This document shows, one piece after another, positions 1 through 64,000 of a stretch of 64,000 nucleotides of DNA. The notes beneath the pieces are model-generated. The model did no database searches. It was given only the letters and a program-made list of their open reading frames with translations, and was not told where the DNA came from. A program made the translations under genes and the position numbers. The number at the start of each line of letters is the position of its first letter. The first letter of the stretch is position 1. Source of the stretch: Petrimonas sp. IBARAKI (GTDB lineage: Bacteria > Bacteroidota > Bacteroidia > Bacteroidales > Dysgonomonadaceae); the NCBI GenBank assembly GCA_002356435.2, contig AP018040.2, positions 2,976,001-3,040,000 on the forward strand, given 5' to 3'.

Positions 1-591
1 AATCAGGTAAACGGGAACATTTTTTTTCACATAGTCCAGTAATCCCGCAGCCGGATACACATTCATTGAAGTGCCTATTATCACAAAAATATCTGCTTTC
101 CCGGCCAATTCCGCAGCCTCGGTAATCATCGGTACAGCCTCTCCAAACCATACGATATGCGGACGCAGCTGATATCCCTTTTCGCACTTATCGCCCATGT
201 TGATCTCCGGTTTATCGGCCGGCAACTCATAGATCAACGATTCGTCACCGGTAGACCTCACTTTCATCAACTCACCGTGCAAGTGCAGTACCTTGGTACT
301 TCCCGCCTGTTCGTGCAAATTATCAATATTCTGCGTAATTACCTGAACGTCAAAATCCTTCTCCATATCTGCAATTCCGGCATGCCCCTCATTGGGCTTT
401 GCACGGATCAGCTCGCGCCGGCGGATATTATAAAACTCCAACACAAGTGCCGGATTTCTGTGGAATGCTTCGGGAGTGGCGACATCTTCAACGGGGTATT
501 TATCCCATAATCCACCCGAATCGCGAAACGTCGATATTCCACTTTCGGCACTCATTCCTGCTCCGGTAAGTATAACAAGTTTCTTTTTCAT
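1..591 (-). CDS. cobB: Sir2-family NAD-dependent protein deacylase, C-terminus cut by window edge
   Basis: Sirtuins remove acyl groups from protein lysines in the cytoplasm, using NAD+. I read 197 residues on the minus strand from the ATG at 591; the frame runs off the left end. Visible motifs are the NAD-binding GAGMSAESGISTFRD (residues 10-24), TQNID (86-90) and the catalytic His in HLHGEL (His105), followed by RPHIVWFGE and a late Rossmann GTSMNVYPA motif. Between HGEL and RPHIVWFGE, where zinc-ribbon sirtuins carry two Cys pairs, only one Cys is present (GDKCEKG), so this copy probably lacks the structural zinc. It is divergent from the FKBP gene at 713, and each has its own promoter-like box. 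Family is certain; substrate and acyl preference cannot be read. Confidence 0.93.
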   Translation of the reverse strand, partial: MKKKLVILTGAGMSAESGISTFRDSGGLWDKYPVEDVATPEAFHRNPALVLEFYNIRRRELIRAKPNEGHAGIADMEKDFDVQVITQNIDNLHEQAGSTKVLHLHGELMKVRSTGDESLIYELPADKPEINMGDKCEKGYQLRPHIVWFGEAVPMITEAAELAGKADIFVIIGTSMNVYPAAGLLDYVKKNVPVYLI

Positions 592-624
592 TTTTTGTCC
601 GTTTAAATGGTTATCCTCCTTATA

Positions 625-632
625 CAAATATA
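625..632 (-). promoter_or_regulatory. Putative -7 promoter box for the sirtuin gene
   Basis: The minus strand reads TATATTTG, an exact match to the Bacteroidetes sigma-ABfr -7 consensus TAnnTTTG, 33 bases before the ATG at 591. No well-spaced -33 TTTG was found. Confidence 0.5.
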
Positions 633-674
633 GTTTTTTATACTCAAAAGAAGAATTATTCCGTATTAAATTCG

Positions 675-682
675 TACTTTTG
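675..682 (+). promoter_or_regulatory. Putative -7 promoter box for the FKBP operon
   Basis: TACTTTTG matches TAnnTTTG and lies 30 bases before the ATG at 713, giving a short leader. Confidence 0.5.
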
Positions 683-712
683 TGTCCAAATTGAAAAAAA
701 GAAAAAAGTTGA

Positions 713-1297
713 ATGGATAAATTAAGTTACGCGTTAGGAATGAGTATGGCATCGAGTCTTGTTAATTCCGGGCTAAATCAGATTGACACAGACTCGTTTG
801 TAAAGGCATTCATTGAAGTTATAAACAACGGCGCAGCAGAAATGAGCCCACAGGAGGCCAATCAATACATTCAGGAATATTTGAGCAAAAGGCAAAACGA
901 GATGCTGGGTGAGAACCTAAGAATCGGACGTAAATTTCTGGAAGAGAACAAGAAGAAGAACGGTGTTATTACCCTTGCCAGCGGATTACAATACGAAATT
1001 CTTAAAGAAGGCTCAGGACCAAAACCCAAAGCAACCGAAAAAGTGAAGTGCCATTATCACGGTACATTGATAAACGGCAAGGTTTTTGATAGTTCCGTAG
1101 AAAGGGGACAACCTGCTGTATTTGGTGTCAACCAAGTGATTAAAGGCTGGGTAGAGGCATTGCAGCTGATGAGCGTCGGCTCCAAATGGAGGTTATATAT
1201 TCCTTCGGAGCTAGCATATGGAAGCCAGGGGGCCGGAAGCTCCATAGAACCCAACTCCACCTTAATTTTCGATGTTGAATTGTTAGGGATAGAATAA
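713..1297 (+). CDS. FKBP-type peptidyl-prolyl cis-trans isomerase (194 aa)
   Basis: This enzyme speeds cis-trans isomerisation of Xaa-Pro bonds and helps protein folding. The first ~75 residues resemble the helical FKBP_N dimerisation region (LSYALGMSMASSL), and the FKBP catalytic domain fills the C-terminal half, with KCHYHGTLINGKVFDSS, FGVNQVIKGWVEAL and IPSELAYGSQGAG. There is no signal peptide, so it is probably cytoplasmic. It lies 30 bases before a second, lipoprotein FKBP with a closely similar catalytic domain. Together they look like a tandem duplication in which one copy stayed inside and the other moved to the envelope. The ATG at 713 follows an A-rich stretch, as usual in Bacteroidetes. 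Confidence 0.95.
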   Translation: MDKLSYALGMSMASSLVNSGLNQIDTDSFVKAFIEVINNGAAEMSPQEANQYIQEYLSKRQNEMLGENLRIGRKFLEENKKKNGVITLASGLQYEILKEGSGPKPKATEKVKCHYHGTLINGKVFDSSVERGQPAVFGVNQVIKGWVEALQLMSVGSKWRLYIPSELAYGSQGAGSSIEPNSTLIFDVELLGIE

Positions 1298-1327
1298 AGA
1301 GAACCCATTAAATAAAAAAGAAAAAAA

Positions 1328-2350
1328 ATGAAACAAAAAAACTTTGTTGTACTTGGCGCATTGGCAGCAGTTTCAATTATGCTGGTATCTTGCGGTGGCG
1401 GCAGTTCTGCTCCTGCGGCATCGTTAAAAAGCGATGTAGATAGTATTTCTTATGCTTATGGCGTAAATCTGGCCGACCAGGGCGGATTGATGCAGTACCT
1501 GGAGCAGTCTGGAATTATCCAGGGTGCATCCAATATCGAATACGATTATCAAATGCGTATTGCTACTGCCGATTCTACCCAGAAACAAGCGTTACAGAAA
1601 GAGATGAATGCAAAAATCGATTCACTGAATAAGGTAAATGCTCCAAAACTTGACGAATTCATCAAGGGATTGAAAGAATCGTTGAAGGGTGGAGAAGAAA
1701 AATCAGCTTATATTCAAGGCTTAAGCATTGGGCATCAGATTTCCCAACAAATGCTTCCTCAATTTGGAACGATGCTGTTCGGCCAGGATTCCACCAAAAA
1801 GATCAACAATGATCAGATGTTGGCCGGCTTAATCAGCACATTGAAAAATCAAAGCACCGCCATTTCCAAGGTGGACGCCAATGGATTGATTCAAAGAAAA
1901 GTAGAACAAGCTCAGGCTAAAGAACAGGCCAAACAGGAAGAAGAGCTGAAGGTTCAATATAAAGACAGTATCGCTGCCGGCGAAAAATTCCTGGCCGATA
2001 ACGGTAAGCGCGAAGGCGTGGTTACTCTTCCCAGTGGATTACAGTACGAGGTAATTCGCGAAGGTAACGGACCAATACCGGGTGACACCAATACAGTGAA
2101 AGTGCATTATCACGGCACCCTTATCAACGGAACTGTTTTCGACAGCAGTGTCGATAGAAAAGAACCGGCCACTTTCGGTGTAACACAAGTTATTCCCGGA
2201 TGGACAGAAGCACTCAAACTGATGCCTGTTGGTTCGAAATGGAAACTCTACGTTCCCTACAACCTGGCTTACGGCGCCCAAGACCGTGGAACCATCAAAC
2301 CTTTCTCTACATTGATCTTCGATGTAGAATTACTGGGGATAGAAAAGTAA
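1328..2350 (+). CDS. FKBP-type peptidyl-prolyl isomerase, lipoprotein (340 aa)
   Basis: This is an envelope prolyl isomerase of the Mip/FkpA architecture. The N-terminus has a lipoprotein signal ending in MLVSC (Cys22), then a Gly/Ser-rich linker. An extended helical FKBP_N region follows, rich in Gln, Lys and Glu (about residues 40-210), and the catalytic FKBP domain occupies the last ~120 residues (KVHYHGTLINGTVFDSS, FGVTQVIPGWTEAL, VPYNLAYGAQDRG). Its catalytic domain is very similar to that of the cytoplasmic copy just upstream. The two genes form an operon that ends in a clear terminator. It probably assists folding of outer-membrane or periplasmic proteins; the client proteins cannot be read. 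Confidence 0.95.
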   Translation: MKQKNFVVLGALAAVSIMLVSCGGGSSAPAASLKSDVDSISYAYGVNLADQGGLMQYLEQSGIIQGASNIEYDYQMRIATADSTQKQALQKEMNAKIDSLNKVNAPKLDEFIKGLKESLKGGEEKSAYIQGLSIGHQISQQMLPQFGTMLFGQDSTKKINNDQMLAGLISTLKNQSTAISKVDANGLIQRKVEQAQAKEQAKQEEELKVQYKDSIAAGEKFLADNGKREGVVTLPSGLQYEVIREGNGPIPGDTNTVKVHYHGTLINGTVFDSSVDRKEPATFGVTQVIPGWTEALKLMPVGSKWKLYVPYNLAYGAQDRGTIKPFSTLIFDVELLGIEK

Positions 2351-2381
2351 CCGATCACACATCACCCTATATTTATTCACG

Positions 2382-2411
2382 GGACGGCTGTTTGTCGTCC
2401 CGTTTTTTTGT
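2382..2411 (+). terminator. Rho-independent terminator after the FKBP operon
   Basis: Nine-pair stem CGGGACGGC / GTCGTCCCG (one G-T pair) with a TGTTT loop, followed by a run of seven T. It begins 32 bases after the stop codon. Confidence 0.9.
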
Positions 2412-2524
2412 TTTAACCCATACGGATCTACGAAAAAAAAGTCTACAAAACCATTCAAACTCTATCATTATTATTCAATAATAGGTATTATACTTGTTTT
2501 ATCATCGATTTTAACACGAAATTA

Positions 2525-2555
2525 TTGCATAATACTAATTTTAAGGTTATTTTTG
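2525..2555 (+). promoter_or_regulatory. Candidate distal promoter for the first SusC/D pair
   Basis: A TTG at 2525-2527 and TATTTTTG at 2548-2555 (TAnnTTTG) are separated by 20 bases, consistent with a Bacteroidetes -33/-7 pair. Confidence 0.4.
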
Positions 2556-2746
2556 CATCGTTTTAGGTTATTTTGACAACCTGGTGTTTTGGGAAAAACA
2601 AAATTGCAACTTATAAACTAAGATTAATTTGTTTTCAAAGGTTATCAAGCCTAATATTCGATAATCTGTAAATATTAAATTGACTTTTTTAAAAAACTAT
2701 CGTGTTAATTTCGTTATATTATATATTATATTATTTTATTTTCACA

Positions 2747-2754
2747 TATATTTG
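2747..2754 (+). promoter_or_regulatory. Candidate proximal -7 box for the first SusC/D pair
   Basis: TATATTTG matches the -7 consensus exactly. Transcription from here would give a leader of about 150 bases before the ATG at 2914. Confidence 0.5.
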
Positions 2755-2891
2755 CGTGATTTCTGATTTATCGAAAAAGCCGACGAGCATATTCTTAAGC
2801 GACAAGTATTCTGTCTACCGCCTTTGCCCATACTCAAAAAGCCGACTCTTTCGAAAATTACAATCGATCATATTTTCAAGTATTGCAAAGC

Positions 2892-2924
2892 GTTTAATTT
2901 AAAAGTAGAGTTTATGAAAAGAAA
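2892..2924 (+). repeat. 33-base leader/start block shared with second SusC (copy 1)
   Basis: This block covers the last 22 leader bases and the first 11 coding bases of the SusC gene. It is identical, base for base, to 8343-8375. The coding sequence beyond it diverges, so the leader is more conserved than the protein-coding part. Confidence 0.85.
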
Positions 2925-5900
2925 GTTATTCATGTTTTTGACCCTGTTCCTGACAGGAATAGGGATCTTAACTGCTCAAACACAAGTACGCGGTACTGTT
3001 GTGGATGAAGCAGGGATTCCGATAATCGGAGCTACCATACAGGTAAAAGGTACTGCACAGGGTACGGTCACGGATCTTGACGGGCAATTTTCGTTGTCCG
3101 CTCCGGCAAATGCGACGCTCGTTATCTCCTACGTAGGGTTAACTACCCAGGAAATACCTGTTCGACCAACCGTAAACATTACGCTTCTACCGGATACGGA
3201 GTTACTACAAGAAGTGGTTGTGACGGCACTCGGAATTAGCCGTGAGAAAAAATCACTCGGATATTCTGTTGCAGAGGTGAGCGCTGACGAAATGATCAAA
3301 TCCCGAGGAGGCGTTACGAATCCAATAAATTCTCTGGTGGGGAAAGTTTCCGGCTTGCAGATTTCCGGATCAACCGGAAATATGGGTGGTTCATCAAAAA
3401 TACTTATAAGGGGTGCCAAATCCATTTCCGGCAATAACCAGCCCTTGTTTGTCATCGACGGAGTTCCCATTGAAGGTACGGATTATAACACAAACGATGC
3501 TGCACGTGGAGCAGGAGGATACGACTACGGCAACCTGATCCAGGACATCAACCCCGACGACATCGAATCGATTTCTGTTTTAAAAGGGCCCAATGCTTCG
3601 GCATTGTACGGTTCCCGCGCCACGAACGGTGTAGTCATGATTGTCACTAAAAAAGGTGCAAGCCACAAAGGACTGGGAATTTCATTTAATACAGGAATTG
3701 GATTTGAAAAAGTGAATAAACTTCCGGTAATGCAGACCAAATATGGTGGCGGGTATTCACTGGGAGCCTACGATGAAGATGGGGAGCCTTTGGCTCGAAT
3801 CAATGGCGTTGATTACAACATTATGGACTATGGGGTCGACGAAAGCTGGGGCCCGGCATACGATGGAACCACCAAATACCTATCGTGGTACGATCTGGCG
3901 AAGTGGGAAAACGGCGGGAAAATTGGCGATCCTACAACCAGCCTCTGGCAGGCACCCGCAAACGATATCGACAAGTTTTTTGAAACCGGTGTCAGCATAA
4001 CCAATAACATCAATATATCGAGGGCCAACGACAACACCGCCTTCAGGGTTTCTTACACGAACATGTCGTTAAAAGGTTATATGCCCAATAGTAATTTGCA
4101 AAAGAATTCATTCAACGCAAGCGGCTCCATTAAATTAACCGATAAGTATGAACTCTTTTCAAACATCACTTATCTGAATCAGGCAACTACCGGACGTCCT
4201 GAAACCGGATATGGAGACAACAACGTGATGCAAAAGTTTATACAATGGGGACAACGTCAACTGGATATGAAAGAACTGAAATCGTTGTACAAGTATAAAC
4301 ATGATGGCTCCCAAGCCTCGTGGAACCGCGCAGGATGGGACGATCCCAAACCTGAGTACTCAAACAACCCGTATTGGTCACGCTACATGAACTACCAAAA
4401 TGACACCCGAAACAGGTTATACGGCAATGCTGGTGTAAAGGCTTACATCCTGAAAAATTTAACGGCACAGTTTAAATCGAGCTTAGATTTTTTCAGCGAC
4501 AAGCAGTTCGAACGAAGTGCGGTGTATTCACAGGAAGAATCCAAATTTGCCGAGTATCACCGTCAACAATACGAACTTAATAATGAATTACTGGTTCAAT
4601 ACTCCACAAATTTGAACGAAGACCTTTCCTGGAACTTCAATGTGGGAGCCAACAACATGTTCCGTAATTATGAACGCCTGGAGGGTTATTCAGTTTCAGG
4701 CCTGGTACTTCCTGAGTTTTACAACTTGTCCAACTCGAAGAGCCCGGCAAAAGCTGAAAACTTTACCAGCGAAAAATCCATCAACAGCTTATTCGCAAGT
4801 ACCACGTTAGGGTATCAGTCTCTGGCATATCTTGATGGGACCATCCGCAACGACTGGTCTTCCAGCTTAAACGGCAAGGGATATCTTTATTATTCTTTAA
4901 CGGGAAGTTTAATCCTGTCGGAATTGGTTAAGCAAGACTGGCTGACTTTCTCCAAGATCAGGCTGGGTTATGCAAAAGTAGGTGGCGACACCGATCCGTA
5001 CCGTATTTTTGACACCTATGCTTTTTATACCAGCTTGGATCAGAATCATGCCTATTTACTACCGTTAATTAAGAATAACCTTGCCTTGAAACCTGAACAA
5101 ACCCATTCTTACGAAGCAGGTCTTGAAGCCCGTTTTCTCAACAACAGACTGGGATTTGATTTCACACTCTACAAAAGTATCACACGCGATCAGATAATGC
5201 CTCTGTCGTTAACAGGTGCCAGCGGTTATACTTCCATGATTATTAACGCCGGAAGAATGGACAACCAGGGGGTTGAATTGAAATTTGACGTTTCTCCCAT
5301 CAAAACGCCTGAATTTGAATGGAATGCAACCATCACCATGGCTAGCAACAAAAACAAGGTAGTTGACCTGATTGAGGGAGTCGATTATTACCGCATCGTA
5401 AATGCTCCGTTTAAAGTTGAAGTCGGTGCCTTCAAAGGTCAGGAATACGGAGTTATCATGGGTACAGACTATGTTTATGATGACAACGGAAATAAAGTAG
5501 TTCAGGATGACGGACTTTACGCATCTACCAGTGGAAATGTTCCCCTCGGCAGTGTATATCCAAAATTAACCGGAGGTTTCTTAAACACATTTAACTATAA
5601 AAACCTCAGTCTTAGCGTTTTATTTGACGGACAGAGAGGCGGTAAATTTTTCTCCACATCCTATATGTGGGGTATCTACTCCGGTATGCTTGAAGAAACA
5701 GCAGACAATAACGAATTAGGAATTCCCAAACGAAACGACCCGGAAGAAAATGGGGGTGTATTGTTACCGGGTGTTTTTGCCGATGGTACGCCAAACGATG
5801 TCAGGGTAGATGCAGAAACATGGGGCGGAAGCATGTATTCCGGGCCGGCTGCCCAAAGTGTTTTTAAAAGCGATTTTGTAAAATTAAGGGAAATCACTAT

Positions 5901-6105
5901 TGGTTATCGCGTTCCGTTGAAATCCAAATACATCAGCAACTTAAACATTTCTGCCTATGGACGTAACTTAGCACTCTGGGGACCCGACACGAAACACTTC
6001 GACCCGGAATCCGCCACAACAAGTTCCGGAAATATTCAGGGTATCGAAGGTGGCGCATTACCTTCGCTAGCCACTTTTGGTCTTAACGTTGGATTTCAAT
6101 TTTAA
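2914..6105 (+). CDS. SusC/RagA-family TonB-linked outer-membrane transporter (1063 aa)
   Basis: SusC proteins are outer-membrane barrels that import oligomers together with a SusD lipoprotein lid, powered by TonB. I chose the ATG at 2914 because it starts a clean signal peptide (MKRKLFMFLTLFLTGIGI, cleavage near TAQ). The longer frame from 2824 adds 30 residues that would bury the signal. Domains are a carboxypeptidase-regulatory-like domain (QVRGTVVDEAG to about residue 100), a plug with the SusC signatures LLQEVVVTALG and SVLKGPNASALYGSRATNGV, then a beta-barrel of ~800 residues ending in Phe (GLNVGFQF). The partner SusD gene begins 16 bases downstream. No glycosidase or peptidase is nearby, so the substrate is unknown. 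Confidence 0.95.
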   Translation: MKRKLFMFLTLFLTGIGILTAQTQVRGTVVDEAGIPIIGATIQVKGTAQGTVTDLDGQFSLSAPANATLVISYVGLTTQEIPVRPTVNITLLPDTELLQEVVVTALGISREKKSLGYSVAEVSADEMIKSRGGVTNPINSLVGKVSGLQISGSTGNMGGSSKILIRGAKSISGNNQPLFVIDGVPIEGTDYNTNDAARGAGGYDYGNLIQDINPDDIESISVLKGPNASALYGSRATNGVVMIVTKKGASHKGLGISFNTGIGFEKVNKLPVMQTKYGGGYSLGAYDEDGEPLARINGVDYNIMDYGVDESWGPAYDGTTKYLSWYDLAKWENGGKIGDPTTSLWQAPANDIDKFFETGVSITNNINISRANDNTAFRVSYTNMSLKGYMPNSNLQKNSFNASGSIKLTDKYELFSNITYLNQATTGRPETGYGDNNVMQKFIQWGQRQLDMKELKSLYKYKHDGSQASWNRAGWDDPKPEYSNNPYWSRYMNYQNDTRNRLYGNAGVKAYILKNLTAQFKSSLDFFSDKQFERSAVYSQEESKFAEYHRQQYELNNELLVQYSTNLNEDLSWNFNVGANNMFRNYERLEGYSVSGLVLPEFYNLSNSKSPAKAENFTSEKSINSLFASTTLGYQSLAYLDGTIRNDWSSSLNGKGYLYYSLTGSLILSELVKQDWLTFSKIRLGYAKVGGDTDPYRIFDTYAFYTSLDQNHAYLLPLIKNNLALKPEQTHSYEAGLEARFLNNRLGFDFTLYKSITRDQIMPLSLTGASGYTSMIINAGRMDNQGVELKFDVSPIKTPEFEWNATITMASNKNKVVDLIEGVDYYRIVNAPFKVEVGAFKGQEYGVIMGTDYVYDDNGNKVVQDDGLYASTSGNVPLGSVYPKLTGGFLNTFNYKNLSLSVLFDGQRGGKFFSTSYMWGIYSGMLEETADNNELGIPKRNDPEENGGVLLPGVFADGTPNDVRVDAETWGGSMYSGPAAQSVFKSDFVKLREITIGYRVPLKSKYISNLNISAYGRNLALWGPDTKHFDPESATTSSGNIQGIEGGALPSLATFGLNVGFQF

Positions 6106-6120
6106 TTAAAAAACAGGACA

Positions 6121-7701
6121 ATGAAAACATTCAACAAAATATCACTCGCATTACTTGCTATATTCTTGATTGTATCGTGTCAAGACATGGAGGATCTGAA
6201 CAAAAATCCGAATGAACCGGATAAAGTCTCAACTTCCACCCTTTTGACGGGAGCTCAGAAGAAAATGATGGATTACATTTACGACACCTGGTTCAGCGGC
6301 CGTCAAGCGCTACCCTACGCTCAATATTGGAGTCAACGGAATTATACAGAGGAAGACCGCTACCAAATCCGTGAATCTGTCAATAATAGTTACTTCAATC
6401 ATTTATACGTTACGGCAGGCAATTACGCCCTTATCGAAAAGATGAACACTGATGAGGCAACCAAAAGTGAAGTTGCTACCTATGGCAACAACAACAACCA
6501 GATAGCAGTAGCTAAAATCCTAAAGATATGGTTGATGCAGGTTGTTGCTGATACCTGGGGAAGTGTTCCTTATTCAGAAGCCTTCCAATTGAACGACGGC
6601 ATAACTTATCCTAAATACGATGAACTGAACGTTCTTTATCCCGAATTTATCAAAGAATTAGACAAAGCCATTGCGCTCATCAACGAAGACGAAGTAGCCT
6701 TTACTTCAGGAGATAGAATATACGATGGTGATGCCACAAAATGGAAACAATTTGCGAACAGTTTAAAATGCCGTATTGCCATTCGTCTATCTAAGGTCGA
6801 CCCTAACTGGAGAACATATATTGATCAGGCAGTTGCTTCGGGTGTATTTACGTCGAATGACGATGAAGCGATGTTTAAATACTCCAACGAAGCTCCCAAC
6901 GAATGCTACTTCTACCGGGGTTATTTTGTGGACGGACGTAACGACTTTTCAATAACAAAGCCGTTTACAGACCTTTTAAAAGGACAGCCCGACACGTTGA
7001 ACAACAAGCAACACCCGTGGGAAGGCGTGGTTGATCCGCGACTAACAATTTACACAACACCAAGAGGCGGAAAATACCTGGGACTTCCTTACGGATTACC
7101 GAGCAACAACATGACAACTGCCATCAGAAACGCCGCTCCCTCCTGGTATTCTGCTTCTCCTCCTATTATTTTAAATAAGGACTTCTCCGTTCCGTTGATG
7201 ACGTATGCAGAATTGTGTTTCATTCTCAGCGAACGCCACAATTGGGATCAAGAATGGTACGAAGAAGGTGTTGAGTCTTCATTAGAACACTGGTATACAT
7301 TAGCAGGTAAAACCCTTGACCAAGATGCATTGGATACCTACCTCGAATCAGTCAGCGGAACCGTAAACGCCGAAACCGTGGCAACCCAGAAATACATCCA
7401 TCTGTATATGCAGGGGACTGAAGCCTGGAGTGAATACAGGAGGACCGGCTATCCTTTAACAATGCTTAAACCGGGAGAATTTACCTATGTGGTAGGTGGA
7501 GAAAAAGTGGCATTTACTCCGCTTTCCGACACAAAAGGAGATTTACCTGCCCGTGTTAAGTATCCTACCAATGAAAGTACGTTAAATCCGGATGGTTTCA
7601 ATGGCGCAATAGCCAAACTTCAGGACGGAACCAACAACTACTATTCCAAAATGTACTGGGATGTCAGATCTGAACAGAATCCACATCCGGCTAACAAATA
7701 G
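6121..7701 (+). CDS. SusD/RagB-family nutrient-binding outer-membrane lipoprotein (526 aa)
   Basis: This is the surface lid and binding partner of the SusC transporter just upstream. The lipoprotein signal ends at LIVSC (Cys20). The start DLNKNPNEPD and the motif VVADTWGSVPYSEAF are typical of the SusD-like_2 branch (helical TPR-like fold), which is found with a range of oligosaccharide and peptide systems. The protein ends with the YWDVRSEQNPHP tail. It is cotranscribed with the SusC gene (16-base gap) and followed by a strong terminator. The ligand cannot be deduced. Confidence 0.93.
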   Translation: MKTFNKISLALLAIFLIVSCQDMEDLNKNPNEPDKVSTSTLLTGAQKKMMDYIYDTWFSGRQALPYAQYWSQRNYTEEDRYQIRESVNNSYFNHLYVTAGNYALIEKMNTDEATKSEVATYGNNNNQIAVAKILKIWLMQVVADTWGSVPYSEAFQLNDGITYPKYDELNVLYPEFIKELDKAIALINEDEVAFTSGDRIYDGDATKWKQFANSLKCRIAIRLSKVDPNWRTYIDQAVASGVFTSNDDEAMFKYSNEAPNECYFYRGYFVDGRNDFSITKPFTDLLKGQPDTLNNKQHPWEGVVDPRLTIYTTPRGGKYLGLPYGLPSNNMTTAIRNAAPSWYSASPPIILNKDFSVPLMTYAELCFILSERHNWDQEWYEEGVESSLEHWYTLAGKTLDQDALDTYLESVSGTVNAETVATQKYIHLYMQGTEAWSEYRRTGYPLTMLKPGEFTYVVGGEKVAFTPLSDTKGDLPARVKYPTNESTLNPDGFNGAIAKLQDGTNNYYSKMYWDVRSEQNPHPANK

Positions 7702-7760
7702 GAATGCTGACACGAAAGTGATTCACTATTTCCAATAAAGCTATATTAAAACTCTATTTT

Positions 7761-7797
7761 AACAAGGTGCCTTAAAAGGCACCTTGTTTGTTTTTTC
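7761..7797 (+). terminator. Rho-independent terminator after the first SusC/D pair
   Basis: A 13-base perfect inverted repeat (AACAAGGTGCCTT / AAGGCACCTTGTT, tight loop) is followed by TGTTTTTTC. Confidence 0.92.
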
Positions 7798-7886
7798 TCC
7801 CGCATATTTCTTTTAAAGTGTAATACAAACACTCCGATTTTAGACATAGTATTACAAATAAATTGAAATAAATACAAAAAAAACAA

Positions 7887-7914
7887 TTTGGTATTGAATT
7901 TTAATTTATATTTG
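7887..7914 (+). promoter_or_regulatory. Promoter: -33 TTTG and -7 TATATTTG
   Basis: TTTG at 7887-7890 and TATATTTG at 7907-7914 with a 16-base spacer. This is the most complete Bacteroidetes-type promoter in the SusC regions. It points at the small frame starting at 7950 and, beyond it, at the second SusC gene. Confidence 0.55.
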
Positions 7915-7949
7915 CACTAACTTTGAGTTAAAATATATTCTAATAAGTT

Positions 7950-8015
7950 ATGAATAGAGAGCCACGTCCCCTCCAAAAGGTGATTCATGCTTTTTTATTC
8001 ATGCAAAAAGAATGA
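7950..8015 (+). other. Short reading frame (21 aa): leader peptide or decayed SusC start
   Basis: The frame reads MNREPRPLQKVIHAFLFMQ plus KE and a stop, 36 bases after a good promoter. Its opening MNRE and its hydrophobic FLF stretch recall the start of the third SusC protein in this window (MNREAHPEHTRHCHKFLYLF). It could be the surviving 5' end of a lost outer-membrane gene whose promoter remains, or a regulatory leader peptide for the SusC gene at 8365. The evidence is weak. Confidence 0.3.
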
Positions 8016-8175
8016 ATTTTTAATTATTTTTAATTTTTTTATCATTTTAATTGGAAATAATTATAAAGTAGGACATATGATAGAAACTACTTACAACATA
8101 CTGCTCAATTAAATTTATGGGTCTTATTATGCTAAAGAATATTGTCAAAAGCAATTTAATTTTAAAAAAATAATT

Positions 8176-8183
8176 TATATTTG
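8176..8183 (+). promoter_or_regulatory. Candidate proximal -7 box for the second SusC/D operon
   Basis: TATATTTG in the context AATTTATATTTGCA, the same 14 bases as at the upstream promoter (7903-7916). It would give a leader of ~175 bases before the ATG at 8365. Confidence 0.5.
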
Positions 8184-8342
8184 CAAACAAATAAGGAAAC
8201 TTATTTTTTGTTAATCGCTTACGATAAGGAAGCCGGTCAGAATTTTACCTTGACATCCTTTATTTCCTCCAAAAAAACGTTTGTTTTTTTAATTGCCACA
8301 GCGATTACTTCAGAATGTAACGATGATTTATACTATATAATT

Positions 8343-8375
8343 GTTTAATTTAAAAGTAGAGTTTATGAAAAGAAA
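8343..8375 (+). repeat. 33-base leader/start block shared with first SusC (copy 2)
   Basis: Identical to 2892-2924. It covers the 22 bases before the ATG at 8365 and the first 11 coding bases. Confidence 0.85.
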
Positions 8376-11300
8376 ACTAACTATGTTTTTAGCCCTATTC
8401 TTCATTGGAATAGGGATTGTGCAGGCTCAGACACAAGTACGGGGTACTGTAGTGGATGAGAATGGGGATCCTGCTATAGGTGCCACAATTCAGGTAAAAG
8501 GTACCGCTCAGGGTACAATAACTGATATAAATGGCAATTTCAACCTCTCGGCTCCTACCGGTGGCACATTAATTGTATCTTATGTGGGTTATACAACTCA
8601 AGAAGTAGCCGTAAGAGCAAATGTAAAAATAACTTTAGTTACAGATTCAGAACTATTGCAAGAAGTCGTAATCGTAGGTGCAATGGGTGTTACACGCCCC
8701 CCAAGAGCTGCCGGTTATGGACAAACTGTCGTAGATCCGGACAAGGCTATTCAAAAGGCTGAACCTGATTTATTTCGTTCACTAGACGGAAAAATTCCCG
8801 GTGTGCAAGTAAGTGCATCGTCTGCAACCGCAGGTAGCGCCACGAAAGTTCTAATTCGTGGAAATTCCTCATTTCTGGGGAATAATGATCCTCTGTATGT
8901 TGTGGATGGAATTCCCTATAGTAATCCAGAAGTAACCACTGGAAGCCGATTAACTTCATCAGGGGCATATGGGACGGGACTTTCTACGCTGGATCCCAAT
9001 GACATCGAAAACATGCAGGTTTTAAAAGGCGCTGCTGCAGCCGCACTTTACGGAAGCCGCGCAGCCAATGGTGTGGTAATGATAACGACAAAAGCGGGAA
9101 GTAAAAGAGTCCGACCATCTCAAAAGAAATTCGAGGTAACGGTAACATCCTCATATACAACTGAAAAAATCGCATCTTTGCCTGACTATCAAAATAGCTA
9201 CGGACAAGGCTCGAATTTCTTATATTCCAATGCAAATGGTTCATGGGGACCGGCTTTTGGTTCTGAAGGAAATGAAACTATAGCTTTGTATCCCAATATA
9301 AACGCTGTTTATCCTGAACTTGGGCCTAGAATTCCTTATCAGGCTTTTCCGAACAACGTAAGAGATCTATTCAGGGAGGGTGCCATATGGGATAACTCTG
9401 TCAACGTTATGAGTTTTAACGACAAGGGAAACTTCAGTAGCACTGTATCACGTCTTTCCCAAGATGGTTATATTCCTTATTCTGAATTTGAACGCAACTC
9501 TTTTAGTGTGGGAGGAAACCAAAAGTTGGACAATGGCCTTACAGTAGGTGGAACAATCTCATATTCAAGAACTTTACAAAATGGTCCTTTCTTTGGTGCA
9601 GGAAATTACGGGGGATCCGTCAGTTCTTTTGCCCGGGCAATGTTGATCCCTCGAAATGTGGACATACCCGGGTTACCTTATGAAACCCCCGACGGAAAAA
9701 ATTTAATGCCGTTTGGTGGTGTTGACAACCCCTTATGGTCTTGGAAATATAACACCATTAATACAATAATGGACCGTACTGTTACTTCGGTTAATGCAAA
9801 TTACGATTTCACTAATTGGTTGTCGGCTTCTTATCAGTTTGGATGGAACCAATATGGAATGGATCGTAAGCAGGTAATTAATATCGGCTCAGTTGGCCCG
9901 GAAGATTTTGCAGGACAAGGGCAAATTTTAAACGATCGTTATGTATCTCAAGAACTTGAATCGAATTTCAACATCACATTTAAACAAAAATTCCAAGAAG
10001 ACTATGACCTGCGGGTTACCATCGGACATAACGTGAATCAACGGAATACACTCCGTGCCGATCAAACAGGGAATAAAATGATCTTCAAAGGCATATACAA
10101 TGTGGGTAACACACAAGAGCAAACAGCCTCTGAATCTTTATCAAAAAGAAGGCTTTGGGCTCTATATTTGGACGCACTGTTGGGCTATAAAAACTATGCC
10201 TTTTTGAATATATCGTTGCGTAATGACCACTCTTCAACCCTGCCAGTAGCTCATAGAAGCTACTATTATCCGGCTATTACGGGATCTTTTGTATTTACTG
10301 ATGCTTTCGAGATTAATCAAGACATCCTGAATTTCGGTAAAATACGTATAGCCTGGGGACGGGTAGGTAACGATGCCGGACCATATTATGTAAACGGAAC
10401 ATATTTACAAGACACTCCATTTGCAGGTAACCCCATTATGTTATTGCCTACAACTACTTATGATCCGGAATTAAAACCGGAGTTTACAACCGAATTTGAA
10501 GTAGGAACAGAATTACAGTTTTTCCAGAATCGTATAGGTATAGATCTCACCTATTATAACAGATCCACTACGAATCAAATTGCTCCCTTGAGTTTACCCT
10601 CATCAACCGGTTCTAGAACCTATTACACAAACTTCGGTGAATTAAACAATAAAGGTGTGGAGTTAGGCGTAACGTTGGTTCCTGTTCAATTGGCTAATTC
10701 TTTTAAATGGGATATTTTCGCCACATACACAAAAAATATAAGCGAGGTTGTTTCACTGGTTGAAGGTATTGAGCAAATAACGTTATCAACCGGATCAACT
10801 TCCGAGCCGCAACCGACGTTAAAGCCTGGCCTTCCTTACGGCTTCTTACGAGGTACGGTTATTGCGCGGGATGACGAAGGGAATAGGCTTATAAATCCGA
10901 ACAGTGGAGCTTATATCGAGGCTTCTGAATTAGGTGATTTAGGTGATCCTTATCCCGATTTTAAAATGGGCATAAGCAACACTTTCTCCTATAAAGGCAT
11001 TTCTTTGAGTGCAATGTTCGACGCAAGAGTTGGAGGAATTCTGATTTCGGGACCGGCATCAGATATGCTAGGCCGCGGTGTGACAAAAGATACGGAAGAT
11101 CGTTTAGGAACTCGTATCCTTCCTGGAGTACTTGGCAACCCGAATACGTTGGAACCCTTATTGGATGCAAACGGGAAAAAGATCCAGAATACAATCCAGT
11201 TAACTGAAAACGATTTATGGTTCTCTCCATCTGAAGGTAATACTTTTGCGATCAACAGTGTTGATGAGTTTCAAGCATTCGATGCCACTGTATTCCGTTT

Positions 11301-11538
11301 AAGTGAGATATCACTGGGATACGATCTTCCTAAGAAATGGCTACAAAACACATTTATTGGCTCAGCAAATATATCTATTATTGCAAGGAATCTTTGGTAC
11401 TATGCTCCTGGATTTCCAAAATACTCGAACTACGATCCGGGCTCTAACGCATTTGGTAGTGGAAACGTTCAAGGTATCGATCGTGAAAGTGCACCTTCAA
11501 CAAGAAGGATAGGAATTAATGCTAAACTAACATTCTAA
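8365..11538 (+). CDS. SusC/RagA-family TonB-linked outer-membrane transporter (1057 aa)
   Basis: This is a second SusC transporter. I chose the ATG at 8365, whose leader matches that of the first SusC, rather than the in-frame TTG at 8341. The signal peptide MKRKLTMFLALFFIGIG ends near VQAQ. A carboxypeptidase-regulatory-like domain follows, nearly parallel to the first SusC (QVRGTVVDENGDPAIGATIQ), then the plug (LLQEVVIVGAMGV, QVLKGAAAAALYGSRAANGV) and a barrel ending INAKLTF. The two SusC proteins are close in the signal and first ~100 residues but differ in plug and barrel, so they probably carry different substrates. Its SusD partner follows after 26 bases. Confidence 0.95.
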   Translation: MKRKLTMFLALFFIGIGIVQAQTQVRGTVVDENGDPAIGATIQVKGTAQGTITDINGNFNLSAPTGGTLIVSYVGYTTQEVAVRANVKITLVTDSELLQEVVIVGAMGVTRPPRAAGYGQTVVDPDKAIQKAEPDLFRSLDGKIPGVQVSASSATAGSATKVLIRGNSSFLGNNDPLYVVDGIPYSNPEVTTGSRLTSSGAYGTGLSTLDPNDIENMQVLKGAAAAALYGSRAANGVVMITTKAGSKRVRPSQKKFEVTVTSSYTTEKIASLPDYQNSYGQGSNFLYSNANGSWGPAFGSEGNETIALYPNINAVYPELGPRIPYQAFPNNVRDLFREGAIWDNSVNVMSFNDKGNFSSTVSRLSQDGYIPYSEFERNSFSVGGNQKLDNGLTVGGTISYSRTLQNGPFFGAGNYGGSVSSFARAMLIPRNVDIPGLPYETPDGKNLMPFGGVDNPLWSWKYNTINTIMDRTVTSVNANYDFTNWLSASYQFGWNQYGMDRKQVINIGSVGPEDFAGQGQILNDRYVSQELESNFNITFKQKFQEDYDLRVTIGHNVNQRNTLRADQTGNKMIFKGIYNVGNTQEQTASESLSKRRLWALYLDALLGYKNYAFLNISLRNDHSSTLPVAHRSYYYPAITGSFVFTDAFEINQDILNFGKIRIAWGRVGNDAGPYYVNGTYLQDTPFAGNPIMLLPTTTYDPELKPEFTTEFEVGTELQFFQNRIGIDLTYYNRSTTNQIAPLSLPSSTGSRTYYTNFGELNNKGVELGVTLVPVQLANSFKWDIFATYTKNISEVVSLVEGIEQITLSTGSTSEPQPTLKPGLPYGFLRGTVIARDDEGNRLINPNSGAYIEASELGDLGDPYPDFKMGISNTFSYKGISLSAMFDARVGGILISGPASDMLGRGVTKDTEDRLGTRILPGVLGNPNTLEPLLDANGKKIQNTIQLTENDLWFSPSEGNTFAINSVDEFQAFDATVFRLSEISLGYDLPKKWLQNTFIGSANISIIARNLWYYAPGFPKYSNYDPGSNAFGSGNVQGIDRESAPSTRRIGINAKLTF

Positions 11539-11564
11539 TAATGATGACTAAAATAAAGATTAAT

Positions 11565-13235
11565 ATGAAAAATATAATAAAATTTCTGGGAGTTTTATTG
11601 GTTATCCTTTACACGAGTAGTTGCACAAAAGACTACTTGGACATAAACAAAAGTCCCAATAGCCCAACAACACCAGAGCTTAACCAGCTTCTTTCCGGGA
11701 GTCAGTATTTTATGGTTCAAGCATTAAGTCAAGGTAATTTTATTGGAAATAATTTGTCTTCTTATGTTCATCATTTGGTATCCAGAGAAGTACAAAACTA
11801 CGGAATGACACCAGGAGCAAACAATCCATTCAACACATGGAATTATTTATACACCTATGTACTAAATGATTATGATGCAATTATTTCAAATGCTGAACTC
11901 GACGGAAACCTTATTTACGCCGGTATAGCCAAAACACTCAAAGCGTATGCCTTCTCTGTAATGGTTGACCTTTGGGGAGATGTTCCTTACTCGGAGTTTA
12001 ATATTCCTGGGCTTACCGCACCAAAACCCGACAGCAGCAAAGATATCTACAATGAACTTATCACTCTTTTGGAAAATGGGAAAGCTGATTTAGGGAATAC
12101 TTCGGCGGCCAATGGTGTAAAACCGGGTAAAGATGATTTCTTTTATGCGGGAGATGTTGCTAAATGGATTAGATTGAACAACACCATTAAACTAAGATTA
12201 TTATTGAATTCACGTAAAGTTAAATCTGACATCACTGACTGGCAAGGGAAATTTACTGCATTAATGACAGAAAATGCATTTATTACCGCAGGGGAAGATT
12301 TTCAATTTTGGTTCAATAATGTCACGAACCCTGCTGACGAGCGTCATCCTGCATATACTTCCTACACCGGGCAACATACCCATTTTATCAGTCCCTATTT
12401 TTATGAAACAATGATGGGCCAAACTTATAATACTACGGACAACCCGTTTGCCGGCATCAAAGACCCTCGTGTTCCTTATTATTTCTATAATCAACTAAAA
12501 ACTGGACAAACATCAGAAAGTCCACATGAATACAGAAATGGTAATTTCATGTCAATCTTTTTTGCTACGACTGGACCAAACTCAGCAGGAAGTAATGATA
12601 AATCTTATACAAAATATGCAATTTATCCGGTAGGTGGAAAATTTGATGAAGGCAAGGGTGGTGCCGTTAGCCTTACCTCTGGGACAGGTATTGCACCGCA
12701 TAAAATGATTACTTATTCAGCTCTTAAATTTATGCTTGCGGAATTAGCTCTTGTGGGTGAAACAAGCGGTGATGCAAAAACATTGCTAAATGAAGCAATT
12801 GTAGCAGCTTTTGATCATGTCAACAGCGTTGTTCAAAAAAATGGAACAGCAAATCCAGCCCCAAAAATCACAGATAAGGAAAGAGACGATTACATTGAAG
12901 CTATTCTTACAAAATATAACTCTGCAAATACAGAAGGGAAAATGAGGATTTTGATGACCCAGAAATGGATTCATAACTTCATGAATCCCGTTGATGTATA
13001 CACCGACTATAGACGTACCGGATACCCCCTTCCTTTTGATCGTAATAAAACGCAAGATCCTGGTTATGGAGTTAATCCTACTGTTGCAGACAGGTCAGAT
13101 TCACGAGTACCCTTATCTGAATTTGCATCTTTTCCCAGGTCGCTTTATTATCCGACCAACTCGGAAACTGAATTAAACCCCAATATGAAACAAAAGACAA
13201 ACTTGTCAACACCATTTATATTCTGGGATAAATAA
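11565..13235 (+). CDS. SusD/RagB-family nutrient-binding outer-membrane lipoprotein (556 aa)
   Basis: This is the SusD partner of the transporter ending at 11538. The frame opens at 11541, but the lipoprotein signal (MKNIIKFLGVLLVILYTSSC) fits a start at 11565; the eight extra residues would only extend its charged end. The SusD-like_2 features are TKDYLDINKSPNSP after the lipidated Cys and VMVDLWGDVPYSEFN in the helical core. The gene is AT-rich compared with the housekeeping genes in this window. It is followed after 21 bases by another lipoprotein, probably in the same operon. The ligand is unknown. Confidence 0.92.
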   Translation: MKNIIKFLGVLLVILYTSSCTKDYLDINKSPNSPTTPELNQLLSGSQYFMVQALSQGNFIGNNLSSYVHHLVSREVQNYGMTPGANNPFNTWNYLYTYVLNDYDAIISNAELDGNLIYAGIAKTLKAYAFSVMVDLWGDVPYSEFNIPGLTAPKPDSSKDIYNELITLLENGKADLGNTSAANGVKPGKDDFFYAGDVAKWIRLNNTIKLRLLLNSRKVKSDITDWQGKFTALMTENAFITAGEDFQFWFNNVTNPADERHPAYTSYTGQHTHFISPYFYETMMGQTYNTTDNPFAGIKDPRVPYYFYNQLKTGQTSESPHEYRNGNFMSIFFATTGPNSAGSNDKSYTKYAIYPVGGKFDEGKGGAVSLTSGTGIAPHKMITYSALKFMLAELALVGETSGDAKTLLNEAIVAAFDHVNSVVQKNGTANPAPKITDKERDDYIEAILTKYNSANTEGKMRILMTQKWIHNFMNPVDVYTDYRRTGYPLPFDRNKTQDPGYGVNPTVADRSDSRVPLSEFASFPRSLYYPTNSETELNPNMKQKTNLSTPFIFWDK

Positions 13236-13256
13236 TAATTATTAAAGGAATAAAAT

Positions 13257-14192
13257 ATGAAAAAAGTATATTTAGTATTTATAACACTTTCTTTGTTGTT
13301 CTTAGCGCAAAGTTGCAAGAAAGAACTTCCGTTTCCTACAGACGAAATAAGAAGAGGTGTGGTAATAGACATCGTACGTACAGAAGGTACAGATGGAGTG
13401 TTGTTTAGAGGCGAAACAGATGGAGACTTCAAAGTAAAATTAACAATACCCCAACAACAAGGTGACTATTCATTTATGAAACATGCACAAGTTGTAGCAG
13501 TTTTGGAAAGAGTATTGCCTGATCCTACAACGGAAAATCCCGAAAAGACTAAAACTGTAAGAGATACAAAGGTCGTGGTGGATAATATCACTACGTTTCC
13601 CACAGATGTAACGCTTAACATTGCAGATATCTATAGTAAGTTTGGATTGGAAGCACCGGATTTGGGTGAAACTCTTTACTTTACAACAAATGCCGTCTTG
13701 AACGATGGGTATGTAGTTACAGGTTGGACTGAGCAAATGGGGTTTAACAACAGAGCTTTTACTGGTTGGCGGGTAGGAAACAGAGCTTATTCCTATAATG
13801 TGCGTTATTCAGTAGTATGTGAGTTGATCTTAGATGCTTTTGTGGGTACTAACACGGTTACTGTAGACGAATGGTGGGGTGAAACTCCATACGAAGTTGA
13901 AATTACAAAAGTAGCTGACAATAAATTAAGCATTGCTGGTCTTTATAATGGAGAAGCTACTAATCCTTTGGTAATTACAATTAATCCAGTTGACTACTCC
14001 ATTTCATTCGATAAACAAATTTTAGCACCAAACTCCGGTGCTTGGTGGGGTAATCCATCTTATAATAACTTCGCTTTAGGAAATGGCACAGGTATAGTAG
14101 ACGCATGTAATACTAAGATCAAATTCAGTGGTTCGGCTTCTGTTAATGCAGGTAATTTCTCTGGTACTTGGGCTATTGAGTTAGGCAAATAA
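13257..14192 (+). CDS. Unrecognised lipoprotein in SusE/SusF position (311 aa)
   Basis: I do not recognise the family. The N-terminus is a lipoprotein signal ending LAQSC (Cys20), followed by KKELPFPTDEIRRG. The rest is beta-rich with many Thr, Val and Asn and alternating hydrophobic residues. A C-terminal domain is rich in Gly, Trp and Asn (DEWWGETPYEVEI, SGAWWGNPSYNNF, NFSGTWAIELGK). It sits third in an operon after SusC and SusD, where surface glycan-binding or accessory lipoproteins of the SusE/SusF type are commonly encoded, so a surface ligand-binding role is a reasonable inference. It is followed by a terminator. Confidence 0.75.
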   Translation: MKKVYLVFITLSLLFLAQSCKKELPFPTDEIRRGVVIDIVRTEGTDGVLFRGETDGDFKVKLTIPQQQGDYSFMKHAQVVAVLERVLPDPTTENPEKTKTVRDTKVVVDNITTFPTDVTLNIADIYSKFGLEAPDLGETLYFTTNAVLNDGYVVTGWTEQMGFNNRAFTGWRVGNRAYSYNVRYSVVCELILDAFVGTNTVTVDEWWGETPYEVEITKVADNKLSIAGLYNGEATNPLVITINPVDYSISFDKQILAPNSGAWWGNPSYNNFALGNGTGIVDACNTKIKFSGSASVNAGNFSGTWAIELGK

Positions 14193-14263
14193 AACAAATT
14201 ATAAGCTATTATAAAATCTCTCAATAACAGGAGACTATAAATATTTTATAATACAGTGTAATG

Positions 14264-14300
14264 AACTCCAGAAGTTAAAAAACTTTTGGAGTTTGTTTTA
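14264..14300 (+). terminator. Rho-independent terminator after the second SusC/D operon
   Basis: Stem AACTCCAGAAGTT / AACTTTTGGAGTT (one G-T pair) around an AAAA loop, followed by TGTTTTATT. Confidence 0.8.
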
Positions 14301-14679
14301 TTCTGAAATAACCTCTTTATTGACTCATTAAACTTAAACTATAGATTAAAAAGTATGGACTCCTCCTTCATGAAAAAGCAAACCAGATTGACGGTTATTC
14401 ATGCAAAATAAATACGTCACAAACACCTAAATCTATAATACTATCTACATACATATAAATCCTATTTACTAGTTTTTTTAGATATTAAAGAAGTAGCTAT
14501 TAATGACCTTTTAATATGCTTTACATTTACAGCAATCCTTAAACACTAAACTTTAAACATAAATGCAACACATCCCAAACTTTAAGAAGCTAAAACCAAC
14601 ATTAAATCTGAATCTTGTCCTTTTTATTAAACAAATTCAACAAAAAAAATTATCTTTGCCGTAAATAAATTTCAAGAAA
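14301..14679. other. AT-rich intergenic region before the TPR regulator
   Basis: No gene is seen. The only signal is a -7 box, TATCTTTG, at 14651-14658, just before the ATG at 14680. The rest is low-complexity, A-rich sequence with many stops in all frames. Confidence 0.6.
14651..14658 (+). promoter_or_regulatory. Putative -7 box for the TPR regulator gene
   Basis: TATCTTTG matches TAnnTTTG, 21 bases before the ATG at 14680. Confidence 0.5.
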
Positions 14680-16359
14680 ATGCGCTGTTTTATATATATT
14701 GCCATTGCTGCGGCTGCTGCGGTGCTTTTCATTTCTTGCAATGAACGGGAAAATGGTGAAATACACAAAATACTTACACAATGGGATAACCTGTTGGAAA
14801 AGAATCCCAACGCTATTTCAGACAGCCTGAAAACTATTGATCCACAAACCCTTTCGCGGGAAAACCGCGCCTATTATAACCTGCTCAAAACAATCTCGGA
14901 CGATAAAACCTATTTTGAATTCACAAGCGACTCCCTGATTACCAGGGTAGCAGACTACTATCACCTCCACGAGCCCTACAGCAACAACTATATCCGCGCC
15001 CTCACGTATAAGGGCATTGTCCGTACCCGCATGGGAATAACAGACAGCACCGTATACGAACCTTTAAAAAAAGCCGATCACATTTTTCACACCTATAAAA
15101 ACCCGGATCCGGCAACCGGATACATCCTCCACTACTTTTTAGGAAATACGCATTATTATAACGGTAATTTTGAATTGGCCGAAAAATATTTTCAGGAAAC
15201 ATTGTATAATGCCAAACTGAAAAACGATTCATTGCACATCTTTGATACTTATTTGGCTATCTATTGGAATGAAATGGCTCAATCCGATTTTGATGCAGGA
15301 AAAAGGTACTTAGACACTCTGACAAACTTCGCCAGTATGTCTTCAGAAGCAAATTATTTTGTATTAAATGCAAAGTCTGTGTTCCACGAATCAATGGGAA
15401 ACTATACGGATGCTTTGGAATGTGTAAAAAAACAACTGGAGGTCTCCAAGAAGTTAAAAGAAAACATTGATATATCCAGCTTGTACTATATAGTTTCCGA
15501 CAGATACAAAAATTTGAATTATTTAGACAGTGCCATGCTTTATGGGCAAATAGCTATTGAAAACATTGTTGATGAAGCCAATAAAGGTAATTATTTATTG
15601 TACGAGAACGTTGCCAATATTGCTGAAAAACAGCAGAATTATCTTTTGGCCAATACGTACCGGCAAAAAGCTTTTGATCTGTATGAAAAATCGGTGAAAG
15701 ACCGGTTAAATACCCAGGTTATGGAGCTGGAAAAAAAGTACGACCTATCCGAGGCCGAAAATATCGCGTTAAGATCTCAACAGAACACGCTTATTATTGC
15801 TATTATAGCCCTGTTGCTCGCTATGCTTGCCACTATTTTGATTATGCTGAACGTAAAAAACCGCCGCGAAGCAAAAATAAAACTGATGCGGTTGGAGCAC
15901 GAAGCCGAAACACAAGCCATCAAAACAAAGCTGCTGGAAGAAGAAGCAAACAAAAGGGACTGGCTTATCCAGCTGTATGGGTACATTTCAAACAGGCTTA
16001 CGTCGCTACAGGAAAATTTCAATACCCTGTCGCAACGGTATGTTTCTTCACATCCTAAGATATACGAAAACATGCACAACATATTACATACGGCCGAATC
16101 CGATTTGAGGGAAATGCCCAAGAACCTGATACCCGACGAGAATACATTTTCTTTATACACCAACTTATCAATGGAAGCTGCGGAACTTTTCAATGCCAAC
16201 GAAAAGATCATGTTGATGCTGTTGGTTTGCAAGGCAGACAACAGGCAAATATCCACTTTTATGAATACTTCAATAGAAAGTATTCGCGCAAGAAAATCGC
16301 AATTGAAGAAAAAATTGACAGAAAACGGGATCGATGCCGCTCATTTTTTCAATTTTTAG
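14680..16359 (+). CDS. Membrane-anchored TPR protein with C-terminal HTH, probable regulator (559 aa)
   Basis: The order seen is a hydrophobic N-terminus with a lipobox-like FISC (Cys20) and a helical TPR-type region (about 30-350; GNTHYYNGNFELAEKYFQETL is a recognisable repeat). Then come a coiled coil, one strong membrane segment near residues 369-391 (IIAIIALLLAMLATILIML), a second charged coiled coil and a cytoplasmic tail. The last ~60 residues (EKIMLMLLVCKADNRQIST, SIESIRARKSQLKKKL) look like a LuxR/sigma-like helix-turn-helix. Bacteroidetes use such membrane-spanning TPR-HTH proteins as one-piece sensors. It is probably exported at the N-terminus and DNA-binding inside. The target may be the adjacent SusC/D operons or the two small genes downstream; this is inference. 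Confidence 0.78.
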   Translation: MRCFIYIAIAAAAAVLFISCNERENGEIHKILTQWDNLLEKNPNAISDSLKTIDPQTLSRENRAYYNLLKTISDDKTYFEFTSDSLITRVADYYHLHEPYSNNYIRALTYKGIVRTRMGITDSTVYEPLKKADHIFHTYKNPDPATGYILHYFLGNTHYYNGNFELAEKYFQETLYNAKLKNDSLHIFDTYLAIYWNEMAQSDFDAGKRYLDTLTNFASMSSEANYFVLNAKSVFHESMGNYTDALECVKKQLEVSKKLKENIDISSLYYIVSDRYKNLNYLDSAMLYGQIAIENIVDEANKGNYLLYENVANIAEKQQNYLLANTYRQKAFDLYEKSVKDRLNTQVMELEKKYDLSEAENIALRSQQNTLIIAIIALLLAMLATILIMLNVKNRREAKIKLMRLEHEAETQAIKTKLLEEEANKRDWLIQLYGYISNRLTSLQENFNTLSQRYVSSHPKIYENMHNILHTAESDLREMPKNLIPDENTFSLYTNLSMEAAELFNANEKIMLMLLVCKADNRQISTFMNTSIESIRARKSQLKKKLTENGIDAAHFFNF

Positions 16360-16540
16360 CACACATTTCTTGCAAAATCATCGTTTCAACCACCTTTGGT
16401 AGCGTTAAAATCAATCCGATCAATATGCTTACTATCAATTATTTAACCTATAATCTACCGTTAAAATTCGACCTGGGTATTGTTTTTCTTGTCTGTTGTT
16501 TATTATTTTGTGTCTGTAATTCATAATAAATTTTACTCCT

Positions 16541-16936
16541 ATGAAAACAAAATTCTTTTATACGATGGCGTTAATCTGCAGCACGCTTTTCTTTTCTTCT
16601 TTTGCTGTTACCGAAACAAACAAGGTAAACGATCAGCAGGATAAGATTGTATTTAGTAAAACCGGGGGAACAACCCGCGGGGTAACAGGCGTAGAAGTAG
16701 CTGCGACTACCGACGGCAAAACAACCGTTGCCATATCTGTGGTGGATTTTACCGGCACGGCCGTAGTGCAGATAATCGGAGGAAGAACTTCGGCACAGTA
16801 TTATTTCGATGTGAACGAAATGGGCTACGAAGTGATAAACATTGGAACATTGAGGGCAGCCACATATACCATTCGCATCATTTTGGACAACGAGGTTTAT
16901 GAAGGCACCTTTACAAAAGAAGCAGTAGGTAGGTAA
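16541..16936 (+). CDS. Secreted DUF3244-type small protein (131 aa)
   Basis: A signal peptide (MKTKFFYTMALICSTLFFSS) precedes a ~100-residue beta-sandwich-like domain rich in Val, Thr and Gly. The pattern VVDFTGTAVVQIIGG, then INIGTLRAATYTIRIIL and EGTFTKE, fits the DUF3244 family of Bacteroidetes, whose strand layout resembles C-terminal secretion or adhesion modules. Its function is not known. It lies 21 bases before an AraC-type gene and 181 bases after the TPR regulator, which suggests a small sensor/effector cassette. The family call rests on pattern recognition only. Confidence 0.72.
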   Translation: MKTKFFYTMALICSTLFFSSFAVTETNKVNDQQDKIVFSKTGGTTRGVTGVEVAATTDGKTTVAISVVDFTGTAVVQIIGGRTSAQYYFDVNEMGYEVINIGTLRAATYTIRIILDNEVYEGTFTKEAVGR

Positions 16937-16957
16937 TCCATTAAAACAAGAGAAGCC

Positions 16958-17413
16958 ATGGTAGATAAATATGTATTTTCCGACGTAAGTACCTGTACGT
17001 TTAATTTTTCAGACGGAAAAAGGGCCTTTGTAAAATCATCGCCCAGAAAGGAAATTGTACTGGTAAAATTCATCCCCCACACCTCGAAAAAGAACTCATT
17101 TCAGGAAAGTGTGGTCGCTAATTATCCCGAATCCAAAAACGTCAGCGAATTAGCACAAAAATGCAACTACGATTGTCTGAAGACTTTTACCCGACATTTT
17201 AAAAAGCACTTCAATCAAACGCCTTATCAATGGATGCTTGACCGCAAAATGGAAGAAGTACAGCACCTGGTATTGGAGTCGGATCTGTCGATATCCGATA
17301 TTGCAAAAATATGCGGTTTCAACAACCTGACACACTTGGTGAATGCCTACTCCAGCAAGTTCGGCATCCCGCCTTTCAGAAACAGGATGCAGGAAAACAA
17401 AAATGCAATTTGA
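16958..17413 (+). CDS. Short AraC-type DNA-binding protein (151 aa)
   Basis: Residues ~45-145 form the two-helix-turn-helix AraC domain: NVSELAQKCNYDCLKTFTRH followed by FKKHFNQTPYQWML for the first half, and SISDIAKICGFNNLTHLVN with SSKFGIPPFRNR for the second. Ordinary AraC regulators are 250-300 residues with a sensing domain in front. Here only ~45 residues precede the DNA-binding part, so the protein either binds without its own ligand domain or receives a signal from a partner. It is probably cotranscribed with the DUF3244 gene 21 bases upstream. The start at 16958 has no strong alternative. It ends before a bidirectional terminator. Confidence 0.88.
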   Translation: MVDKYVFSDVSTCTFNFSDGKRAFVKSSPRKEIVLVKFIPHTSKKNSFQESVVANYPESKNVSELAQKCNYDCLKTFTRHFKKHFNQTPYQWMLDRKMEEVQHLVLESDLSISDIAKICGFNNLTHLVNAYSSKFGIPPFRNRMQENKNAI

Positions 17414-17541
17414 TTAATTTGCAAAAAGGAGTAGTTATTGTTGCGCAATTTTCATGAAACAAAAAAACGTCCGGTTATACAAAACCCGTACGAACTATTC
17501 TTCTTTATAAATTCAACTAAACTTCATTGTGGATGTAATCA

Positions 17542-17576
17542 ATGCAAAAACGCCCCAGAACGGGGCGTTTTCTTTT
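17542..17576. terminator. Bidirectional terminator between the AraC-type gene and glycogen phosphorylase
   Basis: Stem AAAACGCCCC (17547-17556) and GGGGCGTTTT (17562-17571) with a 5-base loop. T-runs follow on both strands, serving the convergent genes ending at 17413 and 17575. Confidence 0.92.
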
Positions 17577-20142
17577 AACTGATCCACTTCACGTAAGCAA
17601 AATCCATGCGGTGCGGCAGATCCGGATTTTTCGGATAAATACGCAAAGCATACTGGTGTGTGCCTGGGTCGTTTAGCGCTTCTCTGGTTTGGAAAAAAAG
17701 CCGGGAACCTTCCGTTTTCAACAAGTTGAACTCGTATTTTTCAATAAATTCAACCTTATTGGCAGTTGAGTCGTAATCAACCACCACGCACTCCAGTCCC
17801 AACTCGGCAGCAATATCTTTCTTGTCGATAACCACTTCGCCGTAAATCTTGTTTTTTCCGTTATTTATATCTACTTCCTGTACCGGCTCAAACTCCAGTT
17901 TAATTACTTCGATCTTGTCCCATTTAGATGCGGTATCTTCTTTCCAACGAACGATTTCCTTTGCTTTCGCATAATTATTTTCGGCAAGCTTTTTCGATCG
18001 TTGTGCCAGCTTCATATAAAAACGGTCGAAGTAGTCGTCCATCATCCGTTTGGTCGTGTAATGCGGGGCTATTTCTGCAATCGATTTCTTCACGAACTTC
18101 ACCCACTGAGGCGAATATCCGTTGCTGTTGTGCGCATAATAAAGCGGGATAATCTCCGACTCAAGCATGGTGTAAAGAGTCGATGCATCCAGTTCATCCT
18201 GGAAAGCCTGATTTTCGTAAGTCCGTTTTGCGGTTAACGCCCAACCGGCCCCTTCGACATACCCCTCGTACCACCAGCCATCCAATACAGAAAGGTTTAA
18301 CACGCCGTTCATAATGGCTTTTTCACCCGATGTGCCCGAAGCTTCCTGTAAACGCGTAGGAGTGTTCAGCCAGATATCAACGCCCGAAACCAAACGTTTG
18401 GCTAAACGCATGTTGTAGTTCTCGAGGAAAATTATTTTTCCTAAAAATTCGGGGCGGCGCGATATTTCCACAATGTACTTGATGAGCGATTGTCCACCGC
18501 CATCTGCAGGATGCGCTTTGCCGGCAAAAATAAACGTAACCGGGCGCTCGGGATTGTTCAGTATTTTTGCCAGACGGTCTAAATCTGAAAACAATAAATG
18601 AGCCCGTTTATAGGTGGCGAAACGGCGCGAAAACCCTATGATCAAAGAACCCGGCCTGATTTCGTCGAGCATAGAGATAATCCGGGAGGGATCGGCCTGA
18701 TTCTTCAACCATCCGTCCACAAATTCACTCTTGATGTAATCGACAAGCTTCTCCTTCAAGTGCATGCGTAATCCCCAAATCTCCTCATCACTGATATCAT
18801 ACACCTTTTTCCATATCTCGGGATTAGACTGATCCTGGTAAAAATCTTCGCCCAGGTTATTCTCGTAAATCCTCTTTACCGATGAAGTTGCCCAGGTCGG
18901 CAGGTGGACACCGTTGGTAACATAGCCCACATGGAGTTCCTGTGGAAAATAACCCTTCCAGACCGGCTGAAACATCTCCTGAGAAACCAGGCCGTGAAGT
19001 TTACTTACTCCGTTTGATTCCTGTGCGGTGTTCAACGCAAAAACACTCATCGAGAACTTTTCGTTTGTACCCGGATTATCACGTCCCATATCCATAAACT
19101 GATACCAGGGGATACCTATCTTGTTGACCAAAGGTTCCATGTATTTCCGGATAAGCGACTCCTCAAAATAATCATGACCGGCAGGAACAGGGGTGTGTAC
19201 CGTATAAAGGGTGGATGCACGTACAACCTCCAACGCTTCGTTGAACGACAGTTTTTCTTCCTGCACATAATCGCGTAACCGCTTAGCACTGATAAGGGCT
19301 GCATGCCCCTCGTTCATGTGATACACATCTTTCCGGATACCTAGCCTTTTCAGAAGCAATATTCCTCCTACGCCAAGCAAATATTCCTGTTTCATGCGGT
19401 TTTCCCAATCCCCTCCGTAAAGTTGGTGGGTAATGGACCGGTCATATTCGCTGTTATGTTCAAGATCTGTATCCATCAGATACAACTGAATACGCCCTAC
19501 CGATACTTTCCAGATATTTGAATATATGGTTCTGTCGTGGAAAGGTACTTCGAGAACAACAGGCTTGTTATGTTCATCCAGTACCTGGGTTATGGGTAAG
19601 GAACCAAAGTTTTGGGCTTCGTAGTTGGCAATTTGCTGCCCGTCCACGGAAAGGGTTTGGGTGAAATATCCGTGGCGGTACAGGAACCCGACAGCAGTCA
19701 TATCAACCCGGCTGTCGCTTGCTTCTTTCAGGTAATCACCGGCCAGAACGCCGAGCCCGCCGGAGTATATCTTTAAAGCGTGCGACAAGCCGTATTCCAT
19801 GCTGAAATAAGCAATACTGGGCCGATCTGCATCGAAAGGAACACCGATATAGTTTTTGTATGATTGATGTAACCGACCTATTCTAGCCATCAGATCGGTA
19901 TTTTTCATAATTTCCTCCGTTTTTTCAGTACGCAAGTTTTGAAGTAACGCTACCGGATTTTTACCACACTTTTCGTATTCCTCATAATCCAGCAATTCAA
20001 AAATTTCTTTTGCCTCCTCGCTCCAAACCCACCAAAGGTTATGGGCGATTTCTTCCAACGGCCTTAACTCTTCCGGCAAAATTGAATGTACGTGCACATC
20101 ATGCCATACCGGAGTGTTTGAATAACTCGCTTTAATAATCAT
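17575..20142 (-). CDS. glgP: Alpha-glucan (glycogen) phosphorylase, GT35 (855 aa)
   Basis: The enzyme releases glucose-1-phosphate from glycogen or maltodextrin using phosphate and pyridoxal phosphate. The N-terminal ~110 residues match the DUF3417 cap of the bacterial/archaeal short phosphorylases (LPEELRPLEEIAHNLWWVW). The core then runs through AYFSMEYGLSHALKIYSGGLG and FAGKAHPADG to the PLP-lysine loop ASGTSGEKAIMNGVLNLS (Lys near residue 607), where a Glu replaces the common Met before the Lys. It lies downstream of the glycogen synthase on the same strand, so the two handle glycogen storage and use. A -7 box just after the synthase stop suggests its own promoter. Confidence 0.95.
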   Translation of the reverse strand: MIIKASYSNTPVWHDVHVHSILPEELRPLEEIAHNLWWVWSEEAKEIFELLDYEEYEKCGKNPVALLQNLRTEKTEEIMKNTDLMARIGRLHQSYKNYIGVPFDADRPSIAYFSMEYGLSHALKIYSGGLGVLAGDYLKEASDSRVDMTAVGFLYRHGYFTQTLSVDGQQIANYEAQNFGSLPITQVLDEHNKPVVLEVPFHDRTIYSNIWKVSVGRIQLYLMDTDLEHNSEYDRSITHQLYGGDWENRMKQEYLLGVGGILLLKRLGIRKDVYHMNEGHAALISAKRLRDYVQEEKLSFNEALEVVRASTLYTVHTPVPAGHDYFEESLIRKYMEPLVNKIGIPWYQFMDMGRDNPGTNEKFSMSVFALNTAQESNGVSKLHGLVSQEMFQPVWKGYFPQELHVGYVTNGVHLPTWATSSVKRIYENNLGEDFYQDQSNPEIWKKVYDISDEEIWGLRMHLKEKLVDYIKSEFVDGWLKNQADPSRIISMLDEIRPGSLIIGFSRRFATYKRAHLLFSDLDRLAKILNNPERPVTFIFAGKAHPADGGGQSLIKYIVEISRRPEFLGKIIFLENYNMRLAKRLVSGVDIWLNTPTRLQEASGTSGEKAIMNGVLNLSVLDGWWYEGYVEGAGWALTAKRTYENQAFQDELDASTLYTMLESEIIPLYYAHNSNGYSPQWVKFVKKSIAEIAPHYTTKRMMDDYFDRFYMKLAQRSKKLAENNYAKAKEIVRWKEDTASKWDKIEVIKLEFEPVQEVDINNGKNKIYGEVVIDKKDIAAELGLECVVVDYDSTANKVEFIEKYEFNLLKTEGSRLFFQTREALNDPGTHQYALRIYPKNPDLPHRMDFAYVKWIS

Positions 20143-20286
20143 TTTTTATCGTTTAAATGTTGATTTTTTAATGTTGATTTTGGTCTGAATTCAAATCATC
20201 AGAATTTCAGACCACTACACTTTTAAACGTCAAGATAGTCTGACCATCTAACTACCCAATCGTCTAAAAGTTTTTATTCTTTTTCG

Positions 20287-20294
20287 CAAATATA
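20287..20294 (-). promoter_or_regulatory. Putative -7 box for glgP
   Basis: The minus strand reads TATATTTG, right after the stop of the upstream glycogen synthase. It would give a leader of ~135 bases. Confidence 0.5.
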
Positions 20295-20299
20295 AGCAT

Positions 20300-21949
20300 T
20301 TAATCGGCTTTGTATCTTGCCGGTTTCGATAACCGTATAAAAGAGTTGTGCAATGCTTTGCGATAAGCTTCCTGATAATAGGTGATGAAATGTGCCCAAT
20401 CTGCCCTGTCGGAAAGTTCCGCAGCCATTTTTTTCAACACATTCACCTGATCTATACTTTTGAGTGTAAAGTCGTATAGGGTGGCTGCAATCTCCTCTGC
20501 CACCTCTTTATAGTTGCTGTCGTCCCGGTAAATGACTTGTACCCCATCGGATAAACCTTTCTCTGTATCTCCATTTTTCTTTGCCCAAACACCAAAACCC
20601 GCCAGCGTTGTCGTGATGGTAGGAATGGAAAAGGCAACGCTCTCGTGCGGTGTGTACCCCCACGGTTCGTAATAGGACGGAAAAACAGAAACATCCAGGC
20701 CAATTAACAGGTTGTAATAATCCGTATTGAAGATACCGTCGAATCCGTTCAGGTAAGACGGAACAAAAATTACTTTTACCCTCTCCTGCTCTGAATTGCT
20801 AAATCCAAGGTATTTCAGGTAATTTACAATCTTGTCGTTTTCAATATCATGCAGCTGATGAGTTGTATAAAGTGCCGATTGCCAATCTTCCCTGGGACCC
20901 TTTATCCAAGCAGGGATCATAATGAATGCAATCACATCTTTGGACAATTGAGGCATCTTGCGCAACGTGTCCAACGCATCAATAAAAACATCGATACCTT
21001 TGTTCTTGTATTCATACCTTCCGCTAATTCCTACCAGTAGTGCATCGGGATGAACAAAATGCCCCAATAGTTTCTCCGCAACACTCAGCAACGTTTCACG
21101 CGCCTTTTTTCGGGTACGCCTATAGTTCAATCCGTTGGGGATAAAGTCTTTCTCAAATCCGTTGGGAGTCACCACATCAGGCTGACGCTGAAGAAACTGC
21201 GAACACTCTTGTGCCGTAATATCACTTACCGTAGTGAAACAATCCACACTTTGTGCCGCCCTTTTCTCAATGGAATGCTTGGCCACCATATTCAGTTGGC
21301 GCGCCATCTGATCGCCGTTATAATTTTTCAGGTGATTGTAGAGCGGGAGCCCGTTTCCGGCAATAGAGCGTCCTACTCCCGTGGCGTGGGTGGTGAAAAC
21401 TGTGGCAATTTTCGGAACATATTTCTTGATGTACAAGGCTCCCATACCTAACTGCCACTCATCGAAGTGCGCAATGACATGGCACGCCTCCAAACGGTGA
21501 AACCGATAGAAACTTTCTATAACCACCCCCGAAGCATAGGCGAACATCGATGACTCGTCGTAATCTCCGTAGGCATACATGGAGTCTACCCCAAAATCGA
21601 GCCACATCTCTGAATAGATGCTGTTCTTTTGTTCAAAAAACCGGTCAAACTTAATCAGAAAAACGATGGGATTTCCAGGTACATTCCACCTTCCAGCACG
21701 TATCTCGAGGTTCTGGTTTATCCGTGCAAAGTTTCTCCAATCGGCGTAAAGCTCCTTTTCTTCCAGGAACCAGGGATTATCCGATGGTTGTAAAACATCG
21801 GGGCCGATAAAAAAAACCTTGTCTTTGTATAATTTTTGTAGTGAATTTGCCTTCGTTGATAAAACGGTGTAGATACCGCCAACTTTGTTACACACTTCCC
21901 AACTTGCTTCGAAGATGTAGTCGGGAGTATGCTTTGCATCCATTTGCAT
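20300..21949 (-). CDS. Glycogen synthase, eukaryotic-like GT3 type (549 aa)
   Basis: It extends glycogen by adding glucose from a nucleotide-sugar donor. The start of the mature reading, YIFEASWEVCNKVGGIYTVL, matches the GT3 (animal/yeast) glycogen synthase signature better than the bacterial GT5 GlgA start. Further motifs are HFDEWQLGMGALYIKK, FTTHATGVGRSIAGNG, ISGRYEYKNKGIDVFIDAL and PSYYEPWGYTPHESVAFSIP. I set the start at 21949 (MQMDAKHTPDY; a second ATG lies at 21943). The frame stays open to 22234, but that stretch crosses the promoter and reads like non-coding sequence. It is divergent from mfd and is followed by glgP. Confidence 0.93.
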   Translation of the reverse strand: MQMDAKHTPDYIFEASWEVCNKVGGIYTVLSTKANSLQKLYKDKVFFIGPDVLQPSDNPWFLEEKELYADWRNFARINQNLEIRAGRWNVPGNPIVFLIKFDRFFEQKNSIYSEMWLDFGVDSMYAYGDYDESSMFAYASGVVIESFYRFHRLEACHVIAHFDEWQLGMGALYIKKYVPKIATVFTTHATGVGRSIAGNGLPLYNHLKNYNGDQMARQLNMVAKHSIEKRAAQSVDCFTTVSDITAQECSQFLQRQPDVVTPNGFEKDFIPNGLNYRRTRKKARETLLSVAEKLLGHFVHPDALLVGISGRYEYKNKGIDVFIDALDTLRKMPQLSKDVIAFIMIPAWIKGPREDWQSALYTTHQLHDIENDKIVNYLKYLGFSNSEQERVKVIFVPSYLNGFDGIFNTDYYNLLIGLDVSVFPSYYEPWGYTPHESVAFSIPTITTTLAGFGVWAKKNGDTEKGLSDGVQVIYRDDSNYKEVAEEIAATLYDFTLKSIDQVNVLKKMAAELSDRADWAHFITYYQEAYRKALHNSFIRLSKPARYKAD

Positions 21950-21973
21950 ATAAAAGAACTGTAATTTGAAAGA

Positions 21974-21981
21974 CAAAGATA
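21974..21981 (-). promoter_or_regulatory. Putative -7 box for glycogen synthase
   Basis: The minus strand reads TATCTTTG, 24 bases before the ATG at 21949. This supports the shorter start. Confidence 0.5.
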
Positions 21982-22070
21982 CAGATTTAAAGTGAAAAAG
22001 CGAAAAGGGAAGTCTTAAAAATATCATAATCACAGGCACAATCCGTAAATCTAAAATCGTAATTTCTTTG

Positions 22071-22078
22071 TACCTTTG
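22071..22078 (+). promoter_or_regulatory. Putative -7 box for mfd
   Basis: TACCTTTG matches TAnnTTTG, 17 bases before the ATG at 22096. Confidence 0.5.
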
Positions 22079-22095
22079 CCCCGAATTTATAAACG

Positions 22096-25000
22096 ATGGT
22101 ATCAGACATCTCTCAATTGCTCCGGATCCTTGAGGTTCACCCCAACGTAGCGGCCGCAAACAAATTGCTGAAAGAGGTAAAAACACTTTTAGTGAAAGGT
22201 TTGCATGGTTCTTCGCGTGCACTTTTCTCGGCAACGCTTTATAACAAACAACCGCGGACCTTTCTTTTTATCCTCAATGACCTGGAAACGGCAGGATATT
22301 TTTATCACGACGTTACACAGATCCTGGGAACGAAAGACATCCTTTTCTTTCCTTCGGCTTACAAACGTGCTGCCAAGTACGGACAGATGGATCCGGCAAA
22401 CGAAATTCTCCGCACCGAAGTGTTGAGTCGTTTACAAAACAACGACTCTTCGTTGTTCATCGTATCTTACCCCGATGCGCTGGCAGAAAAAACGGTTTCT
22501 CAGGCAACACTTCAGCAAAACACCCTGAGGTTGTCGGTGGGTGAGCAGGTGGATTCCGGTTTTGTATCGGAAGTACTGGACTCTTACGGTTTCACCGCTG
22601 TGGATTACGTTTACGAACCCGGACAGTATGCCACTCGCGGAAGTATATTGGACGTCTTTTCCTTTTCGAACGAATTGCCTTACCGTATCGATTTCTTTGG
22701 AGACGAGGTGGAAACCATTCGCAGCTTTGAAGTTGAAAGCCAACTTTCTGTAGAGAAGTTCGTCGAAATCCGTATCGTCCCTGAATTCGGTAAAAGTAAG
22801 CACAAAAACGCATCGCTTTTTGACTCTGTTCCCCGGGAGACGATTATCGCGATTGAAGATATCCGCTGGATAGAAAGCCGCGTTGAAAGTATCTGCAACG
22901 ATGAGCTGAGCATTGACATCAGTAACGAGGAACTGGTTAAAGCCGACCTGCTCACGAAAGAAGAGTTCCTGTCATCTATTGAACCGTTCACACACCTGCG
23001 GTTCGATACGAAACTGACGGACACCCCAGATGCCATCTTGCAGTTTCAAACAACTCCGCAACCGTTGTTTCAAAAGAATTTTGATTTGATTTCGGACTCG
23101 CTCAACCAGTTCCTGCAAAACAACTATACCCTTTACATCCTCAGCGACAGTGAAAAACAGCACCAGCGTCTGAACACCATCTTCCACGACAGGGGCGACG
23201 ATATTCCGTTCACGCCTGTAAACAAAACATTGCACGAAGGGTTTTCGGACGAATCGCTGAAAATCTGCTGCTTTACGGATCATCAGATTTTCAACCGGTT
23301 CCACAAATACAACCTGAAATCCGAGAAGGCCCGCTCCGGAAAGATTGCACTCACATTAAAGGAGCTTAACCAGCTTCAACAAGGCGACTTTGTGGTTCAC
23401 CTGGATCACGGAATCGGAAAATTTGCGGGACTGGTCCGCCTTCGTATCGGAGAAACGGTGCAGGAGGTGATCAAGCTAACCTACCTTAACAACGATTCGG
23501 TATTCGTTTCCATCCATTCCCTTCATAAGATATCCAAATACAAAGGCAAAGAAGGAGAGTCTCCGCAACTCAACAAATTAGGCTCCGGTGCGTGGGAAAG
23601 GACTAAGGAAAGAACTAAAACAAAAATAAAGGATATCGCCCGCGACCTTATAAAGTTATACGCCCAGCGACAGAACGAAAAGGGATTCTCCTATTCAAAA
23701 GACACCTACCTGCAAACTGAACTGGAAGCTTCGTTCATGTATGAAGATACGCCCGATCAGCTAAAAGCCACGCAAGAAATCAAGCTGGATATGGAAAGTG
23801 ACCATCCGATGGACAGGTTGGTATGCGGCGACGTGGGCTTCGGCAAGACGGAAGTAGCCGTACGTGCGGCTTTCAAAGCGGCCACCGATGGCAAACAAAC
23901 GGCCGTTTTGGTACCGACCACCGTGCTGGCCACCCAGCATTACAAAACGTTCAGCGGAAGATTGTCCGATCTTCCCGTAAAAGTGGATTACCTGAGCCGC
24001 GCCCGCTCGGCGAAAGAACAAAAACAAATCCTCTCCGAGTTGAAAGAAGGCAAGATAGACATCATCATCGGCACTCACCGGTTGGTAGGGAAAGACATTC
24101 AGTTCAACGACCTGGGCCTGTTGATTATAGATGAAGAACAAAAGTTCGGCGTATCCACCAAAGAGAAACTGAAACAGCTGAAAAGCAATATCGACACGCT
24201 CACGATGACCGCTACCCCTATTCCCAGAACGTTGCAGTTTTCGCTAATGGGGTCTCGCGATTTTTCCACCATAAACACGCCTCCCCCCAACCGTTATCCT
24301 GTACAAACGGAGGTTCACACGTTCGACGTGGAGGTGATGAAAGAGGCCATCAACTACGAGGTGAGCCGGAACGGGCAGGTTTTTATCGTCAACAACCGCA
24401 TACAGAACATTTACGAAATGGAAGCGCTGCTCAGGCGCGAGGTCAAAGACATCCGTATTGCGGTAGCTCACGGACAGATGGATCCGAAAAAACTGGAAGC
24501 CATTATTGCCGATTTTCTGAATCACGAGTACGATGTGCTGCTGGCAACCACCATTATCGAATCGGGAATTGATATGCCCAACGTGAACACTATTATCGTT
24601 ATCAACGCTCAAAACTTTGGGCTGAGCGACCTCCACCAACTTCGCGGACGCGTGGGAAGGAGTAACCGCAAAGCGTTCTGTTACCTGATGGCTCCACCGC
24701 TCTACACACTCAGCACCGATTCCCGGCGAAGGTTACAGGCTATTGAGAATTTCTCCGAGCTGGGCAGCGGCATTCACATCGCGATGCAGGACCTGGATAT
24801 CCGGGGTGCCGGTAACCTGTTGGGTGCAGAACAAAGCGGATTTATTGCCGACCTGGGCTACGAGACGTACCAGAAGATCCTGGCAGAAGCCGTACAGGAA
24901 TTGCGCAAGGAAGAGTTTACCGAACTCTATCGCGAACAACAGGAACTGAAGGCCGAAAGGGAAGAGGATTTTGTCGACGACGTGACCGTAGAGAGTGACC

Positions 25001-25422
25001 TGGAGCTGATGTTTCCGGTAGCCTATATCCCCAACGATGCCGAACGGGTAGCCATGTACCGCGAGTTGGACAACATGGAATCCGAGACACAAATCATGGA
25101 TTTTACCCAACGGCTGGAAGACCGTTTTGGTAAAATCCCCGCACAAGGGAAAGAGCTTATCCGTATCGTGCGGCTTCGCCGGCTTGCTAAATCACTAGGT
25201 ATCGAAAAGATTTTCCTGAAGACCGGCCGAATGACCCTCTTCCTTATCTCCGATGCCGAATCGCCTTATTACCGCTCAACGGCTTTCGACAAACTGCTAA
25301 ACTTCATCCAGACTCATCCGCGGGACTGCCAGCTACGGGAAGCCGGCAAAAAACGATCGGTAATCATCCGGAATGTAAAAACCGTTGAGGCAGCGATTGC
25401 GCTAATACAATCCATCCACTGA
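22096..25422 (+). CDS. mfd: Transcription-repair coupling factor Mfd (1108 aa)
   Basis: Mfd displaces RNA polymerase stalled at DNA damage and recruits UvrA. The domains in order are a UvrB-like N-terminal part ([40 protein letters not shown]), the polymerase-interacting CarD-like domain ([17 protein letters not shown]) and the RecG-like translocase. The translocase has Walker [12 protein letters not shown] near residues 577-587, DEEQKFG near 678, TATPIPRTL, and [17 protein letters not shown]. The C-terminal TRCF domain follows. The length is usual for Bacteroidetes. Its last 21 bases overlap the 3' end of the convergent cysK. Confidence 0.98.
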
Positions 25423-26310
25423 CAAGTACCGTTCTCCCGTATCGTAATTGAACGTCAATATCCGCTTTTTCTCGGTCAGTTGCGACACTTTCTGCGCCAC
25501 GGCAGCAATAGCCGCACCGGTGGAGATCCCTCCGAGAATACTCTCCTCTCGTGCTAGCCTACGGGCGTATATAAAGGCGTCTTCGTTGGATACTTTGATG
25601 ACACTGTCGAGCACGTTCAGGTCCAACGTGTCGGGGATAAAGCCAGCTCCGATGCCTTGAATGGTATGCGGGCCGGGACTATCGCCGGAAATAACGGGAG
25701 AAGCCGCCGGCTCAACGGCAATGACCTGAATGGAAGGAAACTTCTTTTTTAGCTCTCTCCCCACTCCTGTAATGTGGCCACCGGTACCTACCCCCGTAAT
25801 CAGGTAATCAAACCCTTCGGGAAAATCATCGAGTACCTCTTTTGCCGTCTTCTCTGCATGAACCGTTACATTGGCTTGGTTTTGAAACTGTTGTGGGATC
25901 CAGGATCCCGGAATTCCGGATTGAAGCTCCAGGGCTTTCTCAATGGCACCTTTCATCCCTTTCTCCCGGGGTGTCAACACCAGTTCCGAGCCAAAAAGCC
26001 CGATCAGGCGACGTCGTTCAACCGACATGGATTCGGGCATCACGATAATGACCTTATACCCTTTGTAGGCACCGACAAAAGAAAGCCCTACACCGGTATT
26101 TCCCGATGTGGGTTCTATAATGGTTCCTCCGGGCTTCAAGATCCCTTTTTTCTCCGCATCTTCAATCATTGCCAGAGCAATACGATCTTTGATACTCCCT
26201 ACTGGATTTTGTCTTTCCAGTTTAATCCATACTTCGTGATGGGGGAACAACTTGCTCAAACGTACGTGAGGTGTATTCCCGATTGATTCCAGAATGTTGT
26301 TAAATCTCAT
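25402..26310 (-). CDS. cysK: Cysteine synthase A (O-acetylserine sulfhydrylase, 302 aa)
   Basis: It makes L-cysteine from O-acetylserine and sulfide, with pyridoxal phosphate. The PLP lysine is Lys41 in [11 protein letters not shown]. The substrate loop PTSGNTG, the phosphate-binding [12 protein letters not shown] and the closing [13 protein letters not shown] are all present. The length is standard. It is the second gene of an operon, 44 bases after the serine acetyltransferase that makes its substrate. Both lie behind a leader with a run of five Cys codons, which suggests control by cysteine supply. The 3' end overlaps the convergent mfd by 21 bases. Confidence 0.97.
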
Positions 26311-26354
26311 TGTTGTTAATTTTAAAATGTTATGAATACCTTATATGTTTTTGT

Positions 26355-27176
26355 TTAAATGATAAAGTCAAGAGGCTGAACAAAGTTTTTTACCGTTCTG
26401 ATCTTAACATCCACCGAGTTGTAAACCAGCGAATAGGGGATAACGCTTTGTGTCAACCACGCACCGCCACCAATGGTTGAGTCGTGCCCGATAACCGTCT
26501 CCCCTCCCAAAAGGGTAGCATTGGCATAAATAACCACATTGTCTTCCACTGTGGGATGCCGTTTTACATCCGACAGTTTTTTTTCCACGTAGAGCGCTCC
26601 CAGCGTTACGCCCTGATAGATTTTCACGTTGTCGCCTATTTCGGCAGTCTCACCAATCACAATCCCAGTACCGTGATCCAAAAATAAATTCTTGCCGATT
26701 TTAGCAGCGGGATGGATATCGATTCCGACTTTTGAGTGAGCATATTCACCAAAAAGGCGCGGGATAAGAGGTACACCCAACACATGCAGTTCGTGCGCCA
26801 TCCGGTAGACACTCAGTGCAAAGAAACCGGGATAAGTGATGATTACTTCTTCGAGTGACTTGGCTGCCGGATCATTTTTGAGGTAGCATTTTGCATCTTC
26901 GTACAAAAGATCCTGAATTTCAGGAAACCGGCTGAAGAATTTATACACAGCTTCGTCTGCAAACTGCTGATCCTTCAAGCGGGCAATGTTTACACTCAAT
27001 TCCCGGGCGCAATCCTTTAGCTTTTCGTGAATGTCACCCATATCAATCCGTTCGCAGACAGGGAACATTTGCGAAAAGAGCGTTTTAACCACTTCTTCCA
27101 GCTTACACTTGTCAATGGGGATTTGTACGGGCAACGGTTGAAACTTATTGATAAGTTCAAAAGTCTTTTTTATCAT
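26355..27176 (-). CDS. cysE: Serine O-acetyltransferase (273 aa)
   Basis: It acetylates L-serine with acetyl-CoA, the first step of cysteine synthesis. An N-terminal helical region is followed by the left-handed beta-helix with [24 protein letters not shown] (catalytic His in the DIHP and DHGTG motifs) and [15 protein letters not shown], then a C-terminal tail. The overall form matches the EpsC/SAT group. The tail ends in Ile-Ile (PLDFII). In characterised acetyltransferases a C-terminal Ile inserts into the CysK active site to form the cysteine synthase complex, so the same docking is plausible here. It is first in the operon with cysK. The ~150-base leader contains the polycysteine reading frame at 27264-27305. 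Confidence 0.96.
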
Positions 27177-27207
27177 AAGAGGAGTTTTTTTAATGAATAA
27201 TTTTTAT

Positions 27208-27217
27208 TTGTTTGCTG
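27208..27217 (-). promoter_or_regulatory. Segment able to pair with the Cys codons
   Basis: The RNA reads CAGCAAACAA here, about 30 bases before the cysE ATG. It can pair over nine positions (one bulged A) with the Cys-codon run of the leader peptide. This is inference from sequence complementarity only. Confidence 0.35.
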
Positions 27218-27222
27218 AAAGG

Positions 27223-27243
27223 AACAGAGGGCCAGCCCTTGTT
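27223..27243 (-). promoter_or_regulatory. Leader hairpin between polycysteine peptide and cysE
   Basis: On the minus strand AACAAGGG pairs with CCCTCTGTT (one bulged C) around a CTGG loop, ~20 bases after the leader stop codon. It has no T-run directly behind it, so it is not a plain terminator. Confidence 0.5.
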
Positions 27244-27263
27244 AATCGATTGGGAGGTGGTGA

Positions 27264-27305
27264 TCAACAACAGCAACAACAAATATGCATTCGCTTCTTA
27301 TTCAT
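27264..27305 (-). CDS. Polycysteine leader peptide upstream of cysE-cysK (13 aa)
   Basis: The minus strand encodes MNKKRMHICCCCC and a stop: five consecutive Cys codons (TGT TGT TGC TGT TGT) directly before TGA. It begins about 13 bases after the predicted transcription start, and a -7 box lies at 27325-27332. It is the only start-to-stop frame between that promoter and the cysE gene 87 bases further on. Peptides that concentrate codons for the end product are classic attenuation leaders (trp, his, leu operons), and polycysteine leaders are known as cysteine attenuators in mycobacteria. Here the downstream operon makes cysteine, so scarcity of Cys-tRNA would stall the ribosome on this run. 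Translation itself is not shown. A GTT/TGT-type low-complexity accident is the alternative. Confidence 0.72.
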   Translation of the reverse strand: MNKKRMHICCCCC

Positions 27306-27324
27306 TTTTTACGTTAGGAAGTAG

Positions 27325-27332
27325 CAAAGATA
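27325..27332 (-). promoter_or_regulatory. Putative -7 box for the cysE-cysK operon
   Basis: The minus strand reads TATCTTTG, 19 bases before the leader-peptide ATG and ~150 bases before cysE, so the leader would be transcribed. Confidence 0.55.
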
Positions 27333-27451
27333 TAACTTATTTGAAATGAAAACACCCACATTTGTTGTTTTGTTCATTTTTGTCCCTAAAAAAATAACAT
27401 TTAATAAAAAAACTGTTCTTCAACAACAAATCTGAACTACAGCAGGCTGTT

Positions 27452-29440
27452 TTATTTTACATTTTTAATCCTTTCGATAAGTTCGTCACCCAACGCTTTT
27501 TTATCTTCAATGTGCTTAAGGGTAGCCATTACGAACAGATTTTTATCAAAAGCTCCGCGAACATATTCAAAGTCCATGGCCTGGTCCTGGATGTTCCCAT
27601 CGGAACCGAATCCGGTTTTGAAAGACAACGAAAACTCTTTCTTTGCATCGGTGTAAATCATTTCATCAAGCTTTACCACCGAAGTTTTCCATTTTTCCAC
27701 AATAGCGATAACATCTTCAGCAGTAATTGTCTCGGGGGTAACGCTATAGAATTCCTGAATTTTCTCCCATGCCCAAGTCCACTCCAAGGTGTAGTATTGT
27801 TCGTGAAGTTGTTTAAACACGTTGTTGATCTCCTTCAACTTCGAAACCTCACCGCTTTCAATCTGACAAAGCAAGTGGTCGATTTCCGATTTTGGGGCAA
27901 TCAGTCCGGAAATGTCTATCCATTCGCCCGACCCGACTGTTGTGTCCGGTTTCAACCTATCCCGGACCTCTTCGTTTGAAGTAAAACGGGTATTTTCGAG
28001 CCTTTTTATGATGGAGTTTCCCAAAAATTTATGAATGACAATTTCATACAGCTCCAGTCCTCTTTTTAAGGCAGCATTTTTGATGATACAACTCTGATAG
28101 GTGTAGATTTCGGAGGTTTCGCCTGCCGTTGCCTGCAAGTTCTTCAAAATACTTACTCCGGCAAATACTTTCTGGATGGTATAGGGGCTCAACAAGTTGA
28201 AATTGATAAAATCGAGCTTGTCTGGATCTTTCCTCTTGTCCCGTTCGGGCCATTTTTTGGCATCGCGAATGGTGCCCACACTTTTCAGGTTTATGGCCGG
28301 AGCCAGGTGTGTCGCATTGTTGTTTTCCACCAAATAAGAGAACGGCAAGTTCGAAGTATCCGAGTGGTGGTAGTGCCGGCCTAAGATCAAGGAGAAAGGG
28401 CCTACCTTTGCCGGCCAGAGCACATAGGAATTACTCGTTGTTTTAGCGCCGCGCTCAACGATTCCCTGATGAATGGGCCCCAGCTTGTACATGTGGTTGC
28501 TTTGATTGGATCCCGATCCGGCGTTCATAAACGAGAACATACCGGCTATGAGCAATGTGGACTTATGGTGGGTTACCGTATAAGGCCCGGCAAAAAGGGC
28601 GCAGGCTTCGCCGTTCTCTCCCTGGCAATTGCTGAAAAAGAGCGAGTCGGAGGCTGAATATCCGTGATCGAGGTGGCATGCCTGGCCGATAAAGCAGCGG
28701 GAAATAATGCATCCGCCATCGATTCGGGAACCCGAAGAAATAATAAAATCCTCAGCAATTACATTCCTGCCGACGTAGACAGGTGCCTGTTTGTTACTGT
28801 TGATGCTACCGTTTTTCAGCTTCATGGCACCGGTGATCTTGCAAAAACTGCCGATCCTCACGTTTTTGATGTATCCCACGTTCACAATCATGGCATCGTT
28901 TCCTATGCTTCCCATATCCGACGCATGTTTTCCGGCGTAATAATCAACCATCGCCTTCATGCGCTTGATCAAGTTGGGGCGGTGCCTGTAAAGCGCATAT
29001 ACGTATGCAAAATGAGCGGATAATTTATCGTGGATATGAACCTCGCGTCCTCCCGACTCGTTCAGCACATTTACTTCCGTCCCGTTTCCAAAAGTTGTCT
29101 TAGCGTCAACCAGAATAACATCTACGTTTTGAATGAAGCAATTATCACCGATGAGGTAATTGGCTATGTAATTTTGAATGTTCTCTATTACCACATTGTT
29201 ACCGATCTCACAATTGTGGATAACAGCGTTATTGATACAGGAGTGTTTTTTTAATCCTCCCGCCAGCTCAAACTCATTCTCCAACACGCCTAACTTTATC
29301 TTTCCCGAAAACCGGGTATTTTTAATAAAGTGAGGGTTGAACCCGGCACTCACCTTTACACGTGTCCAGTCGGCACATTCGCAATTCTGGCTTTGAAGCC
29401 GTTCAATTTCTTGCGGTGTTAAACTCCTTAGTTCCTGCAT
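27452..29440 (-). CDS. DUF4954-family left-handed beta-helix protein (662 aa)
   Basis: This is a large conserved Bacteroidetes/spirochaete-type protein of unknown function. From residue ~40 onward it shows hexapeptide-like turns (CEIGNNVVIENI, IGDNCFIQNVDVILV, RIGSFCKITGAM, YVGRNVIAEDFIISSGSRI) typical of acyl- or nucleotidyltransferase beta-helices. A helical C-terminal part follows. The His-rich stretch LGRHYHHSDTSNLPFSYL is conserved-looking and may be catalytic. I chose the ATG at 29440 (MQELRSLTPQEIERLQ). The open frame to 29578 runs through the promoter and a terminator. A sugar-nucleotide or acyl-transfer role is only a guess from the fold. Confidence 0.85.
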   Translation of the reverse strand: MQELRSLTPQEIERLQSQNCECADWTRVKVSAGFNPHFIKNTRFSGKIKLGVLENEFELAGGLKKHSCINNAVIHNCEIGNNVVIENIQNYIANYLIGDNCFIQNVDVILVDAKTTFGNGTEVNVLNESGGREVHIHDKLSAHFAYVYALYRHRPNLIKRMKAMVDYYAGKHASDMGSIGNDAMIVNVGYIKNVRIGSFCKITGAMKLKNGSINSNKQAPVYVGRNVIAEDFIISSGSRIDGGCIISRCFIGQACHLDHGYSASDSLFFSNCQGENGEACALFAGPYTVTHHKSTLLIAGMFSFMNAGSGSNQSNHMYKLGPIHQGIVERGAKTTSNSYVLWPAKVGPFSLILGRHYHHSDTSNLPFSYLVENNNATHLAPAINLKSVGTIRDAKKWPERDKRKDPDKLDFINFNLLSPYTIQKVFAGVSILKNLQATAGETSEIYTYQSCIIKNAALKRGLELYEIVIHKFLGNSIIKRLENTRFTSNEEVRDRLKPDTTVGSGEWIDISGLIAPKSEIDHLLCQIESGEVSKLKEINNVFKQLHEQYYTLEWTWAWEKIQEFYSVTPETITAEDVIAIVEKWKTSVVKLDEMIYTDAKKEFSLSFKTGFGSDGNIQDQAMDFEYVRGAFDKNLFVMATLKHIEDKKALGDELIERIKNVK

Positions 29441-29457
29441 GGCTATAATTTTTGTTG

Positions 29458-29465
29458 CAAAAATA
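29458..29465 (-). promoter_or_regulatory. Putative -7 box for the DUF4954 gene
   Basis: The minus strand reads TATTTTTG, 17 bases before the ATG at 29440, directly after the terminator of the preceding gene. Confidence 0.45.
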
Positions 29466-29468
29466 TAG

Positions 29469-29504
29469 AAAAAACCCGTATGACGCTCACGACGGCATAC
29501 GGGT
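29469..29504 (-). terminator. Terminator after the 61-aa membrane protein gene
   Basis: Nine-pair perfect stem ACCCGTATG / CATACGGGT with a 13-base loop, followed on the minus strand by TTTTT. It also has a T-run on its other side. Confidence 0.85.
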
Positions 29505-29525
29505 AAAAAAGTTAGTTTTAAGCGA

Positions 29526-29711
29526 TCAGCCCAACAGAGCCTTAAAAGCTTCGTAGACGAGGAAAGCAGGCCATACAATTGCTTTCAGAAAACCCAGTAC
29601 TCCCATCCAGAAAGTGGCAGCAGTTGAGATGTACCAAACGGCCGCGCCAATCACTCCGAGTCCATACACGGCATCCCCTGCGGAGCCGCTCCCTTGCGTT
29701 TTTTTACCCAT
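29526..29711 (-). CDS. Small hydrophobic membrane protein (61 aa)
   Basis: The sequence starts MGKKTQGSGSAGDAVYGLG and continues into two hydrophobic stretches (about residues 16-36 and 38-58) rich in Ala, Trp and Phe, ending FKALLG. No family is recognised. I regard it as real because it has a typical A/T-rich start region, no competing frame, its own terminator just downstream, and a coherent composition (short polar Gly/Ser tail plus two membrane helices). It lies between recA and the DUF4954 gene on the same strand, 80 bases after recA. It may be a small inner-membrane accessory protein; the role is unknown. Confidence 0.65.
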   Translation of the reverse strand: MGKKTQGSGSAGDAVYGLGVIGAAVWYISTAATFWMGVLGFLKAIVWPAFLVYEAFKALLG

Positions 29712-29791
29712 AATCGTTAATTTTAAATATGAAAATTATCCGTACGGGTCGGAGTTTGTCCAACACAGAAAGAAGAGAGACTTAATAGGAC

Positions 29792-30805
29792 CTATTTTTT
29801 CTCTTTCAACGCTTCAAAGATCAGCTTTTCGAGTTCGTCCGCCAACTCGGGGTTATCTTTGATAACCGCTTTTGTAGCATCGCGCCCCTGAGCCAGCTTC
29901 GAGTCGTTGTAGCTGTACCACGATCCGCTCTTTTTAATCACGTTCAGTTCAGCACCCAAGTCCACAATCTCTCCTTCGCGTGAGATTCCCTCACCGTACA
30001 TTATATCGAATTCGGCCTTACGGAAAGGAGGTGCCACTTTATTCTTCACCACTTTTACGCGGGTCTGGCTTCCGTGTACTTCATCGCCATCTTTTAACTG
30101 GCCAATACGGCGGATATCCAAACGAACCGAAGCATAGAATTTCAAGGCATTACCTCCTGTGGTAGTTTCGGGATTGCCGAACATCACTCCGATTTTCTCC
30201 CTTAGCTGATTGATAAAAACACAGGTTGTATTTGTCTTCCCTATCGTTGAAGTGAGTTTACGCAACGCTTGCGACATCAGCCGGGCCTGCAATCCTACGT
30301 TCGAATCGCCCATATCGCCTTCAATCTCTTTCTTGGGGGTAAGCGCCGCCACAGAGTCAATCACAACAATATCCACTGCCGATGAACGAATCAACTGCTC
30401 GGCAATCTCCAACGCCTCTTCGCCGCTGCTGGGTTGAGAGATAAGCAAGTTATCGGTATCTACTCCCAGTTTTTCGGCATAAAACCGGTCGAAAGCATGT
30501 TCTGCATCGATGAAAGCAGCCACACCGCCTGCCTTTTGTGCTTCGGCAATGGCGTGAATGGCCAACGTGGTTTTTCCCGATGATTCGGGACCGTATATCT
30601 CTATAACCCGACCACGCGGATATCCGCCAACGCCGAGGGCTGCATTCAATCCTATCGAGCCTGTTGGAATAACCGATACTTCCTCTACTTTTTCTTCGCC
30701 CATCTTCATGATCGCACCCTTTCCGTAGGTTTTCTCAATCTTATCCATCGCCGCACGAAGCGCTTTGAGTTTCTCACTGTTTTGTGGGGTTTCTTTTTCT
30801 GCCAT
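29792..30805 (-). CDS. recA: RecA recombinase (337 aa)
   Basis: RecA forms ATP-dependent filaments on single-stranded DNA, drives strand exchange and triggers SOS cleavage. Visible are the Walker [10 protein letters not shown] (residues 72-80), the Walker [15 protein letters not shown], the L1/L2 region ([35 protein letters not shown]) and a short acidic/lysine-rich end (FEALKEKK). The length is typical for Bacteroidetes. It lies downstream of bcp on the same strand (65-base gap). No LexA box was recognised upstream. Confidence 0.98.
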
Positions 30806-30870
30806 AATATTTTCGTTTTTTATTATTTGTTTCTTGTCAGCCGCTCAAAGCGAAGCATAAGATTTTCCTC

Positions 30871-31329
30871 TCACAGATTCAATATCTGCTCTGCATGGTT
30901 TTTTGTATCCACACCTCGACCCTCAATGATATGGCGAATAATACCGGCTTCGTCAATTAAAAATGTGGTGCGGACTGTACCCATATAGGTTTTGCCGTAA
31001 TTTTTCTTTTCCTGCCAAACACCAAATTCCTGAACCAGCTTTTTATCCACATCGGCAATCAACGGAAAGGGCAAGTCAAACTTTTCGATGAATTTCCGAT
31101 GCGAATCCTCACTGTCTACACTCACACCTACAACTGCATAACCGGCTTTTTTCAGGTCCTGATATCCGTCCCGCAGGCTGCAGGCCTGAGCCGTACATCC
31201 AGGCGTGTTATCTTTCGGATAGAAATAAAGTGCCAGTTTCTTTCCTGTAAAATCAGTTGATTTCACTGTTTTCCCGTCCTGACCGGTACCCAATATTTCG
31301 GGAATTTTGTCTCCAATCTGTAGTGCCAT
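30871..31329 (-). CDS. bcp: Thioredoxin-dependent thiol peroxidase, BCP/PrxQ type (152 aa)
   Basis: This peroxiredoxin reduces hydrogen peroxide and organic hydroperoxides. The peroxidatic Cys45 and resolving Cys50 are in NTPGCTAQACSLRD, the five-residue spacing that marks the atypical two-Cys BCP group. ALYFYPKDNTPGC precedes them, and GVSVDSEDSHRKFIEKFDLPF and MGTVRTTFLIDEAG follow. There is no signal peptide, so it is cytoplasmic. It precedes recA on the same strand and has its own -7 box. Length and motifs leave little doubt. Confidence 0.97.
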   Translation of the reverse strand: MALQIGDKIPEILGTGQDGKTVKSTDFTGKKLALYFYPKDNTPGCTAQACSLRDGYQDLKKAGYAVVGVSVDSEDSHRKFIEKFDLPFPLIADVDKKLVQEFGVWQEKKNYGKTYMGTVRTTFLIDEAGIIRHIIEGRGVDTKNHAEQILNL

Positions 31330-31358
31330 AATTTTTCTTTTTTTTGTGGTAGAGAGAT

Positions 31359-31366
31359 CAAAGATA
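31359..31366 (-). promoter_or_regulatory. Putative -7 box for bcp
   Basis: The minus strand reads TATCTTTG, 29 bases before the ATG at 31329. Confidence 0.5.
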
Positions 31367-31419
31367 GTGATTTTTTAAATAAGAAAGGATTCCCTTCCGC
31401 AATAGGATACGGGAAAAAT

Positions 31420-32529
31420 TCACACCAATTTATACATTCCTCCCGGCAAGGCTTTTACAACATTTTTCATTTCGAGCTCAAGCAATGTAAAGAACAACTC
31501 CGAAACCGGTAAGTTGAGTTCGATTCCCAGCTTGTTCACGTGCATGGATTCAACCCCGTTGAGCGCACGAAAAACTTTTTCTTCCACTTCGTTCAGGTCC
31601 GGGAACAACTCTTTTTGCACGGGTTGTTCCGGTTTTTCGGCTGTGTCCCACCCCATCTGTTCGATGAAGGCGACTGTATTTTGCATCAATACGGCTTTGT
31701 TTGAAGCGATTAAATTATTGCATCCCGATGATCGGGCATCGGTTATTCTTCCGGGTATGGCAAAAACTTCGCGATAATAGGAATTGGCGATATCTGCAGT
31801 AATGAGTGAACCTCCTCTATCTCCCGATTCTACAACAACCACAGCATCTGCCATTCCGGCAACGATGCGGTTCCGTTTTACGAAATTGAATCTATCGGGT
31901 TCGGTGCCGCTCGGAAATTCGGTAATCCAGGCTCCCCTTTCCAACATCTCTATGGCCGTTTTCCGGTGTACAGACGGATAAACTCTATCCAATCCGTGTG
32001 CCAGTACCGCAACCGTTGAAACATTATTTTGCAACGAAGCGCGATGCGCACAGATGTCTATTCCGTATGCCAGGCCACTCACAACAAGTATATCGGGGAA
32101 AAGCCCTGACAATTCCCGGACAAATTTTTGACAAAACTCCAATCCGTATCTGGTTGCATTACGCGTCCCGATTATGCTCACCACTTTTGGCGCATTAAAG
32201 CCGGTGTTGCCTTTTGCGTACAGCAAAACAGGCGCATCAACACAGTTAGTTAACCGGGAGGGATAATGGTGTTGCGTATAAAAAAGTGTCTGAATATTGT
32301 TTTTCTCAACAAATGCCAGTTCTTTTTCAGCTTTTCTCAATACTTCCGGATTACGGATCTCATGGATCAAACGTCGCGATAAACCCGGCAGTTTCTCCAA
32401 ACTCCCTGTTTTCTCACTAAATATGGCCTTCTCATCCCCAACAGCCCTCATCAGGTTACGTGCATGTACGACTCCGACGCCCTGAATACAGGTTAACGCA
32501 ATCTGATATAGGGTTTTGTCGGTTATCAT
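31420..32529 (-). CDS. dprA: DNA-processing protein DprA (369 aa)
   Basis: DprA protects incoming single-stranded DNA and loads RecA on it during natural transformation. The N-terminal helix-hairpin-helix-like part (CIQGVGVVHARNLMRAVG) is followed by the Rossmann fold with SIIGTRNATRYG, VVSGLAYGIDICAHRASL, HGLDRVYPSVHRK, FPSGTEPDRFNFVKRNRIVAG and VVVESGDRGGSLITADIA. A C-terminal winged-helix region ends ALPGGMYKLV. The gene lies two genes upstream of recA in transcription order, which fits a functional tie but is common in Bacteroidetes regardless of competence. It follows the thioesterase gene by 50 bases. Confidence 0.97.
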   Translation of the reverse strand: MITDKTLYQIALTCIQGVGVVHARNLMRAVGDEKAIFSEKTGSLEKLPGLSRRLIHEIRNPEVLRKAEKELAFVEKNNIQTLFYTQHHYPSRLTNCVDAPVLLYAKGNTGFNAPKVVSIIGTRNATRYGLEFCQKFVRELSGLFPDILVVSGLAYGIDICAHRASLQNNVSTVAVLAHGLDRVYPSVHRKTAIEMLERGAWITEFPSGTEPDRFNFVKRNRIVAGMADAVVVVESGDRGGSLITADIANSYYREVFAIPGRITDARSSGCNNLIASNKAVLMQNTVAFIEQMGWDTAEKPEQPVQKELFPDLNEVEEKVFRALNGVESMHVNKLGIELNLPVSELFFTLLELEMKNVVKALPGGMYKLV

Positions 32530-32579
32530 GAGATTGAGATTTAAAGTTTAGAATATCTCTTTGTCCCTTGTTCCTTACT

Positions 32580-32981
32580 CTAAATATACTCCTTAAACGC
32601 TTCGTCAAAGACCTCGGGTTGTGAAAGTTTTCCGTTCACCAGGTTGACCACTTCGATCTTTGCACGGGCACAAAGCACATTATCGGATTGACGGACAATC
32701 TCCTGATGAAAAATATATTTCAACCCTATCCTCTCCAGCCGGGAAACCGTACAAATAAACCTGTCCATTCCGATTAACGGAACTTTGTACCGGATTTCCA
32801 CACGAGACACAACAGCATCAATTCCTTGTTTATGAAGTTGGTAAAAATTCAATCCCACCTTCTCCAGAAACTCATGGCGTGTCACTTCAAAATAATGCTG
32901 ATAGTTGGCATTATTGACGTGGCCCTGCGTATCACACTCATAATCACGCACCTTCATTGTATATGTAAAAACAGGATCCAT
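32580..32981 (-). CDS. Acyl-CoA thioesterase, YbgC/4HBT hotdog type (133 aa)
   Basis: Small hotdog-fold thioesterases hydrolyse acyl-CoA or acyl-carrier thioesters. The sequence YTMKVRDYECDTQGHVNNANYQHYFEVTRHEFL carries the Asp-x-x-GHVNNA active-site pattern of the 4HBT family. The end EVFDEAFKEYI is of normal length. The substrate cannot be read; in Bacteroidetes these are often annotated as general short- or medium-chain thioesterases. It probably shares a transcript with dprA (50-base gap), and a -7 box precedes it. Confidence 0.93.
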   Translation of the reverse strand: MDPVFTYTMKVRDYECDTQGHVNNANYQHYFEVTRHEFLEKVGLNFYQLHKQGIDAVVSRVEIRYKVPLIGMDRFICTVSRLERIGLKYIFHQEIVRQSDNVLCARAKIEVVNLVNGKLSQPEVFDEAFKEYI

Positions 32982-33012
32982 AGAAAACGCACTTCGGGTT
33001 AAGTAATAATTA

Positions 33013-33020
33013 CAAAAGTA
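33013..33020 (-). promoter_or_regulatory. Putative -7 box for the thioesterase-dprA genes
   Basis: The minus strand reads TACTTTTG, 31 bases before the ATG at 32981. Confidence 0.45.
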
Positions 33021-33082
33021 CGAAATTCCAGTATATGCATCAAGGCAATATCGGGCAAAAATCCTTTAAAAGCAAATCCTCA

Positions 33083-33829
33083 TCAAGGTTTAACGACAGC
33101 AGTAATTTTGTTTGCAATTTTTAGAGCGGTGGACAATGTATTCAGGTTATCGTATAATTTTCCGTCCTTGCCCGAGTAATGGCTGTGTCCAACCGGCTTT
33201 AACTCCATCTCTTCCCGGCTATTTGTGTCTAATTTAGTCACATAAACCAATGCCGGCTGGCTCGAGGTCTTGTATTCATTGTCGCCGGGAAATTTGTTGT
33301 TTGTCCAGTGTTCGTTCCAGTCCCACGATTGGTTCAATTCCAGAAACAACGTATAAACCCCGTTCAACGGTTTGTCGGTGTTGAGATAAAAAACGAAAGA
33401 AGACGACGGCGTAGCTCCTGTATAAGCATCAGGGACAGGCTGTTGAGGAGTCGGCAACAACGTTCCGGCTTCATTTCTTATGTTTCGTTGATAAGCCCAA
33501 TAAGGAAGGGCTGCCGGTCGCTGAATCTCGCCTGCCATCCATCGTCCGGCTTCGCGGCTCACATGTTTGAATACCCCAGTCCCGATGCTTTCGGACACAT
33601 AAAGAGTTTGCAAAAAATTACCTTCGGAATCGGCTAACCAGATAGCAAAAAGCGGGTGATTATGTTCTTTTCCTTTCTCAAATTTTAACGTGATAAGGCT
33701 TCCCCCGTTTCTTTTCCCGTATGTGAATTCCTGAACTTGTCCGGGTTCTTTTTTTACCGAAACGCAGGAAGAAAGAGTTATGGCGAAAAATGCCACAAGC
33801 AACAGAAGAATATTTCTTGTTGGATTCAT
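33083..33829 (-). CDS. DUF2271-type lipoprotein (248 aa)
   Basis: A lipoprotein signal ends in LSSC (Cys22). The body matches the DUF2271 family of periplasmic proteins: LFAIWLADSEGNFLQTLYVS, a central Trp-rich region (SWDWNEHWTNNKFPG) and a conserved C-terminal YSGKDGKLYDNL. The function is unknown, although family members sit near redox or metal-uptake genes. Here it is the second gene after a TonB-dependent receptor (20-base gap), which suggests that it helps handle whatever that receptor imports. The family call is moderate. Confidence 0.75.
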   Translation of the reverse strand: MNPTRNILLLLVAFFAITLSSCVSVKKEPGQVQEFTYGKRNGGSLITLKFEKGKEHNHPLFAIWLADSEGNFLQTLYVSESIGTGVFKHVSREAGRWMAGEIQRPAALPYWAYQRNIRNEAGTLLPTPQQPVPDAYTGATPSSSFVFYLNTDKPLNGVYTLFLELNQSWDWNEHWTNNKFPGDNEYKTSSQPALVYVTKLDTNSREEMELKPVGHSHYSGKDGKLYDNLNTLSTALKIANKITAVVKP

Positions 33830-33849
33830 CGTTTTACCGTGTTTAGAGT

Positions 33850-36234
33850 TTACATTTTAATGATTATCCCTACCGTAGGCAATACGGTGCCACTATAGGC
33901 GTCAATTATACGGATTCGCTGACGGTTTTCAGGATCGGCCGGATCATCCATAACGGCACCGTCAACATCCTTGTTGGTATAAATCGGCGCATTTCTCGAT
34001 TTAAAGTTATAGACGTTCTGCACGTCCGCATAGAGGTTCAGCGTCCATTTCTTGTAATAGATCTCCTTATCTATACGCATGTCCAACTGATGCGCGTTGG
34101 GAAGGCGCAACGAATTGAAGTTACTGTAATCGATATATGCCCGGTTGGTAATGTTCCAGGCCGCTTTATTTGTGGATAAATCCATATCCACGGGGGTATA
34201 GGGTGCACCGCCCACAAAACGCCAACGGGCAGACACGTTCCAGTTTTTCGGAAATTTATAACTGCCAATGAGGTTAAGCAAGTGCTTCGTATCCCACGAC
34301 GAAGGCCTGTAAACCCCTTCCTTATCAGTAAACTCACTGCGGAAAAAAGTGTATGTTGTAGTTACGTTCAGGTTGTTCCATTCCAATATCTTGCTGAAAA
34401 ATTCAACGCCGTAGGCACGTCCCTTACCGGCAGACAAGACTTCTTCGTCGCCCACCTGGCCGTATTCCGTTCCTTTGCTTGCCAGGCTAATCCCATCGGA
34501 AACCGACAACGGATAATTTTCGTACTGTTTGTAAAACCCTTCGAGCGTCATTCTTACGTTGTTCTTCGGACGGAACTCCACGCCTAAAATCGCCTGGTTG
34601 GAAAAAATGTATTTCACCCCTTCGTTGCGATTGGCGTATTCTCCTGCTGCATTTTTAAACCCGAGCGACGTATAAGCCGGCTGCATAGCGTAACGTCCGA
34701 AGTTGGCATTCAAATCCCACTTGTCCGTAAGCACGTACGAAGCCGAAAATCGAGGCGACAACTGGTTCAGGGGATCCTTCATGTTGTCGTTGAAGTTGTT
34801 GCCTACCGTGCTTATCCCGAGCGACAATTTCAGGCGGTTCTTAAGGTATTCGTCCGAAACTTGTGCAAATGCCTGATATCCGAATAAGCCGAGTTGAGTG
34901 TGGTAATTTATATCATTAACCGTGCCGTTCAGAAAGACTTTAGCTAAAGTTGAATTGGTATAACGAGCGTACTCGATACCTCCCCCCAGCATAAGTTTCA
35001 CGGGTAAACCCGTATAAACCCGTTCAAAACGCAGTTTATTTTCGGCTTCGTCGGAGAGATAATCGAGTGTTTTGGGTTTGCTTTCATCGTTATCGAGGTA
35101 TTTAAAGTTTTTGTTCCGAAGCATATTCCGGCTCAATGCCCACGTATCGAAAAAGCGGCTTCCGAAATGCTTGAATACTGTTCCAACCGTATAATTCCAT
35201 TGGTTGTAGACAGGAAGGTAACCCAACAGGTAGCGCTGGGATTCCGTTCCGGATTCCTGCAATCCGGTATTCAACGTCATGTTGTCTATGGCACCGATAC
35301 CGATGAAGGTCAACTCGTTCTTCGCGTTAATGTTGTACTTGTATCTCATCTGAAAGTCATTGTAGGTAGGCAGGAACGGCAGTCCGATAGCTTTGAACAA
35401 CAACTGAAGGTAAGATTGCCGGGCTGATGCGATAAACGTTGAATTTGTCCCGGCAGGGCCGTCAACAGTAATAGCCGCATCAGATGCGCCGACCGAGAGC
35501 TTCGTATGCACACGGTCCCGGCTGCCTTCTTTTTGCCTGATTTCCATGACGGAGCTGAGCGCATTCGTGCGGTTAGCAGGAAAGGCACCGGTATAAAAAC
35601 TGATTTCCCGGACAAAATCGGGGTTAACCACGCCGACAACTCCACCGGACGAGCCTTGCGTGGAAAAGTGGTTGATTATTGGGATCTCGATCCCATCGAG
35701 GTAAAAAACATTTTCTGAAGGGCCACCACCTCTCACGATCAAATCGTTCCGGTTAGGGTCCGTAGCCCCCACACCGGGAAGTGTTTGCATCGCTTTTGAC
35801 ACATCACGGTTCACGCCGGCACTTTTTTCAATCTCCTGCACTCCGATGGTCAATATTGAAACGGGACTCTCTATCCGTTTGAGGCTAAAGTTGGGGCGAA
35901 CCACAACTTCTTCGAGTGAAATAGCCGTTTCGGGCAACTCAATATCAATAAATGTGGTTTGATTTCCCTGGACTTGAATTTCTGAAGATACGGTCGTTTC
36001 AAAACCGATAAAACTTGCCGCTAAACGGACAAAACCCGGGTCGATACCCGTGAAAATAAAGTTTCCATCTAAATCCGAAGTAGACCCGATACTGGTCCCT
36101 TGTATCTGAATGTTGGCAAATTCAATCGGCTCGTTTGTTTTCGCATTTAAAATACGCCCTTTGATGATACCTTTCTGGGCAAAGAGAACCGATCCGATAA
36201 AAATAAAAGAAAACACAATAACAAGTCTTTTCAT
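33850..36234 (-). CDS. TonB-dependent outer-membrane receptor with N-terminal regulatory-like domain (794 aa)
   Basis: A signal peptide (FSFIFIGSVLFAQ) precedes a carboxypeptidase-regulatory-like domain (IIKGRILNAKTNEPIEFANI, about residues 22-105). The plug (SLEEVVVRPNFSLKRIESPVS, LPGVGATDPNRNDLIVRGGG) and a barrel of ~560 residues follow, ending PTVGIIIKM. At under 800 residues it is much shorter than SusC proteins, has no SusD partner, and resembles receptors for small chelates or cofactors. The downstream DUF2271 lipoprotein is its only partner. No riboswitch or Fur box was recognised in the 96 bases before purL, so the substrate stays open. Confidence 0.93.
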   Translation of the reverse strand: MKRLVIVFSFIFIGSVLFAQKGIIKGRILNAKTNEPIEFANIQIQGTSIGSTSDLDGNFIFTGIDPGFVRLAASFIGFETTVSSEIQVQGNQTTFIDIELPETAISLEEVVVRPNFSLKRIESPVSILTIGVQEIEKSAGVNRDVSKAMQTLPGVGATDPNRNDLIVRGGGPSENVFYLDGIEIPIINHFSTQGSSGGVVGVVNPDFVREISFYTGAFPANRTNALSSVMEIRQKEGSRDRVHTKLSVGASDAAITVDGPAGTNSTFIASARQSYLQLLFKAIGLPFLPTYNDFQMRYKYNINAKNELTFIGIGAIDNMTLNTGLQESGTESQRYLLGYLPVYNQWNYTVGTVFKHFGSRFFDTWALSRNMLRNKNFKYLDNDESKPKTLDYLSDEAENKLRFERVYTGLPVKLMLGGGIEYARYTNSTLAKVFLNGTVNDINYHTQLGLFGYQAFAQVSDEYLKNRLKLSLGISTVGNNFNDNMKDPLNQLSPRFSASYVLTDKWDLNANFGRYAMQPAYTSLGFKNAAGEYANRNEGVKYIFSNQAILGVEFRPKNNVRMTLEGFYKQYENYPLSVSDGISLASKGTEYGQVGDEEVLSAGKGRAYGVEFFSKILEWNNLNVTTTYTFFRSEFTDKEGVYRPSSWDTKHLLNLIGSYKFPKNWNVSARWRFVGGAPYTPVDMDLSTNKAAWNITNRAYIDYSNFNSLRLPNAHQLDMRIDKEIYYKKWTLNLYADVQNVYNFKSRNAPIYTNKDVDGAVMDDPADPENRQRIRIIDAYSGTVLPTVGIIIKM

Positions 36235-36330
36235 AAATTTTATTTATACTAATTATAAATACATGGCAATAAATATGCCACTATTAACAAAAAAACAAGA
36301 TTTTTGTTTTCTCCAGGCCTCCCCCAAGCT

Positions 36331-39300
36331 CTATTTTTTTTTCAGCCACTCCCGTGCATTGACAAACGCCTCCATCCAGGGTGTAACGTCGTGCTTACGG
36401 AATTCATAAGGATACCAGGCATTCTGCCACGGAAAAATGGTGCGCTCCAGGTGCGGCATCATGGCCAAGTGGCGGCCATCAGCCGAACAAACAGCAGCGG
36501 CTTTATAATCGGAACCGTTGGGATTTCCGGGATACTCGTCGTAGACGTATTTCGCCGCGATGTTGTAGGCAGACTCCTGTCCAGGCAACTCGAAACGTCC
36601 TTCGCCGTGTGCCACCCAGATACCAAGTTTGGTTCCGGCGAGTGATTTCAGCATCACCGAGGAGTTTTGGGGAATTTCCACGCTAAGGAATGCCGATTCA
36701 AATTTGTGCGACCTGTTGTGCTGCATTTTCGGATGGGCTTTCCCCGCTTCGGGATAAATCAAACCCAACTCCATCAATAACTGGCAGCCGTTGCAAATGC
36801 CCAGGCTTAACGTATCGGGGCGCGCATAGAAATTTTCAATGGTTTTTCTGGCTTTCCCGTTATAGAGGATACCACCCGCCCAACCTTTTGCCGAGCCAAA
36901 AACGTCTGAATTGGAAAACCCGCCGCAGAAAACGGCAAATTGCACGTCTTCCAGTGTTTCGCGTCCCGATGTCAAATCGGTCATGTGCACGTCTTTCACA
37001 TCAAATCCGGCGAGAAAGAGTGCGTATGCCATTTCACGTTCTCCGTTGGTTCCCTTGTCGCGGATGATGGCTGCGGTCAGTCCCGAACGCTCTTTCCTGT
37101 CGGGATTCAAATCCAGGTCTTGCATTTTCCCGGTAAATGAAGGCAGGAAATTAAATTGCAGCGGCTGTTTTTTGTAATTTTTGAACCGGTCCAGGGCGCA
37201 TTCCTCGCCGCTCTGTTTTTTGTCGAACAGGTAGGAGGTGCGATACCATACGTCCCGAAGGGCATCGATATCAAACTCCTGTTTGAATTCTCCTTTTTCG
37301 ATGATCAGCCTGCGCTCTTCGATAGGGCGGGCAACGATAGCAAAACCAATGCCGTAATCATTCAGGATTTTCTCTACCAGGTGATGGTGTTTCACCTGAA
37401 TAAGGACACCCGGATTTTCGGCAAAGAGAATCTTAATCAGGTCGGAATGCCGGATCTTGTCCAATCGCGCATCCAACCCTCCCTGCGGGTTGGAAAAACA
37501 CATCTCGAGCATGGCGGTAACCATCCCCCCAGCAGAGATGTCATGTCCCGCGATAATCAATCCGCGATTAACCAGCTCCTGCACAGCAGCAAAAGCATTT
37601 TTGAAATATTCGCTATCACTCACGGTAGGTGCTTCATCGCCAACTTTACCCAGTGTCTGCAAAAAAGCTGAACCGCCCAAGCGTAACGCATCGAACGAAA
37701 AATCAACATAATAAACGTACGTGCCTTTTATATACGCCAGAGCAGGAGAAACGATCTTACGGATGTTTTTCACTTCTGCAGCCGCGGAAATAATTACTGT
37801 TCCCGGTGAGAACACCTTGTCGTCACCGTATTTCTGCGTCATGGAGAGCGAATCTTTTCCCGTTGGAATGTTTATTCCCAAGTCGCAGGCAAAATCGGAA
37901 CAAGCTTCAACGGCCTTATACAACCGGGCATCCTCTCCTTCGTTACGGCACGGCCACATCCAGTTAGCGCTTAACGAAACGCTTTGTAATCCATCTTTTA
38001 GTGGTGCGAGCACGATGTTAGTCAGGGCCTCGGCTATTGCCACTACCGACCCGGCAGCCGGGTCAATCAAGGCTACCTGCGGAGCATGTCCGATGGAAGT
38101 CGCTACTCCGGCATATCCTCTGTAATCAAGCGCAACTGCACCGCAATCGCTCAGCGGAAGCTGAATCTCTCCCTGACATTGCTGACGCGCCACTTTCCCG
38201 GTCACCGACCGGTCCACTTTATTGGTAAGCCAGTCTTTGCAGGCAACAGCTTCCAGCCTGAGCACATTCTCTATATATGTCTTCAGGTTATTCTCATCGT
38301 AGTCGGGGGAAGTATAGGTCTCTTCCACAGTAGCGTCGCTCATTACCGTTTTTGGTGATTTTCCGAAGAAATCTTCCATCTCCATATCAATGGGCATTTT
38401 CCCATCGGCTTGCTGGAATGTCAGCCTCATATCTCCTGTAGTTTCACCCACCACGTAGAAAGGTGCCCGTTCCCGTTCAGCAATCTGCCTGATGCGGTCG
38501 ATGTCTTTTTCAGGGACCAACAAACCCATTCTCTCCTGGCTTTCGTTACCGATAATCTCTTTTGCGGAAAGAGTTGGATCACCTACTGGTAACTTCTCCA
38601 TTTCAATTTTTCCACCGGTTTTTTCCACCAGTTCCGACAAGCAGTTTAAATGCCCGCCTGCACCGTGGTCGTGGATGGAAACGATGGGATTATCTTCCGA
38701 TTCAGCCAACGTACGAATGACATTGGCCACACGTTTCTGCATTTCTGGGTTCGCACGCTGTACGGCATTCAGTTCAATTCCCGAAGAATATTCACCGGTG
38801 TTTACCGACGAAACGGCTCCACCGCCCATTCCGATCCGGTAATTATCCCCTCCCATCACAATCACTTTCTCCCCGGGCTGTGGATTGCCTTTTAACGCGT
38901 TGAGCTTATTGGCAAAGCCAACACCTCCGGCCAGCATGATTACTTTATCGTAACCGAATTTCTTGTAATTCTCGGCATGTTCAAACGTGAGTAATGAACC
39001 GCAAATAAGCGGCTGGCCGTATTTATTCCCGAAATCGGAAGCCCCGTTCGAGGCTTTGATCAGGATCTGCTCCGGCGTTTGATAAAGCCACCTGCGCTCC
39101 GGCAATATGTTTTCCCATTCACGCCCGGCTTCCATACGGGGATAGGAGGTCATGTAGACCGCTGTTCCTGCAGAAGGAAGCGAAGCCTTACCCCCCGCAA
39201 GGCGATCACGAATTTCCCCTCCTGTTCCGGTAGAAGCCCCGTTGAAAGGCTCTACGGTTGTGGGAAAGTTGTGTGTCTCCGCTTTCAAAGAAAGTACACT

Positions 39301-40014
39301 TTCTATTTCACGGGTTTCGAAGAAGTCAGGTTTATCACCGCTTGCCGGCGCAAACTGTTCGATGGTTGGCCCCTGAACGAAAGCCACGTTATCTTTATAT
39401 GCCGATATCAACGCGTTGGGATTTACGCCCGATGTTTTTTTTATCAATTGAAAAAGAGAACTTTCTTTTTCTTCTCCATCAATCACAAATTTTCCATTAA
39501 ATATTTTGTGACGGCAATGCTCCGAGTTTACCTGCGAAAAACCGAAAACTTCACTATCGGTAAGTTTCCTGCCCATTTTCCGGCTCACATTGTTGAGGTA
39601 ATCAATTTCGTCTTCGTTCAATGCAAGCCCCTCTTGCTGATTATAAGCCTCAATATCATCGATCAGGACAATGGATTCCGGTTGTTTATCGGTAGTAAAA
39701 ATATCCTGATCAAGCTTTTTATAAATCCGTTGAAGCATTGGATCGTATTCCGGAACTTCACCGGCCGGAAAATATTCTTCTATCCGGGTAATGCCGGTAA
39801 TTCCCATATTTTGAGTAATCTCCACAGCACATGTACTCCAGGGTGTGATCATCTCGCGTCGCGGACCGGTAAATTTTTCGTTTATCTCGAAAAAGGGAAT
39901 CGGTTCCGCCTTACCGAACAGCCAAATCAATCGTTCTTGAAGTTCATTCTGAATGGGATGTATTGCATCAACGGCAATGATGCTTTGCGACGGAGTTCTG
40001 AAAAAAGTGATCAT
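36331..40014 (-). CDS. purL: Phosphoribosylformylglycinamidine synthase, single-chain (1227 aa)
   Basis: It converts FGAR to FGAM with ATP and glutamine, the fourth step of purine synthesis. This is the large one-chain type: a PurS-like N-terminus, two AIRS-type ATP-binding halves (SEHCRHKIFNGKFVIDG, LKAETHNFPTTVEPFNGAST, and GISAGGMVTAMLEM-like motifs), and a C-terminal class I glutaminase. The nucleophile Cys is in LGICNGCQLLMELG, with WVAHGEGRFELP supplying later active-site residues. The length is as expected for Bacteroidetes. A long open frame on the opposite strand near its 5' end is a shadow. A -7 box precedes the ATG. Confidence 0.98.
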   Translation of the reverse strand: MITFFRTPSQSIIAVDAIHPIQNELQERLIWLFGKAEPIPFFEINEKFTGPRREMITPWSTCAVEITQNMGITGITRIEEYFPAGEVPEYDPMLQRIYKKLDQDIFTTDKQPESIVLIDDIEAYNQQEGLALNEDEIDYLNNVSRKMGRKLTDSEVFGFSQVNSEHCRHKIFNGKFVIDGEEKESSLFQLIKKTSGVNPNALISAYKDNVAFVQGPTIEQFAPASGDKPDFFETREIESVLSLKAETHNFPTTVEPFNGASTGTGGEIRDRLAGGKASLPSAGTAVYMTSYPRMEAGREWENILPERRWLYQTPEQILIKASNGASDFGNKYGQPLICGSLLTFEHAENYKKFGYDKVIMLAGGVGFANKLNALKGNPQPGEKVIVMGGDNYRIGMGGGAVSSVNTGEYSSGIELNAVQRANPEMQKRVANVIRTLAESEDNPIVSIHDHGAGGHLNCLSELVEKTGGKIEMEKLPVGDPTLSAKEIIGNESQERMGLLVPEKDIDRIRQIAERERAPFYVVGETTGDMRLTFQQADGKMPIDMEMEDFFGKSPKTVMSDATVEETYTSPDYDENNLKTYIENVLRLEAVACKDWLTNKVDRSVTGKVARQQCQGEIQLPLSDCGAVALDYRGYAGVATSIGHAPQVALIDPAAGSVVAIAEALTNIVLAPLKDGLQSVSLSANWMWPCRNEGEDARLYKAVEACSDFACDLGINIPTGKDSLSMTQKYGDDKVFSPGTVIISAAAEVKNIRKIVSPALAYIKGTYVYYVDFSFDALRLGGSAFLQTLGKVGDEAPTVSDSEYFKNAFAAVQELVNRGLIIAGHDISAGGMVTAMLEMCFSNPQGGLDARLDKIRHSDLIKILFAENPGVLIQVKHHHLVEKILNDYGIGFAIVARPIEERRLIIEKGEFKQEFDIDALRDVWYRTSYLFDKKQSGEECALDRFKNYKKQPLQFNFLPSFTGKMQDLDLNPDRKERSGLTAAIIRDKGTNGEREMAYALFLAGFDVKDVHMTDLTSGRETLEDVQFAVFCGGFSNSDVFGSAKGWAGGILYNGKARKTIENFYARPDTLSLGICNGCQLLMELGLIYPEAGKAHPKMQHNRSHKFESAFLSVEIPQNSSVMLKSLAGTKLGIWVAHGEGRFELPGQESAYNIAAKYVYDEYPGNPNGSDYKAAAVCSADGRHLAMMPHLERTIFPWQNAWYPYEFRKHDVTPWMEAFVNAREWLKKK

Positions 40015-40038
40015 ATGAGTTTATCTTCTATTTAGTTG

Positions 40039-40046
40039 CAAAGTTA
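40039..40046 (-). promoter_or_regulatory. Putative -7 box for purL
   Basis: The minus strand reads TAACTTTG, 24 bases before the ATG at 40014. Confidence 0.45.
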
Positions 40047-40105
40047 ATCAAAACCTGCGTAAAAGTGGAGACAAAATCTTTTTTTGTAGGTTTTAAGAAT
40101 GGAGG

Positions 40106-40113
40106 TATCTTTG
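40106..40113 (+). promoter_or_regulatory. Putative -7 box for the LysE-type exporter
   Basis: TATCTTTG lies 36 bases before the ATG at 40150. Confidence 0.5.
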
Positions 40114-40149
40114 CGACTGTAAAAACCATAATTTCTTCGGTGCAGTCAA

Positions 40150-40785
40150 ATGTTTGAAACTATTGTAAAAGGATTTATTATCGGCCTGTTGGTCTCAGCG
40201 CCGATGGGACCAGTGAATATGCTGTGCGTACAGCGAACGCTAAACAAGGGCAGGTGGTCCGGATTCATCACCGGTTTGGGCGCTCTGCTTTCCGACTTGA
40301 TCTATGCTCTTATCACGTTGCTTGGGATGAGTCTTGTGGAAGATTTCTTGAAAAAAAACGAGTTGCTGATTCAATTGACCGGCAGTGTGGTACTTATTTT
40401 CTTCGGCTATGTGGTTTTCCGTACGAATCCCCTGAAAGGATGGACACCCCAGGTCAAGATCGAAACGAAACACCATTTTCGCGATTTTATCTCCTCCTTC
40501 TTCATCACCCTGTCCAACGTGTTTATTATTTTCGTTTTCATCACCCTGTACGCCCGGTTCACGTTTACTCCCGTAACCGAAGGGAAAGGCTACCTGATGC
40601 TGGCACTTGTGGCAATTTCCGCGGGAGCATTGATATGGTGGTTCTTTCTTAGTTTGTTTATTTCACGGCTGCGTAAGCATTTTAACCGAAAGGGATTATC
40701 CATTCTGAACAAAACGATTGGGTTAATTTTGATAATTATCAGTGTTGTCGGAATTTTCATGTCGATATTCGGCGTTGCACTCTAG
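40150..40785 (+). CDS. LysE/RhtB-type amino-acid exporter (211 aa)
   Basis: This is a small inner-membrane protein with about six hydrophobic segments. It starts IVKGFIIGLLVSAPMGPVNMLC, the family's conserved first helix with its Pro-x-Gly-Pro core, and the GFITGLGALLSDLIYALITL stretch of helix two follows. A soluble loop (residues ~95-115) and the last helices end IISVVGIFMSIFGVAL. LysE/RhtB members export amino acids or related compounds; the substrate here is unknown. It is divergent from purL. Its stop codon shares the palindrome CTAG with the stop of the convergent phosphoesterase, with no terminator between them. Confidence 0.9.
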   Translation: MFETIVKGFIIGLLVSAPMGPVNMLCVQRTLNKGRWSGFITGLGALLSDLIYALITLLGMSLVEDFLKKNELLIQLTGSVVLIFFGYVVFRTNPLKGWTPQVKIETKHHFRDFISSFFITLSNVFIIFVFITLYARFTFTPVTEGKGYLMLALVAISAGALIWWFFLSLFISRLRKHFNRKGLSILNKTIGLILIIISVVGIFMSIFGVAL

Positions 40786-41279
40786 CCGTGTTTTCCTATC
40801 TCGATAACTTCCAGATCCCTGATATCTCCATTGTCTAACATAAACCGCAACAGCGTTCTCACCCGATGAAAACCATATTTTCCCGCTGCACCCGGATTCA
40901 TGTGTAAACAACCTAACTCCTTATCGTAAATGACTTTTAGTATATGAGAATGTCCACAAATAAAAAGGCTAGGGGGTTTTGAAAAAAGTTGTGACCGGAT
41001 TTTCGGGTCATATTTTCCGGGATATCCTCCGATATGTGTCATAAGGACATCTACACCTTCCAACGTAAACCGTAACGTTTCAGGATATATTCTCCGTGTA
41101 GAAAAATCGTCGATATTTCCGTAAACCGCCCTGAACGGTTTGAGACTCTCAAATTTTCCGGCTAACTCCAAGGAACCGATATCTCCCGCATGCCAGATTT
41201 CATCGCAATTGGCAAAATAATTTTCGTATTTTTCGTCCCAGACATTATGTGTGTCGGAAAGTAAGCCTATTTTTTTCAT
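40782..41279 (-). CDS. Metallophosphoesterase, YfcE/MJ0936 type (165 aa)
   Basis: This is a two-metal phosphodiesterase of the calcineurin-like superfamily. All the metal motifs are visible: LLSDTHNVWDEKY (D-x-H), HAGDIGSLE (GD), VYGNIDDF (GN-D), THIGGYPGKYD and ICGHSHILK (GHSH), ending with the family's LHMNPGAAG. The natural substrate is unknown; such enzymes hydrolyse generic phosphodiesters. Its upstream leader runs through the left arm of the inverted repeat described at 41297-41339, and a -7 box lies further upstream at 41383. The gene overlaps its convergent neighbour by four bases. Confidence 0.93.
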   Translation of the reverse strand: MKKIGLLSDTHNVWDEKYENYFANCDEIWHAGDIGSLELAGKFESLKPFRAVYGNIDDFSTRRIYPETLRFTLEGVDVLMTHIGGYPGKYDPKIRSQLFSKPPSLFICGHSHILKVIYDKELGCLHMNPGAAGKYGFHRVRTLLRFMLDNGDIRDLEVIEIGKHG

Positions 41280-41296
41280 TCAGTTAAGATTGATGT

Positions 41297-41339
41297 AGAT
41301 TGAAAATAGATTGAAAATAGATTGAAAATAGATTGAATG
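41297..41339 (+). repeat. Left arm of an IVS-like element: 11-base tandem repeats
   Basis: Three copies of AGATTGAAAAT in tandem, then AGATTGAATG. The last 21 bases (41319-41339) are the perfect reverse complement of 41857-41877, on the other side of the four-helix-bundle gene. A further partial unit, AGATTGAAAAG, is at 41414-41424. Confidence 0.9.
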
Positions 41340-41382
41340 CAGTAGTGGGGGCATTTCCCCATTTATTCTTTTTTTATTGCAA

Positions 41383-41390
41383 CAAAGTTA
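41383..41390 (-). promoter_or_regulatory. Putative -7 box for the phosphoesterase gene
   Basis: The minus strand reads TAACTTTG, 104 bases before the ATG at 41279. If used, its transcript passes through the left repeat arm. It lies inside the proposed element, which is a point against simple recent insertion, or means the element carries an outward promoter. Confidence 0.4.
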
Positions 41391-41484
41391 CTAATTTTAT
41401 TGTTTAATTAAAAAGATTGAAAAGCGCCAAATACAGTTATATCTTGGCTTTGCTTCTTGTATATCAGAACTTGAAAATCCGACT

Positions 41485-41847
41485 ATGAGTAATCAAGAGT
41501 GGATAAATTACAAAATAGAAATAAGAGACAGATTGAGGGCTTTTTCCCTTGAGATTTTATCTTTGTCCGAAATGTTGCCTGAGAAAACACGCGGCAAAGT
41601 GCTCAATTATCAACTCACAAAATCGGGAACGTCAATGTACGCAAACTATAGGGCAGCATTGCGAAGCAGATCTAAAGCAGAATTTTTCAGTAAATTAACC
41701 ATAGCAGTTGAAGAAGCTGATGAAACGGAAATGTGGCTCGACTTGATAATCGCATCGGGAATACTCACAACCGATTATGTAAAATCGTTACATGCGGAGA
41801 GCGAAGAATTGCTGAAAATTTTAGCTGCAATGAGAAAAAAATTATAA
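41485..41847 (+). CDS. Four-helix-bundle protein, 23S rRNA intervening-sequence (S23/IVP) family (120 aa)
   Basis: The family pattern is clear: IRDRLRAFSLEILSLSEMLP, then GKVLNYQLTKSGTSMYANYR, RSKAEFFSKLTIAVEEADE and WLDLIIASG, in the normal 115-130-residue length. These proteins form four-helix bundles. They are best known from reading frames inside intervening sequences of 23S rRNA genes, although many copies lie elsewhere in bacterial genomes. Their biochemical role is not settled; nucleic-acid binding is often suggested. Here the gene sits between long inverted repeats and directly before ppk1 (36-base gap, which includes the right repeat arm), so it could be cotranscribed with ppk1 or be an autonomous insert. 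Confidence 0.92.
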   Translation: MSNQEWINYKIEIRDRLRAFSLEILSLSEMLPEKTRGKVLNYQLTKSGTSMYANYRAALRSRSKAEFFSKLTIAVEEADETEMWLDLIIASGILTTDYVKSLHAESEELLKILAAMRKKL

Positions 41848-41856
41848 ATTCAATCT

Positions 41857-41877
41857 CATTCAATCTATTTTCAATCT
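41857..41877 (+). repeat. Right arm of the IVS-like element
   Basis: Perfect reverse complement of 41319-41339. A third CAATCT unit precedes it at 41851-41856. It ends six bases before the ppk1 ATG, so in a ppk1 transcript it would lie in the ribosome-binding region. Confidence 0.9.
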
Positions 41878-41883
41878 AAAAAA

Positions 41884-43971
41884 ATGAACAACAATTCACT
41901 CTACAAATACTTTAAGCGCGACATAAGCTGGCTGTCGTTTAACCACCGTGTCTTGCTGGAAGCAAAGGATGAATCGCTTCCGGTTTACGAGCGGATTAAA
42001 TTTCTATCGATCTACTCTTCCAACCTGGAAGAGTTTTACAAAATCCGCGTATCCGGATACCACAGTTCAATATTGAAAAACATCAGCCGTGACGAATCGG
42101 AAGAAGAAGCACTGCAAACACTTATGGAGATCAATAACGAAGTCACGGAGCAGGAAAAAGAATATTACCGCATATTCAACGAGATGATTCTTCCCGAACT
42201 GGAAAAGAACAATATCATTTTATATCAGACCGATGAGGTGGAGCCCTTCCACCGTGCCTACGTGGAGAAGTACTTTAACGAAGAGGTGTTTCCTTACCTG
42301 CAACCGATGATTATCCTGAAAGACGATATCCACTCTTTCATCCAGGATGGGCGTATCTATCAGGTGGTAAGCCTGGTGAAGAAAAAAAAGAAAAAGACAG
42401 GAGATAACTCCTCCTATACCTACGCCATCATGAAGATTCCTTACACCAAGGTACCGCGTTTCGTGGAACTGCCTTCCTTTGGAGGTAACCACTATATCAT
42501 CTTCATTGACGACCTGATCAAGGCGAACATGCAGAGCGTTTTCCCTGGTTATGAAATAGTGGATTGCTACAGCATCAAGATTTCGCGCGATGCCGACTTC
42601 TCTCTCGAGAACGAGGATCAGAAAGATATAGCCGAGCGGATCCTGCGCAAGGTACGCAAACGTAAGATCGGGGCAGTGACCCGCTTTCAGTACGACAAGG
42701 ACATGCCCGGTTACTTCCTGAAATATCTCTGTGAGGCGTATGAGATCGAAGAGGAGGAGCTGCTTCCCTCAGGACGTTACCTGAACCTGGCCGACCTGAT
42801 GAAGTTGCCCAACCCGGTGGGTGACCGCCTCCGGCAGACACTGCCGCAACCGCTGCGGGTACCCGAGCTGGAAGCCAACAATTCGATTCTACGGGTACTG
42901 CGCCGCCAGGATGTGCTGCTGCACTTCCCCTACCAGTCGTTCAACTACCTGCTGCGTTTCCTGCTTCAGGCCGCCTTCGACCCGAAGGTACTGGAAATCA
43001 AAGTAACGCAATACCGTGTGGCGGAAAACTCGGCTGTGATCAACAGCCTGATCAGTGCGGCCAAGAACGGCAAGAAGGTGACCGTGTTCGTGGAACTGAA
43101 AGCCCGTTTTGATGAGGAAAACAACTACCTCTCTTCCGAGTTGATGCAACAGGCAGGCGTAAAGATAATCTACAGCCTGCCGGGGCTGAAGGTACATGCC
43201 AAACTGGCTTACGTGCGGAAAAGGAGTAACGATCCGGATGACCCGATCAAGGGATATGCCTACCTGGGTACCGGCAACTTCAACGAGAAAACGGCCCGCA
43301 TCTATTCCGACAAGGGGTTGCTCACCTCCAACAAGGAGATTATCCGTGATATTGACGAAGTGTTCCGCGTGTTGGAGGGAAAGCCCTACATGCATGATTT
43401 CAGGCATCTGCTGGTAACCCAGTTCAACATGCTCTCCGCCATCCATCAAATGATTGAACAGGAAATCACAGAAGTAGAGAGCGGGCGCGAGGGGTATATT
43501 GTCCTAAAAATGAACAGTCTGGAAGACAAGGGGATGATCAATGCCCTCTATCGTGCCAGCGAGGCAGGAGTGAAGGTCGACCTGATTATCCGCGGCATCT
43601 GCTGCCTGATACCCAACCAACCCTACAGCAAGAATATCCGGGTAACGCGTATTGTGGATGCCTACCTGGAACATGCCCGTGTATGGTACTTCCTGAACGG
43701 TGGTAAAGAAACGATCTACCTCACCTCTGCCGACTGGATGCAGCGCAACCTTCACCGTCGTATCGAAGTGGCTTTTCCGGTTTATTCCGAGCCGTTGAAG
43801 CGGCAGATCATCGATATCCTGAAGATCCAACTGGAGGATAACCAGAGCGCTGTATGGGTGAACGAGCATCTGGATAATGTCTTTAAAAGGGATACGGCAT
43901 CACCGGATAACACACCTATCCGCGCGCAACAGGCAATCCACGACTACCTGAAACAGTCTACAGGACAATAA
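41884..43971 (+). CDS. ppk1: Polyphosphate kinase 1 (695 aa)
   Basis: It reversibly transfers the gamma-phosphate of ATP to polyphosphate. The four-domain PPK1 layout is present: an N-terminal helical domain (FKRDISWLSFNHRVLLEA), a head domain, and two phospholipase-D-like C-terminal domains. The autophosphorylated His is in LKVHAKLAYVRKR (His near residue 437), and a second His-bearing motif is NLHRRIEVAFPV. The length is normal. Codon use in the middle and 3' parts is noticeably GC-richer (many CTG, CGC, GCC codons) than in the SusC regions. The ATG at 41884 lies only six bases after an inverted-repeat arm, so its translation start could be affected by RNA folding. Confidence 0.97.
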   Translation: MNNNSLYKYFKRDISWLSFNHRVLLEAKDESLPVYERIKFLSIYSSNLEEFYKIRVSGYHSSILKNISRDESEEEALQTLMEINNEVTEQEKEYYRIFNEMILPELEKNNIILYQTDEVEPFHRAYVEKYFNEEVFPYLQPMIILKDDIHSFIQDGRIYQVVSLVKKKKKKTGDNSSYTYAIMKIPYTKVPRFVELPSFGGNHYIIFIDDLIKANMQSVFPGYEIVDCYSIKISRDADFSLENEDQKDIAERILRKVRKRKIGAVTRFQYDKDMPGYFLKYLCEAYEIEEEELLPSGRYLNLADLMKLPNPVGDRLRQTLPQPLRVPELEANNSILRVLRRQDVLLHFPYQSFNYLLRFLLQAAFDPKVLEIKVTQYRVAENSAVINSLISAAKNGKKVTVFVELKARFDEENNYLSSELMQQAGVKIIYSLPGLKVHAKLAYVRKRSNDPDDPIKGYAYLGTGNFNEKTARIYSDKGLLTSNKEIIRDIDEVFRVLEGKPYMHDFRHLLVTQFNMLSAIHQMIEQEITEVESGREGYIVLKMNSLEDKGMINALYRASEAGVKVDLIIRGICCLIPNQPYSKNIRVTRIVDAYLEHARVWYFLNGGKETIYLTSADWMQRNLHRRIEVAFPVYSEPLKRQIIDILKIQLEDNQSAVWVNEHLDNVFKRDTASPDNTPIRAQQAIHDYLKQSTGQ

Positions 43972-44002
43972 GCTAAGGGTCGCGGAAAATTTCCGTTTTC
44001 AG

Positions 44003-45325
44003 CTAATAGCTCGAAGGAACATCTGTGGCCAGCTCGCCATGTTGTGTAATATCCAGCCCTCTCTCTTCTTGAATTTCGGTTACCCGCATCGGAAGGATAA
44101 GATCAGTAAGTTTGTACAGCAGGAATGAGCCTCCGAAAGTGAAAGCACCTACGATAAGCAGTGCCAGCAAATGATACAGGAAAACGGTCGGATCACCGTA
44201 TATAAGACCAACGTTTTCGGCAAATACTCCCGTGAGGATCATCCCCGTTATACCTCCGATACCGTGGCATGGAAAAACATCCAACGTATCGTCTATACTG
44301 CTTCTCGATTTCAACCGGGTAGCAAAATAACTCACCAGCGACGCTGTGCAACCGATAAAAATACTCTGCCCCACCGTTACAAAACCAGCGGAAGGAGTGA
44401 TGGCGACCAATCCAACCACCGCACCTACAGCAGCTCCCACCACCGATCTTTTTTTTCCTCTGGCGCCATCAGTAAGCATCCAGGTAACCATAGCCGTTGC
44501 CGATGCCAAATTTGTGTTCAAAAAGGCCTTGACAGCAAGTTCATTGGCAGCAAGCGCCGATCCTGCATTAAAACCGAACCAACCGAACCAAAGCAACCCG
44601 GTACCCAGTAAGATATAAGGAATATTAGTGGGATTATCGGTTCCACCGTCTTTTCGTTTTTTCAGGAATATGGCACCGGAAAGGGCTGCAAACCCCGCAG
44701 AAATGTGTACGACTGTCCCTCCGGCAAAGTCGAGAACACCCCACTTACGAAGAAAGCCTTCGGGATGCCAGGTCCAATGAGCCAACGGCGCATAAATAAA
44801 AATGGAGAAAAAGACTATAAAGACCATTAACGACGAAAAACGAATTCTTTCTGCAACGCCACCCGTGATGAGTGCCGGGGTTATAATAGCAAACTTGAGT
44901 TGAAACACCGCAAACAGGGCAAATGGAATGGTTGCCGAAAAAGCAGGGTTGGGCTGCAATCCCACATTGTTGAACATGAAAAAAGATGCGGGGTTTCCGA
45001 TAAAGCCTCCCAGGCTATCGCCGAAAGCGAGGCTGAAGCCAATCAAAACCCAAATAACGCTGATTATTCCCAACGTGATAAAACTCTGAATAAGAGTAGA
45101 CACAAGGTTCTTATACCGAACCATTCCTCCATAAAAGAAAGCCAGCCCGGGTGTCATTAAAAATACCAGTGCGGAAGCTATTAGCATCCAGGCAGTGTCA
45201 GCATTGTTTATCGCCAAGCTTGAAAATTCTGTGGATTTATCCATCGGAATTAGCGCCGAAACCGCTATAATGACAATAACAATAAAAGGCACCGTATACC
45301 TTCTTTTGGAGTTTTTTTCGTTCAT
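44003..45325 (-). CDS. amtB: Ammonium transporter, Amt family (440 aa)
   Basis: Eleven-helix ammonium channel of the inner membrane. The family core is clear: TAWMLIASALVFLMTPGLAFFYGGMVRYKN near the start, FAGGTVVHISAGFAALSGAI in the middle and DVFPCHGIGGITGMILTGVFA near the end, the last with one of the conserved pore His residues. A hydrophobic segment at residues 12-27 may act as a signal or an extra helix. A PII gene (glnK) often follows amtB, but here ppk1 converges instead and none is in the window. A -7 box precedes the gene. Confidence 0.97.
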   Translation of the reverse strand: MNEKNSKRRYTVPFIVIVIIAVSALIPMDKSTEFSSLAINNADTAWMLIASALVFLMTPGLAFFYGGMVRYKNLVSTLIQSFITLGIISVIWVLIGFSLAFGDSLGGFIGNPASFFMFNNVGLQPNPAFSATIPFALFAVFQLKFAIITPALITGGVAERIRFSSLMVFIVFFSIFIYAPLAHWTWHPEGFLRKWGVLDFAGGTVVHISAGFAALSGAIFLKKRKDGGTDNPTNIPYILLGTGLLWFGWFGFNAGSALAANELAVKAFLNTNLASATAMVTWMLTDGARGKKRSVVGAAVGAVVGLVAITPSAGFVTVGQSIFIGCTASLVSYFATRLKSRSSIDDTLDVFPCHGIGGITGMILTGVFAENVGLIYGDPTVFLYHLLALLIVGAFTFGGSFLLYKLTDLILPMRVTEIQEERGLDITQHGELATDVPSSY

Positions 45326-45376
45326 ACTTTGAAATATTTCTATAACCTAAATTATCTATATAATCTTAATATGCCA

Positions 45377-45406
45377 CAAATATAATTATTTTGATTTTTT
45401 TACAAT
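45377..45406 (-). promoter_or_regulatory. Putative promoter for amtB
   Basis: On the minus strand ATTG (45406-45403) and TATATTTG (45384-45377) are separated by 18 bases, a good -33/-7 arrangement. Confidence 0.5.
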
Positions 45407-45511
45407 GCTTTAATAGAATAAATATATTATTTATCTATTTATTATATCATATAGTCAACTCAAATGTTTCGAAAAAACTCTTACAAGAGACAGCTCTTAT
45501 TGCCTGGGCAC

Positions 45512-45553
45512 AAAAAAAAGAGAGTGCCTCATATTTTTTGAGACACCCTCTTT
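45512..45553 (-). terminator. Terminator after the ppiD-like gene
   Basis: A 15-base stem with two mismatches (45539-45553 with 45517-45531, 7-base loop), followed on the minus strand by a T-run. Confidence 0.8.
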
Positions 45554-45578
45554 CTTGTTTTGTTATGAAACGAAAAAC

Positions 45579-47714
45579 TTAGAAGAAAACGTAACGGTTA
45601 TCTTCCACTTTCAGTTTCTTTTTTAAGGTCTCCAAAGACTGCATCTGCAACATATATGCATTGTTACTTTGAATCAGGTCTTTCTGAGCCTTGGCATCAT
45701 AGGTTTCAGTTCCCTGGGTTCTGCTCAACACATTAACCACGTAGACGCCCATATTCCCTTTGGCAGGCGGTATCAGTGTATTCAACGGTGCATAGGCAGA
45801 GAAAGCATTCAAGGTCGGCTCAAAACCCAATCCTGTAATGTTCCGTGTAGTGAAGTTGACAAATTTTACCGTATCAACATTCGACTGCATTTCAGTAGCA
45901 TAAGCATCCAGACTGGTCAGGTTTTTGGCAGTCAGATCGGAAATGATTTTTTCGGCTTTCTTATCGTTGCTCAGTCGAGAACGAATGCTCGTTGCCACCT
46001 CCTGTAAGGGGGCCACACCAGCCGGATAAACCTGATCTACACGGGCAATTATACGCATATTGGTAATGTCGAACTTACGCACGGTTCCCATTTTTTTCTC
46101 GTTTACCGCCCAGGTAACGACCTGACGTGATCCCGGGATCTGCATCAACGAAAAATCGTTTGCTGAAACACTCGCATCCGGCATAACAAAATATCCTTTT
46201 TGGGTGGCAAGTTCATTGAAGTTCTTGCTTACGTTGGGATCGGAAACAAACTGGTTGAGTTCGTTATCTACGTTGTTCGATGTTTTTTCACTGACGACAA
46301 CAGGCATATTGATCGTTGCAATTTTATATTTCTGAACAGGAACGGTTTTTTCTTCCACCTGAAGAATAATTTGTTGCCCGGGAACTGTCATTTTAAAAGC
46401 CTGTCCCACCGGTGCACTGAATGCGGCTTTCACCACATCAATTCCAGCTTGTGCAAGATCAATCTCGCGAGCCCAGCCCACATCACCACCATTAGACTGT
46501 GGATTCAAGCTGTTTGCTACTTCTGCAAATGATTTTCCGCTTTGAATCTCGTTAAAAATACTGTCCACAAAATGAGTAACGATACTGTCTTGTCCCGCCA
46601 TAGATGCATCGGGAATAGCCATCATTCTGAGATGAACGGAGTCGGGAGCTACCGTCTTGTCCAACAGTTTATAAATAGTAAATGCATCGCCTTCGCGAGC
46701 CGGGCCTTTGATGTCTGAAACAGATGCAGACTCCACAAATGATTTCTGACCTTCAGTCAGTGAATTCGCAGAAAGATATACATCCCTGAACGGCATGTCG
46801 GAATAATCGGCAACTACGGAAGCCGGATTTGCGGTTTCCACCAATTTCAGGTACGCTTCATTGGCTTGCGCTTCGATTTCGGCAAAATCAGCATCACTGG
46901 GAACGATCTCCTTCGTAAAATAAGTAATTTTGGCCAATGGGACATTCATCCGGAAAGCGTTTTTATTTTTTTCGTAAAACGATTTCACTTCCTGATCGGT
47001 AACCGAGACCGTTGAATCGGGTATGGTGAAGTAACTCTTCATCACATAGGCCATATCGGCATTTTGTTGCGACAAGTCAAAAGTGGTTTTTGCTTCAACA
47101 TCGTTCACCATCACGGCATTGGCAAGCAACGTAGTGTATTTTTCCTGAAGACGTTGATATTTTACCATGTTTTCGATGAACAACCACATCGATTTGTATT
47201 GCTCAACTACAGCTCTCTCTTCCGGCTGTAGCGACTCAACCGGAGCGTTTACAGTGGATAAGAATTGCATCAGGCCTTCCCTGTCGAACATACCGGTTTG
47301 CGGATCGAGAAAGAAAGGAAGCTGTTGCAGTAATGGCGATATCGTTTCTCCGTGTACCAGATCGTTGATTTCTGTTTTTGAAACTGATAAGCCAAGTTTT
47401 GCCGCTTCGTTGTCGAGCATCCGTTCACGAACCATCTGATCATAAACCGCTTCCCGGATTTGTTGAGATGTATTTTCGTCCAATGAAGTCTGTCCACTGA
47501 TCATTTTTTGAAAACTTTCCCATTCGGTAATCCTGTCAGCGAATTCCTGAGTAGAAATCACCTGCCCGTTTACAACGAAAGCTTTATCGCGCGATTTGGC
47601 AAAAAGTGTGTTTCCCGAGGTGAATAAGTCTCCCAAAATAAATGCCAGTAACGCAATCCCGATAATGGCGACCAAAAACACGCCCTTATCCCTAATCTTC
47701 TGTAGTGTAGCCAT
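45579..47714 (-). CDS. PpiD/SurA-like periplasmic peptidyl-prolyl isomerase chaperone (711 aa)
   Basis: One N-terminal membrane anchor (VFLVAIIGIALLAFILGDLF) is followed by the SurA_N-type helical chaperone region (FVVNGQVISTQEFADRI, QIREAVYDQMVRERMLDNEA). A parvulin-type PPIase domain lies near residues 340-450 (VHLRMMAIPDASM, FAEVANSLNPQSNGGDVGWAREI), and a long C-terminal chaperone region follows. It probably helps outer-membrane proteins leave the translocon and fold. It is the last gene of a five-gene envelope cluster that includes lptC. A -7 box upstream suggests that it can also be transcribed alone, and a terminator follows. Confidence 0.93.
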   Translation of the reverse strand: MATLQKIRDKGVFLVAIIGIALLAFILGDLFTSGNTLFAKSRDKAFVVNGQVISTQEFADRITEWESFQKMISGQTSLDENTSQQIREAVYDQMVRERMLDNEAAKLGLSVSKTEINDLVHGETISPLLQQLPFFLDPQTGMFDREGLMQFLSTVNAPVESLQPEERAVVEQYKSMWLFIENMVKYQRLQEKYTTLLANAVMVNDVEAKTTFDLSQQNADMAYVMKSYFTIPDSTVSVTDQEVKSFYEKNKNAFRMNVPLAKITYFTKEIVPSDADFAEIEAQANEAYLKLVETANPASVVADYSDMPFRDVYLSANSLTEGQKSFVESASVSDIKGPAREGDAFTIYKLLDKTVAPDSVHLRMMAIPDASMAGQDSIVTHFVDSIFNEIQSGKSFAEVANSLNPQSNGGDVGWAREIDLAQAGIDVVKAAFSAPVGQAFKMTVPGQQIILQVEEKTVPVQKYKIATINMPVVVSEKTSNNVDNELNQFVSDPNVSKNFNELATQKGYFVMPDASVSANDFSLMQIPGSRQVVTWAVNEKKMGTVRKFDITNMRIIARVDQVYPAGVAPLQEVATSIRSRLSNDKKAEKIISDLTAKNLTSLDAYATEMQSNVDTVKFVNFTTRNITGLGFEPTLNAFSAYAPLNTLIPPAKGNMGVYVVNVLSRTQGTETYDAKAQKDLIQSNNAYMLQMQSLETLKKKLKVEDNRYVFF

Positions 47715-47773
47715 TTAACTATCCTGAGTTTTTGATAAACAATTAATATTTTACATTCTTTTAAACAAGAGTG

Positions 47774-47781
47774 CAAAGTTA
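47774..47781 (-). promoter_or_regulatory. Putative -7 box for the ppiD-like gene
   Basis: The minus strand reads TAACTTTG, 59 bases before the ATG at 47714, in the gap after the CorC-like gene. Confidence 0.45.
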
Positions 47782-47839
47782 ATAAAAATTAGAAAGATAA
47801 CTCCATATTTTTGAAAAAAGTGATTCTTGAGTGAAAGCC

Positions 47840-49102
47840 TTAATTAATAGTCAGCCGCACCACTTCTATTTTCCGGGCGGTAACTTTCAATATTTTGAAC
47901 ATATACTTTCCGATGATCACTGTTTCGTAGGTTTTAGGAAACCGCTGTGTGTGATGCAATAAATACCCGGCAACGGTGGAATAACTCTCCGATTCGGGAA
48001 TATCGAGCCCATAATCTTCGTTTAAGGTATCAATTTCCACCCTCCCCGAAAGCACAAACTCTTTATCACCTTCCTGTTTCACAAAGCGGGCTTTGTTGTC
48101 ATATTCATCTTCTATATCACCGAAAATTTCCTCTACCAGATCTTCCATAGTCACCACACCCGATGTTCCTCCAAACTCATCCACTACAACGGCTATGCTT
48201 TTTCGCTGCTGCATGAGGTCGTTCATCAGTTTGCTGGCCTGCATACTTTCAGGGACGAAAGACACTGTGGCAATGCTCTTGGTCCAGTCCTGCGGGACAT
48301 CGAACATTTCCCAAACGTGAATGTATCCGATAATGTCGTCAATATCTTCCCGATATACCAGAATTCTGGAAATACCGCTCTCGATAAACAAATCTTTCAG
48401 CTTTTCAATATCTTCGTCCACATTTATCGCCACAATATCCGCTCTTGGCACCATGCAATCACGCACGCGCATAGAAGAGAAATCGAGGGCGTTCCTGAAA
48501 ATTTTCACTTCGGAATCCACTTCTTTTTCGTCAGAAATCTCTTCGAACCCTTTTCTCACATACGAATCCAGTTCCAGCCGGCCCAATGCATTCTCAGTTG
48601 TCCTGTCGGACCTCACGCCGAAAACAGCTAAAATGGCTTTGGAAAAAGAGACGAAAATTTTTGCAACGGGAAAGAACAGAACGTAAAAAAAGAAAGCCGG
48701 AACAACCAATACGCGTACCCAGAAGTTGGGTTTACGTACCAAAACAGCCCGGGGAAGAAATTCTCCGCTAAGAAGGATAATGAGAGTAGCTCCAACGATT
48801 ATAAGTAGAAAAATCACAAAAGTATTTTGTGTAATATGTTGCTGAATGTAAGGGAAAGCTACCAGCAACGACAGGTACATAAAAACTACCTGCACCATGA
48901 GGTTTCCGAGCAGAAGCGTAGCCAGGAACTGACGCGGATGACTATATATGGTATTCAACATCAGGTTGTAAAATCCTTTGTCCTTTTGTCTCATCGCAAA
49001 TCTCAACTTATCCGATGACACAAACGCCACTTCCATACCGGAGAAGAACGCCGACAGGAAGAGTAAGATAAACCATCCGATTATTAGCGACGTGAAAGAC
49101 AT
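47840..49102 (-). CDS. CNNM/CBS-domain membrane protein, CorC/GldE-like (420 aa)
   Basis: The first ~190 residues are a CNNM (DUF21) membrane domain with three to four hydrophobic segments (GWFILLFLSAFFSGMEVAFV, FVIFLLIIVGATLIILL). A CBS pair follows (MRVRDCMVPRADIVAINVDE to QQRKSIAVVVDEFGGTSGVV), and the CorC_HlyC transporter-associated domain closes the protein (ESYSTVAGYLLHHTQRFP). Relatives are linked to magnesium or cobalt handling, and in gliding Bacteroidetes the paralogue is called GldE. There is no other gliding gene here. The gene lies between lptC and the ppiD-like gene, 26 bases after lptC. Confidence 0.92.
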   Translation of the reverse strand: MSFTSLIIGWFILLFLSAFFSGMEVAFVSSDKLRFAMRQKDKGFYNLMLNTIYSHPRQFLATLLLGNLMVQVVFMYLSLLVAFPYIQQHITQNTFVIFLLIIVGATLIILLSGEFLPRAVLVRKPNFWVRVLVVPAFFFYVLFFPVAKIFVSFSKAILAVFGVRSDRTTENALGRLELDSYVRKGFEEISDEKEVDSEVKIFRNALDFSSMRVRDCMVPRADIVAINVDEDIEKLKDLFIESGISRILVYREDIDDIIGYIHVWEMFDVPQDWTKSIATVSFVPESMQASKLMNDLMQQRKSIAVVVDEFGGTSGVVTMEDLVEEIFGDIEDEYDNKARFVKQEGDKEFVLSGRVEIDTLNEDYGLDIPESESYSTVAGYLLHHTQRFPKTYETVIIGKYMFKILKVTARKIEVVRLTIN

Positions 49103-49128
49103 TGTTTATGGATTAAGGTTGTTGAATC

Positions 49129-49758
49129 TCATTGTATGGAATCAGATTGTAACTGCACCGAGTCTGTTGCGACTGGTCCTTCTTCAAACGGCAATCTGCC
49201 GTCATGCGGTCTCATGATCCGGTAATCTGTCATTTGCTGATTCGACTCAAAACCGTATCCCTTCAGTTCAAGCGCCCCCCGTTTTATCTCGATATATTTA
49301 TCGGAATAGATCTTAGCCGTTTTTTGATCCCAAAAAAGCTCATCACTCTTGAATTCGTGCCCTTGCATATTCTTTACCTCAACATTCCCTTTCACGCGCC
49401 ACAGGCTTTTTGCGTTGTAGTGCCAGGCCGTGTCAGCAATAACGGTAGCTTCGACATTAAACCGATCATCGAATCTTTCCAGGTAAAAGCCTTCGGGAAA
49501 ATAAGAGAACGGTTCTTTGGCCTTGTCATATACTTCCCACACATCGGCTGCTATTTTATAACGGGTTTTCCCCGAGTCGGAGATAAGCTGCACGGCCGAA
49601 TCCGTAACCATGGAAGGCATGGTTTCCGGATCGAATTTCATATGGACCAGCTTTTCATCTTTCTTTCCACACGATCCGATAAAAAGAAACATAACAACCC
49701 CAAAAACTGCGGTTGTTATGTATTTTAATATATGTATCTGTTGTCGTTCTTTCAACAA
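49129..49758 (-). CDS. lptC: LPS export periplasmic protein LptC (209 aa)
   Basis: LptC is the bitopic or lipid-anchored link that passes lipopolysaccharide from LptBFG to LptA. Here the N-terminus has a hydrophobic segment with a lipobox-like FIGSC (near residue 30). The beta-jellyroll carries repeating short strands: WRVKGNVEVKNMQGHEFKSDELFWD and IYSDKYIEIKRGALELKGYGFESNQ, the latter typical of the LptC/OstA pattern. It is 11 bases after the TPR gene and 26 bases before the CorC-like gene, inside an envelope cluster, which supports the call. LptA, LptD and the ATPase are not in the window. Confidence 0.9.
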   Translation of the reverse strand: MLKERQQIHILKYITTAVFGVVMFLFIGSCGKKDEKLVHMKFDPETMPSMVTDSAVQLISDSGKTRYKIAADVWEVYDKAKEPFSYFPEGFYLERFDDRFNVEATVIADTAWHYNAKSLWRVKGNVEVKNMQGHEFKSDELFWDQKTAKIYSDKYIEIKRGALELKGYGFESNQQMTDYRIMRPHDGRLPFEEGPVATDSVQLQSDSIQ

Positions 49759-49768
49759 ATCGCTGGTT

Positions 49769-51130
49769 TTATTTCAACCTTACCGTGGTAGACTCACCTA
49801 TCCATCCGGGGACAAAAACGGACTCACCTGCCTTGATACCCATCATGAAAGCCGTTTCGGTATCCATGAAATAACCGGAATAAGTATTGATTAAGCCATT
49901 TGCTTTTCCACTAACGCTAGGATCAACGGATCTGGCCTTTTGCAACTTGTCAACTGCCGCACAGAAAACGAGGCCTCTCTTTTCGGTTTCCGGGAAAATA
50001 TTTTGAGCCGATGCTGCATATAACTGTGCGATCAGGATATACGCTTCTCCGTTGTTGGGATTGAATTCCAATGCATCGTATGCGGCCTGGCGCGATTTGG
50101 CGAAGTTACGTTGATTGGAAAAAATACCTGCCAATTGCATCATGTAATCGGAAGCTTTATTTTTGTCTGTTTCCAATTGGGCACCTTCGTGGTAGTACTT
50201 GATGGCAGTATCGTAATCCTTATCTCTCAGGCTCTTGTTAGCCAACCCGATAGCTGCACCGGCAGAAGGTTCGAGTTTGTAAAGGTATTCCGACGCGGTA
50301 AAATACAAGTCAGATTCACTGCAACCTACCGATCCCAGGGCATTGATCACTTCGTTCAGAAATGCTTTGTCTGCCTTGTTGGGTTCCACCTTATCGGCAT
50401 AGTAATCCGTGAGGGTCTTGCAATCGCCGGCTCCACTGCTTACAAATGCTTTCACGATACCTTCCTTCACCAATCCCAGGTAATCGGCATTTGCTTTATC
50501 GTTTGCGGCATTTGCTTTGCTGATAGCTTCGTCTACATAACCGGCAACGGTAAAATAGTCGCTTATATACTGATTTTTCTTGGACGGGTCAGTCAGAAAC
50601 TGAGTAAGTGAGGCAACCATATAATAGGAATAAGCATCTTTAGGTTCCATCTCCGATTTCATTTCCTTAAGGGCTTCCCCTAACCATTGATAAACAATCT
50701 TCGAATCCGCTTTATCACCCATCAGTTCCATATAGTCATAGGCCTTGTATGCCAAAACGGTACCTTTTTTGTCATCCGAATAATATTTCAGTCGGGTATC
50801 GTATATCTCCATTGTTTTATCGAGATATTGTTTCTTTTTGGCAGCATCGGTCTCCGAAGCATATAAACTCTTGAAGATACGTGGTCCTAATATATATATA
50901 TTTCTACTGGATGCGGGGCAGTTCTCGTAAACAGCATTCCAGGGCGTTAATGCTTCCTTATAATTTTCAGCCTTAGCAGAAGTCGTCATAAGGCTCAAAT
51001 TCATACGGCATTTTACGCTGTCTTCCCCATGTCCGAAAGGAGCTTTTACCGGATCGTATCCTGCTTTCTGGGCGCTAAGACCTGCAATGGTTGCTATTGC
51101 AAGGAATCCTGATAATAATAATTTTCTCAT
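49769..51130 (-). CDS. Exported TPR-repeat protein (453 aa)
   Basis: A cleavable signal peptide (LLLSGFLAIATIAGLSAQ) is followed by helical repeats throughout: YKEALTPWNAVYENCPASS, DTAIKYYHEGAQLETDKNKA and AAYDALEFNPNNGEAYILIA are recognisable TPR units. The protein ends with IGESTTVRLK. TPR proteins act as scaffolds. Its position directly before lptC and after an outer-membrane barrel gene suggests an outer-membrane biogenesis scaffold in the periplasm. The family is common in Bacteroidales, and a specific partner is unknown. A -7 box precedes it. Confidence 0.88.
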   Translation of the reverse strand: MRKLLLSGFLAIATIAGLSAQKAGYDPVKAPFGHGEDSVKCRMNLSLMTTSAKAENYKEALTPWNAVYENCPASSRNIYILGPRIFKSLYASETDAAKKKQYLDKTMEIYDTRLKYYSDDKKGTVLAYKAYDYMELMGDKADSKIVYQWLGEALKEMKSEMEPKDAYSYYMVASLTQFLTDPSKKNQYISDYFTVAGYVDEAISKANAANDKANADYLGLVKEGIVKAFVSSGAGDCKTLTDYYADKVEPNKADKAFLNEVINALGSVGCSESDLYFTASEYLYKLEPSAGAAIGLANKSLRDKDYDTAIKYYHEGAQLETDKNKASDYMMQLAGIFSNQRNFAKSRQAAYDALEFNPNNGEAYILIAQLYAASAQNIFPETEKRGLVFCAAVDKLQKARSVDPSVSGKANGLINTYSGYFMDTETAFMMGIKAGESVFVPGWIGESTTVRLK

Positions 51131-51229
51131 ATTCTTTTTTTTAAATTTTTGTTTTTTAATCCCGATTTTGGTTGTTAATAGGACAATATGCTAAATAAAA
51201 AGTTTAATCTGTTTTGAATTTAAACGTCA

Positions 51230-51237
51230 CAAAGATA
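51230..51237 (-). promoter_or_regulatory. Putative -7 box for the TPR-lptC genes
   Basis: The minus strand reads TATCTTTG, ~100 bases before the ATG at 51130. Confidence 0.5.
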
Positions 51238-51244
51238 CAAAAAA

Positions 51245-52588
51245 TCAGTTAAACTGTCTTTTGAAAAACCAAAATTCATTGATATTCATGTTCAAGGAAA
51301 TTTTAAACATATCTTGCTTAATCATGTATGGCAAGTCGGGACGCTGAGATGTGTAACCAAATCCGATATTAAGCAATGACAACCTTCCGGACATAGAATC
51401 CCTGAACGGCAACCCCAATCCGAAGTTAATTCCATACTCTTTAAAACCTCCAACCCCTACACTTTGATTGGTAGATGGATTATAAACGCTGACGTTGGCA
51501 TATGAATTTCCGTAGGAAATACCGGCCCTTAGGCGTACTCTACTGAAAAAATCACGGCTGTACGGATCGACAACGTATTCTGCGCCTGCATTGATCCTGT
51601 AAGCGTTATTGAACCGATTTTCAGGGGTCAATCCGTCTAAAACCTCGGGATAATCCAATCCGTTCCATTGCTGAAAAGTTCCGTCTAGTCCTACAAGCAG
51701 ATTTGTATTGGAATAAGTTACTCCCAATCCATAGGTTGCCGGCAAATGAAACTGCTGACTGGAAAGAGTATCATCACGCAGCACTTCACTCGGATTTTGA
51801 TAGGGATTGGTATAAGGGTCTGACAGAAACATCATTTCCGTTGCATAAACATCGGACTTTGAAGCTAATTTCGGACTGAAAACAGCTCCTAACGTAAACG
51901 AACTTGTCTTGTCGACAGGGAACGTGACCTGTGCTCCAAAATCATATTTTAAATCCCGGATGGAATATTTTTTCTTTTCTTCACCAATAGTAGCACCCGT
52001 CGCAGTTCTCGGCACAGACACGCTGCTGTAGCTGAAATTCCCAAAAAGATAAGAAACGTTAGCTCCAACGGAGAAATACGGAATGGGTTCATACGCAATT
52101 CCAGCATAAATCTGGCTCAACCCTCCAGTTCCACGAAATACTTCCTCGTAAACGATATCGGAAAGCGAACGTGTCTGCCCATAGTTATATCCTACTTTCG
52201 AATACGGCAAAAGCCCAATGCTGGCACCAACCTTGCTTAGGACAGGAAACTGTATGGCAATATAATCGAGATTCCCGTTGTAAAAATTCTGCTTGTTCAG
52301 TCCGTCGCTGTAAGAAGCATAATGCCCCGAAACACCAAGGTCAAAAATAAACGTAAGTGAATCGAGTTTGGAGTATGATGCCGGATTTCCGGGATTCACC
52401 TGCTGGCTTCTTCTGAGTCCGTAGCTGATTCCACCCATAGCTTCGGAGGCACCCAACGATTGGTTGGACAAAAGGCCGTAACCGTACCTGCCGTATGGTG
52501 AGTTAGACCCTACCTGTTGTGCAAAAATAGCGGTGGTGACAGTAAAGAAAACAAGTAACGAGAGATGACGTTTAGTTGTTATGTTCAT
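51245..52588 (-). CDS. Outer-membrane beta-barrel protein (447 aa)
   Basis: A signal peptide (LSLLVFFTVTTAIFAQ) precedes a protein made of alternating strands rich in Gly, Tyr and Ser. The start NSPYGRYGYGLLSNQSLGAS is typical of Bacteroidales barrel proteins distantly like FadL transporters, and it ends with aromatic residues (NEFWFFKRQFN). The function is unknown; relatives are annotated as porin-like or hydrophobic-compound transport proteins. It is the first gene of the envelope cluster that continues with the TPR gene and lptC. Confidence 0.85.
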   Translation of the reverse strand: MNITTKRHLSLLVFFTVTTAIFAQQVGSNSPYGRYGYGLLSNQSLGASEAMGGISYGLRRSQQVNPGNPASYSKLDSLTFIFDLGVSGHYASYSDGLNKQNFYNGNLDYIAIQFPVLSKVGASIGLLPYSKVGYNYGQTRSLSDIVYEEVFRGTGGLSQIYAGIAYEPIPYFSVGANVSYLFGNFSYSSVSVPRTATGATIGEEKKKYSIRDLKYDFGAQVTFPVDKTSSFTLGAVFSPKLASKSDVYATEMMFLSDPYTNPYQNPSEVLRDDTLSSQQFHLPATYGLGVTYSNTNLLVGLDGTFQQWNGLDYPEVLDGLTPENRFNNAYRINAGAEYVVDPYSRDFFSRVRLRAGISYGNSYANVSVYNPSTNQSVGVGGFKEYGINFGLGLPFRDSMSGRLSLLNIGFGYTSQRPDLPYMIKQDMFKISLNMNINEFWFFKRQFN

Positions 52589-52720
52589 TCTTTTTCATTA
52601 AAATCAACAAGACGTTGGTCGATTGTTTCATAATTTATTTTTAGGGTACAAAGATGATGTTTTTTTGCGATGCAACCAACAAAAGAACAGAAAGTTCGTG
52701 TTAAAAAGATTAAAGAGCGT

Positions 52721-53266
52721 TTATTTGTATTTATTATAAGAAATGATTTCGCCGTTTGTTTTGCGTTTTTTGGGACGAACGGCTTGGGTACTGTATCCGA
52801 CAACAATGTCAAGCCATACTCTCTTAGAGTCGGGGATTGACAACAATTCACGCATCTTCGGCTCATTGAACCAACCGACAATGCAAGACCCCAAACCTTC
52901 GGCATGAGCTGCCAGCACGACATGAGCCGCTACTATTCCCAGGTCCATTTGTGCATAGTCCTTTTGTTTTACCCAGCCTCCAATCCCCGATGTGAGGTTC
53001 ACTCTTTCCTCAACCAACAAAATATGGACCGGGGCCTGCTTGGTAAAATGGTTCATACCCAATGCACGCGCAGACGTGGCATCTGCCACTCTGTTTTTCA
53101 GTTCAGGATCATCCACGACAACCATGTGCCAGGGTTGCGCATTGCATGCTGACGGTGCTAACCGAGCAGCTTCGAGGATACGTTCAATTTTTTCTTTTTC
53201 GACCGGTCTATCGGGATCGAATGCTCGGTCGCTCTGCCGGGTGGAAACAAATTCAAGAAAATCCAT
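52721..53266 (-). CDS. Nitroreductase-family flavoprotein (181 aa)
   Basis: These FMN enzymes reduce nitroaromatics, quinones or flavins with NAD(P)H. The start FLEFVSTRQSDRAFDPDRPVE contains the FMN-binding Arg-x-Ser-x-Arg pattern, followed by AARLAPSACNAQPWHMVVVD and AHAEGLGSCIVGWFNEPKMREL. It ends GYSTQAVRPKKRK. It is 11 bases after the riboflavin synthase gene, so the two are cotranscribed, and a flavin-using enzyme next to a flavin-making one is sensible. The physiological substrate is unknown. Confidence 0.94.
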   Translation of the reverse strand: MDFLEFVSTRQSDRAFDPDRPVEKEKIERILEAARLAPSACNAQPWHMVVVDDPELKNRVADATSARALGMNHFTKQAPVHILLVEERVNLTSGIGGWVKQKDYAQMDLGIVAAHVVLAAHAEGLGSCIVGWFNEPKMRELLSIPDSKRVWLDIVVGYSTQAVRPKKRKTNGEIISYNKYK

Positions 53267-53277
53267 ACATTAGTCGT

Positions 53278-53883
53278 TTAGGACTGCAACGCCACAATCC
53301 TGCTGATATATTTACCGATAATGTCGAATTCCAGGTTGACGACTGTACCTTTTTCTATCTGATGAAAATTGGTCATTTCGTATGTAAAAGGTATGATCGC
53401 CACTTTAAAGGTATCTTTGGTGGGTGTCACCACGGTTAAACTTACACCATTCACCGTAACCGACCCTTTATCTACCGTCAGGTATCCCTTCTTTGCCATC
53501 TCCTTATCGAAACGGTACCGGAAGGTGTAATACCAACTACCATCTGCTTCAACTACATCGGTACAAACGGCAGTTTGGTCAACATGCCCCTGAACGATAT
53601 GCCCGTCCAACCTGCCGTCCATTTTCATGCTACGTTCAAGATTCACCTTGCTACCCACCTGCAACAATCCAAGATTGGTGCGGTCGAGCGTCTCCTGAAT
53701 GGCGGTTACGGTGTATGCATCACCCTCTATGGATACCACTGTCAGACAAACTCCGTTGTGCGCAATGCTCTGGTCGATTTTTAATTCGCTCGTGAACGAG
53801 CACCTTAACGTGATGTGCAGGTTACCCTTGTCTTTTTCCAATGCAACCACGGTTGCAGCTTCTTCAACAATTCCGGAAAACAT
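53278..53883 (-). CDS. ribE: Riboflavin synthase, alpha subunit (201 aa)
   Basis: It dismutates two 6,7-dimethyl-8-ribityllumazine molecules to riboflavin. Two lumazine-binding repeats are visible. The first begins MFSGIVEEAATVVAL with SIAHNGVCLTVVSIEGD, and the second carries VDKGSVTVNGVSLTVVTPT. Each has its own lumazine-binding stretch, and the linker GHIVQGHVDQTAVC is conserved. The length is standard. It is 11 bases before the nitroreductase gene. No FMN riboswitch was recognised in the short upstream region. Confidence 0.97.
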   Translation of the reverse strand: MFSGIVEEAATVVALEKDKGNLHITLRCSFTSELKIDQSIAHNGVCLTVVSIEGDAYTVTAIQETLDRTNLGLLQVGSKVNLERSMKMDGRLDGHIVQGHVDQTAVCTDVVEADGSWYYTFRYRFDKEMAKKGYLTVDKGSVTVNGVSLTVVTPTKDTFKVAIIPFTYEMTNFHQIEKGTVVNLEFDIIGKYISRIVALQS

Positions 53884-53935
53884 AATTATTTAGTTACGAT
53901 TTGTGATTTACAAAATCAGATGTAGAAGTCAGACT

Positions 53936-54844
53936 TTAAGACTTTTTATCTGTTACCTGAACTTTCAACCTCTCCAATTCTTCAATTATTTGCTGCTTGG
54001 TTTCATCACAGACCGCAACCAACGGCAGCCTGAGCTCATTTTCGATGTAACCCAATTCACTGAGCATGCATTTTACTCCCGCAGGATTCCCATCTTTGAA
54101 AATCAACCGGATAGCTTCTGTAAAACGCACATTTCCCGTTTCAGCCATCTTGAAATTACCGGCTAACGCCTGATGTATCATTTCAGAAAACTCTTTAGGC
54201 AAAGCATTTCCCAAAACAGATATAACTCCTACTCCACCGGATTTTATCAGATCAAATGCAATTCCATCGTCGCCGGAGATAACGGAGAATCCTTCGGGAC
54301 GGCCAGCAATAATTTGCCGGATCTGATCCATTTTCCCCGATGCTTCCTTGATGGCCACAATATTCGGACAAGATTTTGCCAGCCGCAACGTAGTTTCGGC
54401 TTCCATATTCACACCGGTTCTTCCGGGAACATTATACAGAATAATCGGCCGTGGTGAAACCTCACTCAAAGCACGATAATGCTGAAAAAGCCCTTCCTGG
54501 CTGGGTTTATTGTAATATGGAGTAACAGATAATACTCCTGCAATGTTTGAGAAATATGATACCTTGAGTTCATGAACGATTTCAGCGGTATTGTTTCCTC
54601 CAACTCCTACAATAAGGGGGAGACGATTGTTGTTTCTCTCCACGATGAATCGCACAATTTCGGTTCGCTCATCGCGTGTCAGTGTTGGGGTTTCAGCGGT
54701 AGTTCCCAGTGCAACGAGGTAATCAATTCCCCCATCTATCTGATAATCTATCAACCGGCCCAACGCATCGAAATCGACTGATTTGTCTTTTTTAAACGGT
54801 GTTATCAGGGCAACACCTATCCCTTTTAAGTTGATTTTTGACAT
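53936..54844 (-). CDS. dapA: 4-hydroxy-tetrahydrodipicolinate synthase (302 aa)
   Basis: It condenses aspartate semialdehyde with pyruvate, committing carbon to lysine and diaminopimelate for the cell wall. The TIM barrel has the pyruvate-binding Lys166 in NIVAIKEASGKM and catalytic Tyr137 in IILYNVPGRTG, with GTTAETPTLTRDER near the start. The longer frame to 54889 adds 15 residues, MLSGGFLRKNERPVF, that are not part of the family; I chose the ATG at 54844 (MSKINLKGIGVALITPF). It is preceded by its own -7 box. No lysine riboswitch was recognised. Confidence 0.97.
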   Translation of the reverse strand: MSKINLKGIGVALITPFKKDKSVDFDALGRLIDYQIDGGIDYLVALGTTAETPTLTRDERTEIVRFIVERNNNRLPLIVGVGGNNTAEIVHELKVSYFSNIAGVLSVTPYYNKPSQEGLFQHYRALSEVSPRPIILYNVPGRTGVNMEAETTLRLAKSCPNIVAIKEASGKMDQIRQIIAGRPEGFSVISGDDGIAFDLIKSGGVGVISVLGNALPKEFSEMIHQALAGNFKMAETGNVRFTEAIRLIFKDGNPAGVKCMLSELGYIENELRLPLVAVCDETKQQIIEELERLKVQVTDKKS

Positions 54845-54906
54845 AAAAACAGGTCTTTCATTTTTCCTGAGAAAGCCTCCCGACAACATATGGATACTTC
54901 GGATCG

Positions 54907-54914
54907 CAAAGTTA
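54907..54914 (-). promoter_or_regulatory. Putative -7 box for dapA
   Basis: The minus strand reads TAACTTTG, 62 bases before the ATG at 54844. Confidence 0.45.
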
Positions 54915-55030
54915 CATTTTTTTCAACCATATCCACATAAATTGGACAATTACTTTTAAAAGGAAATCACTTTAATGGATTGGTATTTTTGTTGAAATTC
55001 GAAATTTAACTGTAGCTTAACTTGTTTTTT

Positions 55031-55096
55031 CATTCTGTTTACGTACACATTAGCATTTTTATTATTTTTGTCGGCGATATTTCCGGAAAAACCCCT
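55031..55096 (+). repeat. Direct repeat module with promoter box, copy 1
   Basis: It opens with CTGTTTACGTACACATTAG and contains TATTTTTG (55063-55070) and the palindrome TTTCCGGAAA (55080-55089). It matches copy 2 over nearly its whole length with scattered substitutions. Confidence 0.8.
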
Positions 55097-55137
55097 AGCT
55101 CATTAACATAATTTAACGCCGATCAAGTTATTTATTT

Positions 55138-55204
55138 CATCCTGTTTACGTACACATTAGTATTTTCATTATATTTGTCCGGATATTTCCGGGAAAACTC
55201 CTGT
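55138..55204 (+). repeat. Direct repeat module with promoter box, copy 2
   Basis: The same opening, CTGTTTACGTACACATTAG, then TATATTTG (55170-55177) and the near-palindrome TTTCCGGGAAA. It starts 107 bases after copy 1 and is the closer copy to the operon start at 55274. Confidence 0.8.
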
Positions 55205-55273
55205 TCGTTTTCTCAACTTCGCAATACATTTTGGCAAACATATCTTTTAATTCTGCAGAGACAAACACGTAAA

Positions 55274-56143
55274 ATGAAACACATGAAACACATAAAACAC
55301 TGTTTTTATGTTGCCCTTCTTCCGGTATTCTTTTCTGCATGCAACGTAGTAAAAAGTGAGTTGAAGCCTACTCAGATAGGAATCTGTACAAATCTTGCCA
55401 ACGGAGAAAAAATGCAGCAATACGGATACACATATGTGGAAGAAGGTGTCTCCAGATTTCTTGCACCGACAAAGCCGGAGGAAGAGTTCGAGATAATATT
55501 GAATGAATTGGCCAACTCCCCTTTGCCTGTTAAAGCCTGTAACAGCTTTATCCCCGGAAACCTGAAAAGCGTTGGTAATGAAGCTGCTCACCACGATATT
55601 TTAACGTTTGCAGAAACCGCTTTCCGCAGGGCACAACGAGCCGGAGTGGAAATAATTGTCTTTGGAAGTGGGGGTTCACGTTCCATCCCCGAAGGATTTC
55701 CACGCAAAAAAGGCCGGGCACAATTCATCGAATTAGGCAAAAAAATGGCGTTAATTGCTCAAAAATTCAACATAATCATCGTATTGGAACCCCTTAACAC
55801 TACAGAATGCAACTTTATCAATTCCGTATCGGAAGGAGGAGAAATCGTTAAAGAGATCAATCATCGTCACTTCATGCTGTTGGCAGATCTGTATCATATG
55901 AAAATGGAAAACGAAAGTCCGGATACCCTTGTAAAGTATGGAAAGCTGATCAGGCATGTTCATATTGCGGAAAAACAGGACAGGGCTGTACCGGGTACAT
56001 ACGATGAGGACTTTCGCCCTTACTTCAATGCCCTTAAAAAAATGGGTTATAGAGGAAAAATATCCATTGAAGCTCGCTGGATAGATTTTGACACCCAGAT
56101 ACCGACAGCAATGGAAACGATAAAAAGACAACTCAATAATTAA
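55274..56143 (+). CDS. Exported sugar phosphate isomerase/epimerase-like lipoprotein (289 aa)
   Basis: The chosen ATG at 55274 starts a lipoprotein signal ending VFFSAC (Cys22). The open frame to 55175 would put 33 residues in front of it. The body is a TIM barrel of the AP_endonuc_2/xylose-isomerase-like family, with GVEIIVFGSGGSRSIPEGFP, IIVLEPLNTTECNFINSV, FMLLADLYHMKMENESPD, RHVHIAEKQDRAVPG and KISIEARWIDFDTQIPTA. These supply the Glu, Asp and His metal ligands. It is unusual in being exported and lipid-anchored. It is the first gene of a cluster with three Tat-type sugar oxidoreductases, so it probably works on the same sugar in the periplasm. Confidence 0.88.
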   Translation: MKHMKHIKHCFYVALLPVFFSACNVVKSELKPTQIGICTNLANGEKMQQYGYTYVEEGVSRFLAPTKPEEEFEIILNELANSPLPVKACNSFIPGNLKSVGNEAAHHDILTFAETAFRRAQRAGVEIIVFGSGGSRSIPEGFPRKKGRAQFIELGKKMALIAQKFNIIIVLEPLNTTECNFINSVSEGGEIVKEINHRHFMLLADLYHMKMENESPDTLVKYGKLIRHVHIAEKQDRAVPGTYDEDFRPYFNALKKMGYRGKISIEARWIDFDTQIPTAMETIKRQLNN

Positions 56144-56147
56144 AAAT

Positions 56148-57488
56148 ATGGAATCAAGAAGAGGATTTATTAAAAAATCGGCACTCGGAGTGGCAGGAAT
56201 AGCACTGGGAAGCACAATGGACATGTCGGCAAAAAGTTATGCCGGCATTATCGGAGCGAACGACAGGTTAAACGTAGCCATCATTGGGCTGGGACGCAGG
56301 TTAAGTGCGTTTTACGAACCAATCGCCTTGAAGGGAGCTAATGTACAGTTACTTTACCTCTGTGATGTGATGGAGAAGCAACGTACCCGGGCAATGCAGA
56401 ATTTTTCTAAACACATCAGCTACCAACCGAAATCCGAAAACGATATACGCCGGGTGCTCGACGATAAAAAAGTGGATGCTGTATTCAACGCAACACCCGA
56501 CCACTGGCACACGCCCGGTTCCGTAATGGCCATGAAAGCCGGCAAACATGTGTATGTTGAGAAACCATGCAGCCACAACATGTTCGAAAATGAAATTCTG
56601 GTAAAAGCCGCCCAAAAATTCAACAAGATAGTGCAGATGGGTAACCAGCAACGTTCCTCGGATCACACCGTTGAAATCATAAGGGAGCTACACCGCGGCG
56701 TTATCGGAAACCCCTATAAGGCAGTAGCCTTTTATGCCAATACAAGGGGTGAAGTACCGCTCCAGAAAAAAGCGGCCATTCCTGTCGGACTGGATTGGGA
56801 GTTGTTTCAGGGGCCGGCACCCCGCCGCGATTATACCGAAGAGACCTGGGATTATAACTGGCATTGGTACGGCTGGGATTACGGAACGGCCGAAGCAGGC
56901 AACAACGCCACACACGAACTGGATGTTGCACGCTGGGCACTGAACGTTGATTTCCCCCTAAACGTTGAAGTGGAAGCCGCCAAGCGACATTTCGCCAACG
57001 ACGGATGGGAGATGTACGACACTATGGATGCTACATTCCGTTTTGCCGGTGACAAAATAATCAAGTGGGATGGTAAAAGCCGGAACGGGCACAAGACCTA
57101 CGGAGCGGACAGAGGAACAATTATTTATGGCAGTGAAGGTACCGTCTTCGTAAACCGGGATAAATACATTCTTTACGACCGAGGGGGGAAAGTGATGAAA
57201 GAAAGAACTTCTACTTCAAGTGAAGCAGGTACGGCACTTGGTGGAGGTGGCGACATGACTACCGGCCATGTGATCAACTTCTTCGATACTATCAGGGGTA
57301 AGTCGAAACTTACCGCACCCATTGACGATGCGTCCATCAGTAATGCTATGGTACATTATGCCAATGTAGCGTATCGTATCGGTAAGGGTTTTGATATCGA
57401 TGACAAAACCGGGCGTATGTTTGACCGGGAAGCTATGAAACTATGGAACCGGGAATATGAACCCGGATGGGAGCCAACACTGAAATAA
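56148..57488 (+). CDS. Tat-exported Gfo/Idh/MocA-family oxidoreductase (446 aa)
   Basis: The twin-arginine signal ESRRGFIKKSALGVAGIALG is followed by the Rossmann fold (LNVAIIGLGRR) and the conserved HVYVEKPCSHNMFE (EKP motif near residues 138-140). A C-terminal substrate domain has the WHWYGWDYGTAEAGNNATHE stretch with the catalytic His. Periplasmic members keep a tightly bound NAD(P) and act as sugar oxidoreductases. It is four bases after the isomerase-like gene. The signal peptide is nearly identical to that of the next gene, which suggests a local duplication. The exact sugar is unknown. Confidence 0.92.
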   Translation: MESRRGFIKKSALGVAGIALGSTMDMSAKSYAGIIGANDRLNVAIIGLGRRLSAFYEPIALKGANVQLLYLCDVMEKQRTRAMQNFSKHISYQPKSENDIRRVLDDKKVDAVFNATPDHWHTPGSVMAMKAGKHVYVEKPCSHNMFENEILVKAAQKFNKIVQMGNQQRSSDHTVEIIRELHRGVIGNPYKAVAFYANTRGEVPLQKKAAIPVGLDWELFQGPAPRRDYTEETWDYNWHWYGWDYGTAEAGNNATHELDVARWALNVDFPLNVEVEAAKRHFANDGWEMYDTMDATFRFAGDKIIKWDGKSRNGHKTYGADRGTIIYGSEGTVFVNRDKYILYDRGGKVMKERTSTSSEAGTALGGGGDMTTGHVINFFDTIRGKSKLTAPIDDASISNAMVHYANVAYRIGKGFDIDDKTGRMFDREAMKLWNREYEPGWEPTLK

Positions 57489-57526
57489 TTTAATTTCAAT
57501 ACGATCAATTTTAAGCTTTAAATGAG

Positions 57527-58888
57527 ATGAAAAATTCAAGACGTGATTTTATAAAAAAATCGGCACTCGGTGTGGCCGGAATAACGCTGGGAAGCACGAT
57601 GAATTTGTCGGCTAAAAGTTATGCCAATATCATCGGCTCCAACGATAAAGTGAGGGTAGGCATATTGGGTTTTTCCAACCGATTCAGAGGTGCACTCGGG
57701 AAATCATTCCTCAAATATGCCAAAGAGATGAACTTCGAACTCTTTACCGTCTGCGACATTTGGAATCGTCGCCGAGACGAAGGACAAGCCTGGTACAAGG
57801 AGCAAGCCGGAGGAGACCTCAGAACCGCCAGAAACACCGATGAGCTCTGGTCTCAAAAGCCCGACGCCGTAATTATCAGTACCGCAGATTTTCAACATGC
57901 GCTTCATACCGCCGAAGCAGTCAGGGCCGGATGTGATGTATATGTGGAAAAACCTTTCGCTGAAACCATGGACGATGCTAACTTTGCGTTGAAAGCAGCC
58001 AAAGAGACTAACAAGGTTATTCAGGTTGGATCACAACGCCGGAGCGGAACAAATTACCACGCTGCATACGACTACATTAAATCGGGAAAATTCGGCAAGA
58101 TCATTGCCGTGGAAATGACATGGAACGTCAACCAGCCCGGACGATGGCGTTTACCCCAACTCACCAGAGAAATCCGCGAACAGGATACCGACTGGAAACG
58201 CTTTTTGATGAACCGCCCCTACGAACCGTGGGATCCGCGAAAATACCTGGAATACCGCCTGTTCTGGCCCTATTCATCCGGCATACCCGGCCAATGGATG
58301 GCACATCAGATCGATACCGTACACTGGTTCTCAGAACTGGATTATCCCCGGTCAGTAGTGGCAAACGGCGGGATCTACATGTGGAACGACGGAAGAACCA
58401 ACTACGATACCATGACTGCTGTTTTTGATTATGGACACGCCAAAGAAAAAGAACCGGGAGAAGGATTCCAGGTAATTTATTCCTCCAGGCAAAACAACTC
58501 GTCGGGAGGGACAAAAGAGTGGTATTTCTCCAACGGGGGGAAACTTGACCTGGACACCAACATCATCAACAATGATGGCGGATTGACAGAAAGGCACGCA
58601 GGCGATATGGGAATGAAACCCTTTATGCTTGATACTTTCGAATTACCGAAGATAAGTGTGGAAACAGGCTCAGACACAGGCTCAGACCCGCTCACAAATG
58701 CGCATATGAAAAACTGGATGGACTGTGTGAGGGCCGGCAATGTAAAAACAAATGCTCCCGTGGAAGCAGGCTACAACCACTCTATCGCCGATATCATGGT
58801 TACGGCCGCCTTACGCACCGGACAACGCGCCACATTCGATGAAAAACAAAAACAGGTAATGGCAGGAGGGAAAGTATTCAAGTATTAA
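57527..58888 (+). CDS. Tat-exported Gfo/Idh/MocA-family oxidoreductase (453 aa)
   Basis: The signal NSRRDFIKKSALGVAGITLG is almost the same as in the preceding paralogue, then comes KVRVGILGFSNRFRGALGKS. The NAD-binding start and the YVEKPFAETMDDANFAL motif are visible. The C-terminal domain has FWPYSSGIPGQWMAHQIDTV with the conserved His region and ends QVMAGGKVFKY. The mature part clearly differs from its neighbour, so the two probably have different substrates or partners although their signals match. It is the third gene in the cluster, 38 bases after the previous one. Confidence 0.92.
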   Translation: MKNSRRDFIKKSALGVAGITLGSTMNLSAKSYANIIGSNDKVRVGILGFSNRFRGALGKSFLKYAKEMNFELFTVCDIWNRRRDEGQAWYKEQAGGDLRTARNTDELWSQKPDAVIISTADFQHALHTAEAVRAGCDVYVEKPFAETMDDANFALKAAKETNKVIQVGSQRRSGTNYHAAYDYIKSGKFGKIIAVEMTWNVNQPGRWRLPQLTREIREQDTDWKRFLMNRPYEPWDPRKYLEYRLFWPYSSGIPGQWMAHQIDTVHWFSELDYPRSVVANGGIYMWNDGRTNYDTMTAVFDYGHAKEKEPGEGFQVIYSSRQNNSSGGTKEWYFSNGGKLDLDTNIINNDGGLTERHAGDMGMKPFMLDTFELPKISVETGSDTGSDPLTNAHMKNWMDCVRAGNVKTNAPVEAGYNHSIADIMVTAALRTGQRATFDEKQKQVMAGGKVFKY

Positions 58889-58892
58889 TTCC

Positions 58893-60305
58893 ATGAGAAT
58901 CAAAAGATTTAACAGATATAACATGAAAAAAGAATCAAACTCAATGTCCAGAAGACATTTTCTGGCTCTCTCAGGGGCAATGGCAGGAACAACGTTGATC
59001 AATCCTTCATCCCCAATTTACGCATCTACAGCAGAAACTTTGCAACCCGCAAAAAAAACTCGAATAGCCATGGTAGGTACGGGTGTTCGGGGAACAGGCA
59101 TGTGGGGAAGAAGCGTTGTTCAAAGCTATCCCAACTACATTGAATTCGTTGGGCTTTGCGATATCAATCCGGGGAGAGTAGTTTTAGCCAAAGAGACGAT
59201 GGGGGTTTCGTGCCCTACATTCACTGATTTTGAGAAAATGATGAAAGAGGCTAAACCGGAAGTGTTAATTGTAACAACGGTAGATAATACACACGATCAG
59301 TTTATTATCAGGGGGATGGAATTAGGGGCCGACATTATCGTAGAAAAGCCGATGACAACCGACGAGAAGAAAATGCAGGCTATAATCGATGCAGAAAAAA
59401 GAACCGGGAAGAAGTGCAGGGTTACTTTTAATTACCGCTATTCTCCTCACCGGGTGAAGATGTGGGAACTCCTTCGGGCAGGAGAGATAGGGGAACTCAC
59501 CTCCGTCGACTTCCACTGGTATCTGGACACGTCTCATGGTGCTGATTACTTCAGGAGATGGCACAGATTAGTTGAAAAAAGCGGTTCTTTATGGGTTCAC
59601 AAAGCCAGCCATCATTTTGATCTTCTAAATTGGTGGATTGATAGTGACCCTGAGAGCGTATATGCTTTAGGAGAGTTAAATTTTTATGGAAAAAACGGTC
59701 CTTTCAGGGCAGTAAACTGCCGCACCTGTCCCCACACCAGTCAATGTAGTTTTTATTTTGATATAATGAAAAATGAAAACATGAAGCGGTTGTATGTCGA
59801 TAATGAAAAATACGATGGATATCTGAGGGATGGTTGTGTGTTTAAAAACGACGTTGATATTTACGATAAAATGGCAGCAACAATCCGGTATAAAAACGGC
59901 GTTCAGGTTGCTTACTCCCTGACCACCTATTCTCCCTATGAAGGCTACAGAATCGCTTTTAACGGAACAAAAGGACGTATAGATGCATGGATCGAAGAAT
60001 CAAGGCCTACGAAGGACGTAAATTTTGATGAAATTGTGCTGTTTAAAAACTTCTCCAAAAGGCAATACATTCAAATACCTCACGGCACCTCAGGACATGG
60101 AGGTGGAGATGCCTTGCTGAAAGATCAAATCTTTGTTCCCAACACCGAAGACCCATACAAACAGGCTGCCGGCATAAGAGACGGAGCACTTGCCTGCCTG
60201 GTGGGAATCGCCGCCAGAAAAAGTATTGCGGCAGGAGCACCTGTTATGATCGAGAGCTTGACGTCAATTAAACCGCAAGCGAAAAAAGAATACAAGAGAG
60301 TATAA
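58893..60305 (+). CDS. Gfo/Idh/MocA-family oxidoreductase with Tat-type signal (470 aa)
   Basis: A start at 58923 gives MKKESNSMSRRHFLALSG with a compact twin-arginine motif; the ATG at 58893, four bases after the previous stop, adds ten residues. The Rossmann start RIAMVGTGVRGTGMWG, the DIIVEKPMTTDEKKMQ motif and SLWVHKASHHFDLLNWW carry the family's NAD-binding, EKP and catalytic-His elements. A Cys-rich stretch (CRTCPHTSQCSF, residues ~275-290) is unusual and may bind a metal or form disulfides. It is less like the two preceding paralogues. The region between it and the SusC gene has a strong hairpin. Confidence 0.9.
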   Translation: MRIKRFNRYNMKKESNSMSRRHFLALSGAMAGTTLINPSSPIYASTAETLQPAKKTRIAMVGTGVRGTGMWGRSVVQSYPNYIEFVGLCDINPGRVVLAKETMGVSCPTFTDFEKMMKEAKPEVLIVTTVDNTHDQFIIRGMELGADIIVEKPMTTDEKKMQAIIDAEKRTGKKCRVTFNYRYSPHRVKMWELLRAGEIGELTSVDFHWYLDTSHGADYFRRWHRLVEKSGSLWVHKASHHFDLLNWWIDSDPESVYALGELNFYGKNGPFRAVNCRTCPHTSQCSFYFDIMKNENMKRLYVDNEKYDGYLRDGCVFKNDVDIYDKMAATIRYKNGVQVAYSLTTYSPYEGYRIAFNGTKGRIDAWIEESRPTKDVNFDEIVLFKNFSKRQYIQIPHGTSGHGGGDALLKDQIFVPNTEDPYKQAAGIRDGALACLVGIAARKSIAAGAPVMIESLTSIKPQAKKEYKRV

Positions 60306-60631
60306 CTGAAATTAAAAAAGCAGAATAAAAATCATCTCCCCTGGATTGAGGCATTTTTTTTATGTCAACCAGTCACAAATGAAAAGAATTTATTGATTTT
60401 TTTATTCTAATATCCTGACACTGATGAAGCTACTTCTGAACTTGATTCAGAAGTAGCTTATACACAATTTCACTCATCCTAATTTTTGACAGATATCACT
60501 GTCAACAAATTAATTAAGAATATCTGCATACGATAGCTTAACAAAAATCAATACAAAATGCAGGTGAAATCACTTTTATAAATAAGCCTAGACCAAAATA
60601 TTTTGATTTAAATACCTAAAAATTAAAACTT
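60306..60631. other. Intergenic region before the third SusC gene
   Basis: No gene is seen. It holds the 14-pair hairpin at 60427-60459 and AT-rich sequence. No exact TAnnTTTG box was found close to the ATG at 60632. Confidence 0.6.
60427..60459. repeat. Perfect 14-base inverted repeat without T-run
   Basis: AAGCTACTTCTGAA and TTCAGAAGTAGCTT with a 5-base loop, 122 bases after the oxidoreductase stop and 173 bases before the SusC start. There is no T-run on either strand, so it is not a standard terminator. Confidence 0.85.
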
Positions 60632-63600
60632 ATGAACCGAGAAGCGCATCCAGAACATACAAGACATTGTCACAAATTTTTATACTTGTTTATTATTTTA
60701 ACGATTCAACTAATTCTTGGCATACCTATTCTTTATGCTGAATCCGGAAATTGGGTAAATAATGAAAGTTCGATTACTGATCAGTTGCCGACAAAAAAAA
60801 TAACCGGCAACATTGTTGATATCAACAAGATACCCATAATTGGAGCTAACATTATCGAAAAAGGCACAACCAACGGTACGATAACTGATATTGACGGCAA
60901 CTTTGCTTTAGAGATTGGAAATAATTCTGTCATATTAATTTCCTATATAGGGTATTTAGACCAGGAAATAAATACTTCTGGCAGGTCAACCTTTAACATC
61001 ACATTGCTGGAAGATACCAAGCAACTGGATGAAGTGGTAGTAGTCGGTTATGGAACGATGAGGAGAAGCAGCCTAACAGGCTCAATTTCAAGAGTTGAAG
61101 CTGAAAAAATAGAAGCCTTCCCCAGTACAAATGTCTTGGATGCCATGCAAGGACAAGCTGCCGGCATCTTTATCACGCCATCGCGTCAACCCGGAGAATC
61201 CCCATCTATAAGAATCAGAGGTAGTAGGTCTCTTTCGGCAGGAAACAACCCTTTATTAATTATTGATGGGATGCCGGGTAGTTGGGATAATTTAGTAAGC
61301 CAGGACATCGCATCTATGGAAATATTAAAAGATGCAGCTGCTACAGCTATTTACGGCTCCCGTGCTGCAAATGGAGTCGTATTAGTAACTACAAAATCAG
61401 CCTCTCAAGGCAAATTGAGTATTGAGGTGGGTTCATACATAGGCATTAACACTTATGATTTTATAAAAATGCAGTCAGCAGAGAAATATGCAGAACTCAT
61501 TCGGGATGTCATGAGGTACCAAACACACGGCGTTATGAATAAGGAATTATGGGAAAATACTTTTATTGACACAAAAAAAGGGATGGAGATGTTCAATTCA
61601 ACCTGGGCTGAAAATTATTACGAAAATGGAATAAATTTCGACTGGCAAGAAGCTTTATTTAACAACTCATCATTAAATCAAGGGCACAACATTAGCATTG
61701 CTAACCAAACCGATAAAATAGGATACAGATTAAGCTATAACTATCAAGAAGATAATTCATATTATAAAACTGTCAATTTTAGACGACATGTCCTAAGTTC
61801 AAATGTCAACATGAAATTAGCAAAATGGTTAAGCTTGGGGATGATAAACCGGATTGTCTTCAGAGAAAATTCTGGCTGGCCGGATAATATGTGGGATAAC
61901 ATGCGCCGTATGACACCTTTCGAGACACCCTATATTGATGATGACTCTTCAAAAGGATTAAAAGATGCGATCGGAAAAGAAAAATATGTAAATGCCCTTT
62001 GGAATTATGAAAAAGGCTATCTTGTTCATGAAAATAAAGGAAAAATGGGAGACCTGATCTTAAAATTAGATGTAAAACCAATCGATTGGCTTACCTTAAC
62101 AACAAATCTTAAAATTGATTATAACGATCGGTCCAGGGGTATTTATAGGGATTCTAAAACCAGTTATCAAAATTTAGGGCTGAATTATGCAAGTATGGAA
62201 AAGACTTCTGACTTTGGATATACGTGGAACGGTATCTTAAATTTTGACAAAATATTTAGAGATACGCACAAGATAATGAGTACTGCTGTGGTGGAAGCAA
62301 TTCAGGAAAAAGATGAATGGGTGGGTGCCTCTTCTCAAAATATTCCCGCACAGTATATGGATTATCATTTTCTTCAATCGGGAATAATAAATAGAGATAT
62401 TTGGTCGGGATACGAGAAAACCACATTATTATCTTATATGTTCAGAACTCAATATGAATATATGGGAAAATACTTATTCAATTTTGCAGTTCGAACAGAC
62501 GGATCTTCCCGGTTGGCTGAAGGTAACAAATGGAGAACTTTCCCATCCATGTCGATGGCATGGGTGTTGACTGAAGAGGAATTTATGAAAAATCAGTCCC
62601 TTTTTACGGTTCTCAAGCTGAGAGGCAGCTACGGTGAAGTAGGAAATCAAGCCATATCAGCTTATCAAACACTTACTACTTTAACACAAGGCGCTTATAG
62701 TTGGGCAGGAAATGGAATTTATACCTGGCAACCAAGCGGAATAGCCAACAAGAGGCTGGGATGGGAGGTTTCAAAAACATGGAATACTGGACTTGATTTT
62801 AACATCTTAAAAAATAAATTATCAGGGGGTATTGAACTATACAGCACTATTAATGAAGATCTTCTTATGCAGCGATCAATACCTCAGAGCACGGGATTCA
62901 GTAATATTTGGCAAAATATTGGCAAAACATCCAATAAAGGGGTCGAAATATCCTTATCTTCCGAATTGATTTCAAGAAAAGAATTCAAGTGGAACATCAG
63001 CTCCATGACTTCAAGGAATTGGAACAAAATCATAGATTTAGCCGATGGGAAAGACAACAGAGGAAATCGATGGTTTATAGGTCATCCGATCAGTGTTATC
63101 TGGGATCATAAAAAGACGGGGATTTGGCAAATTGAAGAAGCTGAGGAAGCAAAAAAATACAAAATGGAGCCCGGGGAAATAAAATTAATCGACAGAGACG
63201 GTGACCTTGCTTTCACAGATAACGACCGGTTTATTCTGGGACAAAAAGAACCAAAGTGGATTACCTCTCTTCAAAACAATTTGAAATATAAAAATATTGA
63301 CTTTTCATTCAATATCGTTGGCCAATTTGGCCATCTTATCACTGCAAGCAATTACACTCAAGAATGGAATGCTGACAAAATGATGATTGACGCTGTTGAC
63401 TGGTGGACACCACTTAACCCGACAAATGATTGGCCGAGGGCGCACACGGCTCAGTCACACAAATTTAACGGCACGTTGTCGATTTTTAACGGCGATTTCA
63501 TAAAAATGCAAAATATCTCCTTAGGATATGATCTTAGTAGCTTTTTCTCCAAAGTTGACCTAAAAAAACTAAGGATCTATTTCCAGGCAAGCAATCCCTT

Positions 63601-63703
63601 TTACTTTTACAAATCTTGTCCTCCTGATGTTAATCCGGAACAACCAAACACAATGTACACAATTCCATCATCCTACGTGATGGGTATTAATTTAAATTTT
63701 TAA
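60632..63703 (+). CDS. SusC/RagA-family TonB-linked outer-membrane transporter (1023 aa)
   Basis: This is the third SusC protein of the window and the uptake part of the sugar-metabolism locus. After a signal with an unusually long polar start (MNREAHPEHTRHCHKFLYLF, then a hydrophobic core and YAES) come a carboxypeptidase-regulatory-like domain (KKITGNIVDINKIPIIGANI) and the plug (LDEVVVVGYGTMRRSSLTGS, EILKDAAATAIYGSRAANGV). The barrel ends YVMGINLNF. It is AT-rich in codon use (many AAA, ATA, AAT) compared with ppk1 and mfd. Its 5' leader differs from that shared by the first two SusC genes. The SusD partner starts 23 bases downstream. Confidence 0.95.
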   Translation: MNREAHPEHTRHCHKFLYLFIILTIQLILGIPILYAESGNWVNNESSITDQLPTKKITGNIVDINKIPIIGANIIEKGTTNGTITDIDGNFALEIGNNSVILISYIGYLDQEINTSGRSTFNITLLEDTKQLDEVVVVGYGTMRRSSLTGSISRVEAEKIEAFPSTNVLDAMQGQAAGIFITPSRQPGESPSIRIRGSRSLSAGNNPLLIIDGMPGSWDNLVSQDIASMEILKDAAATAIYGSRAANGVVLVTTKSASQGKLSIEVGSYIGINTYDFIKMQSAEKYAELIRDVMRYQTHGVMNKELWENTFIDTKKGMEMFNSTWAENYYENGINFDWQEALFNNSSLNQGHNISIANQTDKIGYRLSYNYQEDNSYYKTVNFRRHVLSSNVNMKLAKWLSLGMINRIVFRENSGWPDNMWDNMRRMTPFETPYIDDDSSKGLKDAIGKEKYVNALWNYEKGYLVHENKGKMGDLILKLDVKPIDWLTLTTNLKIDYNDRSRGIYRDSKTSYQNLGLNYASMEKTSDFGYTWNGILNFDKIFRDTHKIMSTAVVEAIQEKDEWVGASSQNIPAQYMDYHFLQSGIINRDIWSGYEKTTLLSYMFRTQYEYMGKYLFNFAVRTDGSSRLAEGNKWRTFPSMSMAWVLTEEEFMKNQSLFTVLKLRGSYGEVGNQAISAYQTLTTLTQGAYSWAGNGIYTWQPSGIANKRLGWEVSKTWNTGLDFNILKNKLSGGIELYSTINEDLLMQRSIPQSTGFSNIWQNIGKTSNKGVEISLSSELISRKEFKWNISSMTSRNWNKIIDLADGKDNRGNRWFIGHPISVIWDHKKTGIWQIEEAEEAKKYKMEPGEIKLIDRDGDLAFTDNDRFILGQKEPKWITSLQNNLKYKNIDFSFNIVGQFGHLITASNYTQEWNADKMMIDAVDWWTPLNPTNDWPRAHTAQSHKFNGTLSIFNGDFIKMQNISLGYDLSSFFSKVDLKKLRIYFQASNPFYFYKSCPPDVNPEQPNTMYTIPSSYVMGINLNF

Positions 63704-63725
63704 AATACTTTATAAACAGAAAAAT

Positions 63726-64000
63726 ATGAAAAAGTTAGTTTTCTTTATATTTGCATTAACTCTTTTTGGATGTCAAGATTTTTTAAAAGAAGAATCCAAG
63801 AGCCAGATGACCGAAAATTACTATGAGACAGAGCAGGGGTTATATGAAGGAGTTGGTGGTGTATATACTGTATGCAGAGCATTATACCAACATCACATGT
63901 TTCGTCTTAATTACTTTGGTGATTTGGTTGAAAACGCTTCATCAATGAATAATTCCTACGATCAGGCAGCAAACGTTAGCTGGGATTCATTAAACGATGT
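63726..64000 (+). CDS. SusD/RagB-family lipoprotein, C-terminus cut by window edge
   Basis: Ninety-one codons are visible. The lipoprotein signal MKKLVFFIFALTLFGC (Cys16) is followed by QDFLKEESKSQMTENYYETE, the typical start of SusD proteins of the classical SusD/RagB branch rather than the SusD-like_2 branch of the two earlier pairs. The next stretch, GLYEGVGGVYTVCRALYQ, fits the first TPR-like helix of that family. It is the partner of the SusC gene ending 23 bases upstream. The rest lies outside the window. Confidence 0.9.
   Translation, partial: MKKLVFFIFALTLFGCQDFLKEESKSQMTENYYETEQGLYEGVGGVYTVCRALYQHHMFRLNYFGDLVENASSMNNSYDQAANVSWDSLND

Follow-up and report, generated by a model that had tools for sequence, protein, structure and literature searches.

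A conserved polycysteine leader ahead of cysE-cysK in Petrimonas, very likely a cysteine-sensing attenuator

Upstream of the cysteine biosynthesis operon cysE-cysK of Petrimonas sp. IBARAKI, we identified a short open reading frame (ORF) that ends in a run of Cys codons directly before its stop. The window analyzed here is the whole stretch of 64,000 nt surrounding this element (contig AP018040.2, positions 2,976,001 to 3,040,000). The element is very likely a cysteine-sensing, ribosome-mediated attenuator of cysE-cysK, with leader translation, ribosome stalling, and the effect on cysE being inferred in the absence of expression data. A Cys run is kept before cysE in relatives, the signal is specific to Cys, a promoter box precedes the leader, no intrinsic terminator was found behind it, and the leader RNA has a predicted pairing with the region ahead of cysE in most genera of the family. 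The leader in the window represents one of two layouts that recur in our survey of cysE upstream regions. Cysteine attenuators in Bacteroidota, apparently undescribed, are likely to be the new element here, while the principle of ribosome-mediated attenuation is already known.

Leader, promoter box, and conservation in the family

The short leader ORF sits between a promoter, recognized by its motif only, and the first structural gene of the operon (Table 1), and its regulatory codons (Cys) match the end product of cysE-cysK. The TAnnTTTG motif is a promoter element of Bacteroidota, and a transcript start about 13 nt ahead of the leader ATG is predicted from this box, without RNA data. An earlier, sequence-only reading of the window had proposed a 13-codon frame behind a TAnnTTTG box, 87 nt from cysE (start at 27176) and followed by cysK; this arrangement held, and the transcription start remains a box-based prediction. 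The cysE protein scored above the NCBIfam cut-off of NF041874 (serine O-acetyltransferase EpsC; 151.3 vs. 150) and below that of TIGR01172 (cysE; 164 vs. 210.65). At its 3′ end, cysK overlaps by 21 nt (window 25402-25422) a convergent plus-strand ORF (22096-25422), which we take to be mfd by its looks.

Table 1 Coordinates of the leader, the operon genes, and the predicted RNA helices in the window.
Feature	Position	Strand	Basis or remark
TAnnTTTG box, TATCTTTG	27325..27332	minus	Read directly; box start 27 nt before leader ATG
Leader ORF, MNKKRMHICCCCC + TGA, 13 codons	27264..27305	minus	Kept in relatives
Leader start codon, ATG	27305-27303	minus	
Leader stop codon, TGA	27266-27264	minus	
Five tandem Cys codons, TGT TGT TGC TGT TGT, presumed sensor	27267..27281	minus	Direct reading
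cysE, serine O-acetyltransferase, first in the operon	26355..27176	minus	NCBIfam
cysK, cysteine synthase, next after cysE	25402..26310	minus	NCBIfam TIGR01139, above cut-off
Helix H1, 5′ arm, AAUGAAUAA, contains leader start codon	27298..27306	minus	MFE fold, shuffles, swap test
Helix H1, 3′ arm, UUAUUCAUU, 15-23 nt ahead of cysE ATG	27192..27200	minus	MFE fold, shuffles, swap test
Helix H2, 5′ arm, on first Cys codons	27271..27285	minus	MFE fold; pairing test
Helix H2, 3′ arm, CAGCAAACAAAUA	27205..27217	minus	MFE fold
Hairpin H3, final Cys codon and stop with GAUUAACA, C-rich loop	27240..27269	minus	MFE fold

Across the genome (3.69 Mb, single contig), five Cys codons followed by TRR matched twice; the other match ends in TGG, and the leader is the sole occurrence of TGY(x5) plus a stop. 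Three Cys codons plus a stop occur at 29 places in the same genome, most of them under longer ORFs, and none of the places inspected proved to be a second leader ahead of a cysteine gene.

The best 20 named relatives with the same gene arrangement were Dysgonomonadaceae or unclassified Bacteroidales. Among 80 cysE loci, the closest carried the leaders MNKVRMHICCCCC, MNKKRMHICCCCC, and MNKSRMHICCCCC, and remoter ones carried MKYKRMHNYCCCCCCC, MKMDTYRLYCCGCLCC, and MKPIFLHIFYVYCC. For the family itself, 20 upstream regions were picked from 87 genomes with cysE; this choice was non-random and favored rarer genera and genomes with a match to the pattern. A leader was present in 15 of these regions, adding the peptides MNKKRMRVCCCCCCC, MNKRRMHICCCCC, MVNSILDICCCCCCCCC, MEQFFLHICCYCCC, and MEQKSLHICLYCCCC, and none was found in the remaining five sampled (L122, L129-L132). 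Since the regions were hand-picked, 15/20 should not be read as a frequency. The leader is kept within the genus, and is diverged yet still Cys-rich in six more Dysgonomonadaceae genera, with runs of up to nine Cys. Peptides of different genera have little in common except Cys, and TGT and TGC are swapped between relatives with Cys itself remaining constant. The sequence-only reading had proposed to look for a Cys-rich short frame upstream of cysE in relatives, a check that was passed both in the genus and in other Dysgonomonadaceae. For the majority of Proteiniphilum- and Fermentimonas-like loci, a preceding coding gene ends near cysE and a Cys leader was not found.

A TAnnTTTG box was found 25-28 nt ahead of the leader ATG in 12 of 14 Dysgonomonadaceae rows (near-duplicates counted), and before 21 of 42 leaders overall, compared to 3.2 expected from shuffles. 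Four Cys codons plus a stop, tried as a family-wide search pattern, matched mostly within coding genes; this pattern was rejected as useful only beside cysE.

Two architectures of Cys leaders upstream of cysE

We next pooled 228 upstream regions, comprising the 80 cysE loci, the 20 family regions, a phylum sample of 60 (regions fetched for 60 of 82 genomes with cysE), and an order sample of 68 (used of 125 genomes). One region that was too short was dropped, along with any sharing a 30-mer with a kept region, which left 197 distinct regions. Leaders were defined by an ATG start, ≤45 codons, and ≥3 Cys within five residues, a rule that the short-Cys leaders MKPIFLHIFYVYCC (L120, L121) fail, so that these were scored as leaderless regions. 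Overall, Cys leaders were observed in 35 regions vs. 0.8 expected from dinucleotide shuffles. When the same rule was applied to other residues, counts were near expectation (e.g., Leu, 29 vs. 24.5; Ser, 13 vs. 10.8), the highest non-Cys ratios being those of Met (2 vs. 0.25), Ala (7 vs. 2.8), and Val (9 vs. 3.6). A stricter earlier test, which required three consecutive Cys in 148 regions, yielded 23 observed vs. 0.12 expected. Remoter cysE copies (L238-L262), with E values of about 1e-58 to 1e-51, had no leader under the rule (0/25). In an Rfam search of 24 loci, including the region from the window (L002), no match reached the gathering score, and the best match in the window (E 0.73, a Dictyostelium family) was ascribed to chance.

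These leaders fall into two architectures. An intrinsic terminator lies between leader and cysE for 21 of the 35 leaders, compared to 7 of 162 leaderless regions (Fisher p 1.6e-13, to be taken as a guide only because the rows are related), and two of these seven regions (L149, L230) contain shorter Cys leaders. The number of codons past the last tandem Cys separated the two groups without overlap: 6-19 in the 21 terminator leaders, and 0-2 in the 14 terminator-free ones. The terminator-free group includes seven Dysgonomonadaceae, five members of one family from another class (f15), and two other Bacteroidales. Among the terminator leaders are entries titled Saprospiraceae, Chitinophagales, or Bacteroidales, along with members of many unnamed families of Bacteroidales and of two further families of the class. 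Two contigs titled Chloroflexi or Thermoflexus (L048, L049) also belong here. In all 16 leader loci inspected, from both groups, the ORF next to cysE was cysK-like as judged by eye from its sequence.

For the terminator class, we analyzed 23 leaders, i.e., the 21 above plus L149 and L230. The antiterminator arm, taken as the best partner of the terminator 5′ arm, starts 9-18 nt past the last tandem Cys codon in all 23, and the terminator begins 23-43 nt downstream of the leader stop. Antiterminator pairing beat shuffles at 0.05 in 9 of the 23, with a combined p of 1e-9 that covers some close relatives (L048/L049, L064/L065/L073). Shared 6-mers were no more frequent in this class than in shuffles (best, 6/23; shuffled maxima, mean 5.5 and maximum 8). 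This anatomy is that of a classical attenuator, and we infer, from sequence alone, that the terminator class operates by textbook transcription attenuation. In the window, no intrinsic terminator was found (0 candidates), and there is consequently no terminator-antiterminator pair at the leader. One close relative (L006) had a single weak terminator candidate (-14.2 kcal/mol, four T), and was later excluded as a near-duplicate.

Two individual cases were noted in this survey. The two contigs titled Chloroflexi or Thermoflexus carry a Cys leader and a terminator, along with cysK in L048. Their cysE is Bacteroidota-like, and the label is possibly wrong because this protein is 54-55% identical to that of the window; they may represent mislabelled bins or a horizontal transfer of the entire regulated operon. 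Separately, one region of the phylum sample (L147) has a terminator ahead of cysE and a frame with CYC instead of CC, which may be a weaker Cys leader that escapes the rule.

Predicted pairing between the leader and the pre-cysE stretch

In the predicted fold of the leader RNA in the window (H1 to H3, Table 1), the 3′ arm of H1 lies upstream of the cysE ATG without covering it. Across the family, the model predicts pairing of the leader start and Cys codons with the pre-cysE stretch in the majority of genera, with exceptions. The start helix scored p ≤ 0.05 in 9 of 15 family leaders and 4 of 7 genera when compared with 1000 shuffles, and so did the full leader-spacer duplex; six of the nine significant leaders belong to the genus of the window. 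The same shuffle test gave no support for the start helix in genera g8 and g2 (L118, L120, L121) or in L124, and the start helix missed 0.05 in L126 and L128. For the Cys codons, the pairing test returned p 0.076 in the species of the window and p ≤ 0.05 in 4 of 7 family members. The pairing often survives letter changes in relatives, as for GAAAUGGAA with UUCCAUUUC in L127.

Arm swaps over the seven genera provided a complementary evaluation: 57 of 5040 re-pairings equalled or exceeded the true start helix, and 21 of 5040 did so for the true pairing of start plus Cys codons. Leaving out the two failing genera, a subset selected post hoc, both comparisons gave 2/120. RNAalifold predicted no pairs on the MAFFT alignment, in which the 3′ arms are misaligned. 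Outside Dysgonomonadaceae, pairing of the terminal Cys codons with the spacer was not significant at 0.05 in any of nine leaders.

Finally, a partition-function model was used in which a ribosome-sized mask was placed on the leader. The mask opened the region from -40 to +3 of cysE by ≥0.15 in 11 of 15 cases, and masks from +42 or later opened it mostly by ≤0.1. The modelled mean unpaired value was 0.44 for the free RNA, 0.60 with the ribosome stalled, and 0.54 with the ribosome at the stop. Because the stop-codon mask also opens the region, the fold model alone cannot separate a stall from normal termination. The model nonetheless predicts that the leader governs access to the pre-cysE stretch.

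Proposed mechanism, alternatives, and known systems

In the proposed mechanism, a ribosome would initiate on the leader and meet the tandem Cys codons, which extend up to the stop, thereby gauging Cys-tRNA. With ample Cys-tRNA, the ribosome would complete the leader and depart, and H1 to H3 would form; the leader start and Cys codons would then pair 15-35 nt ahead of the cysE start and hide the landing site, leaving little cysE-cysK translation. With scarce Cys-tRNA, the ribosome would stall at the Cys run, the pairing would stay open, and cysE would be translated. Members of the phylum Bacteroidota are not known to use Shine-Dalgarno pairing. Because no intrinsic terminator was found, the output should be either translational or Rho-dependent rather than trp-like. 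Control of cysE translation is the leading candidate for the output step, at about even odds, and an output by some other or mixed route appears unlikely.

The most serious rival leaves cysteine sensing unchanged and places the output in Rho-dependent termination, i.e., a finished leader would expose a C-rich, G-poor spacer to Rho. In this possible scheme, a ribosome stalled at the terminal Cys codons would shield the start of the spacer, and the Rho-dependent and translational outputs may coexist. The tnaC system is a known case of Rho-dependent termination masked by a stalled ribosome, and a Rho-dependent step has been proposed for mycobacterial cys leaders (PMC1262725). Between leader stop and cysE, the spacers of ten family leaders average C 0.26 and G 0.09 (C/G 2.8), compared to C 0.18 and G 0.16 (C/G 1.1) across 198 other upstream regions, each taken over its last 80 nt (p 1.3e-5), a comparison set that still contains some leader regions and near-duplicates. 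In addition, the Cys run stops at the leader stop, beside a C-rich loop. The composition of the spacer, together with a C-rich stretch that begins at the end of the Cys run, makes Rho a serious rival. However, the conserved helix arms also lie in the spacer and would be superfluous for a naked Rho site, and composition by itself cannot demonstrate a Rho site.

The loop of H3 (window 27249-27262, minus strand), viewed alongside relatives L114-L119, is C-rich within the genus (e.g., ACCACCUCCC), and its letters are not kept outside the genus. These letters resemble the 3′ end of 16S rRNA, and the C-rich loop may be a Rho site or a product of chance.

Two further explanations are very unlikely. 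The first is that the Cys-rich peptide is itself active, for example in metal or thiol binding, rather than serving as a codon sensor. Five to nine neighboring cysteines could bind metal; however, peptides of different genera share little beyond Cys, the only feature shared across the phylum is a Cys run ahead of cysE-cysK, and in 21 leaders the tail encodes the antiterminator arm. The second is that the TGTTGTTG stretch matters as RNA structure alone, untranslated. This stretch does pair with downstream RNA in the Dysgonomonadaceae fold predictions, but TGT and TGC vary among relatives while Cys is kept, in-frame Cys runs behind an ATG recur with unrelated flanks and a different architecture, and runs of other amino acids are near expectation.

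A chance run in a low-complexity UTR is all but excluded: four Cys codons plus a stop often match inside coding genes of the family, which makes the bare pattern weak, but the position ahead of cysE, the conservation, and the excess over shuffles refute chance, barring the frames in relatives being untranslated.

Returning to cysteine-sensing attenuation as the preferred reading, most of the initial claims were borne out. That five Cys codons and a stop are improbable by chance held, given their uniqueness in the genome, their conservation, and the survey counts. The proposal of a cysteine-sensing attenuator is supported by the relatives and by the classical attenuator anatomy found before the same operon in remoter Bacteroidota. 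Ribosome stalling at low Cys-tRNA, with a resulting rise in expression, is still an inference, and the route from stalling to output had been left unstated.

A bolder reading, which we advance tentatively and would not yet favor, is that cysteine attenuation of cysE-cysK is common in Bacteroidota, with two interchangeable outputs set by the position of the Cys run. Under its rule, a run followed by a tail of 6-19 codons would go with an intrinsic terminator, and a run at the stop with none. The Dysgonomonadaceae form would be translational, its long-range helix masking the cysE landing site as well as the start codon of the leader, without Shine-Dalgarno pairing.

For Mycobacterium, Propionibacterium acnes, and Bifidobacterium longum cbs, terminator-free leaders with a Cys run were predicted in 2005 (PMC1262725), and the mycobacterial ones are reported to be cysteine-responsive attenuators (Canestrari 2020). 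Mycobacterial and window leaders share a short ORF, a Cys run near the stop, a cysteine operon, and the lack of an intrinsic terminator (PMC1262725). They belong to different phyla without evident shared sequence, although no sequence comparison was made. The mycobacterial ORFs are leaderless according to the title of Canestrari 2020, whereas the window ATG lies about 13 nt past the predicted start, for which there are no transcript data; and only in the window is the leader start predicted by the model to pair with the pre-cysE stretch. Attenuators of the trp and his type likewise place a leader peptide with codons for the pathway product ahead of the operon. An antiterminator and a terminator, as in that type, occur in relatives from Bacteroidales, Saprospiraceae, Chitinophagales, and other groups; the window element differs by having no intrinsic terminator. 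In Rhodobacterales, the uORFC-8-2 motif before cysS has a leader ORF with Cys codons in tandem, for which ribosome-mediated attenuation is proposed (PMC8632094); unlike the window leader, it involves cysS, alphaproteobacteria, a terminator, and two Cys codons around positions 14-15 (PMC8632094).

Within the phylum of the window, a Flavobacterium psychrophilum transcriptome gave leader-peptide clues ahead of unspecified amino-acid operons (PMC9723704), and leader-like sORFs were reported in long 5′ UTRs of B. thetaiotaomicron (PMC7366714). We know of no cysteine operon named in either study, and overlap is not excluded (PMC9723704, PMC7366714). In the literature searched, which mostly did not extend to subscription journals, we saw no report of Cys leaders ahead of cysE in Bacteroidota. 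The initial suggestion that such leaders are little described in Bacteroidetes fits this literature, with the Flavobacterium clues as a caveat (PMC9723704).

Control of cysteine synthesis is poorly known in Bacteroidota, which include many sulfur-handling anaerobes of digesters and guts, and the leader provides a concrete, testable sensor. The link between Cys-run position and terminator is strict (21 vs. 14 leaders, no exception), and shifts between transcriptional and non-terminator attenuators can therefore be studied. The terminator-free form also offers a test case for RNA-pairing control of translation in a phylum without Shine-Dalgarno initiation.

One further frame was observed in the same genome, outside the window (L282:1640-1982, near 2494600-2495000). 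It contains four consecutive Cys codons (...HETSCCCCRLSVFSRMCL and a stop) and recurs in two close genomes (at 92% DNA identity), without being found further out. A hairpin immediately precedes its Cys codons, and the frame lies behind a TACCTTTG box, about 235 nt ahead of a SusC-like receptor gene. It is possibly a second Cys leader, placed ahead of an outer-membrane transporter.
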